From assembly GCA_025930755.1 (NCBI GenBank), contig JAICOJ010000024.1, positions 1-35,794 of the forward strand: a DNA stretch of 35,794 bases. Direction: 5' to 3'. Below are positions 1 through 35,794 of this stretch, in pieces. Origin of the DNA: Gemmatimonadaceae bacterium (GTDB lineage: Bacteria; Gemmatimonadota; Gemmatimonadetes; Gemmatimonadales; Gemmatimonadaceae). Each line of letters opens with the position of its first letter. Within the stretch, counting starts at the first letter, position 1. The translations under genes were made by a program, and so were the position numbers. The notes under the pieces were generated by a model. That model saw only the letters and a list, made by a program, of their open reading frames with translations, was not told where the DNA came from and ran no database searches.

Positions 1-113
1 CTGCGGTGCCTGGTGTCCGCGCTCTGCTTGGCCCGGGCGGGGCGGCTCCGCCCCCCCCCCCCCCCCAACCCCGCCGGCCCGGGGCCCCCCCCCCCCCGCG
101 GCCCCATTCCATC
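1..113. other. C-homopolymer, extreme-GC gene-free stretch
   Basis: This stretch is almost pure G and C. It contains a run of 16 C at 51-66 and a run of 13 C at 85-97, with short GC palindromic pieces such as gcccgggc around them. No start codon with a plausible reading frame, no Shine-Dalgarno sequence and no RNA gene is visible. The opposite strand carries long G-runs and could form G-quadruplexes. Homopolymers this long are also a common place for sequencing or assembly length errors, so the exact length should not be trusted. Confidence 0.7.
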
Positions 114-141
114 CCTGACCCCTGACTCCTGACTCCTGACC
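114..141. repeat. Four tandem heptamers, CCTGACY
   Basis: Four consecutive 7-base units run cctgacc, cctgact, cctgact, cctgacc. They end about 40 bases before the ArsR start codon. Unlike the other short-unit arrays in this window, no inverted partner array is visible nearby. The units are too short, and have no spacers, for a CRISPR array. Confidence 0.75.
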
Positions 142-143
142 CC

Positions 144-172
144 TTGCAGAAACACAACGTAAGTCATAGCTT
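144..172 (+). promoter_or_regulatory. Candidate sigma70 promoter for the arsR-type operon
   Basis: TTGCAG at 144-149 is followed after 17 bases by TAGCTT at 167-172, a weak -35/-10 pair. Transcription from here would start near 179-182, on or next to the ATG at 182. Since no Shine-Dalgarno sequence precedes that ATG, a leaderless mRNA would fit. This is pattern matching only, and an AT-rich alternative -10 (TATATA, 172-177) overlaps. Confidence 0.35.
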
Positions 173-190
173 ATATAAGTCATGACCTAT
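160..190. promoter_or_regulatory. Candidate ArsR operator over the start codon
   Basis: The half-site TAAGTCAT occurs twice as a direct repeat, at 160-167 and 176-183. The second copy forms an imperfect palindrome, ATAAGTCATGACCTAT (175-190), with 7 of 8 positions matching between arms and the ATG at its centre. ArsR-family repressors usually bind imperfect 12-2-12 type dyads over their own promoter, so autorepression is a reasonable inference. Confidence 0.4.
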
Positions 191-505
191 ATAGCGACCC
201 TGACCGCGCTCGCCGATCCGACGCGGCGCCTCCTCTACGAACGCATGCGGCGCCGACCGCACACCGTCGGAGAGCTGGCGCGGCTCGCCGACGTCTCCCA
301 ACCGGCCGTGTCGCAGCACTTGCGCGTCCTCGACGGAGCCAGGCTCGTGACGCATCGCCGCGAAGGAACGCGACGCTACTACAGCGCGAGCCCCGAAGGC
401 CTGGCCGAGCTGCGACGCTACGTGGACTCGCTGTGGGACGACGTGCTCACAGCCTACGCGACGACCGCCACCGGCTCAGGCGCGAAACGGAGGAAGAATG
501 GTTGA
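182..505 (+). CDS. ArsR-family winged-helix transcriptional regulator
   Basis: This 107-residue protein has the size and order of a small ArsR/SmtB repressor. The N-terminal helix contains ADPTRRLLYERM, typical of the family. The recognition helix is around residues 37-52 (DVSQPAVSQHLRVL), followed by a basic wing (THRREGTRRYY) near residues 57-66. I see no CxC or other metal-binding cysteines, so it is not a classical metal sensor. It overlaps the next gene by 8 bases, and ArsR genes paired with SRPBCC/AHSA1 genes are a frequent arrangement in bacteria. The ATG at 182 sits inside a palindrome and has no Shine-Dalgarno sequence, so the mRNA may be leaderless. The signal it senses is unknown. 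Confidence 0.9.
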   Translation: MTYIATLTALADPTRRLLYERMRRRPHTVGELARLADVSQPAVSQHLRVLDGARLVTHRREGTRRYYSASPEGLAELRRYVDSLWDDVLTAYATTATGSGAKRRKNG

Positions 506-1055
506 CCAGCCATCACGGCCCCTCATCGCACCGGTGCGAAAGTCGATCGTCGTGCCGTGGGGGGTCGACGCCGCGTTCCGACGCTTTACCGCCGAGATCG
601 GCTCCTGGTGGCCGCTACGCTCGCATTCGCTGGGGCAGAAGGAGGTCAGCGCCTGCATCTTCGAAGGGCGCGTCGGCGGAAAAATCTATGAGGTATGGCG
701 CGATGGCCGGCGCATCGAATGGGGCGAGGTGCTCACGTGGAATCCGCCGCACGGCGTGACCTTCACCTGGCATCCCGGTCAGGCGCGTGACGTTGCGCAG
801 CAGGTCGAGCTGCGGTTCACGGCGGTCGGCAAGGACACGCGCCTGGATCTCGTGCACTCGGGATGGGAGCGGCTCGGCAAGGCGGCCAACAGGACGCGCA
901 ATGGCTACAACCTGGGCTGGAACTACGTGCTGCGCCGATGGGCTGGCCAGCCTCCCTCCATGCTCGACCGCCTCCTGAACGGAATCGCCGCGGTGACGAC
1001 GATGATCCGCCGCCGCCCCCCGCGGCCCGACGCAGGAGAACGCATTACTCCGTGA
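498..1055 (+). CDS. SRPBCC (AHSA1-like) domain protein
   Basis: This 185-residue protein matches the SRPBCC/AHSA1 (Bet v 1-like) fold, a helix-grip domain that binds hydrophobic ligands. The family pattern is visible: an N-terminal strand (KSIVVPWGVDAAFRRF), the loop GSWWPLRSHS, then VGGKIYEVWRDGRRIEWGEV, the strand VTFTWHPG and a long C-terminal helix starting near NGYNLGW (about residues 135-155). The last 25 residues are Arg/Pro-rich and probably disordered. The start ATG at 498 overlaps the ArsR stop, so the two are translationally coupled. It is cytosolic, with no signal peptide. Its ligand or substrate cannot be read from sequence. Confidence 0.88.
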   Translation: MVDQPSRPLIAPVRKSIVVPWGVDAAFRRFTAEIGSWWPLRSHSLGQKEVSACIFEGRVGGKIYEVWRDGRRIEWGEVLTWNPPHGVTFTWHPGQARDVAQQVELRFTAVGKDTRLDLVHSGWERLGKAANRTRNGYNLGWNYVLRRWAGQPPSMLDRLLNGIAAVTTMIRRRPPRPDAGERITP

Positions 1056-1078
1056 CGGGTATCACCCCCTCGCCGCCT

Positions 1079-1099
1079 GAATTCAGGAAATCTGAACTC
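1079..1099 (+). terminator. Weak hairpin after the SRPBCC gene
   Basis: GAATTCAG and CTGAACTC flank a 5-base loop, giving an 8-bp stem with one mismatch, 24 bases after the stop codon. There is no T-run behind it. It could weakly terminate the ArsR operon; the evidence is thin. Confidence 0.3.
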
Positions 1100-1114
1100 T
1101 GGCAACCGACGTCT

Positions 1115-1143
1115 TTGCCGTTTGCTATCCGCGCTGGTATCCC
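1115..1143 (+). promoter_or_regulatory. Candidate promoter for the small lipoprotein gene
   Basis: TTGCCG (1115-1120) and TATCCC (1138-1143) are 17 bases apart, with a TGG just before the -10. Both hexamers are partial matches to the sigma70 consensus. The start codon at 1198 is about 55 bases downstream. Confidence 0.3.
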
Positions 1144-1197
1144 CAATGCATTACGGGAGAGGACCGGCAAGCGCGATGCACGTCATTGGGGGAACAC

Positions 1198-1590
1198 ATG
1201 CACGCTGGACAATTCCGCGGCATCATCGCGATCGCGATACTCGCGTTGGCGACGGGCTGCGCGCGCTCCGGTCGCTCAGCGCCCGGCCTGATCGTCCTGG
1301 ACGAGATGGCGACGGCCCGAATCACCAATAACGGGTGGCTGGACGTCAACGTCTACGCGTCGCGGTCAGGCTCACGCCAGCGATTGGGCACCGTCACGGG
1401 ACAGAACACCGAGGTGTTCGAGCTGCCACGCAGCTTCGTCGAGGCTCGCGGACTCAGAATTTTCATCGACGCGATCGGCTCGCCGCAGACCTATCAGACG
1501 GATCTCATTCCGGCGGGGCCCGGTCAGCAGATCGATGTCGTCGTTCAGCAGCGGCTGGCGATGTCGCACTACTCCGTACTGAGTCCCTGA
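1198..1590 (+). CDS. Small predicted lipoprotein, function unknown
   Basis: This protein of about 130 residues starts with a signal segment (FRGIIAIAILALATGCA) whose lipobox-like ATGC places a cysteine at the mature N-terminus. After a short linker, the remainder alternates strand-like segments (ATARITNNGWLDVNVYA, RQRLGTVTGQNTEVFELP, GLRIFIDAI, QIDVVVQQRL), suggesting one compact beta-sandwich. I chose the ATG at 1198 because GGGGGA at 1188-1193 is a good ribosome-binding site for it; an in-frame TTG at 1186 is less likely. The gene converges on the antiporter gene and their 3' ends overlap by 22 bases. It should be anchored in the outer or inner membrane. No enzymatic motif is visible. Confidence 0.75.
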   Translation: MHAGQFRGIIAIAILALATGCARSGRSAPGLIVLDEMATARITNNGWLDVNVYASRSGSRQRLGTVTGQNTEVFELPRSFVEARGLRIFIDAIGSPQTYQTDLIPAGPGQQIDVVVQQRLAMSHYSVLSP

Positions 1591-3680
1591 CCGGGCGCGC
1601 TCGCGCTGCTCGCGATGAGCGTGCGCGCGCTCTGCACGGCCTCGTGCGAGCCGACGACCGCCAGCACATCGCCCTCGCGCAGCGTCTCCTGGCCCGAGGG
1701 CATGAGGACCTGCTGATCGCCGCGCACGATGGCGAGCACGGTGGCACCTGTGAGCCCGCGGAGGTTCGCGCCCGCCAGCGTTTTCCCTTCGAGCGTGCTC
1801 CCCGGCTCGATGCGCAACGACACCGGATCGCCGAGTCCCGGCAGAATCTTGCCGACTTTGTCGAGCGACGGCGCTCCATGAGCGGAGGCGCCGCTGTTCT
1901 TCTCTGCAGCCATTTGCTGGGCCAGAACGGCGACGATGACCTCGGCGCCCGCGCGCGCATGGCCGTATAGGTCGGCCGCCGTTCGCCAAAACGTGATGCC
2001 GAGAACGAGCAGCAGGACGCCCACTCCAATGCTGACGACGAGTGTCGAGCCGATGCGGGGATAGAACGGCTTGACCACCGCCACCACGAACACGACGGCG
2101 ACGATCACCACGGCCAGCTGAAGAGTGACGATGAGCGCCCGGCGAGGAGCGGCGGCGTAGTCCACGCCCTTTTCGACGGCCGGCAACGCTTCGTGGGCGA
2201 GCAGGTTTCCGAGCTGACGCGCCGTGCGAAAGAACCCGATGAGCAGCGGCACCATGATCGCGCCCGTGCCCGCGATGACGATCATTCGGGCGGCGAGGTC
2301 CGTGAGGCCGCTCCATTGGGAAAGCAGCGTCGTGAATCGCTCGGTCTCGAGCGCGGCGCCGATCAATACGACCGCGATCGCGACCACGTCGAGCACCAGG
2401 AGGCCGAGCAGCCGTCGTACGCGAGGCCGTTGCGTGCGCGCCGAGCGTGACTCGCTGATGCGCTCGATCCACGATCCATAGAGCGTGACGAAGGTCTGAA
2501 TCGGTCGCGGCAGCTTGCTGTCCACGAACGTGGCCGTCGGGGCCGCGGCGCGAATGAGCCATGGCGTGATGAGCGTGGTTATCGCCGAGACGGCGACCGC
2601 GATGGGATAGAGAAATCCACGGGTCGCCCCTGTCGCGAGCCCGACGGTGGCAATAATGAAGGAGAACTCACCAATCTGCGCCAGGCTCATCCCGGTCTGC
2701 AGTGCCGTGCGTGTGCTGAAGCCGGTAAAGAAGGCGCTGATCGTGACGCCAAAGACCTTTCCAACGACGACGGCGAGGGTGAAGAGAACCACCGGCAGCC
2801 AGTATTCCGCGACGAGCGCAGGGTCGATCAGCATTCCGACGGCAACGAAGAAGATCGCCGCAAATACATCGCGGACCGGCTCGATGAGATGCGCGACGGT
2901 CTTCTCCTCGCCCGATTCACCCACCAGCGAGCCGGCGATGAAGGCGCCGAGCGCGACCGAATAGCCGAACGCCTGCGCGAGAAGGGCCGCCATGAAGCAG
3001 ATGGCCATGCTGGCGATCAGCGTCGTCTCCGGGCGATTCATGCGGACGACGGCCCGCACCGAGCGCGGAATGACCAGAAGACCAACGACGATGAGCGCGA
3101 CGAGGAAGATCCCGAGCCGCATCCCCGTGATCGCGAGACTGCTCGCCGAAAGCTCCGAGCCTGCGGAAAGGGCGGTGAGAATCGCGAGCAGGAAGATTCC
3201 GATGAGGTCCTCGATGATGAGGACCCCAAGCACGAGGTCCGTGAATCTTCCCGTGACGCGCTGCTCCTGAAACGCCTTGGCGATGATGGTCGTGCTCGAG
3301 ATCGCGATGATGGCGCCGGCGTAGAAGCTCTCGATTGTCGTCCATCCGAACGCGCGCCCGAGCGAATACCCGATCCAGATCATCAGGCTGCTCTGGGCCA
3401 CCGCGACGATGCCCGCCCGCGGCCCGACGCGGATGAGCTTGCTGAGGCTGAACTCGAGCCCGAGCGAAAAGAGAAGGAGGATGACGCCGGTCTCGGCGAG
3501 CGTCTGCACCGTGGCTTCGTTCGCCACCACCGGGATCGGGACGTGCGGGCCGACGATCATTCCCGCGAGCAGATATCCGAACACCACCGGCTGCCGCAGG
3601 CGCTGGAAGATGACGGTCGTCAATCCAGCGGCCGCGAGGACCACGGCGAACGTTTGCAGGAACTCGTGAGCGTCGTGCAT
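1569..3680 (-). CDS. CPA2-family cation:proton antiporter with C-terminal TrkA-C domain
   Basis: This 703-residue membrane protein probably exchanges K+ or Na+ for protons across the inner membrane. The first 380 residues are a Na+/H+ exchanger domain with about 12 membrane segments and the CPA2 motif GYLLAGMIVGPH near residues 36-47. KefB-type proteins normally have a Rossmann TrkA-N domain next. Here residues 420-570 instead hold further hydrophobic segments (for example LLGLLVLDVVAIAVVLIGAA). A TrkA-C domain follows at about residues 610-695 (VSLRIEPGSTLEGKTLAGANL, then REGDVLAVVGS). RCK-C domains bind small ligands such as nucleotides and gate transport. The gene appears to stand alone: a strong hairpin separates it from the upstream TPR gene. 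Confidence 0.9.
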   Translation of the reverse strand: MHDAHEFLQTFAVVLAAAGLTTVIFQRLRQPVVFGYLLAGMIVGPHVPIPVVANEATVQTLAETGVILLLFSLGLEFSLSKLIRVGPRAGIVAVAQSSLMIWIGYSLGRAFGWTTIESFYAGAIIAISSTTIIAKAFQEQRVTGRFTDLVLGVLIIEDLIGIFLLAILTALSAGSELSASSLAITGMRLGIFLVALIVVGLLVIPRSVRAVVRMNRPETTLIASMAICFMAALLAQAFGYSVALGAFIAGSLVGESGEEKTVAHLIEPVRDVFAAIFFVAVGMLIDPALVAEYWLPVVLFTLAVVVGKVFGVTISAFFTGFSTRTALQTGMSLAQIGEFSFIIATVGLATGATRGFLYPIAVAVSAITTLITPWLIRAAAPTATFVDSKLPRPIQTFVTLYGSWIERISESRSARTQRPRVRRLLGLLVLDVVAIAVVLIGAALETERFTTLLSQWSGLTDLAARMIVIAGTGAIMVPLLIGFFRTARQLGNLLAHEALPAVEKGVDYAAAPRRALIVTLQLAVVIVAVVFVVAVVKPFYPRIGSTLVVSIGVGVLLLVLGITFWRTAADLYGHARAGAEVIVAVLAQQMAAEKNSGASAHGAPSLDKVGKILPGLGDPVSLRIEPGSTLEGKTLAGANLRGLTGATVLAIVRGDQQVLMPSGQETLREGDVLAVVGSHEAVQSARTLIASSASAPGQGLSTE

Positions 3681-3719
3681 CCGGCGAAATTACACGACGA
3701 GGTCCGATAACGCACCCGC

Positions 3720-3761
3720 GACACGGGCGCACGACGACCTGGGTCGTCGTGCGCCTGTGTC
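3720..3761 (-). terminator. 20-bp hairpin between the TPR gene and the antiporter gene
   Basis: The arms 3720-3739 (GACACGGGCGCACGACGACC) and 3742-3761 are complementary with one G-U type mismatch. They leave an effective loop of about six bases. The hairpin starts 10 bases after the TPR stop codon and lies 40 bases before the antiporter start, both on the minus strand. The position suits a terminator, but no U-tract follows on the minus strand. Confidence 0.6.
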
Positions 3762-3771
3762 AGAAGTGCGA

Positions 3772-4767
3772 CTATGGCTGCGGGGGTGTCTCCACGTCCG
3801 GAACCGGTGTGACCACCTCCGTGATCGCGACACGTTCCGTTCTCCACGTCTCGACGTCGCGTACGAAATCATCGGCCAGCAGCGCGACGTCGATCGGGGC
3901 TGCGTTCGGATCATCGCCGCGGCCATCGATGCGCGTGAGGCTCGCCGATGCCTTCGCGTACCCCGGTTCGATCGACACAGCCGCTCGATACGATTCCGCG
4001 GCCGCTACGAAGTGACCGGTACGCTCCAGCGCCATGCCGAAGTTGTTGCGGAACACGGCCACGGTGGAATCGAGCTGCACTGCACGCGCGAGCGGCCGCA
4101 ACGCCTCCTCGAACCGGCCACGCTCGATCAACAGCAGACCCATGTTGTTCATCGCCCACACGTCGCGGCCATCGAGCGCGAGCGCGGCACGATACGATTC
4201 GATCGCCGCGTCCGTTTCGCCGAGCGCCGTTTGCACGCGACCCACGAGGCGGTGGATCTCTGCAGACGTCGAGTCGAGCTCGAGGGCCGCCAGAACCCGC
4301 GCCGACGCCTCACGAGGCTCCTTCAGCTCCAGCAGCACGCGCGTGAGGTTGAGCAGGCTCTTCACGTGTGATGGATCGAGCTCGATGGCACGCTCGAAGC
4401 TCTCCCGCGCCAGCGAAAGCTGACCGCCCTTCCATGCCGAGAGGCCGAGCATGTAATGACCCCACGGATTCGCGGGGCGACGCGTGACGTAGGCCGCGAA
4501 CATCTCCGTCGCTTCGCCATACCGGCGCGCCGTGAACGTCGACTCCGCTTCCTCGTACGTGACGTTCTCGTAGCTTGGCGTACCCGACTGCACGGGCGAC
4601 TCGACGACGGAGTCGTTGACGACCACCGGATCGTCGATGCTGGGGGTGGTGCGCGGCTCGGGCTCGCTTCCATCACACGCGAAGATGGTGAGCACGGCGA
4701 GCGCGGTCAGCGCAAGCGGCAGGTAGTTGCGGCGGGGCTGCTCGGCGAAATGAATGGGGCGACGCAT
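3772..4767 (-). CDS. TPR-repeat lipoprotein
   Basis: This 331-residue protein begins with a basic N-terminus and a hydrophobic segment (LPLALTALAVLTIFAC), with a lipobox-like IFAC, so it is probably a lipoprotein. A Ser/Pro/Val-rich linker leads into about six tetratricopeptide repeats. Examples are YGEATEMFAAYVTRRPANPW, LARESFERAIELDPSHVKSL, TDAAIESYRAALALDGRD and FVAAAESYRAAVSIEPGYAKA. TPR arrays are protein-interaction scaffolds, and the partner is unknown. The ATG at 4767 is preceded by AGGAGAGG at good spacing, which favours it over an upstream TTG. It lies behind the response regulator gene on the same strand, but a 238-base gap with repeat arrays separates them. Confidence 0.85.
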   Translation of the reverse strand: MRRPIHFAEQPRRNYLPLALTALAVLTIFACDGSEPEPRTTPSIDDPVVVNDSVVESPVQSGTPSYENVTYEEAESTFTARRYGEATEMFAAYVTRRPANPWGHYMLGLSAWKGGQLSLARESFERAIELDPSHVKSLLNLTRVLLELKEPREASARVLAALELDSTSAEIHRLVGRVQTALGETDAAIESYRAALALDGRDVWAMNNMGLLLIERGRFEEALRPLARAVQLDSTVAVFRNNFGMALERTGHFVAAAESYRAAVSIEPGYAKASASLTRIDGRGDDPNAAPIDVALLADDFVRDVETWRTERVAITEVVTPVPDVETPPQP

Positions 4768-4897
4768 GGTCCTCTCCTTTGGTTTGCGCCCTTGGGCGCG
4801 TTGTCGTGGTGCCAACGTGCCGGCTCGTTAGGGCAACGGGGGGACCGTCGGCTCGAAAGGAGAGTCCGGTGTGCAACTCGTTGTTTCACAGCAGAAT

Positions 4898-5016
4898 AGC
4901 GCGAGTGGCGCTAAAGGCGCCAAAGGCGCTGTGTTCGCGCGGACACGTTATCGGCGCGCTCCTCGTGTCCGATCGGCCACAGCGCCCTCAGCGCCTGTAG
5001 CGCGTTTAGCGCCTTT
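4898..5016. repeat. Dyad of 9-mer tandem arrays with a nested hairpin
   Basis: The left array (4898-4933) is four 9-mers: agcgcgagt, ggcgctaaa, ggcgccaaa, ggcgctgtg. The right array (4981-5016) is four 9-mers in inverted sense: agcgccctc, agcgcctgt, agcgcgttt, agcgccttt. In the 47-base gap an 8-bp hairpin (CGGACACG at 4940-4947 with CGTGTCCG at 4964-4971) is nested. The stop codon of the response regulator (5006-5008) lies inside the right array, so its last unit also encodes the regulator's final residues (QRR). The remainder of the 4768-5005 gap shows no gene. Confidence 0.85.
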
Positions 5017-6370
5017 GGTTCGTCAGCCCATGCCGCCGCATGATCTTCAGGAGGCTCGCATGATCGGCGAGCCCGAGCGCTCGCGCGGTCTGCGTCACAT
5101 GCCAGTCGTGGCGCTGCAGCGCGGCGACGATGATCTGGCGCTCCGCCTCCGCCTTGAGATCGACGAACGTGGTCGCCGTCGGCTCATGCGCGCCGGTCTG
5201 AGTCGCTCCCCTGATCTCCGCTGGGACGTGCTCTTCGCCAATCGCATCGCCATCGGACGCGATCACCATGCGCTCAATGACATTGCGGAGCTCGCGCACG
5301 TTGTTGCGCTTCCAGTCGGAGGACGAGAGCCGCTCGATCGCCGCGGCCGAAATGACCTTTCGACGAATGCCGAATCGCTCGCATGTGGTGCGCACGAGAT
5401 AGTCGGCGAGCTGCGGAATGTCGGACCGGCGCTCGCGGAGCGGCGGGACCCGAAGCGCGTGTACGTCGAGCCGAAACAGGAGATCTTCCCGGAACCGCCG
5501 CTCGGAGACTTCCGTCGCGAGCTCGCGATTGGTAGCGGCGATGATGCGAGCGGCGACGGGAATCGGCCGCGATGCGCCGACGCGCACGACCTGCCGCTCT
5601 TCGAGGGCACGCAGAAGCTTGGCCTGCGCGGGCAGGGGGAGCTCGCCGATCTCGTCGAGAAAGAGCGTTCCCTTCCCCGCCGCCTCGAATGCGCCCTTTC
5701 GCGTGGCGTGCGCTCCCGTGAATGCCCCGCGTTCGTGGCCGAACAGCTCACTCTCGACGAGCTGCTCCGGAATCGCCGCGCAGTTGAGCGCCACGAAGGG
5801 CTCGCGCTCTCGCCCACTCAAGCGGTGGACGTCGCGCGCGACGAGCTCCTTGCCGGACCCGCTCTCGCCGATGATGAGAACGGTGGACGGAATGGGCGCG
5901 ACGCGGACGATGCTCTCCTTCAGCCGACGCATCGCTGGGCTGTCACCCAGCAGTGCGGAATCATCCGCGGCGTAGGTGCGTAGCGTCGCGACTTCCGCCA
6001 ACAGCAGGCGACGTTCGATGGCGTTCTCGACCTCGCGCGCCACGCGCTCGACCGTCTCACCCTTGTCGATGAAGCCGTAGGCGCCGGCGCGCATGGCCTG
6101 CACGCACCGGTCGTAGTTCCCCGTGCCGGTGTACACGACGACTGGAGCGTCGAGCCCGCGTTCCTTCATCGCCCGGAGCACGCCGAAGCCGTCGCGGCCT
6201 GGCATCTCGAGGTCGAGGATCACGCAGTCCACGGGCTCGCGAGCGAGTATCTCGAGTGCCGCATCACCATCGGTCGCGACGATGGTTTCCATGCTCGTGA
6301 GGCGCCGAAGATCGTACGCGAACTGATCGGCGAGCGCGCGAACGTCGTCGACAATGAGCAGCGTATTCAT
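5006..6370 (-). CDS. NtrC-type sigma54-dependent response regulator
   Basis: This 454-residue regulator has the three-part NtrC layout. A receiver domain (1-120) carries the acidic pair D8/D9, phospho-acceptor D53 (ILDLEMPG) and K103. An AAA+ sigma54-interaction domain (about 138-370) carries Walker A GESGSGKE (168-175), the sigma54 contact loop GAFTGA (215-220) and Walker B GTLFLDEIGE (234-243). A C-terminal Fis-type HTH follows (ALQRHDWHVTQTARALGLA). Once phosphorylated it should drive open-complex formation by RNA polymerase-sigma54. It is the last gene of a three-gene operon and its ATG overlaps the kinase stop by 4 bases, so the pair is very likely cognate. I found no convincing sigma54 promoter in the window, so its targets are unknown. 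Confidence 0.95.
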   Translation of the reverse strand: MNTLLIVDDVRALADQFAYDLRRLTSMETIVATDGDAALEILAREPVDCVILDLEMPGRDGFGVLRAMKERGLDAPVVVYTGTGNYDRCVQAMRAGAYGFIDKGETVERVAREVENAIERRLLLAEVATLRTYAADDSALLGDSPAMRRLKESIVRVAPIPSTVLIIGESGSGKELVARDVHRLSGREREPFVALNCAAIPEQLVESELFGHERGAFTGAHATRKGAFEAAGKGTLFLDEIGELPLPAQAKLLRALEERQVVRVGASRPIPVAARIIAATNRELATEVSERRFREDLLFRLDVHALRVPPLRERRSDIPQLADYLVRTTCERFGIRRKVISAAAIERLSSSDWKRNNVRELRNVIERMVIASDGDAIGEEHVPAEIRGATQTGAHEPTATTFVDLKAEAERQIIVAALQRHDWHVTQTARALGLADHASLLKIMRRHGLTNQRR

Positions 6371-8043
6371 GAGTGTGAGATCCTGGCCTGCCGGTGTGGG
6401 TGCGCTGGCAGCTCGACGACGACGGTGGTTCCGCGCCGAGGCGCCGTATCGATGTGAACTTCACCGCCGTGGTCGGCGACAAGGCGGCGCACGACGGACA
6501 GCCCGAGTCCGGTTCCCTGCGGCCTGGTCGTGTAGAAGCCCCCGAGCGCGCGGGCGACTTCCTCCGCGGTCATTCCATGTCCCGTGTCGGCGACGGTGAC
6601 GCGTACGACGCGATCGCGCTGCTCGGTGGAGATGGTGACGGCCCCTCCGTCCGCCGGCAGGCTCTGCAGCGCGTTCGTGACGAGGTTGTCGAAGATGCGG
6701 CGGAGCGCGACCGGATCGCCGACGACCGGCGGCAGGTCGACGGACAGCTGGGCACGCAGCGGAGTGGCATAGGCGTCGCGCGCAGCGACCGCGATGTCTC
6801 GCACGATGGCGTTGACATCCACGGGGCGGCGGTCCGCTCGCGGAGTGAGTCGGGCCCACCGCGTGGCGAGCTCATCCAGGTAGGTGACGCTCGAGTCCAG
6901 CGTCGCTCGCCGCTCACCGAATACTGTCGCCAGGTCGTGCGGCGCCCGCTCCTGTACCTGTGAGAGGTGGCGCAGCACGTTGCGAATGGGGACCAGGCCA
7001 TTCTTCATGTCGTGATTCACCTGCCGCGCCATCTCGCCGACGGTCGCCCGGCGCTCGGCATCACGCAGACGAACTGCACCGGCGCGAAGACGGCGCGTCA
7101 TGGCGGCAAAGCGACGGGCGAGCGTGCCGACTTCATCGTCGCGAGCGGCAACGGTGTCCACGTCGGGCGTGTTGAAGTCGATCGACAGCGCAGCGCGGGC
7201 GAGCGTTGCCATGGGCTGACTCAATCCTGCGGCGAGCCAGGCAATGAGAATGGCTCCCGCGATCGCGGCGAGGAGAAAGGAGGCACCGACCCAGCGGTCG
7301 AGATCGCGTCGCAGCATCTGCAGCTCGTCCGCGCGCGGCGCAATCGTGAGGTGCGTGGTCGCGACCCCGGCCGCTCTGTCGTCCACGTACACGAGAGGGA
7401 GCCGCGCGATCGCACGCGTCGCGGGGACTCCCGCCTCGCCAAGCGCCAGAGAGACATCAATCTCCCCATCCCGAGCGAGACGGGTAAAGAAGCCGGAGTC
7501 GACTCTCGTACCGCCGACGATGATGAAGGCGCGTCCGCCGACGCTGGTGGATTCAGCTCGTGCGAGCGCGCGGAAGGAACCCGAGGGCGTCTTCACGGCG
7601 ATGAGCGCTTCCCCGCCTGGAGCGGCCGCGAGGCGGGCGAGCAGTTGGCTGTCGTCGCGGCCGAACTCGTTGCGGAAATGCCCAGAGCTCACGACGCGCC
7701 CCGCATCGTCATACACGCGCAGCATCGAGAGCCCGGCCACGTCCATGGCGCGCTCGGCCCAATCGAGGACGTAGCGTCTGTGGCCCGGATCGCTACGGAC
7801 GGCTCCCAGACGAAAGCGATCATCCGTCGAGAGGTCGGTTTCGAGGATCTCCAGCCGTGCAGCGATGGAAGCACTCTCTCTTGCGAGGTCCTGCCGGACG
7901 ATGTCGACGAGGGCGCCCACGCGCCGCTCGTGCTGCGCGGTGAGTCGCCGCGTGACCTCGCGCCGCACGCCGAGGGCGAGCACGGCGAGCGGAATGAGCG
8001 CGGCAACCACGAAGGCGACCGACATGCGAGCGCGGAAGGTCAT
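6367..8043 (-). CDS. Membrane sensor histidine kinase (NtrB/NtrY-like)
   Basis: This 558-residue kinase has a first membrane segment at residues 8-26, an extracytoplasmic sensor region of about 220 residues and a second membrane segment near 251-272. A HAMP-like linker ending in RDDEVGTLARRFAAM follows. The dimerisation/phosphoacceptor helix contains QVNHDMKNGL with H344 as the likely phosphorylated histidine. The ATPase domain shows the N box (FDNLVTNALQ, about 451-460), G1 DTGHGM and G2 GTGLGLSVV. It overlaps the upstream lipoprotein gene and the downstream regulator gene by 4 bases each, which points to coupled expression and a dedicated signalling chain. The sensor region matches no ligand-binding domain I can name. 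Confidence 0.94.
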   Translation of the reverse strand: MTFRARMSVAFVVAALIPLAVLALGVRREVTRRLTAQHERRVGALVDIVRQDLARESASIAARLEILETDLSTDDRFRLGAVRSDPGHRRYVLDWAERAMDVAGLSMLRVYDDAGRVVSSGHFRNEFGRDDSQLLARLAAAPGGEALIAVKTPSGSFRALARAESTSVGGRAFIIVGGTRVDSGFFTRLARDGEIDVSLALGEAGVPATRAIARLPLVYVDDRAAGVATTHLTIAPRADELQMLRRDLDRWVGASFLLAAIAGAILIAWLAAGLSQPMATLARAALSIDFNTPDVDTVAARDDEVGTLARRFAAMTRRLRAGAVRLRDAERRATVGEMARQVNHDMKNGLVPIRNVLRHLSQVQERAPHDLATVFGERRATLDSSVTYLDELATRWARLTPRADRRPVDVNAIVRDIAVAARDAYATPLRAQLSVDLPPVVGDPVALRRIFDNLVTNALQSLPADGGAVTISTEQRDRVVRVTVADTGHGMTAEEVARALGGFYTTRPQGTGLGLSVVRRLVADHGGEVHIDTAPRRGTTVVVELPAHPHRQARISHS

Positions 8044-8909
8044 GGCCGTGGTGCACGAGGGGCGATGGCATGCGCGCGCGTATCGATCAGCGGAATGATG
8101 GAGTGAGGAGACATCCAGGGCGCGCGCTGTGCCAGTGCGAGGAGGGCGTCGCAGTACGACGCCCGCGGGACGGAGATGACGTACGCGAGCTCGTTGCCGG
8201 CGTGGAGCGCGACGTCGAGCTCGGCCGCGGTCAGCCCTACCGCCGTGGCATCGGAACGCTCCACGAGCGCGACGGTTCGCTCGGCGAGCTCACGCGCCGT
8301 GCGGTCGCTGCCGTCATACACCACGCGCGCCGAGGACACGGCGTCCAGCTCCAGTGTCGTCGGAGGCACCTCGCACGGTGGAGCGTCCGCTGGTCGCGCA
8401 TCGGCGCGCACCGCATCCGGGCCCGCGGCTCCGCCCAACGACGCCCCGGAACGAGGGGAGAGGCGCAGATAGGTGCGATCCCACGGGAGCGGACTGACCT
8501 CCAGATCCGCGCGCGTCGCCGCATAGGCAGTGAGATCGGGATCCTCGGTCGCGAGGAGCGGCGAGCCGGCATCGATCGCGTTGCGCGCGCGTTCGCGGTC
8601 AAGCCGCCGCACCAGTGCTTCGGTCGGCGTCAGGGTCAGATGTACCGTCCACGGCTCGCTCGACGCGAGCGGCCAGGGGCGCAGACCTTCCGCCGCGAGT
8701 GTCAGCGCGCATTGTTCGCGCGTGGCGCCAAGCGCATCGAAGGTGATGGTGGTAGTATCGGCCACAATCGACGGCGCCTGCAGGAGCGTGCATGCAGTTG
8801 CCGAGACTGGCGGCTCTTGCGGGACGCGGAGGGCGCCGCTGCACGCACCGATTGCGCAGAGCGCCAGACCCCACCCGTACGGTTTCCCCCCACGCCAGCG
8901 GCGACGCAT
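8040..8909 (-). CDS. Predicted lipoprotein encoded with a two-component system
   Basis: The 289-residue product has a basic start, a hydrophobic stretch (WGLALCAIGAC) and a lipobox-like IGAC with C23 as lipidation site. The remainder is soluble and Ala/Arg-rich, with paired cysteines (for example C40 and that in TREQCALTL) that could form disulfides outside the cytoplasm. A segment near residues 190-280 (SARVVYDGSDRTARELAERT onward) loosely resembles part of a periplasmic binding protein, but I cannot assign a family. It is the first gene of the kinase-regulator operon and overlaps the kinase gene by 4 bases. By position it may present a signal to the kinase or be the system's output. A 14-bp palindrome lies 29 bases upstream. 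Confidence 0.75.
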   Translation of the reverse strand: MRRRWRGGKPYGWGLALCAIGACSGALRVPQEPPVSATACTLLQAPSIVADTTTITFDALGATREQCALTLAAEGLRPWPLASSEPWTVHLTLTPTEALVRRLDRERARNAIDAGSPLLATEDPDLTAYAATRADLEVSPLPWDRTYLRLSPRSGASLGGAAGPDAVRADARPADAPPCEVPPTTLELDAVSSARVVYDGSDRTARELAERTVALVERSDATAVGLTAAELDVALHAGNELAYVISVPRASYCDALLALAQRAPWMSPHSIIPLIDTRAHAIAPRAPRP

Positions 8910-8937
8910 AGCTATCCGAGGTCAGACGGAAGCTTCA

Positions 8938-8951
8938 GGAAAGCGCTTTCC
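8938..8951. promoter_or_regulatory. Perfect 14-bp palindrome, LacI/CcpA-type operator candidate
   Basis: GGAAAGCGCTTTCC is a perfect palindrome centred on CG, the hallmark of LacI-family operators; its core AAAGCGCTTT matches catabolite-responsive-element-like sites. It lies 29-42 bases upstream of the lipoprotein start on the minus strand, in a 188-base divergent region. No LacI-family gene is in the window, so the regulator would be encoded elsewhere. Confidence 0.5.
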
Positions 8952-9097
8952 CGTGTATTTGGTACCCTCACCGCGTGTTCCCCCCATTAGCAAGGGATTA
9001 ACATCTCGTGAGCTGTACGTGACTACGCGTCCCCCCTGGCATCCGGCACGGGGATAGCGCATTGATATCGGCTTCCGCACGGCCCGAGGTGGCGAGA

Positions 9098-9433
9098 ATG
9101 CCGGACGCGACCAGACGGTGGATGCGAAGCGAGGAGTATCAGCGGTACGTGGACATCGCGGCGGCCGCTCGGTCCGCGGCCGAGCTGGCGAGGCTGAGAG
9201 CGGAGCTCCGGGCGAACTGGCCGGAGGATGCAACCGCGCAACTGCTCTGCGAAGTCCTCTACGATCAGGAGCAATCGTTCGACGCCCCCGACGGCGCTCG
9301 GGCGCAAGCGTGCGCCGTGTGGCATGACGATCCGACGCTCTTTCAGCCGCGTCGCACGCGTCGTGTGTCGGCGGAGATTCCCGAGATCCCGCCGGAGATG
9401 CCCAGCCGGCCGGAGGAGGCGGCGGGTGCCTAA
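9098..9433 (+). CDS. Hypothetical protein
   Basis: I do not recognise this roughly 111-residue product. The first two thirds look helical (RSEEYQRYVDIAAAARSAAE, then LARLRAELRANWPEDATAQL) and the tail is Pro/Glu-rich (AEIPEIPPEMPSRPEEAAGA), probably disordered. There is no signal peptide or membrane segment. Third codon positions are strongly GC, as in neighbouring genes. I prefer the ATG at 9098, with GAGG about eight bases before it; a TTG at 9062 in the same frame would add 12 residues. It is a lone plus-strand gene between two minus-strand operons and converges on the next gene with a 13-base gap. Confidence 0.6.
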   Translation: MPDATRRWMRSEEYQRYVDIAAAARSAAELARLRAELRANWPEDATAQLLCEVLYDQEQSFDAPDGARAQACAVWHDDPTLFQPRRTRRVSAEIPEIPPEMPSRPEEAAGA

Positions 9434-9446
9434 CGGCTGACGGCGC

Positions 9447-9989
9447 TCACCGCGGCGGCTCGTTGCGAGGCTCGGGCCGCCGCGCCTCGAGCCGGCGCAT
9501 CGGCGCCTCCACCGCGAGACCGAGAAGCTCCTGAAGCTTTGCTTCGGACATCGTGCGCCACTCGGGGGGATAGTGCGGAAGTCGCTTCCGCAGCTCTTCG
9601 TCGAGCGTCTCGAACGCCAGCCACCCCTGCTCGAACTCGCCGAGGTTGGCCTCTCGCTTCGAGGTGCGCGAATGCGACGGCGTGACCGCCCACACGCGCC
9701 ACTCCCGGCCGGCGATATCCCGGAATTCGCGGATGGCCTCCTCCGCCGCCGGCTGATCGCTCGCGCCGCTCCTCTGGTGCCGTCGCTTGCGGAGGGAGAC
9801 AACGTCCTTTGCGGCGCGAGCGGCCGCCAGGAGCGAGTCGCTCAGCTTCGCCAGCTCGGCGGTCGATTCTTCCGACACCTCGCGGGTGTCCGGAACGCAG
9901 GCCTCCTCGAGCTTCTCGGCCAGCTCAGCCTCGGTGTGCTGAAGGGCGACGACGAGGGGATCCGACTGAGGCGCAGGAGGCGTGGTCAT
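9447..9989 (-). CDS. Unknown protein with one copy of a W-rich domain
   Basis: This 180-residue protein begins with an acidic, helical region (about residues 10-70; LQHTEAELAEKLEEA) ending in a basic patch. Residues 85-160 form a domain also found twice in the next upstream gene. Its marks are REFRDIAGREWRVWAV, then QGWLAFE, then RLPHYPPEWRTMSEAKLQEL. There is no signal peptide, so it is probably cytosolic. I can name no family. It follows its relative on the same strand after 99 bases in which I see no gene, terminator or promoter, so the two may be co-transcribed paralogues. The short basic tail may be disordered. Confidence 0.75.
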   Translation of the reverse strand: MTTPPAPQSDPLVVALQHTEAELAEKLEEACVPDTREVSEESTAELAKLSDSLLAAARAAKDVVSLRKRRHQRSGASDQPAAEEAIREFRDIAGREWRVWAVTPSHSRTSKREANLGEFEQGWLAFETLDEELRKRLPHYPPEWRTMSEAKLQELLGLAVEAPMRRLEARRPEPRNEPPR

Positions 9990-10088
9990 GCGTTCTTGGC
10001 TCGCTCGAAAAACGGGTGCGCAGCGATGACGTCGTGCAGGACATCCCTCTGCCGCGCAACCCTCGTGCCTCGCGCTCCGACGGCCTCG

Positions 10089-10682
10089 TCAGGCGATGTC
10101 GCCTCGCCGGCGCCGGAACTCGGTCGGATTCGCCGAGGAGCCATCCCGAGGGAAGGACCGGTAGAGCAGGTCGGAGAGGTCTCCTTCCGACATCTGTACC
10201 CACTGGGAGGGCCAGTCGGCTGCATCCAGGGAGCGAGCGCCGGAGGTGAACCGGAGCAGGGGCCGCTGCTGCGCCGCCCCGGTGGATTCGGCCGGGATCT
10301 CGTTCACGGTCCAGTACCGCCCATTGGGATAGCGGAATGTGCGGACGCTGGACCCGGTGTCCGAATGAACCGCCTGGACCGCAAACCCCGCCGAGGCAGT
10401 GGAGTCCCGCCGCGTGGCGGGTCCCTCGATGCGCGACGGCTCGGCTCTTTCCAGCATCGCCTCGAGCTCTGTCTCGGTAGCGCTGTCCCAACGAGGGGGT
10501 ATGGGGGCCAAGCGGCGCTTCTCGCCACCGGTCGCCGGCTCGAACGCGAGCCACCCGTTGATCACGCTCTGCAGATGGTCCTCGGCGCGCGTTGCGGCGT
10601 GCATCTGCTCGGGACGGATATCCCACACGCGCCACCGGCGACCGGTACTGTCTGTGAATTCGCGGAGCGGCATGCCCGGCAT
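10089..10682 (-). CDS. Unknown protein with two copies of the same W-rich domain
   Basis: This protein of about 197 residues consists of two related domains and a basic tail. The first half has LREFTDSTGRRWRVWDIRPE, then NGWLAFEP, RRLAPIPPRW and ELEAMLERA. The second has VRTFRYPNGRYWTVNEIPAE, then LLRFTS, DWPSQWVQMS and DLSDLLYRS. The shared pattern is F-x4-GR-x-W-x-V-x2-(I/V), a short W/L-x-F strand, P-x2-W, and a final E/D-L-x2-(L/M)L helix. The single-domain gene 99 bases downstream is a clear relative. The start is uncertain: ATG at 10682 or 10673, or a GTG at 10709 that would lie inside the hairpin stem. Function unknown; no signal peptide is seen. Confidence 0.75.
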   Translation of the reverse strand: MPGMPLREFTDSTGRRWRVWDIRPEQMHAATRAEDHLQSVINGWLAFEPATGGEKRRLAPIPPRWDSATETELEAMLERAEPSRIEGPATRRDSTASAGFAVQAVHSDTGSSVRTFRYPNGRYWTVNEIPAESTGAAQQRPLLRFTSGARSLDAADWPSQWVQMSEGDLSDLLYRSFPRDGSSANPTEFRRRRGDIA

Positions 10683-10713
10683 CGGTGCACGAGGCGTACC
10701 CTCGTGCACCGAT
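10681..10713 (-). terminator. Perfect 13-bp hairpin after the DUF2911 gene
   Basis: ATCGGTGCACGAG (10681-10693) and CTCGTGCACCGAT (10701-10713) are perfectly complementary around a 7-base loop. The hairpin begins 8 bases after the DUF2911 stop codon on the minus strand. It also abuts or covers the start of the next gene, so it could act as a terminator or limit that gene's translation. No U-tract is present. Confidence 0.6.
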
Positions 10714-10721
10714 GGCGGGGG

Positions 10722-11912
10722 TCACTTGGTCTGGCGAACGCGGAAGGGGACCACGCGCTCGGCGTCGTCCCACTGGAGGCGCAGCAGGTTCGTTCCGCCT
10801 TCGGTTTCTGCCTTGATGGTGAACGTCTCTATCGGCGTCCGGAGCGGCTGTGTCGATAGACGCACCCGCCCGAGATCCTGGGCCGGATCATGGGCGGTGC
10901 CGGCCTGGCCCGTCTCGCGATTGATGATGAGCCAGCCGCCGTCGCGCTCCGGCACCGAGAAAAGCGTGTAGCGCCCCGCCGGGACCACCAGCGTGTCTCC
11001 GCCGGTGCCGAACACGAGGTCTCGATCGGTCTCGAAGTGAGTGGCTTCGTTGGCGCCCGTGCGCCAGAGGGTACCGAACGGGACCAGTGCGCCCCAAATC
11101 CTCCGCCCGCGTTTGGAGGGTGTGCCGTGGTCCAGACCGATGGTCGCGCCTGCAACGACGTTCGATGACCGTGCGCGGCCGGACAGGGCTCCGAGGCTGC
11201 GACCTGCGGCGTCCTGGGCGGTCCAGCGTTTGACGAGATCGTCGATGGGCATCCAGGGACGACGCTCGACGACGAGCTTGCGTGTGGTCGCTCCAGCGTC
11301 GAGCGCCATGAGCCGACCAGCGGAGTCGACGCGGAGGCGCATCGTCCCCCGTGACGGGTGCGTGATCGTCATGCTGTCGGCGCCGACACGAGCGAACGCG
11401 AAGTTCGAGACGCGCGAGCCGGTGAGCAGCGGCTGCGATGCGTCGGTTACTCCGCTCGTCTTGAGCCGGACGAGCGCGATCTCGTATGGCCAGTGCACCA
11501 TGTCGATGAAGGGCAGGGCATGCGGCTCGGCGCGGACGGCCCGGGTGCGGCGTTGGTCGCCTGCCGTGGTCTCGATGCGGAGCGAGTCACCGACGCGCGT
11601 GACGATCTCGCGGCGCGCCGCCGCGGCGCCGCCGCCGGTAGTGTCGAAGGTGGTGGCCTCCATCCGCTCGAGCATGCCGGACGGGGACAATTGAAGCACA
11701 TACACCGTGCGCGTGGTGCGTGGCACGCGCATGGCGACCTCGGCCTCCACGCGTTGCGGCGACCGAATGACGCGCTCGACGACGAGTGTATCCGATCCCA
11801 GCCGAGTGACGAAGACGGCGCTGTCGAGCGGGTTCGGACGCTGCGCGAAAGCGTTCGCCGTGGCGGTGAGCCCAACCATCAACGACAGCAGGGTGATTCG
11901 TGGTGCGGACAT
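10722..11912 (-). CDS. Secreted DUF2911-family protein
   Basis: The 396-residue protein has a cleavable signal peptide (ITLLSLMVGLTATANAFAQ). The N-terminal two thirds are rich in beta strands with no family I can name. The C-terminal 150 residues match DUF2911: SNVVAGATIGLDHGTPSKRG, WGALVPFGTLWRTGANEAT, DTLVVPAGRYTLFSVPE and WLIINRETGQAGTAHD. DUF2911 proteins are exported and common in Bacteroidota and Gemmatimonadota; their role is not established. The ATG at 11912 is chosen because GAGG precedes it at good spacing and the signal peptide starts right after it; the long in-frame extension upstream has no coding character. It is divergent from the SGNH-like gene. Confidence 0.88.
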   Translation of the reverse strand: MSAPRITLLSLMVGLTATANAFAQRPNPLDSAVFVTRLGSDTLVVERVIRSPQRVEAEVAMRVPRTTRTVYVLQLSPSGMLERMEATTFDTTGGGAAAARREIVTRVGDSLRIETTAGDQRRTRAVRAEPHALPFIDMVHWPYEIALVRLKTSGVTDASQPLLTGSRVSNFAFARVGADSMTITHPSRGTMRLRVDSAGRLMALDAGATTRKLVVERRPWMPIDDLVKRWTAQDAAGRSLGALSGRARSSNVVAGATIGLDHGTPSKRGRRIWGALVPFGTLWRTGANEATHFETDRDLVFGTGGDTLVVPAGRYTLFSVPERDGGWLIINRETGQAGTAHDPAQDLGRVRLSTQPLRTPIETFTIKAETEGGTNLLRLQWDDAERVVPFRVRQTK

Positions 11913-12036
11913 CCCAACCTCACTCTTCCTGGTTGATGTAAGGAAACTGTATCTCCTACGCGCGCCGTGGGAGGTCTGATGTGGAAGTGGCTGCATGGAG
12001 TTACCATGGCGCACCTGCACTCGCGGAGCACGTTCC

Positions 12037-12795
12037 ATGCGCTTGCGTCGCCCGATTGGTATCGTCCGCGCGCTCGTCAGTGCCCTTGTTTTGGGGTGCT
12101 CCAGCGCTCCCTCGGGCCCTGGACTCCCCGCGCTCGTCGGTGAAGGGCGTCGAATCCTCTTCATCGGCAACAGTCTTACGTACTGGAATGATCTTCCGCT
12201 GATCGTGCAGTCGCTCGCCGACTCGGCGGGAGGGGAATCGCTGGCGGTGATGACCGTGGCATTCCCTGATTTCAACCTCGAGGACCATCGCGCGCAGGGC
12301 GCCGCCGAGCGGGCGATCGCGCTTGGTGGGTGGGAAGTCGTCGTGTTGCAGCAGGGTCCCTCGTCGCTACCGGAGAATCGCGCCCAATTGCGCGCGAGCG
12401 TCGCTGTTCTGAATGCCGGGATTCGCGCGGTGAGCGCGATGCCCGCGCTCTACTCGGTGTGGCCGCAGAGCTCGCGTCGCGCGGACTTCGATGCGGCGAT
12501 CGAGTCCTACAGACTGGCGGCTCGAGACGTGAACGGTCTGTTGTTCCCCGTGGCGGCAGCATGGCTCGCCGCGTGGGAGGATGATCCGGCGCTCGCGCTC
12601 TACTCGCCCGACGGTCTGCACCCGTCGATCGCGGGGTCGTATCTCGCGGCGCTCGTTATGTACGGCGTGCTTTACAACCGGTCACCGGTTGGGCTGCCGC
12701 CGCGCGTGCGTCTCGCGTCAGGTGCCGAGCTCGGCGTGTCTACGGCGCTTGCGGCACGGCTTCAGGAGGCGGCGGCTGCAGTGCTGGCTCGCTAG
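12037..12795 (+). CDS. SGNH/GDSL-like hydrolase lipoprotein
   Basis: This 252-residue protein starts with a basic N-terminus and a hydrophobic segment ending in ALVLGCSS, a good lipobox. The SGNH block I motif appears as ILFIGNSLTYWNDLP, where the Ser of GNSLT would be the nucleophile. The catalytic Asp-x-x-His pair fits SPDGLHPSIAGSYLAALVMY near the C-terminus. Block II/III residues are less clear (VVLQQGPSS may provide the oxyanion elements). It is probably an esterase or lipase-like hydrolase facing the periplasm; the substrate is unknown. The ATG at 12037 has GGAG upstream; a GTG/ATG further upstream would spoil the signal sequence. Its 3' end faces a long hairpin before the convergent PdeM gene. 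Confidence 0.85.
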   Translation: MRLRRPIGIVRALVSALVLGCSSAPSGPGLPALVGEGRRILFIGNSLTYWNDLPLIVQSLADSAGGESLAVMTVAFPDFNLEDHRAQGAAERAIALGGWEVVVLQQGPSSLPENRAQLRASVAVLNAGIRAVSAMPALYSVWPQSSRRADFDAAIESYRLAARDVNGLLFPVAAAWLAAWEDDPALALYSPDGLHPSIAGSYLAALVMYGVLYNRSPVGLPPRVRLASGAELGVSTALAARLQEAAAAVLAR

Positions 12796-12827
12796 GTCCC
12801 CACTGTGGCTTGGTTCTGTAGGGCTGA

Positions 12828-12889
12828 CATCCAGGTTCATGAGGCGACGCCGTTTCCGCGTAATCCGCGTCGCCTCGTGAACCTGGATG
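12828..12889. terminator. 23-bp hairpin between convergent genes
   Basis: The arm CATCCAGGTTCATGAGGCGACGC splits as 12828-12840 and 12841-12850, and pairs with 12867-12889 with a single G-U type mismatch. The loop is 16 bases. It sits 32 bases after the SGNH-like stop and 28 bases after the PdeM stop on the other strand, so a bidirectional terminator is the simplest reading. There is no clear T-run on either side. Confidence 0.65.
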
Positions 12890-12917
12890 CCGGAAGGGCA
12901 GGCAGGAGCGCGCGGCC

Positions 12918-13577
12918 TCAGCGAACCTCGAACACAGACTCGTCAGCGATCACGAAGACGCGATCGCCAACCACAGGTCTGACCTCGGACACCCCGGTGA
13001 AGTCGCCGAACGCCGGCAACACCCCGATCTCGGTGCCGAACCAGAAGCACGCCAGCCGTTCGCGTTGGCGCGCCGGACCAGTCATGACTGCGGCCGGGTG
13101 AAGATGCCCCGCGAGCACGTAGGCCCCGGGAACCGCGCGTGGGTGGTGCGCGAACGCAAACGGCTCCTCATGCAGCGGTCCGTCCTCGCAGTCGATGGCG
13201 ATTTTCGTGGGCGGGTCGCCCGCGCGACGATCATGGTTGCCCCGGACCAGCGTCATATCGATGGCGTGATGCCGCGCACGCCATTCCGTGAGCGCGCGCA
13301 CGGTGCTCGGCGATCGCCCTTCCTTCGCGTGAAGGAAGTCGCCAAGGAAGACGACGCGACGCGCCGACGTGCGATCGAGCAGCGCATCGACTCGCGTCAG
13401 GGCATCCGCGGTCGTTCCATGTGGTACCGGAACGCCAGCGGCACGGAATGAGGCTGCCTTTCCGAAGTGCGCGTCCGCGACCAGCAACGTTTCTCTGCGC
13501 GGCCAAAAGACGGCGCGTTCCGGCAATAGCAGCAGCTCCTCACCGCGCGCGTCAACCCGCAGCCCGCGGTCAGGCAT
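12918..13577 (-). CDS. pdeM: PdeM, DNA-ligase-associated metallophosphoesterase
   Basis: The 219-residue product is a calcineurin-like metallophosphoesterase of the ligase-associated type. All metal-binding motifs are present: VADAHFGKAASFR (D-x-H), VVFLGDFLHAKEG (GD-x2-H), LVRGNHDRRAG (GNHD) and VLAGHLHPAA (GH-x-H). Family members cleave phosphodiester bonds and co-occur with an ATP-dependent ligase, an Lhr-like helicase and an exonuclease in a conserved repair cluster, all of which are next door here. I placed the start at the ATG at 13577, which overlaps the helicase stop by 8 bases; an upstream in-frame start would only add a basic stretch inside the helicase gene. It acts in the cytosol, presumably on damaged or processed DNA ends. 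Confidence 0.93.
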   Translation of the reverse strand: MPDRGLRVDARGEELLLLPERAVFWPRRETLLVADAHFGKAASFRAAGVPVPHGTTADALTRVDALLDRTSARRVVFLGDFLHAKEGRSPSTVRALTEWRARHHAIDMTLVRGNHDRRAGDPPTKIAIDCEDGPLHEEPFAFAHHPRAVPGAYVLAGHLHPAAVMTGPARQRERLACFWFGTEIGVLPAFGDFTGVSEVRPVVGDRVFVIADESVFEVR

Positions 13578-16053
13578 CGGCCGCCCGCTCGAGCGCGAGC
13601 TGCATTCGGCGAATGCGATCGGCGAGCGTCTCCGAGGACACACGGTCACGCGCGCGATCGATCAGAAGCGGGAACGCCAGCGGTGGTGTGCGGCGCGGTG
13701 TCGTGATCACGGCGCGAGCGCTGGCAAGCCGCTCCAGCGTGCGCGCGAGCCTGCTGCGCTCGAGCTGGCGTTCGAGGACCTCACGTCGCGCCTGTCCCAG
13801 CAGCAGGTTCGACGGGTCGTGCCGTTCGAGCACATCGAAGAACAGCCCGCTCGAGGCCTGCAGCTGACGCGCCGTCTTGCCGCTGCGGGGGAAGCCGGGG
13901 AAAACGAGTCCCGCAATGCGGGCGATTTCCCGGAATTGGCGCCTCGCCATCTCGCTCGCGTTGAGGGCCGCCGGCAGGTCATCGAACAGATTGCGCGGCG
14001 AGAACAACCCCTGAGCGCGCGCTTCATCGAGTGGTGCAGCATCGGCGGACAGGAGCTCGAGTCCGTAATCGTTCGCCGCGAGCGTGAAGGAGATGGGAGT
14101 GAAGCGCGACAATCGATACGCGAACAGCGCGGCGAGTCCTTCATGAACCAGCCGGCCCTCGAACGGGAACACGAAGACATGGTGGCCCTCCCGCGTGCGC
14201 ACGCGCTCGATGAGCACCTCGTCGAGCGCGGGAATCCGGGACCATCGCGCCTGCACCTCGAGGATCGGACGCAATGCCTCCATCTCGGCGCCGCGAAAGC
14301 AGCCGCGGTGCGCTTCGTCCAGGCGGCGGCGAATCGCCGCGGCGAGCTCGCCCGAGAGCGGCAAGCGGCTCCCCATCCACCGCGGGATGACGCCCTGGCC
14401 ATTCGGCGCACGTCGCACCCACGCGCGCAGGTCGCGCACACGTACGAACTCGAGCGGTTTGCCGGCGAAGGTGAAACGGTCGCCCGGCCGCAGACGCGCG
14501 ATGAACGATTCCTCGACTGATCCCAGGCGCTGTCCACGCAGGTACTGCACGGTGATCTGGGCGTCGCTGACGATCGTGCCGATCGATAGACGATGCCTGC
14601 GTGCGATCTCGCGGCTCGCGACGATCCACCGCCCGTCACGCTGGACGACGCGAGCGTAGTCCTCGTATCCCTGCAACGCATCGCCGCCGCGGGACACGAA
14701 ATCCATCACCCACGCCCACTCGGCATCGGTCAGCTCCGCGTACGCCCGCGTCGTGCGCACTTCGCGAACGAGCGCGTCAGCGTCGAAGCCGCCGCCGAGC
14801 GCGACGGTGACGACGTGCTGGACGAGCAGGTCGAGGGGGCGCTCGACGGCAAGACGCGATTCGATGGCTCCCATTTCGATACCATCACGTGCCGCGGCGA
14901 CATCCAGCAGCTCGAGCACGTTCGTGGGCACGCACGTCACCCGGCTCAACGCCCCGGGGCGGTGGCCGCTTCGGCCAGCCCGCTGCAGCAGCCGCGCGAC
15001 GCCCTTGGGACTGCCGATCTGCAGGACGCGATCGACGGGAGAGAAATCCACACCGAGGTCGAGGCTCGATGTTGCGATCACGCACCGCAGCCGCCCCGTG
15101 CGTAACCCTTCCTCCACCCACTCGCGCGTCTTCCGCTCGAGCGACCCATGATGGAGGGCGATCAGCCCGGCCCAATCGGGTCGTGCCTCGAGAAGCGCGC
15201 GATACCAGATCTCGGTTTGTGAGCGCGTGTTGGTGAAGACGATCGCGCTCTCTCCTTCCTCGATCGCATTCACGACCGCCGGCAGCATCTGCGTTCCGAG
15301 ATGACCGGCCCAGGGGAATCGCTCGATGACTGGTGGAATCAGTGCATCGACGACGACACGCTTGGGCTCGACACCGCGCACCAGGCGGCTGGTGCGAGGC
15401 TCCGTGCCGAGCAACGCGTCGCGGGCGTCCTCGAGGTTGCCGATGGTCGCGGACAAGCCCCAGATCCGGATGTCCGGTCGCAGCTGTCGCAGCCGCGCCA
15501 GCCCCAGCTCCACCTGCACGCCGCGCTTGGTTCCCATGAGCTCGTGCCATTCGTCGACGACGACCACGCGGAGCTCGCGGAACTGTTGCGAGGAATCCTC
15601 TCGCGACAAGAGGATCGACAGGCTCTCCGGCGTCGTGAGCAGCGCCGTCGGCAGACGCCGGCCCTGTCGCGCGCGAACAGCGGCAGACGTGTCGCTCGTG
15701 CGTGTCTCGACCGTCCAGTCGAATCCCAGGTCGCCCAGCGGCTGGATGAGCGCGTCGGCGGTGTCGGCGGCGAGCGCGCGAAGTGGCGTAATCCAGAGAA
15801 CCCGCAGCCCCGATGCCTGACGAGGCTCTCGCATCGCCTCGATGAGGGGTGCCATCCAGACGGCGAGCGTCTTCCCCGTTCCTGTTGCCGCGTGCACGAG
15901 TCCCGATTCCCCAGCGAGGTAGGCGCGCCAGACGTCGCGCTGAAAGGGGAATGGTCTCCACCCGCGCGAGGTGAACCAGCGCTCCGCGCGCTCGATCGCT
16001 TCCCCTGTGGTCGATGCTGCAGGTGGCCGTCGCGCTGTCATTGGGCTGGTCAT
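13570..16053 (-). CDS. DNA-ligase-associated DEXH-box helicase (Lhr-like)
   Basis: This 827-residue superfamily 2 helicase has the layout of ligase-associated Lhr-core proteins. In the N-terminal RecA-like domain I see VHAATGTGKT (Walker A), VLWITPLRALA, LLTTPESLSI, VVVDEWHEL (the DEXH box, here DEWH) and WGLSATIGN. The second RecA domain has SAIVFTNTRSQTEI, CVIATSSLDLGVD and QRAGRSGH (motif VI). The C-terminal half is the winged-helix and Lhr-specific region. The family translocates 3' to 5' on DNA and unwinds nucleic-acid duplexes. The ATG at 16053 overlaps the ligase stop by 4 bases, and the gene overlaps pdeM by 8 bases, so the module is translationally coupled. Confidence 0.93.
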   Translation of the reverse strand: MTSPMTARRPPAASTTGEAIERAERWFTSRGWRPFPFQRDVWRAYLAGESGLVHAATGTGKTLAVWMAPLIEAMREPRQASGLRVLWITPLRALAADTADALIQPLGDLGFDWTVETRTSDTSAAVRARQGRRLPTALLTTPESLSILLSREDSSQQFRELRVVVVDEWHELMGTKRGVQVELGLARLRQLRPDIRIWGLSATIGNLEDARDALLGTEPRTSRLVRGVEPKRVVVDALIPPVIERFPWAGHLGTQMLPAVVNAIEEGESAIVFTNTRSQTEIWYRALLEARPDWAGLIALHHGSLERKTREWVEEGLRTGRLRCVIATSSLDLGVDFSPVDRVLQIGSPKGVARLLQRAGRSGHRPGALSRVTCVPTNVLELLDVAAARDGIEMGAIESRLAVERPLDLLVQHVVTVALGGGFDADALVREVRTTRAYAELTDAEWAWVMDFVSRGGDALQGYEDYARVVQRDGRWIVASREIARRHRLSIGTIVSDAQITVQYLRGQRLGSVEESFIARLRPGDRFTFAGKPLEFVRVRDLRAWVRRAPNGQGVIPRWMGSRLPLSGELAAAIRRRLDEAHRGCFRGAEMEALRPILEVQARWSRIPALDEVLIERVRTREGHHVFVFPFEGRLVHEGLAALFAYRLSRFTPISFTLAANDYGLELLSADAAPLDEARAQGLFSPRNLFDDLPAALNASEMARRQFREIARIAGLVFPGFPRSGKTARQLQASSGLFFDVLERHDPSNLLLGQARREVLERQLERSRLARTLERLASARAVITTPRRTPPLAFPLLIDRARDRVSSETLADRIRRMQLALERAADA

Positions 16054-17642
16054 TGCGCCGCCATGAGCGCGCGCAGCGTCTCGAGCGTATCCGCCGCGTC
16101 GGCGCGCTTGTCGTCGCGCCACCGCGCGATTCTCGGGAAGCGCACCGCGACTCCCGACTTGTGCCGCGGCGATGGCTGGATTCCCTCGAAGTGCAGCTCG
16201 AAGACCTGCTCCGGCTTCACCGACCGCACCGGCCCGAACTTCTCGACGGTATGACGACGGATCCAGCCGTCGAGCTTGCGGATCTCGGCGTCCGTGAGAC
16301 CGGAGTATGCTTTCGCGAATGGAACGAGCTCACCCTCCTGCCACACCGCGAAGGTATAGTCGGTATAGAGCGACGCGCGCCGGCCGTGTCCCGGCTGCGC
16401 GTACACCAGCACCGCGTCCACCGAGTAGGGCGCGATCTTCCATTTCCACCAAAGGCCGCGGCGTCTCCCAACGACGTACGGTGCGTCGAGGCGCTTGAGC
16501 ATCAGACCTTCCGCGCACATCTCGCGCGCGCGCTCGTATGCCCCGCGGATCACCGCCCAGTCCGCCGCGCGAAGGACCGGGGATGGCAGCACCCGCGAGG
16601 CCAGGCCACTTCCACCGACGATTTCCTCGAGGCGAGCGCGGCGCCATGACAGAGGCTGCTCCCGCGCGTCCCGTCCTTCGTGTTCGAGGAGGTCGTATGC
16701 GAGGAGCACGACCGGAACCTCGGCGAGAATCCTGGGGCCAAGCTTCTTGCGACCGATGCGTCGCTGGAGCTGTGCGAACGGAAGCGGACGTCCATCCATC
16801 CAGGGCATGATCTCGCCGTCGATCACCGTCCCATTCCGCAGCAGAGCGGCCGCTGCGCTCAACTCGGGAAATCGGTCGGTCATCAGCTCCTCACCCCGCG
16901 ACCAGATGAAGGAGCGATCGCTGCGCCGAATCACCTGCGCGCGGATGCCGTCCCACTTCCATTCCGCCTGCCACTCCGCGGCATCGCCGAGCGTCTCGAG
17001 CTCGTCCTCGAGCGGGTAGGCAAGAAAGAAGGGATAGGGTTGCGAGATGTGCGCGTCGGCGGTGTCGGGGGCGACGAGCCGCTGATAGGCCTCTGGTCGG
17101 GGCTCCCACGCCCCTGACAGACGATGCGCCACCACTGCCTCCGCTACACCACTCGCGCGCGACAGGGCACGCACGACCAGGCTGCGCGACACGCCCACGC
17201 GAAGCTCGCCGGTAATGAGCTTGTTCAACAGGAAGCGTGGGACGCCATCGATCTCGCGCCATGCGCGCAGGACGATCTCTCGCTGCACCGATTCGGGTTG
17301 CCCGGCGAGAGAGAGCACCGACTCCTCGATCAACTGATGCAGCGGACGGTCGACCGTCTGCACCGCGCGGGGCAAAAGCAGCGCGATCGTTTCCGCGAGA
17401 TCGCCGACCGTGGAGTAACTCTCCTCGAATAGCCAACCCGGGACGTCGGACTCTTCCATCGCCCACGTCGCGACGCGCCGCACCGGCACGAGCCGCTTCG
17501 GCCGAGCACCGCTCAGGAAGTACACGGCCCACGCTGCGTCGGCGGGCGCAGCCGATGCGAAGTAGCGCTCCATCGCCGAGACCTTCTCGCTGGTGCGCGT
17601 GGTCTCGTCCAACTCGGTGAAGAGCTGCGCGAAACGATTCAC
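16050..17642 (-). CDS. ATP-dependent DNA ligase of the Lhr/PdeM cluster
   Basis: The 530-residue protein joins DNA nicks using ATP. Its N-terminal DNA-binding domain is followed by the nucleotidyltransferase core with AEWKWDGIRAQVI, where K229 would carry the AMP. Further motifs are TVIDGEIMPW (motif IV-like, DGE), LMLKRLDAPY and GLWWKWKIAP (motif V, K-x-K type). The OB fold ends in VRFPRIARWRDDKRADAADT, a tail typical of these ligases. The GTG at 17642 gives the usual family length and overlaps the exonuclease stop by 4 bases (GTGA). It follows the exonuclease gene and precedes the helicase gene. Such ligases are accessory to the NAD-dependent LigA used in replication. Confidence 0.94.
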   Translation of the reverse strand: MNRFAQLFTELDETTRTSEKVSAMERYFASAAPADAAWAVYFLSGARPKRLVPVRRVATWAMEESDVPGWLFEESYSTVGDLAETIALLLPRAVQTVDRPLHQLIEESVLSLAGQPESVQREIVLRAWREIDGVPRFLLNKLITGELRVGVSRSLVVRALSRASGVAEAVVAHRLSGAWEPRPEAYQRLVAPDTADAHISQPYPFFLAYPLEDELETLGDAAEWQAEWKWDGIRAQVIRRSDRSFIWSRGEELMTDRFPELSAAAALLRNGTVIDGEIMPWMDGRPLPFAQLQRRIGRKKLGPRILAEVPVVLLAYDLLEHEGRDAREQPLSWRRARLEEIVGGSGLASRVLPSPVLRAADWAVIRGAYERAREMCAEGLMLKRLDAPYVVGRRRGLWWKWKIAPYSVDAVLVYAQPGHGRRASLYTDYTFAVWQEGELVPFAKAYSGLTDAEIRKLDGWIRRHTVEKFGPVRSVKPEQVFELHFEGIQPSPRHKSGVAVRFPRIARWRDDKRADAADTLETLRALMAAQ

Positions 17643-18784
17643 GCGGGCGATTCTCCCTCCGGCAGCTCCACCTCGGAGTCGAGCTCGCCCTCCCACTGAC
17701 TCGCGGCGACATGTGCCTCGACACCCCGCTCGCTGAGCCAACGTACGACGGGCTCGCGATAGCCGTGCGTCACGAGCACTCGCCCGGCACCGGTTGCCGC
17801 GATGGTTCCGAGAAGCGCCGGCCAGTCCACGTGATCGGACAGCGCGAAACCGCGATCGACCGATCGACGACGACGCGCACCACGAATCTGCATCCATCCC
17901 GAGGCGAACGCGGTCGACGATGACCCGAATCGGCGAAGCCACGTCGAGCCCATGGCCGATGGCGGCGCCACAATGAGTGCGCCTCCCCAGTCGTGGCCGC
18001 GCGGGACCGTCGAGGCGTACGTGGTCAACGGAAGCGCGATACCGGTTTCGCGGTAGTCGCGAGTGAGCCGCTCCACCGCGCCATGCGTGTAGATCGGTCC
18101 TTCGCCCCCGTTCACGAACGCGGCAAGCACGCGCTGTGCTTTTCCGAGGGCGTAACCAAAGACGATGGACGCCCGGCCCGCCTCACGATTGGCACGCCAC
18201 CACTCGCGCATCCCGGCGAACACGTCCTGCTGGGGCTGCCATCGATAGACGGGCAGACCGAACGTCGACTCGGTCACGAACGTGTGGCATCGCACGACCT
18301 CGAACGGCGCGCACGTTGGGTCGGGCTCGGTCTTGTAGTCGCCGGAGACGACCCACACTTCTCCGCGATGCTCCACGCGCACCTGCGCCGATCCGAGGAT
18401 GTGACCGGCGGGGTGGAGCGACACGCGGACCCCGTTCAGGTCGACCGGCTTCCCGTAGTCGACGGTCTCGATACGCGCCGCCGGACCGAGCCGCGTTCGC
18501 AGGACATGACGTCCTTCGTGCGAAGCGAGGTAGTATCGCGATCCCCAGCGCGCGTGATCGCCGTGTGCATGCGTGATCACCGCCCGGTGGACGGGCGCCC
18601 AGGGGTCGATGAAGAAGCCGCCGGCTTCGCAATAGAAGCCGCGGTCGGTGGAGCGGAGGAGCAGCGGTGCCTCGGCGTGAGGGGAAGTGTCGTGCTCGAG
18701 CGGCGGCCAACCCGTGGCTCGAAATTTAGCGCCCTGCGCGCGGCACTGGACGATGGCGCCACGGGTCGCTAACCTCGCGCTCAT
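17639..18784 (-). CDS. DNA-ligase-associated exonuclease (metallo-beta-lactamase/beta-CASP)
   Basis: The protein has the metallo-beta-lactamase motif ITHAHGDHARWGSRYY and beta-CASP-type later motifs (HPAGHILGSAQVRVE; WVVSGDYKTEPDPTCAPFE; FALSDHVDWPALL; RVLVTHGYREP). This matches the putative exonuclease of the ligase cluster, related to SNM1/Artemis nucleases. Conserved sequence begins near LLRSTDRGFYCEAGGFFIDP, about 35 residues after the ATG at 18784. That ATG is the only good in-frame start nearby, but the intervening stretch includes an AT-rich patch and looks poorly coding, so the true start is uncertain. It is the first gene of the four-gene module and overlaps the ligase by 4 bases. 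Its start codon overlaps the divergent proline dehydrogenase start. Confidence 0.88.
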   Translation of the reverse strand: MSARLATRGAIVQCRAQGAKFRATGWPPLEHDTSPHAEAPLLLRSTDRGFYCEAGGFFIDPWAPVHRAVITHAHGDHARWGSRYYLASHEGRHVLRTRLGPAARIETVDYGKPVDLNGVRVSLHPAGHILGSAQVRVEHRGEVWVVSGDYKTEPDPTCAPFEVVRCHTFVTESTFGLPVYRWQPQQDVFAGMREWWRANREAGRASIVFGYALGKAQRVLAAFVNGGEGPIYTHGAVERLTRDYRETGIALPLTTYASTVPRGHDWGGALIVAPPSAMGSTWLRRFGSSSTAFASGWMQIRGARRRRSVDRGFALSDHVDWPALLGTIAATGAGRVLVTHGYREPVVRWLSERGVEAHVAASQWEGELDSEVELPEGESPA

Positions 18785-19709
18785 GTCCCTTGCACGCACC
18801 GCGCTGCTGCGCGCCTCTCGCAGCGAGTGGCTGGCCTCCCAGTTCCGGAAGCACGAGTTCACGCGGCGTGCGGTCAAGAGCTTTCTCCCCGGGGAGGAGC
18901 TCGGTGCCGCACTCGACGCGGCCGCTGTCCTCGCCAAGGAGGATCTCGGCTCCGTCATCACGAACCTCGGCGAGCGCGTGAGGACGAGAGGGGAGGCCGC
19001 CGCGGTGCGGGAGCATTATCTCGGCGCACTCGAGGCAATCAAGGCGCGCACGCTTCCGACGCAGCTGTCCGTGAAGCTCACGCACCTCGGGCTCGACGCG
19101 GGGCGCGATGCGTGCGCGTCGGACGTGGCTCGCCTGGCGGCGCACGCGGGGACCCTGGGCTCGTTCGTGTGGATCGACATGGAGGAGTCGCACTACGTCG
19201 ACGCGACGCTCGGCATCTTTCGTGAGATTCGCGCGTCGCACGCGAACGTCGGGCTGTGCCTGCAGGCGTATCTGCATCGGACCCCGATGGACATCGAGAC
19301 GCTGCTGCCGCTTCAACCTTCGATTCGCCTGGTGAAGGGTGCCTATCGAGAGCCCGCCGCGCGTGCGCTGGCGCGGCGTCAGGACATCGACGCCGCCTAT
19401 CTCTCGATGGGGCGCCGCCTCCTCGATCAAGCGGCGCGCGGCCAGGGGGTCCCCGTGTTCGGCACGCATGACACCCGCTTGCTCGAGGCCCTGCGCATGC
19501 ACGCGAATGGGCGACGCCTGCCACCCGGCTCCTACGAGGTGCACATGTTGTACGGCATCGCCACCCAGACGCAGCGCGCGCTCGCCGCCGGAGGCACGAG
19601 GGTACGCACGCTCATCAGCTACGGGACGAACTGGTTCCCGTGGTACATGCGCCGCCTCGCGGAGCGCCCCGCGAACATGTGGTTCGTCGTGCAGAACGTT
19701 TTCCGTTAG
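18783..19709 (+). CDS. Proline dehydrogenase (monofunctional)
   Basis: The 308-residue enzyme oxidises proline to pyrroline-5-carboxylate with FAD. The TIM-barrel signatures of the family are visible: LSVKLTHLGLDAG, FVWIDMEESHYVDAT, VGLCLQAYLHRTPMDIE, IRLVKGAYREPAA and YEVHMLYGIATQTQRALAAG. The last of these lines the active site. The length fits the short, monofunctional type of Gram-positive and deep-branching bacteria rather than PutA. No P5C dehydrogenase gene is adjacent. The gene is followed after 4 bases by an arginase-family gene, then nhaA, all on the plus strand. Arginine breakdown to ornithine or putrescine and proline oxidation both feed glutamate-family metabolism, so a shared nitrogen/carbon catabolic operon is plausible. 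Confidence 0.93.
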   Translation: MSLARTALLRASRSEWLASQFRKHEFTRRAVKSFLPGEELGAALDAAAVLAKEDLGSVITNLGERVRTRGEAAAVREHYLGALEAIKARTLPTQLSVKLTHLGLDAGRDACASDVARLAAHAGTLGSFVWIDMEESHYVDATLGIFREIRASHANVGLCLQAYLHRTPMDIETLLPLQPSIRLVKGAYREPAARALARRQDIDAAYLSMGRRLLDQAARGQGVPVFGTHDTRLLEALRMHANGRRLPPGSYEVHMLYGIATQTQRALAAGGTRVRTLISYGTNWFPWYMRRLAERPANMWFVVQNVFR

Positions 19710-19713
19710 GGCG

Positions 19714-20519
19714 GTGACGCCGACGCTGATTGGTGTTCCGTTCGACGCCGCGTCATCGTTCCTCCCGGGTGCCGCGGCCGCCCCGGCGCTGGTTCGGGAG
19801 GAGCTCGCCTCGGACGCGGGCAATGGTGTGAGCGAATCGCTGATCGATCTTCGCGTGCCGGGCGCTCTCGCCGACGCAGGCGACGTCGACTTTAGCGGAA
19901 ACGGAGACGCAGCCGATCGGATTACCGACGCCGTCGCGGCCGTGATCGCGGGTGGCGGCCGACCGATCTCACTCGGCGGCGATCACTCCATCACGTTCCC
20001 GATCGTGCGAGCCGTACGCGCGCACTGGCCGCGGTTGACGATCCTCCAGTTCGATGCACACCCCGATCTCTATGAGGTATTCCACGGCGACCGCCTGTCA
20101 CACGCGTGTCCTTTCGCCCGCATCATGGAGGGCGCGCTCGCAGACCGGCTCGTGCAGGTCGGCATTCGGGCGATGAATGCCCATCAACGCATGCAGGCCG
20201 ATCGGTTCGGCGTCGAGGTCATCGACATGCGCGCGTGGACGACCGGTGTGCGACCGGGGGTCCGGGGGCCCGTTTACATCTCCGTCGACATCGATGGGCT
20301 GGACCCGGCGTTCGCGCCTGGCGTGTCGCACCGGGAGCCTGGCGGGCTCGGCATTCGCGATGTGCTGGGCGTCATCCAGACGCTCGACGGGCCCGTGGTA
20401 GGCGCCGACATCGTCGAATACAACCCGTCGCGCGACGTGGGACACCTCACGAGCCACGTGTGCGCCAAGCTCGTGCGTGAGCTGGCGAGCCGCATGTGGG
20501 AAACGGAGCAGCGACAAGC

Positions 20520-20523
<4 letters not shown>
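19714..20523 (+). CDS. Arginase/agmatinase-family ureohydrolase
   Basis: The 269-residue enzyme belongs to the ureohydrolase superfamily, which hydrolyses arginine, agmatine or formiminoglutamate using two Mn ions. The metal ligands are all present: GGDHS (88-92, H91), DAHPD (114-118; D114, H116, D118) and VDIDGLDP (D192, D194). PVYISVDIDGLDPAFAPGVS matches the third family signature. FDAASSFLPGAAAAPALVRE matches the N-terminal region of the agmatinase/SpeB-like subgroup, so agmatinase is slightly more likely than arginase, but the substrate cannot be fixed from sequence. The GTG at 19714 is the natural start after proline dehydrogenase. The stop overlaps the nhaA start by 4 bases (ATGA), so the genes are coupled. 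Confidence 0.92.
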
Positions 20524-21887
<1,364 letters not shown>

Positions 21888-21913
21888 GCCACCATCAATC
21901 GAATCGCGCACCC

Positions 21914-22783
21914 TCACTTGATTTTGAGAATCACCCACGCCGGTGTCGGCACGCGGTCCTCGAGCGCGGGATGGAAGCGATAGCGGGCGAGCTCGGCCAC
22001 GAGACGCGTCTTGTCGACCGTCGCCAGGGCGGTGCGCGACATCTCGGCGTGTGCAATGGCGCCGGTCGTGTCGATCAGCACGCGGAGCGTCAGCACCGTG
22101 TCGCCGAGGGCGGCGACGTCGGGCGCGGTGCTCGTGGCGTCGACCGTTAGGCGCGTGCTGTCGCGCACCGGTGATCCGGCGGCCGCCCGCTCGACCGTGG
22201 AGCGAGGCACCCCGGCGGGTGCTCCCGCGCCGCGCAGGATCCAGTCGGGCGAGGGCGCGACGTCCGGCTCCCGCTCGGTAATGGCCACATTCGCGAGTGC
22301 GAGCGGCTCGATGCGCGCGAGCGCGGGCGGGCAGACTTCGCGGCGCGCGAGCGCGAGAGTGGCGGACGGCCCGGTCGAGGCCAGCAACCGTGCGCCCCAT
22401 TCCTCCTCGCTGGTCGGCGCCCGCAATTCCCGCATAACGAGCGCTCCAATGGAATCTGCCGTGCTCGCGGGCATCCGTCGATCGATGACGCGCGCGCGCT
22501 CGGCGCGTCCGGAGGGGTGGAATGTCAGCGCGAGCAGGACGCTTCCCTCCGGGCGGGCCCGAAGCTCGCCGAGGATCGCCGCCGAATCGAGAAGCGCCGA
22601 CACGGGCGGCAACTGGAGGGGCTGGAACGCGTCGACGTAGCAGGCCTGCCCGTCCGGCGGTCGCCACCGCCCGAAGGCCATCGGCACATCGACCGACGCC
22701 GCTGGCGTCGCGTAGACGCACGCGGCCACGCCAAGGACGATCGGCGCCAGACGCGCGAGCCCTACTCCGACGCCGATGCCCAT
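21914..22783 (-). CDS. Exported protein with TonB-C-like ends
   Basis: The 289-residue product begins with a hydrophobic signal or anchor (LARLAPIVLGVAACVYATPA). Its last 65 residues (LGDTVLTLRVLIDTTGAIAH, then a helix, then LARYRFHPALEDRVPTPAWV) follow the TonB C-terminal pattern: strand, helix, then Y-x-F-x-PA with a closing strand. A second, more divergent copy seems to lie at about residues 75-145 (EGSVLLALTFHPSGRAERAR). There is no Pro/Lys-rich spacer of a true TonB, so a role in energising receptors is doubtful. The start at 22783 overlaps the methyltransferase stop by 22 bases on the same strand, which suggests co-transcription. The 3' end converges on nhaA with a 26-base gap. Confidence 0.7.
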   Translation of the reverse strand: MGIGVGVGLARLAPIVLGVAACVYATPAASVDVPMAFGRWRPPDGQACYVDAFQPLQLPPVSALLDSAAILGELRARPEGSVLLALTFHPSGRAERARVIDRRMPASTADSIGALVMRELRAPTSEEEWGARLLASTGPSATLALARREVCPPALARIEPLALANVAITEREPDVAPSPDWILRGAGAPAGVPRSTVERAAAGSPVRDSTRLTVDATSTAPDVAALGDTVLTLRVLIDTTGAIAHAEMSRTALATVDKTRLVAELARYRFHPALEDRVPTPAWVILKIK

Positions 22784-23661
22784 GTGCGGCGACGCTGAAG
22801 ACGCTCCTCCACCCAGCGGCGAGGATGGCCCCATTCACGCGTCAGGAAGTACCGGGGCGGCTCGTAGCACGCCTCTGCGCTCAAGGGCCCCGGAAAATGG
22901 TTTGCCGCGGCGTCGGCGCGGACGAAGAACGCGTTGAGGCCCGTGCGCTCGCAAGCGACCAGCACGTACCCGCGCTCTGCCCCGATGCTCTCGAGCGATT
23001 TGAGGCTCGCTCCAAAGTAGGATGACTCGTCCCACACCGCGTCGGCGTCGTACGGGATTTCCCACTCGTCCGAGGCGGGAATGGCCGCATTGTACTCGAT
23101 GACGAGGACGCGAGGCCGGAAGGCGGATAGCGATCGCCAGACGTGCGACGTATTCCGGTCGACATCGATCGACATGACGTCGATCTCATTGGGCACACGT
23201 GCCGCGCTCAGTAGCTCCGGAGCGTTCTCGCGCGTCACGAAGGAATGCAGGAGCCGCAGCTGTCCGCTCGCCAGCTCGGCCGCGAATTGTGACTGAATGG
23301 AGCGGACGGCGCGTGGATCTGCTTCCAGCCAGACCCCCTTCCATCCCTTCCGTAGCAGATACGCGGTATTCGCTTCGATGCCATGGCCGGCGCCGATTTC
23401 CACGAAGAAGCGATCGGTGGTTCCGATACGGCGAAGGATCTCGCTGATGATTCCGTCCTCGCCGTTCTGCGAGAACACCTGCGCCTCGAAGTGCGCGAGG
23501 TGGCGTGGGTCGGCGTATCGTGGCGTCTGTAACAGCTGCAGCAGGTAAAGCTCCTGCTGCACGCGACGCTGCGCTTCCTGCGCTGCATGTCGCCTTCGCT
23601 CCTCGTGCGACGGCTTGAACAGGCGGCGAAATCCTGGCAGCGAGCGAAGACTCAGTCGCAT
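22762..23661 (-). CDS. FkbM-family-like SAM methyltransferase
   Basis: The 299-residue protein contains a Rossmann methyltransferase motif I, DRFFVEIGAGHGIEANTAYL (about residues 88-107). It also has GWKGVWLEADPRAV (acidic residue at the end of strand 2) and IDVMSIDVDRNTSHVWRSL, which is the FkbM-type D-D region. The N-terminal 60 residues are basic and helical (Arg/Gln-rich), and the C-terminus adds RYFLTREWGHPRRWVEERL. Family members often methylate sugars or glycans in surface-polysaccharide or antibiotic pathways, but no glycosyltransferase is nearby. The ATG at 23661 is chosen from the homology start; longer in-frame starts toward the divergent sigma gene exist. It overlaps the TonB-C-like gene by 22 bases. 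Confidence 0.8.
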   Translation of the reverse strand: MRLSLRSLPGFRRLFKPSHEERRRHAAQEAQRRVQQELYLLQLLQTPRYADPRHLAHFEAQVFSQNGEDGIISEILRRIGTTDRFFVEIGAGHGIEANTAYLLRKGWKGVWLEADPRAVRSIQSQFAAELASGQLRLLHSFVTRENAPELLSAARVPNEIDVMSIDVDRNTSHVWRSLSAFRPRVLVIEYNAAIPASDEWEIPYDADAVWDESSYFGASLKSLESIGAERGYVLVACERTGLNAFFVRADAAANHFPGPLSAEACYEPPRYFLTREWGHPRRWVEERLQRRRTWASASE

Positions 23662-23840
23662 GGTGAGGGCTACGAAACGGAGGGAATGGCGGGTGCGCGC
23701 TAATGTGCGGGCCGCACAGGGGAAGTCAACGGCCCGACCTGTGAGCATTTCGCGAGGAGCGTTGACCGGGTGTGGCATAACGATCATTCTCTCTGCTCGC
23801 TTCCCGCTCTGGCGCACGCGCACCCGCGATCCCTGTTCGC

Positions 23841-25142
23841 TTGTCGGTTCCCGCCCTCGTCGACCACCTCTTTCGGCACGAAGCCGCGCGCATGACGGCC
23901 ACGCTGGCGCGCATCCTCGGCCCGGCTCGCATTGAGCTGGTGGAGGACGTCGTGCAGGAAGCGCTGTTGGCTGCGCTGGGGCGCTGGCCGCGCGATGGCA
24001 TTCCCGCGAATCCGACCGCGTGGCTCATACAGGTCGCGAAGCATCGCGCGCTCGATGCATTGCGACGCGAGCGACTCGCGGACGATCGCGAGACCCGAAT
24101 CCGCGAGGAAATCGCTCGATGGGGTGATGCCGAACCCTCGGCCATCCTCGACGATCCAGTGATCATCGATGATCAGCTGCGGATGATCTTCATCTGCTGC
24201 CACTCCGCCATCCCTGCGGAGACTCGGGTCACCCTGACCCTCAAGCTCGCGGGCGGCTTCGGCGCGAGGGAAATCGCGCGGGCCTTCCTGGCCGAGGAAA
24301 CGGCGATTCACCAGCGACTCGTGCGGGCGAAGCGGCGGATCCGCGAGGCGGGCCTCGCGCTCGAGATGCCGGACGGCGCGCAGCTGCCGGAGCGGCTCGA
24401 GTCGGTTCTCGAGGTGCTGTACGCCATGTTCACGGAGGGCCACACGGCGCACTCCGGGGATGCGCTGCTCCGCCGCGACATCTGCGACGAAGCGATGCGA
24501 TTGGGCGCTCTGCTGCTCCGGCACCAGCGATTTGCGCGACCCGACGTGCACGCGCTCATGGCGCTCTTCCACTTGCAAGCGGCTCGCTTCGAGACGCGCT
24601 CGGATTCGGAGGGTGAGCTTCTTCTCCTGGCCGACCAGGACCGATCCCGCTGGGATAGGGCGCATATGGGGGCGGGACTCCGGCACCTCGAGCGGTCGGC
24701 GGCGGGGGACGAGATGTCGCGCTACCACATTGAGGCGGAGTTAGCGGCCTGCCATACCTTGGCTCCGAGTTGGGAGGAGACGGACTGGCGGCGCATAGTC
24801 GAGCTATACGATCGGCTCATGAACATCGTTCAGTCGCCAATAGTGGCGCTAAACAGATCGATAGCTGTCGCAGAAGTGGCTGGAGCAGGCGCAGGGCTAG
24901 CCGCCCTTGAGGAGTTACATGGACAGCGCGTCCTGCGCCGATACGCGCCGTACGACGCTGCGCTCGGGGAGATGCTCCGGCGGCTGGGTCGCTACGAGGA
25001 AGCGCTTGCTCACTTCGCCAGGGCCGCCGAGCATGCGGGGTCGGTGCCAGTCCGCCGATTCCTCGAGCGCAGGCAGCGGGAATGCGTCGACGGCTCCCGC
25101 GGGGATGTCGAAACTGGCTGGCTCCCTCCGTCTAGTGCGTGA
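23841..25142 (+). CDS. ECF42-type RNA polymerase sigma factor with C-terminal TPR-like extension
   Basis: This 433-residue protein is an extracytoplasmic-function-type sigma factor of the long, DUF6596-containing ECF42 class. Region 2 is at about 20-78 (ELVEDVVQEALLAALGRWP; WLIQVAKHRALDALRRERL) and region 4 at 105-170 (VTLTLKLAGGFGAREIARAF; HQRLVRAKRRIREAG). The class-specific extension shows LYAMFTEGHTAHSGD (192-206) and DQDRSRWDR (265-273), and ends in a TPR-like helical region. No anti-sigma gene is adjacent; in ECF42 the extension itself is thought to control activity. The TTG at 23841 is used because homology runs upstream of the first ATG (23892). The DGPF/YCII gene 17 bases downstream is the known genomic partner and target of this class. 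Codons 301-363 use rare triplets. Confidence 0.92.
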   Translation: MSVPALVDHLFRHEAARMTATLARILGPARIELVEDVVQEALLAALGRWPRDGIPANPTAWLIQVAKHRALDALRRERLADDRETRIREEIARWGDAEPSAILDDPVIIDDQLRMIFICCHSAIPAETRVTLTLKLAGGFGAREIARAFLAEETAIHQRLVRAKRRIREAGLALEMPDGAQLPERLESVLEVLYAMFTEGHTAHSGDALLRRDICDEAMRLGALLLRHQRFARPDVHALMALFHLQAARFETRSDSEGELLLLADQDRSRWDRAHMGAGLRHLERSAAGDEMSRYHIEAELAACHTLAPSWEETDWRRIVELYDRLMNIVQSPIVALNRSIAVAEVAGAGAGLAALEELHGQRVLRRYAPYDAALGEMLRRLGRYEEALAHFARAAEHAGSVPVRRFLERRQRECVDGSRGDVETGWLPPSSA

Positions 25143-25159
25143 ACCTTCAAGGAGACCCA

Positions 25160-25504
25160 ATGTCCAAGTTCATGCTGATCCTCTACGACCGTCCCGCCGA
25201 CTTCGCGAACGTCACGCCGGAGGACATGCAGCGCATCATCGAGGAGTACAACGCATGGGGCCGCGGTCTGGCCGAGCGCGGTAAGCTGGGTCCGTCGATG
25301 AAGCTGAAGGATGAGGGCGGAAAGCACATCGCCGGCAACGGCTCGACCGTGGTGCGGGACGGCCCGTATGCCGAGGCGTCGGAGGTGATCGGGGGCTTCT
25401 ACACGATCGAGGCGAAGAACTATGACGACGCGGTGTCGATCGCGAGTAGCTGCCCGCACGTGAAGTACTCGGCGCGGATCGAGGTGCGGGAGGTCGATTT
25501 TTGA
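25160..25504 (+). CDS. YCII-related DGPF-domain protein
   Basis: The 114-residue product is a small single-domain YCII-related protein of the DGPF type. It has the usual start MSKFMLILYDRPADF, the middle motif STVVRDGPYAEASEVIGGFY (DGPF-like, here DGPYAE) and a closing strand CPHVKYSARIEVREVDF. DGPF proteins are cytosolic dimeric alpha-beta barrel proteins of unknown biochemistry and are regularly encoded beside ECF42 sigma factors, as here. AAGGAG (25149-25154) precedes the ATG at 25160 with 5-base spacing, a strong ribosome-binding site. The gene probably belongs to the sigma factor's transcript or regulon. A heptamer array begins two bases after its stop codon. Confidence 0.92.
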   Translation: MSKFMLILYDRPADFANVTPEDMQRIIEEYNAWGRGLAERGKLGPSMKLKDEGGKHIAGNGSTVVRDGPYAEASEVIGGFYTIEAKNYDDAVSIASSCPHVKYSARIEVREVDF

Positions 25505-25506
25505 TC

Positions 25507-25725
25507 GAGCTGCAAACTGCGAGCTGCGAGCTGCGAGCTTAGAAGCAACAGCTTTTTTTACCGCAGAGGGCGCGGAGGACGCAGAGGGGCTGTTTCCCTG
25601 CGTCCTCCGCGCCCTCTGCGGTAAAAAAGCTGTTGCCGTTACCGTATCCGTGTGTTCTTTCCGTCCACCTGCGCACCGTCACACGCCTATTGATGCCGTT
25701 CGCAGTTCGCAGTTCGCAGTTCGCA
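25507..25725. repeat. Inverted heptamer arrays around a 39-bp 9-mer hairpin
   Basis: Left array (25507-25541): gagctgc, aaactgc, gagctgc, gagctgc, gagctta. Right array (25698-25725): four copies of gttcgca, which is the inverted form of the same unit (ctgcgaR). Between them is a hairpin with arms 25545-25584 and 25598-25636, about 39 bp with one T bulge and a 13-base loop. Its stem contains three 9-mers (cgcagaggg, cgcggagga, cgcagaggg). The left array begins 2 bases after the DGPF stop and the right array ends 6 bases before the stop of the convergent gene. T-runs lie upstream of the core stem on both strands, unlike an intrinsic terminator. No gene is visible in 25505-25731. Confidence 0.9.
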
Positions 25726-25731
25726 GCTGCC

Positions 25732-27465
25732 CTAACGAGATCCCAGTATCACGTCCCGACGGGCGGTTGCCATGGCGCCGCCGGGGGCAGTGACGGTGAT
25801 CGAGACGCGCCAGGTGCCCGACGAGCGGTCGCGCAGATCGAGGGTAACGCTGCCGACCGCCGTCGGCGCCGCGACGGCGTCCGTCTCCCACTGCATCTCC
25901 ACCGTCTGTGGCGCATCGCGCAGCCCGAGCTTCTCCGCCAATCGGCGCGCGCGGGACGCACGAACCCGGGCGACGCTCACCGTTACACGCGGAGGTGTCT
26001 CGGGGAGGAGGCCGTAGACTTCCCAGTACAGTGTCACGCGGCCGTCGGTGTCCAGCGCCTCGTCCGGGAGAAGGCGCGGCATCGCGTCCGCGAGCGTGCG
26101 TGGCCGCTCGCCGGGCTCGAGCAGCAGAATGTCGGATACCGCGAGCCCGGCCGTGGGCGCCCAGGCCCGCAACCCTCGGCGCGCTCGTGCCGCAGCCCGC
26201 GAATTCCCCGCGAACAGCTCGAGGCTCGCCAGGTAATCGGTGTTGGGCGCGAGGACCATCAGCGCGCCGCGGGCCCCGCCGCTCTCGGACGTGGCTTCGA
26301 GCGGGGCACGACCGTCGTCGCTCGAGACGATCAGTGCGACGCGCCCGGGTGTCCTGTTGAACAGGGTGTCATGCGCTGCGTTCCACGCGCCCACAATGAG
26401 CAGCGAGTCGCCTCGGCGAAACCGTGCGATCTGGTGCCGCAGCGGCTGCAGCGGAGCAGCGCGCGGATGGGCGTAGTGCGTCGTCGCGTGCGATCGCTTC
26501 GGGCGCCAGCTCGCATCGGACGCGTCGAAAGGTGACTCGAGCGCCGCGGCGTCGGGGAAGAAATCGTAGGCGGGATTGGGCTCATGGCCGGTGATGGCCA
26601 GGAAGTAGCCGGCCTGTGTCGGCGAGCGCTCGCGCGTGCGGTCGCGCGACCACGCGACAGGCCAGGCATACCGCAGGACGATCTCGCGCATGTCCGATCC
26701 CCAACCCAGTGGATGAGACGCGCGCCAACGGTCATGCAAGACGGCGAATGTCCGCCGTGCGAGGTGTTCACTGCGGAGCTCGTTTCCTTCGACGGAGTGG
26801 AAGGGATCGGCGAGCCACCACAGCCGCGCATTCAGCGCCGCCCGATCCTCGCACGGCCTGCGCTCGATGAGCCGTTCTGCGTCGCCGTCGAGCAGGATAC
26901 TGACATCCGTCCACCGGCAGCGCGTCGAGTCCGGCATGGCGGAGAGTGCGCGATCGAACGCACGCTCGGCTCCGAGGAAATCGTGCGATACGTGCAGTGC
27001 AAGGCCGAGGAGCGCGTCGCACCACCAAGGCAGCTCATCATCCTGACAGCCGCGAGCGGCAGACGCAGCCCGGGCGGTGTCGCCACCCTCGATGGCGTAC
27101 CAGACGACGCGCGAGCGAATCCATGGGTCGGTTGGCGCATTCCGCAACGCGGAATCGAGCGTCCGCAGGAGCGATTGGCGCAGCCCCACGATTTCCGGTG
27201 GCTCGGCCGGCGGAGGGGTGAGGTCGTCCGCTTCTCCGGCAGCATAACGATAGCGGCCGATGATGATGTCACCGGAACCGCCGACCGACGACGGAACGTC
27301 GGGAAGCAGCCGCAGTCGGCGCTGCTCGAAGCTGCGTGTTGCCCGTTCCGCGCTCCGTTTCGCCGCTGCCTCGACAGCCATCGGTCGGTCCGCGGGCGTG
27401 ACGTCTCCCTGTGCGTGCGCGCGCAGCGGCAGCGCGAGGACGGCGGCGACGAGAGCGACCCTCAT
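25732..27465 (-). CDS. Large secreted protein with a GWxTD-like motif
   Basis: The 577-residue protein has a cleavable signal peptide (VALVAAVLALPLRAHAQ). Residues 90-185 look like helical repeats of TPR type (SALRNAPTDPWIRSRVVWYA; DFLGAERAFDRALSAMPDS). Residues 254-270 (GWGSDMREIVLRYAWPV) resemble the GWxTD motif of a domain common in Gemmatimonadota, Acidobacteriota and Bacteroidota, though the T is replaced by S. The C-terminal 200 residues are beta-rich with repeated strands (RVTLYWEVYGL; VTLDLRDRSSGTWRVSITV), suggesting Ig-like sandwiches. It is exported and probably periplasmic or outer-membrane associated. It lies 77 bases behind the DUF4097 gene on the same strand, with a repeat dyad in its presumed leader. 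Function unknown. Confidence 0.8.
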   Translation of the reverse strand: MRVALVAAVLALPLRAHAQGDVTPADRPMAVEAAAKRSAERATRSFEQRRLRLLPDVPSSVGGSGDIIIGRYRYAAGEADDLTPPPAEPPEIVGLRQSLLRTLDSALRNAPTDPWIRSRVVWYAIEGGDTARAASAARGCQDDELPWWCDALLGLALHVSHDFLGAERAFDRALSAMPDSTRCRWTDVSILLDGDAERLIERRPCEDRAALNARLWWLADPFHSVEGNELRSEHLARRTFAVLHDRWRASHPLGWGSDMREIVLRYAWPVAWSRDRTRERSPTQAGYFLAITGHEPNPAYDFFPDAAALESPFDASDASWRPKRSHATTHYAHPRAAPLQPLRHQIARFRRGDSLLIVGAWNAAHDTLFNRTPGRVALIVSSDDGRAPLEATSESGGARGALMVLAPNTDYLASLELFAGNSRAAARARRGLRAWAPTAGLAVSDILLLEPGERPRTLADAMPRLLPDEALDTDGRVTLYWEVYGLLPETPPRVTVSVARVRASRARRLAEKLGLRDAPQTVEMQWETDAVAAPTAVGSVTLDLRDRSSGTWRVSITVTAPGGAMATARRDVILGSR

Positions 27466-27477
27466 ACGTCCGCAAGG

Positions 27478-27545
27478 TGCTCGATGGACACGAGGTGCTC
27501 AAGGGTGTCCCTCGAGCACCTCGACTACCTCGACTACCTCGCTTA
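27478..27545. repeat. Dyad of 9-mer tandem arrays over a stop codon
   Basis: Left array (27478-27504): tgctcgatg, gacacgagg, tgctcaagg. Right array (27510-27545): cctcgagca, cctcgacta, cctcgacta, cctcgctta, the inverted form of the same kind of unit. The gap is 5 bases, and the inner part forms a clean 10-bp hairpin (27491-27500 with 27514-27523). The stop codon of the DUF4097 gene is 27543-27545, inside the last unit. The left array ends 12 bases upstream of the next gene's start, so it is probably in its 5' leader. Confidence 0.8.
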
Positions 27546-28346
27546 CGGCCTGCGGATCGTCAGCGGCCCGTTCTGCGTCCGCGCCCGGATCGTCGGACCT
27601 CCGCTGCCGAGCGTGGTCGTTATGCGCTTTTCCAGGGACCGACCGACGACAGTGATCGGGAAACCGATCGACATGGGACCGTTCGTGGTCCCCGTCTCGA
27701 GCTGCGCGTTGTATCCCTCCGGAACGTAGAGCACCATCGGCCCGTTCTGCGTCTCGGCGTCGAGACCGGTACCGCTCCAACGGGTCCCGCTCAACGTGAT
27801 CGAGATCGGGCCATTCTGTGCGCGCGCTCGAACGTCGCCGCCGAGGTCGCGGAGCGATATCGGCCCGTTGACGGCGCGCACATCGATAGTGCCCTCGACC
27901 TGAGACAGCCCGATCGGCCCGTTCTGCGTTTCGGCACGCACGTCGGTTCGGCGTGGCACGTAGATCACGAAGCTCACGTACCAGTGCTCATTCCGGTCGT
28001 CCGAGGCCGGCCCACGCGCGCTGACACTCCCCCTGCTCGCGGAGATGCGGACGCCTTCGGCGATGGCGCGCGCCTGCTCTTCCGTCCGGGCGGTCGCGCG
28101 AATGCGGGCTTGCACGTGCACGCTGTCCCGATCCCAGCCGCGAATCGTGACGCCGCCATTCTGGTTCGGCTCGGCGGTGAGCATGCCCCCCGCAACCTGC
28201 CGATACCCCGTGTTTCTGATCTCACAATGTGGAACACGGCGCCGACTCTCGTAGTCACGACAGTTCTCGAGCCACTCGGTCTCGTCCTGCTGGGCGAGAA
28301 GGCTCGGTGCGGCGGCCAGCGTCACGGCGATCAACAGCACTTTCAT
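27543..28346 (-). CDS. Secreted DUF4097 beta-repeat protein with six NGP motifs
   Basis: This 267-residue protein has a signal peptide (VLLIAVTLAAAPSLLAQ). The main part is a repeated beta-strand fold of DUF4097/DUF4098 type: the tripeptide NGP occurs six times with strand-like spacing (ETQNGPIGL, RAVNGPISL, RAQNGPISI, ETQNGPMVL, GTTNGPMSI, RTQNGPLTI). Such proteins form right-handed beta-solenoids on the cell surface or in the periplasm; their role is unknown. The N-terminal part has a pair of cysteines (ENCRDYES; PHCEIRN) that could form a disulfide. GGAGG six bases upstream supports the ATG at 28346. The stop is inside a 9-mer repeat array. The gene is divergent from the scramblase-like gene. 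Confidence 0.88.
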   Translation of the reverse strand: MKVLLIAVTLAAAPSLLAQQDETEWLENCRDYESRRRVPHCEIRNTGYRQVAGGMLTAEPNQNGGVTIRGWDRDSVHVQARIRATARTEEQARAIAEGVRISASRGSVSARGPASDDRNEHWYVSFVIYVPRRTDVRAETQNGPIGLSQVEGTIDVRAVNGPISLRDLGGDVRARAQNGPISITLSGTRWSGTGLDAETQNGPMVLYVPEGYNAQLETGTTNGPMSIGFPITVVGRSLEKRITTTLGSGGPTIRARTQNGPLTIRRP

Positions 28347-28460
28347 CGTATCCTCCATGGTCGCGCTATCAGACACCGGAAGCCGACCGAGGGTTTGGAA
28401 AGGGGCGTTAAGGGGCGTGGCAGGGGGTGGAAAGTCCCCCCGGAAGTGCCGCGCGTGCTC

Positions 28461-28489
28461 TTCGCCTCGGGTAAATCGTCCTGTATGCT
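28461..28489 (+). promoter_or_regulatory. Candidate promoter for the scramblase-like/rhomboid operon
   Basis: TTCGCC (28461-28466) and TATGCT (28484-28489) are separated by 17 bases, a moderate sigma70 match in the 181-base divergent region before the start at 28528. Upstream of it, 28400-28440 is a G-rich stretch with repeated AAGGGGCG and no other visible element. Confidence 0.35.
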
Positions 28490-28527
28490 GAAGTTCCACC
28501 ATCGCACAACGATCTCTGGAGCCACTC

Positions 28528-29415
28528 ATGGCCGTCGTCGTCAGCTGCCGTTGCCGCAACACCTATACACTCAAGGACGAGTACGCGGGAAAGCTCGTCG
28601 AATGTCCGCAGTGCGGCGCCGTCAACAAGGCGAGCGAGAGCACGCTGACACCGAAGTCGCAGGCCGATGAAGCCTTCAACCGCGACGTCTTCCTGCTCCG
28701 CCAGAAGCACCTTTCGATCAACCAGAAGTATCACGTCTTCGATGAGCAAGGTAATCCGATTCTGTTCGTCGAGCGGCCGACGCATTTCTGGCGAACCCTC
28801 TTCGCGGTTTTCGTCGCCTGGATCGTGACGATAGTCGTATACATGGGCGGAATGGCTGTCGCCTCGGTCAGCGCCCAGCAAGGCGGCGGTGGAGGTTTGG
28901 CGGTCATTGTTCTCCTCCTCGCTCCGGTGGCTTTCGTCGTCATCGCCATGGCGCTCTCGAAGAAGCGGCACGTGACGTTCTACCGCGACGAGTCCCGAAC
29001 GCAGAAGCTGTTCGACGTGCTGCAGGACAAGAAGGTCCAGTTCCCCATGCGCACGTATACGGTTCGCGATGCATCGGGACGGCCGCTCGCCACGTTCAAG
29101 AAGAACTATTTCTACAACGCGTTCCGCAAGCGCTGGGAGATGCGCTCGCCGAACGGAAGCGTGATATGCGTGGCGAAGGAGGACTCGATCATTCTTTCGC
29201 TCCTGCGTCGCGTGCTGGGTCCGCTGTATGGGTTGCTGCGCACCAACTTCATCATCACGCGCGGCGAGAGCGACGTGGTCGTGGGCGAGTTCAAACGGAA
29301 GCTCACGATCCTCGATCGCTACGTCCTCGACCTCTCATCGGATCGGCGGCGCGACCTCGATCGGCGGCTGGGATTGGCACTGGGCGTGATGCTCGATACG
29401 GGCGAGCGGCGGTAA
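28528..29415 (+). CDS. Zinc-ribbon membrane protein with a scramblase/LURP-one-like domain
   Basis: The 295-residue protein starts with a small zinc ribbon: C7-x-C9 and C26-x2-C29 (VECPQCGAVNKAS). A scramblase/LURP-one-related (LOR) fold follows, beginning FLLRQKHLSINQKYHVFDEQ and resuming at RTYTVRDASGRPLATFKKNY, ending with EFKRKLTILDRYVLDLS. Inserted in it are two membrane segments (about residues 87-114 and 122-142). LOR folds are 12-stranded barrels around a buried helix; members range from phospholipid scramblases to soluble binding proteins, so activity cannot be stated. GGAG precedes the ATG at 28528. The rhomboid protease gene follows after 2 bases, so the two are co-expressed. Confidence 0.82.
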   Translation: MAVVVSCRCRNTYTLKDEYAGKLVECPQCGAVNKASESTLTPKSQADEAFNRDVFLLRQKHLSINQKYHVFDEQGNPILFVERPTHFWRTLFAVFVAWIVTIVVYMGGMAVASVSAQQGGGGGLAVIVLLLAPVAFVVIAMALSKKRHVTFYRDESRTQKLFDVLQDKKVQFPMRTYTVRDASGRPLATFKKNYFYNAFRKRWEMRSPNGSVICVAKEDSIILSLLRRVLGPLYGLLRTNFIITRGESDVVVGEFKRKLTILDRYVLDLSSDRRRDLDRRLGLALGVMLDTGERR

Positions 29416-29417
29416 GC

Positions 29418-30128
29418 GTGAGCGGGATCGAAGAATCGGCTGCCGACGAGCAGCCGATTCGAATCACGGCGGACATGCTGGAGGTGCCGCGTGTGGTCGA
29501 TGTCCGCGTGGACTTCGAGCGGGGCATGGGCTACGCACCGCCGGCGACGCTGCTGATCATCGTGACCCTCGGTGCCATCTTTGGCTGGCAGCTTTCAAGC
29601 GGCGCTCTGACGAGCGAGGAGAGCATCATCGCCGCGGGCGCGCTCGTGCGCGAGCGCGTTGCACAGGGCGAGTGGTGGCGCCTGCTCTCGGCGACGGTGC
29701 TGCACGGAAGCGTCGAGCACATCCTCGGAAACGCGATGTCGCTGTACATCCTGGGCATGGCGAGCGAGCACGCCTACGGCGCGCGCTCGATGCTCCTGAT
29801 CTATCTCGCCAGCGGGATCGCCGGCTCCGTATTGAGTGCCGCGATGGGACCCGGGCCTTCCGTCGGTGCATCCGGCGCGATCTTCGGCCTCATGGGCGCG
29901 GTCCTGGTGCTCTTCTGGAAGCACCATCACGAGCTGATGGTGCGTGACAAGCGCATTGGCGTCGTGGTCGCGGCGTGGGCGCTCTTCACCATCGCCACCG
30001 GCCTGATGGTGCCGATGATCGACAACGCCGCTCACCTGGGTGGCCTGTTCGGCGGAATGGCGATGGCGTGGGGGATCCGCCCAGGAATCCTCGCCCGGCG
30101 CGTCGTCTACCTGCGTGGCGGTCGATGA
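29418..30128 (+). CDS. Rhomboid-family intramembrane serine protease
   Basis: The 236-residue protein has six predicted membrane segments. The catalytic serine motif GASGAIFG places the nucleophile at S152, and the matching histidine is H206 in NAAHLGGLFGG. HGSVEHILGNAMSLYILG carries the conserved His and Asn of the second helix that form the oxyanion hole. The first 37 residues are cytosolic and acidic. Rhomboids cut transmembrane helices inside the inner membrane. The GTG at 29418, 2 bases after the previous stop, fits the family length. Its neighbour, a zinc-ribbon membrane protein, is a candidate partner or substrate by position only. The 3' end converges on ppc with a 9-base gap. Confidence 0.92.
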   Translation: MSGIEESAADEQPIRITADMLEVPRVVDVRVDFERGMGYAPPATLLIIVTLGAIFGWQLSSGALTSEESIIAAGALVRERVAQGEWWRLLSATVLHGSVEHILGNAMSLYILGMASEHAYGARSMLLIYLASGIAGSVLSAAMGPGPSVGASGAIFGLMGAVLVLFWKHHHELMVRDKRIGVVVAAWALFTIATGLMVPMIDNAAHLGGLFGGMAMAWGIRPGILARRVVYLRGGR

Positions 30129-30137
30129 GGGTGGCGC

Positions 30138-32903
30138 TCACCCGGTGTTTCTGAGTCCCTGCGCCACGCCGTTCAACGTCGTCCCGATCGCGTCATCGAG
30201 CGGTTTCGCTTCCGGAGCGCCATCGGCCAGCTCCCGCTTTCGGCGCAGCAGCGAGATCTGAAGCAGCGAAAGCGGATCGACATACGGGTTGCGGAGCGCG
30301 ATCGATGTGCGCAACACCTCATTGTCCGTCAGCAGGTCCTGGGCGTTCCGAATCGCCAGCACGGCGCGAACGGTGCGACGGAATTCCTCCGCCAGGCGGT
30401 CGAGAAGTCCGACGTCCCCTTCGAGGTGCGTCACGTACGCGCGGGCGATCTCGAGATCCGTCTTCGCGCATACCATCTCGACCTTTCCGAGAAAGTCATC
30501 GAAAAACGGCCAGACCTTCGCCATGCGACGCAGGAGATCGAGTGTCCCCGGCTCCGCGATGGCGCGCTCGAGTGCCGTGCCGACGCCCAGCCACGCAGGC
30601 AGCATCAAGCGTATCTGCGTCCAGCCGAACATCCACGGAATGGCGCGAATCGACTCCATACCCTGGGACGTCCCCTCGCGATATACCGGACGCGAGCCGA
30701 ACTGCACGTGGGCGAGCTCCTTCACCGGTGTGGTCTGCAACAACATCTCGAAGATCGCCGGATCGTCGTGCACGAGGGTTCGATACACGGGAAGCGCCGC
30801 CGCGGACAGACGCTCCATGACCTCGCGGAATCGCGCTTCCTCGCCGGGGGCGAGCGCCGTGCGCCAATCCGCAAAGGTATGCATGAGGGTGCCAGCGACC
30901 GTCACCTCCAGGGAGCGCTCGGCGATCGGAAGGAGGCCGAACTGTTGCGAGATAATCTCCCCCTGCTCGGTGATCTTGATGCGGCCGCGGACCGTTCCCG
31001 GTGGCAGAGCGGCCAAGGCGCGCCAGACTGGCGATCCGCCACCTCGTCCCACGGTGCCGCCCCGTCCATGGAACAACGTGACCTCGATGCCTGACGAGTC
31101 GGCAATGGCGGCGATGTCCTCCTGGGCGCGGTAGAGCGCCCACGACGCGGGAAGCAGCCCGGCGTCCTTCGCCGAGTCCGAGTATCCGATCATGATCTCC
31201 TGTCGCCGGCCGCGTGCATCTATCTGCCGCCGGTAGACCGGATCGTCGAGCAGGGCGCGCACGACGGTTGGCGCACGGTCGAGATCGCCGAGCGTCTCGA
31301 ACAGCGGGACCACATCGATCGCGGATTGCGGCGGCTCCGAGGCGAGGTCGACGAGTCCCGCCTCACGGGCGAGGAGAAGGACACGGAGCAGATCCTCCGT
31401 CCCCTGTGCCATCGAGATGACGTACGTGCGCGCGGCCGCCTCTCCGAGCTCATCCTGGATCCGACGCATGACGGCGAAGACGTCGAGCGTCCGTCGTGTG
31501 TCGTCGTCGAGGGGAAGGTGCGGGCCGACGAGCGGACGCCGGCCGGTCAGCTCGCGACGCAGAAGCTCGAGATCAGCTTCACCGACCCCGACACTGCCGG
31601 CGATGGCGCCGACCGCCCTGGTGTGGACCGCGGCGTGATCGCGCACGTCGAGAAGAAAGCCGTGGAGTCCGTGCGCCTGCACGCGGGCGAGCAACGGATC
31701 GAGCTGCGCTTCTCGCGCGCGTGCGGCGCCGGCTTCGTCGAGCGCCTCGCGCACGAGCAGGAGATCGCGCTCGAGCGGCTCGGCGCTCGCGTAGGCCGCC
31801 GGTTCCGATGCGATGGCGCCGGCGTCACGCGCGGCGATTAGCCGACGCGTCGCTTCGATCCGCGCGGCAACGAACGAGAGCTTGAGCCGCACCGGCTCGT
31901 GCTTGTTGCGTCGGCGATTCGCGCGCCAAACCTCGGGAAGCTGTTCACGGTCGCGCTCGAGCGACTCGGTCAACGCCTTCGGGGTCGGCGCGAGGAGATC
32001 AGAGACGGAGAGCCGATCCACGAGCGCCTCGACATCGCGCCGGTACGCGGCGAGGATCGCGTACGCGGCGCGTCGGGCCGCGGCGATGGTAATGTCGGGC
32101 GTGACGTATGGATTCCCGTCGCGGTCCCCACCCACCCACGAGCCGAAACGCACGGGCGCGAACTCGTTGAGCTGCTGGCCGAACTCCTCGATAAACGCGC
32201 GCAACGTTTCCTGACGCACGCGTGATGCGGCCTCGACGAGTCGATCCTCCAGGTACCAGAGTGCGTTTCCGACCTCGTCCATCACCGAGGGCCGGTCGCG
32301 CTGCACTTCGGCGGTGAGCCACAGGAGCTCGATCTCCGCCTCCAGCTCCTCCACGATCTCTCGCCGGCGCCACTCGGGTGCGCGCTCGTGCGCGAGCAGC
32401 AGATCGCCGACGCGGGCCTGGAGGGCGAGGAGCGTGCGGCGAGTCGATTCCGTGGGATGCGCGGTGAGGACGGGTCGTATGTCCAGCGCGCGCATCGCTT
32501 CGGCGACCTCCGTGGCCGTTCGTCCGTCTGCGCGAAGGCGGTGCATCACCCACCGCGACGACCCCGGCTGCGGCGAGGCGTCCTCCTCTTCCAGGTAGGC
32601 GTCGCGCCGCCGCACGCGATGCACCTGCTCGGCGGTGTTGATGAGCAGAAAGAAGAGCGTGAAGGCTCGAGCGACCGTCGCCGCGCGGTCGAGCGAGAGG
32701 TCGTTGACATGCGTGAGCAGGTCGTCGAGCGAGGGCGCATCGGCGTGCTCGCGCCGCCGTGCACGACAGGCGCGGCGCAGCCCTTCGACGTCCTGAAACG
32801 ACTCTTCCCCCTCCAGGCGGCGAATGACGGCGCCAAGCGTGGAGGCCAGCAGACGAACGTCGTCGTGAAGAGGCAAATCTTCGGGGCGCGTGTCGGGGGT
32901 CAT
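30138..32903 (-). CDS. ppc: Phosphoenolpyruvate carboxylase
   Basis: The 921-residue enzyme carboxylates phosphoenolpyruvate to oxaloacetate, refilling the TCA cycle. Both signatures are present: VLTAHPTESTRRT around H149 and IMIGYSDSAKDAGLLP in the C-terminal half. The glycine-rich FHGRGGTVGRGGGS loop and the conserved C-terminal RNTG, needed for activity, are also intact. The length and ends match bacterial PEPC. The ATG at 32903 gives a plausible N-terminus, although no clear Shine-Dalgarno sequence precedes it. An inverted heptamer array starts 8 bases upstream, so it lies in the presumed leader or over the promoter. The gene is divergent from the glyoxylate-shunt operon, an arrangement that places all C4-replenishing enzymes together. 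Confidence 0.96.
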   Translation of the reverse strand: MTPDTRPEDLPLHDDVRLLASTLGAVIRRLEGEESFQDVEGLRRACRARRREHADAPSLDDLLTHVNDLSLDRAATVARAFTLFFLLINTAEQVHRVRRRDAYLEEEDASPQPGSSRWVMHRLRADGRTATEVAEAMRALDIRPVLTAHPTESTRRTLLALQARVGDLLLAHERAPEWRRREIVEELEAEIELLWLTAEVQRDRPSVMDEVGNALWYLEDRLVEAASRVRQETLRAFIEEFGQQLNEFAPVRFGSWVGGDRDGNPYVTPDITIAAARRAAYAILAAYRRDVEALVDRLSVSDLLAPTPKALTESLERDREQLPEVWRANRRRNKHEPVRLKLSFVAARIEATRRLIAARDAGAIASEPAAYASAEPLERDLLLVREALDEAGAARAREAQLDPLLARVQAHGLHGFLLDVRDHAAVHTRAVGAIAGSVGVGEADLELLRRELTGRRPLVGPHLPLDDDTRRTLDVFAVMRRIQDELGEAAARTYVISMAQGTEDLLRVLLLAREAGLVDLASEPPQSAIDVVPLFETLGDLDRAPTVVRALLDDPVYRRQIDARGRRQEIMIGYSDSAKDAGLLPASWALYRAQEDIAAIADSSGIEVTLFHGRGGTVGRGGGSPVWRALAALPPGTVRGRIKITEQGEIISQQFGLLPIAERSLEVTVAGTLMHTFADWRTALAPGEEARFREVMERLSAAALPVYRTLVHDDPAIFEMLLQTTPVKELAHVQFGSRPVYREGTSQGMESIRAIPWMFGWTQIRLMLPAWLGVGTALERAIAEPGTLDLLRRMAKVWPFFDDFLGKVEMVCAKTDLEIARAYVTHLEGDVGLLDRLAEEFRRTVRAVLAIRNAQDLLTDNEVLRTSIALRNPYVDPLSLLQISLLRRKRELADGAPEAKPLDDAIGTTLNGVAQGLRNTG

Positions 32904-32910
32904 CCCAGGA

Positions 32911-32989
32911 GGATTGCGGATTGCGGATTGCTGATTGCGAATGGTATGAAGCCGAAGCCCCCAATCCGCAATCAGCAATCCGCAATCGG
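32911..32989. repeat. Inverted heptamer arrays between divergent ppc and aceB
   Basis: Left array (32911-32938): ggattgc, ggattgc, ggattgc, tgattgc. Right array (32962-32989): caatccg, caatcag, caatccg, caatcgg, the inverted unit. Together they fold into a stem of about 24 bp with a few mismatches; the single variant unit (tgattgc/caatcag) is placed symmetrically, so the arms match. The loop is about 20 bases. The left array begins 8 bases upstream of the ppc start. The remainder of the gap (32990-33165) shows no gene or clear promoter. Confidence 0.9.
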
Positions 32990-33165
32990 CACTCCCTCAG
33001 TGTCGCGTCGGCACGACAGGGCCAGTCCATCGCAAGTCGCGCAGATGCCGCTCAGACGCGCATAACCAGTGCGCATCGGCGGCGTTTCGGGGTCGCGGGC
33101 TGGCGCGTCCCTTGCCCCTCGTTCAGGCACCCCCCGGAGCTTTCGTCACAATTGCGAGGACACCA

Positions 33166-34794
33166 ATGACAGCTCGCGCTGGAGAGCGCGTGCAGGTAGC
33201 GGGCGCGGGTGTGCCTGATTCCGAGCGAGTCCTCACCGAGGACGCGCTCGCGTTCGTGGCGCGCCTCCATCGGGAGTTCAACCCCACTCGTGAGGCGCTC
33301 CTCCGCGCGCGCATCGATCGGCAGCGGGAGCTCGACGGCGGCGCGACCCCGGGTTTTCTCGGCAATACGGCCAGCATCCGCGAAAGTGAATGGCGCGTGG
33401 CCGCGGCCCCGCGCGATCTCGAGGATCGACGCGTCGAGATTACCGGCCCCGTCGAGCGCAAAATGATGATCAATGCGCTCAACTCTGGGGCGAGCTGCTT
33501 CATGGCCGACTTCGAGGATGCGCTCTCGCCGACGTGGGAGAACGTCGTCGCGGGTCAGGGGAACCTGATGGACGCGGTACGCCGCACGCTCGACTTCGCG
33601 AGCCCGGAGGGAAAGCAATACCGGCTCAACGACACGATCGCGACGCTGCTCGTGCGCCCGCGCGGCTGGCATCTCGTCGAGCGCCACGTGACGGTCGACG
33701 GACGCCCGGTGTCGGCGTCACTGTTCGATTTCGGCCTCTACCTGTTTCACAACGCCCGCGCGCTGCTCGATCGAGGGACGGGGCCGTACTTCTATTTGCC
33801 GAAGATGGAGTCCCACCGCGAAGCGCGGCTCTGGAACGACGTCTTCGTCGCGGCGCAGGAATGGGTCGGTATTCCGCGCGGCACCATCCGCGCCACCGTC
33901 CTGATCGAGACGATTCTCGCCGCGCTCGAGATGGAGGAGATTCTCCACGAGCTGCGCGAGCACGCGGCGGGACTCAACGCCGGTCGATGGGACTACATCT
34001 TCTCGGCCATCAAGAAATTCCGCCAGCGCCCGGCAACGATGCTTCCGGATCGCGCCCAGGTCACCATGACGGTGCCCTTCATGCGCGCGTACACCGAGCT
34101 GCTGGTGAAGACCTGCCATCGGCGCGGTGCGCACGCCATGGGGGGAATGGCCGCGTTCGTTCCCAGCCGTCGCGATGCGAAGGTCAACGAGACTGCGCTG
34201 GCCAGGGTACGCGAGGACAAGCTGCGCGAGTCGGCTGACGGCTTCGACGGCACCTGGGTCGCCCATCCGGACCTCGTGCCCGTGGCCAGGCAGGTGTTCG
34301 ACGGTGTGCTCGGACCGAAGCCGAACCAGAAGGACCGCCAGCGCCCGGAGGTGAACGTGTCCGCCGAGCAGATTCTGGACGTGCGAGTTCCCGGCGGGAC
34401 GGTCTCGGCCGCGGGAGTGAAAAGCAACGTCAGCGTCGCGCTGCAGTATCTGGAGTCGTGGATGCGCGGCGGGGGCGCAGTGGCGATCTACAATCTCATG
34501 GAGGACACCGCGACGGCGGAGATCTCGCGCGCGCAGCTGTGGCAATGGCTGCGACATGGCGCCGACGTCGATGGTGCGCGGTTCAGCAGGGCCATGTACG
34601 AGCGGGTACGCGACGCAGAGATCGCCGCGCTCTCCGCTGCCGAGGGGCACACACGACTGCGGGACGCCGCGGCGTTGCTCGACGAGCTCGTGCTCGGAGA
34701 GGACTTCGCGGAGTTCCTCACACTTCCCGGCGAGCGCTACCTGGAGGACGGTACCTCCAGCGCGATCCGGGACATGACGGGAGGGGCGGCATGA
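33166..34794 (+). CDS. aceB: Malate synthase A
   Basis: The 542-residue enzyme condenses glyoxylate with acetyl-CoA to malate in the glyoxylate shunt. The malate synthase signature is complete at 264-279 ([16 protein letters not shown]). Further conserved parts are [39 protein letters not shown] and [20 protein letters not shown]. The length fits the A isoform rather than the longer GlcB. The ATG at 33166 has GAGG upstream and is preferred over a start at 33112. The stop overlaps the isocitrate lyase start by 4 bases (ATGA), so aceB and aceA are one operon. No IclR-type regulator gene is visible, and ppc is divergent. Confidence 0.97.
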
Positions 34795-35794
34795 CGTCCA
34801 TGGATTTCGCGCGACAGGTGCGGGAACTCGAGGAGGAGTGGGGGGAAGCGCGCTGGGCGGGCATTCGGCGCGAGTACAGTGCCAACGATGTCGTCACGCT
34901 TCGCGGCTCCGTCCGTGTCGAGCAAACCGTTGCGAAGCTCGCGGCCGCCCGGCTCTGGAGCCTGCTGCATTCCGAGGAGCTGGTGCGCACGTTCGGCGCG
35001 CTCACCGGGACGCAGGCCGTGCAGATGGTGCGTGCGGGCCTCCAGGCGATCTACCTCTCGGGATGGCAGGTCGCCGCCGATGGAAACCTCGCCGGCCAAA
35101 CCTATCCGGATCAGAGCATCTATCCCGTCAACAGCGTTCCAGCGCTCGTCAGGCGGCTGAACAACGCGCTCATGCGCGCCGACCAGATCGATTGGAGCGA
35201 GGGGAAGACCGATCGCTCCTGGATGGCTCCCATCGTCGCCGATGCGGAAGCGGGCTTCGGCGGTCCCGTGCATGCCTTCGAGCTCATGAAGGCGATGATC
35301 GAGGCTGGCGCGGGCGGCGTGCACTTCGAGGACCAGCTCGCGGCCGAGAAGAAATGCGGCCACATGGGCGGGAAGGTGCTGGTGCCGACGTCACAGTTCA
35401 TTCGCACGCTCGTCGCCGCGCGCCTCGCGGCGGATGTGATGGGCGTGCCGACGCTGATCATCGCGCGGACGGATGCCCTCTCGGCGACGCTGTTGACGTC
35501 CGACGTGGACGAGCGCGACGGCGCGTTCGTGACCGGCAATCGCACGCGGGAAGGGTATCACATCGTGCGGGGTGGCCTCGGCTCGGCCATCGCGCGCGGG
35601 CTCGCGTACGCGCCATACGCCGACCTCATCTGGTGCGAGACGTCGACGCCCGACCTCGACGAGGCCAAGCGATTCGCCGAGGGAATCCACGCCGAGTTTC
35701 CGGGGAAGATGCTCGCGTACAACTGCTCGCCGTCGTTCAACTGGACGCGGAACCTCGACGCGGCGACGATCGCGAAGTTCCAGCGCGAGCTCTC
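34791..35794 (+). CDS. aceA: Isocitrate lyase (3' end outside the window)
   Basis: The visible 334 codons encode most of isocitrate lyase, which cleaves isocitrate to glyoxylate and succinate. The active-site signature KKCGHMGGK is present with catalytic C189. Other family blocks include [10 protein letters not shown] (about residues 88-97), [15 protein letters not shown] (103-117), [14 protein letters not shown] and [10 protein letters not shown]. The start at 34791 overlaps the malate synthase stop by 4 bases; a second in-frame ATG lies three codons later. The N-terminus reads [20 protein letters not shown], typical of the bacterial AceA. The reading frame is open to the last base of the window, so the gene is truncated by the window, not broken. 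Confidence 0.97.

Follow-up and report, generated by a model that had tools for sequence, protein, structure and literature searches.

A composite inverted-repeat hairpin between convergent genes and the dispersed set of stop-proximal tandem-repeat hairpins to which it belongs in Gemmatimonadaceae

What kind of element fills the 227 bases between the stop codons of two convergent genes in the Gemmatimonadaceae genome GCA_025930755.1 (G000), and what might it do there? We studied this locus in a stretch of 35,794 nucleotides (contig JAICOJ010000024.1, positions 1 to 35,794), referred to below as the window. Nearly all of the 227 bases form one compound inverted repeat. A preliminary description had reported a 39-bp hairpin built of 9-mers within inverted heptamer arrays, between the ends of the convergent genes. 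The stems, the tandem repeats detected by TRF and the predicted fold bear out this architecture. The feature lies where it had been placed, but its extent of 25507-25725 was corrected to 25508-25728. The coordinates of all parts are given in Table 1.

Table 1. Parts of the focal intergenic element and its flanking genes, in positions of the window.
Feature	Positions	Strand	Remarks
Left convergent gene, YCII-domain protein	25139..25504	+	ORF, gene caller, Pfam PF03795 (E=3.6e-15); stop TGA 25502-25504
Whole intergenic insert	25505..25731	.	G001 comparison
Outer left arm, CTGCGAG heptamers, 4-5 copies	25508..25539	+	59% purine over 25508-25536
Core left arm, GCAACAGC + T7 + three 9-mers CGCAGAGGG/CGCGGAGGA/CGCAGAGGG	25545..25584	+	69% purine (9-mer part)
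Hairpin loop, ~13 nt	25585..25597	.	
Core right arm, reverse complement of 25545-25584 minus one T; ends A6 + GCTGTTGC	25598..25636	-	
Unique spacer, 63 bp, core to right outer array	25637..25699	.	
Outer right arm, TTCGCAG heptamers, 4 copies	25698..25728	-	41% purine over 25700-25728
Right convergent gene, 577 aa	25732..27465	-	ORF, gene caller; stop TAG 25732-25734 (CTA on +)

The outer inverted heptamer arrays are 90% complementary over 29 nt (25508-25536 and 25700-25728), and TRF assigned a period of 7 to 25506-25539 and 25698-25726. The core combines a 31-bp perfect stem (25554-25584 with 25598-25628) and a 14-bp perfect stem (25545-25558 with 25623-25636) into about 39 bp with a single bulged T (seven T versus six A), and its arm amounts to roughly three 9-mers. 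The purine content is 69% in the left and 31% in the right arm of the core, and 59% and 41%, respectively, in the outer arms. Folded as RNA, the focal region reached -156.5 kcal/mol, compared with -85.6 +/- 4.5 kcal/mol in dinucleotide shuffles (z = -15.9); folded as DNA, it gave z = -13.8. Exact 14-mer inverted pairs at most 230 bp apart numbered 30 in the window, versus 0.22 (maximum 3) in Markov controls.

The core is off-centre, adjoining the left array and lying 63 nt away from the right array. Were 25545-25636 cut out, the remainder would be an ordinary heptamer element whose spacer measures about 70 bp, and hence we read the structure as a 9-mer element inside a 7-mer element. The focal feature is composed of two dispersed intergenic elements, namely CTGCGAG/TTCGCAG heptamer arrays with a ~70-bp spacer that hold a 92-bp 9-mer hairpin (25545-25636). 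The nesting suggests that the 9-mer element entered the 7-mer element; no 7-mer arms were seen around the other inspected 9-mer loci. A search of the genome with the spacer (25634-25700) returned, beyond the spacer itself, no match better than E=0.13, and the spacer was ruled out as a piece of a repeated element because it has no second genomic copy.

On either strand the T-run stands 5' of the core stem (T7 before it, A6 after it), which is not the arrangement of an intrinsic terminator. This point had been made in the preliminary description and holds. Neither a canonical terminator (25100-26100, both strands) nor a promoter was detected at the focal site. The T-run is a family trait rather than a local oddity, since 18 of 19 nine-mer arms in G000 carry it on their 5' side. 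At gathering score Rfam gave no match. Its sub-threshold matches were to long hairpins of microRNA precursors, and these were rejected as chance matches caused by the long stem.

Both flanking genes have orthologs in the congener G001. The left gene is 88% identical, and the right gene, for which no Pfam match was found, shows 71% protein identity and has homologs in 28 of 41 genomes. The focal element is absent in G001, where a single base separates both stops (TGA-C-CTA). Because this congener lives without it, the element is not essential. Among the outgroups, a similar neighbourhood was kept only in G005, where the gene order differs and the gap is short and lacks an array. A gain in G000 rather than a loss in G001 seems weakly favoured by these comparisons. 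No clear target-site duplication was found at the focal site, where G001 has one base between the stops, and no parent element was found. A phage or plasmid origin was rejected, as there was no phage match and only one 77% match on the megaplasmid of Gemmatirosa kalamazoonensis.

A search for the core elsewhere in the genome, as the preliminary description had proposed, found copies, which answers the doubt that the structure might stand alone. The 9-mer core had 128 matches, and the focal heptamer array had about 700 in the 4.27-Mb genome versus none for the reversed pattern. What that description had missed is that the feature belongs to a dispersed family, that the core is one element and the outer arrays another, and that units change between species at the same sites. 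A 433-kb sample of G000 contained 54 period-7 and 11 period-9 arrays but a single period-8 and no period-10 array, whereas Markov controls contained no arrays at all. Read in the right arm, the 7-mer families are TTCGCAG, TTCCTCG, CTCCTGA/CCCCTGA, ATTCTGA and GCAATCC, and the 9-mer families CCTCTGCGT and CCTTCAGCG. Units read from the sequence include CGCAGTT, CGAGGAA, TCAGGAG, GGATTGC and CGCAGAGGA. CGCAGTT is private to G000, with 485 sites versus 0-3 in 199 other genomes of the phylum. Inside some members there are classical GC-rich hairpins with a T-run behind them (L067:7330-7434, L065:13201-13343). At L075:6275-6820, between convergent genes, inverted 9-mer arrays AGGCGCTGA and CCTTCAGCG lie 455 bp apart, far wider than usual. 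The start of the contig (window 50-105 and 113-140) holds poly-C tracts and half a CCCCTGA/CTCCTGA element. Because many array matches sit at contig ends, the repeats probably break the assembly.

Placement, polarity and retention of the elements were quantified in 433 kb of G000 and about 240 kb of G001, a sample that started from hit-rich contigs and in which genes were called by a simple home-made caller based on codon usage. In 40 tandem gaps, the paired elements lay a median of 5 nt from the upstream stop and 50 nt from the downstream start. In total, 31 of these 40 were at most 20 nt from the stop, versus 16.7 expected under uniform placement and a maximum of 25 in 5000 simulations. Most of the 13 elements in convergent gaps come to within about 10-20 nt of the stop on either side. 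Among gaps of at least 60 bp, an element was present in 41% of the convergent (13/32), 23% of the tandem (40/173) and 9% of the divergent gaps (5/57). Canonical hairpin-plus-T terminators followed the stop at 29 of 171 element-free sites, a modest excess over shuffled sequences (17/237). The focal element is a member of a large group of inverted tandem-repeat hairpins that immediately follow stop codons in G000 and its relatives.

The arms also have a fixed polarity. The purine-rich arm was the 5' arm in 65 of 66 paired elements (mean purine content 71% versus 30%, p = 2e-18), and this polarity holds on both strands because the elements are inverted repeats. In six other genomes, pairs counted by hand from the listing had the GGATTGC arm first in 21 of 21 cases. 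In contrast, the purine-first rule was not seen in 11 paired arrays of other phyla outside the focal family, mostly cyanobacterial (5 versus 6). A GGATTGC inverted pair also occurs in the window between divergent genes for phosphoenolpyruvate carboxylase and malate synthase (32911-32995), and the orthologous gap in G001 keeps a GGATTGC-like array on one side.

Comparison of 87 orthologous gaps showed that hairpin sites are retained between the two congeners. A long inverted repeat was present in both genomes in 15 gaps, in G000 only in four, in G001 only in three, and in neither in 65 (p = 1e-10). Limited to gaps of at least 60 bp, co-retention was still above expectation (p = 2.3e-4). The units, however, differ at essentially all array-based hairpin sites common to both genomes. 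GAGGAAC in G000 corresponds to GGATTGC in G001 at L069:13265, and CTGCGAA to GGATTGC at L069:14250, with a similar CCCGGG hairpin inside both. CTGCGAA stands opposite 9-mers GGTGCTCGA at L069:15591 and TGAGGAA-like units at L079:4259, while TCAGGGG corresponds to 9-mers AAGGGGTCG at L062:2754. Some of the changes link related units (CGAGGAA to TGAGGAA).

The elements also occur at non-orthologous sites. The TCAGGAG/CATCAGATGAG element at L062:16873-17044 is 94% identical at a non-orthologous site in G001, whereas identity between orthologous flanks is about 80%. The inner CATCAGATGAG core of this element, with two hairpins, occurs with different arms. The TCAGGAG element family is clearly mobile. 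A ~150-bp modular mobile element was further recognized by a palindrome TCATCAGATGA between two variable GC hairpins, with GGAAAGG/CCTTTCC flanks and 7-mer or 9-mer arms (L061:14261, L062:16946, L070:11685, L114:5413 and 11 more loci). Within the window, a 9-mer inverted array GGTGCTCGA / TCGAGCACC (27474-27541) stands behind the stop of the gene at 27543-28502, and at this position G001 carries a longer array of that family. Another 9-mer pair, GGCGCTAAA / AGCGCCTGT around GTGTTCGCGCGGACACG (4907-5014), has a counterpart in G001 with the same inner GTGTTCGCGCGGACACG, different arms and a longer gap.

Pairs of tandem 7-9-mer arrays are already known (PMC2700814, PMC4692102), the closest precedents being the GGGAATC heptamers of Xanthomonas and the paired arrays of Geobacter metallireducens. 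The study by Rehm et al. 2015 (PMC4692102) describes heptamer repeats in Xanthomonas (GGGAATC) and Nostoc (GGGGA(C/T)T). It gives 70-75 inverted pairs in convergent orientation for each Xanthomonas genome, with few between divergent genes, and notes that the repeats share their gene neighbours in two species but vary greatly in length and sequence. In Xanthomonas citri, comparable heptamer repeats exceed control repeats as transcript start and stop points, which supports a role at transcript ends. The likeness covers intergenic heptamer arrays at most 50 nt behind stops, in inverted pairs of fixed orientation, all of which we found here, and the G-rich-first convergent pairing resembles the purine-first rule. 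Unlike the one G-rich unit per genus, read there as a G-quadruplex, CGCAGTT and CTGCGAG lack GGG, and the available part of that account contains no wholesale exchange of unit families at one site, no 9-mers and no nested composite (PMC4692102). For Geobacter metallireducens, the report lists 'predicted global regulator binding sites' of classes 1-3, proposed as IHF/HU sites, which likewise consist of three to five tandem 7-9-mers in opposite-strand pairs with variable spacing (PMC2700814). Class 3 (MTYCTGA) includes ATTCTGA and CTCCTGA, both of which occur here as units, and class 2 (TCTCCGTSY) differs from TCTGCGTCC in the focal core at a single position; stop-proximal placement and unit exchange do not appear in the available part of the report (PMC2700814).

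Other known systems share fewer traits. Cyanobacterial STRR heptamers and the TAACTGA repeats of Beggiatoaceae are intergenic heptamer arrays as well, but these are direct and mostly unpaired, and TAACTGA lies just upstream of start codons (PMC4679880). Bidirectional intrinsic terminators also place a hairpin between convergent stops, but here the T-runs are 5' of the core and the stems are several-fold longer and built of tandem repeats. Like REP/REPIN sequences, the elements are dispersed intergenic palindromes in hundreds of copies; unlike them, they have no GTAG/CGTC-tagged palindrome, and their arms are tandem arrays. A lone Y1/RAYT-like transposase of 249 aa was found in G000 (L264, G000:C64:10760-11086), the only Y1_Tnp of this genome, in a 3.3-kb locus without arrays and with its own inverted palindromic ends GGAGTTGTTGAAAAATGGTACG / CGTACCGTTTTTCAACAACTCCG; none was found in G001 (81% complete). 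Such a transposase was rejected as the mover, being an unlinked single copy in G000 and missing from the element-rich G001. As in MITEs, copies with terminal inverted repeats occur at non-orthologous sites in relatives (the TCAGGAG/CATCAGATGAG element), and the focal site is empty in G001. The exact unit strings had no match in the literature. As far as the searchable literature shows, the new aspects are that many unit families coexist and obey one rule set, that their polarity is quantified, and that units are exchanged at conserved sites.

With modest assurance, we lean towards the focal element being a composite, dispersed, stop-proximal hairpin that most likely acts as a bidirectional transcript-end structure, in termination or 3' protection, a function that we infer from sequence and placement. 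A polymerase arriving from either gene would copy the purine-rich arm first and its pyrimidine-rich complement second. A purine-then-pyrimidine order would give a pyrimidine-RNA:DNA hybrid that is weak by general hybrid stabilities. The long hairpin could then form and pull this weaker hybrid apart. Transcription from both sides would thus end without a U-tract, for which the purine-then-pyrimidine order could substitute, and the hairpin remaining at the 3' end would protect the message. We further infer that selection or insertion bias may favour having a hairpin where a gene ends, whatever its sequence, so that unit families would replace one another between species. Several observations count against this reading: 5 of 57 divergent gaps hold an element, the T-runs flank the stem on the side opposite to that of an intrinsic terminator, G001 does without the focal element, and the purine-first order was not seen in the few paired arrays from other phyla. 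The preliminary description had suggested a bidirectional stop, a 3' stabiliser or a replication/recombination hot spot. The first two fit the genome-wide placement and orthologous retention and are in part supported, while the hot spot found no support except the high turnover.

Stop-proximal placement could also reflect tolerance of selfish insertions. The strongest rival explanation, which we regard as rather unlikely, takes the elements as selfish miniature mobile elements without host function, moved by some enzyme and surviving only where they are harmless, between a stop codon and the next promoter. The near-identical copy at a non-orthologous site, the one CATCAGATGAG core with different arms, the private expansion of CGCAGTT and the empty focal site in G001 would all follow from such mobility, and if the insertions preferred gene ends as targets, this could imitate the orthologous retention as well as the tight stop distance. 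Selfish insertion is less easily reconciled with hairpins of different units being kept at orthologous sites above expectation, also in long gaps, and with stop distances tighter than uniform placement within the gap. Furthermore, no transposase was found beside the elements, and the one Y1 transposase in G000 is bordered by ends of its own.

A role solely as mRNA 3' stabiliser, with transcription ending elsewhere and the hairpin blocking 3'-5' exonucleases, is unlikely in our judgement. Very long stems a few nucleotides behind stops and the lack of a U-tract are what it predicts, but the symmetric enrichment in convergent gaps and the T-tract terminators within some members suggest termination as well. 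The arrays might instead bind a nucleoid protein or global regulator, as read in Geobacter metallireducens; inverted pairs of tandem direct repeats do resemble protein-binding arrays (PMC2700814). Placement that tracks stop codons rather than promoters makes this very improbable, and a sequence-specific binder is disfavoured because the unit sequence is freely exchanged at conserved sites. Least probable are G-quadruplexes as proposed for the Xanthomonas heptamers. Period, location behind stops and convergent pairing all agree with that account (PMC4692102), but the focal and most local units (CGCAGTT, GGATTGC, CGAGGAA, TGAGGAA) lack GGG, and GG or GGG occurs only in the 9-mer arm.

Heptamer arrays are known in the unrelated Geobacter, Xanthomonas, Nostoc and Beggiatoa, and their function is not agreed. 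Here, a single lineage carries many unit families that are placed, paired and polarised by common rules, while between congeners the unit sequence is exchanged. Common rules despite exchanged units separate structure from sequence, which makes repeat function directly accessible to RNA 3'-end mapping. Should these elements be the main signals of gene ends, predictors based on a hairpin plus U-tract miss most transcript ends in such genomes. More generally, we tentatively entertain, with more doubt than confidence, that stop-proximal tandem-repeat hairpins are widespread, sequence-independent, bidirectional transcript ends with a strict purine-first order, in which some copying or insertion mechanism would swap the 7- or 9-nt unit of both arms as a whole while the site stays the same.

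The 9-mer unit is found well beyond this genome. A 23-base core pattern (T-run plus two 9-mers) had more than 115 exact matches in GTDB genomes, versus an estimated chance expectation of less than one. The matches came from Cyanobacteria, Chloroflexota, Desulfobacterota (Trichlorobacter), Acidobacteriota, Nitrospirota, Planctomycetota, Bacteroidota, Latescibacterota, Verrucomicrobiota, Synergistota, Bipolaricaulota, several Pseudomonadota and a Methanosarcinaceae archaeon; many of these genomes are MAGs, in which single placements may be binning errors. The 9-mer unit itself is present in at least 10 phyla, and many matches to the 23-base pattern, of which the T-run formed part, carry a matching right arm ending GCGGTGAA. 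In IMG/VR contigs, most matches were chance coding sequence, the few paired ones began TTCACCGCAGAGG, and TTTT was found in 2 of 127. Hence, the T-run was rejected as a universal trait of 9-mer elements, although it holds in G000 (18/19).

A set of 0.83 Mb from other phyla (L129-L208, mostly cyanobacteria) contained 110 period-7, 63 period-9 and nine period-8 arrays, the period-9 count being partly selected since the set was fetched with a 9-mer pattern. Units of 7 and 9 are thus preferred far beyond the phylum. The GGATTGC repeat family shows patchy, genome-specific expansions (22 to 186 matches) in G096, G128, G131, G059 and G025, genomes from a different bacterial family within this order, and is absent from most others.
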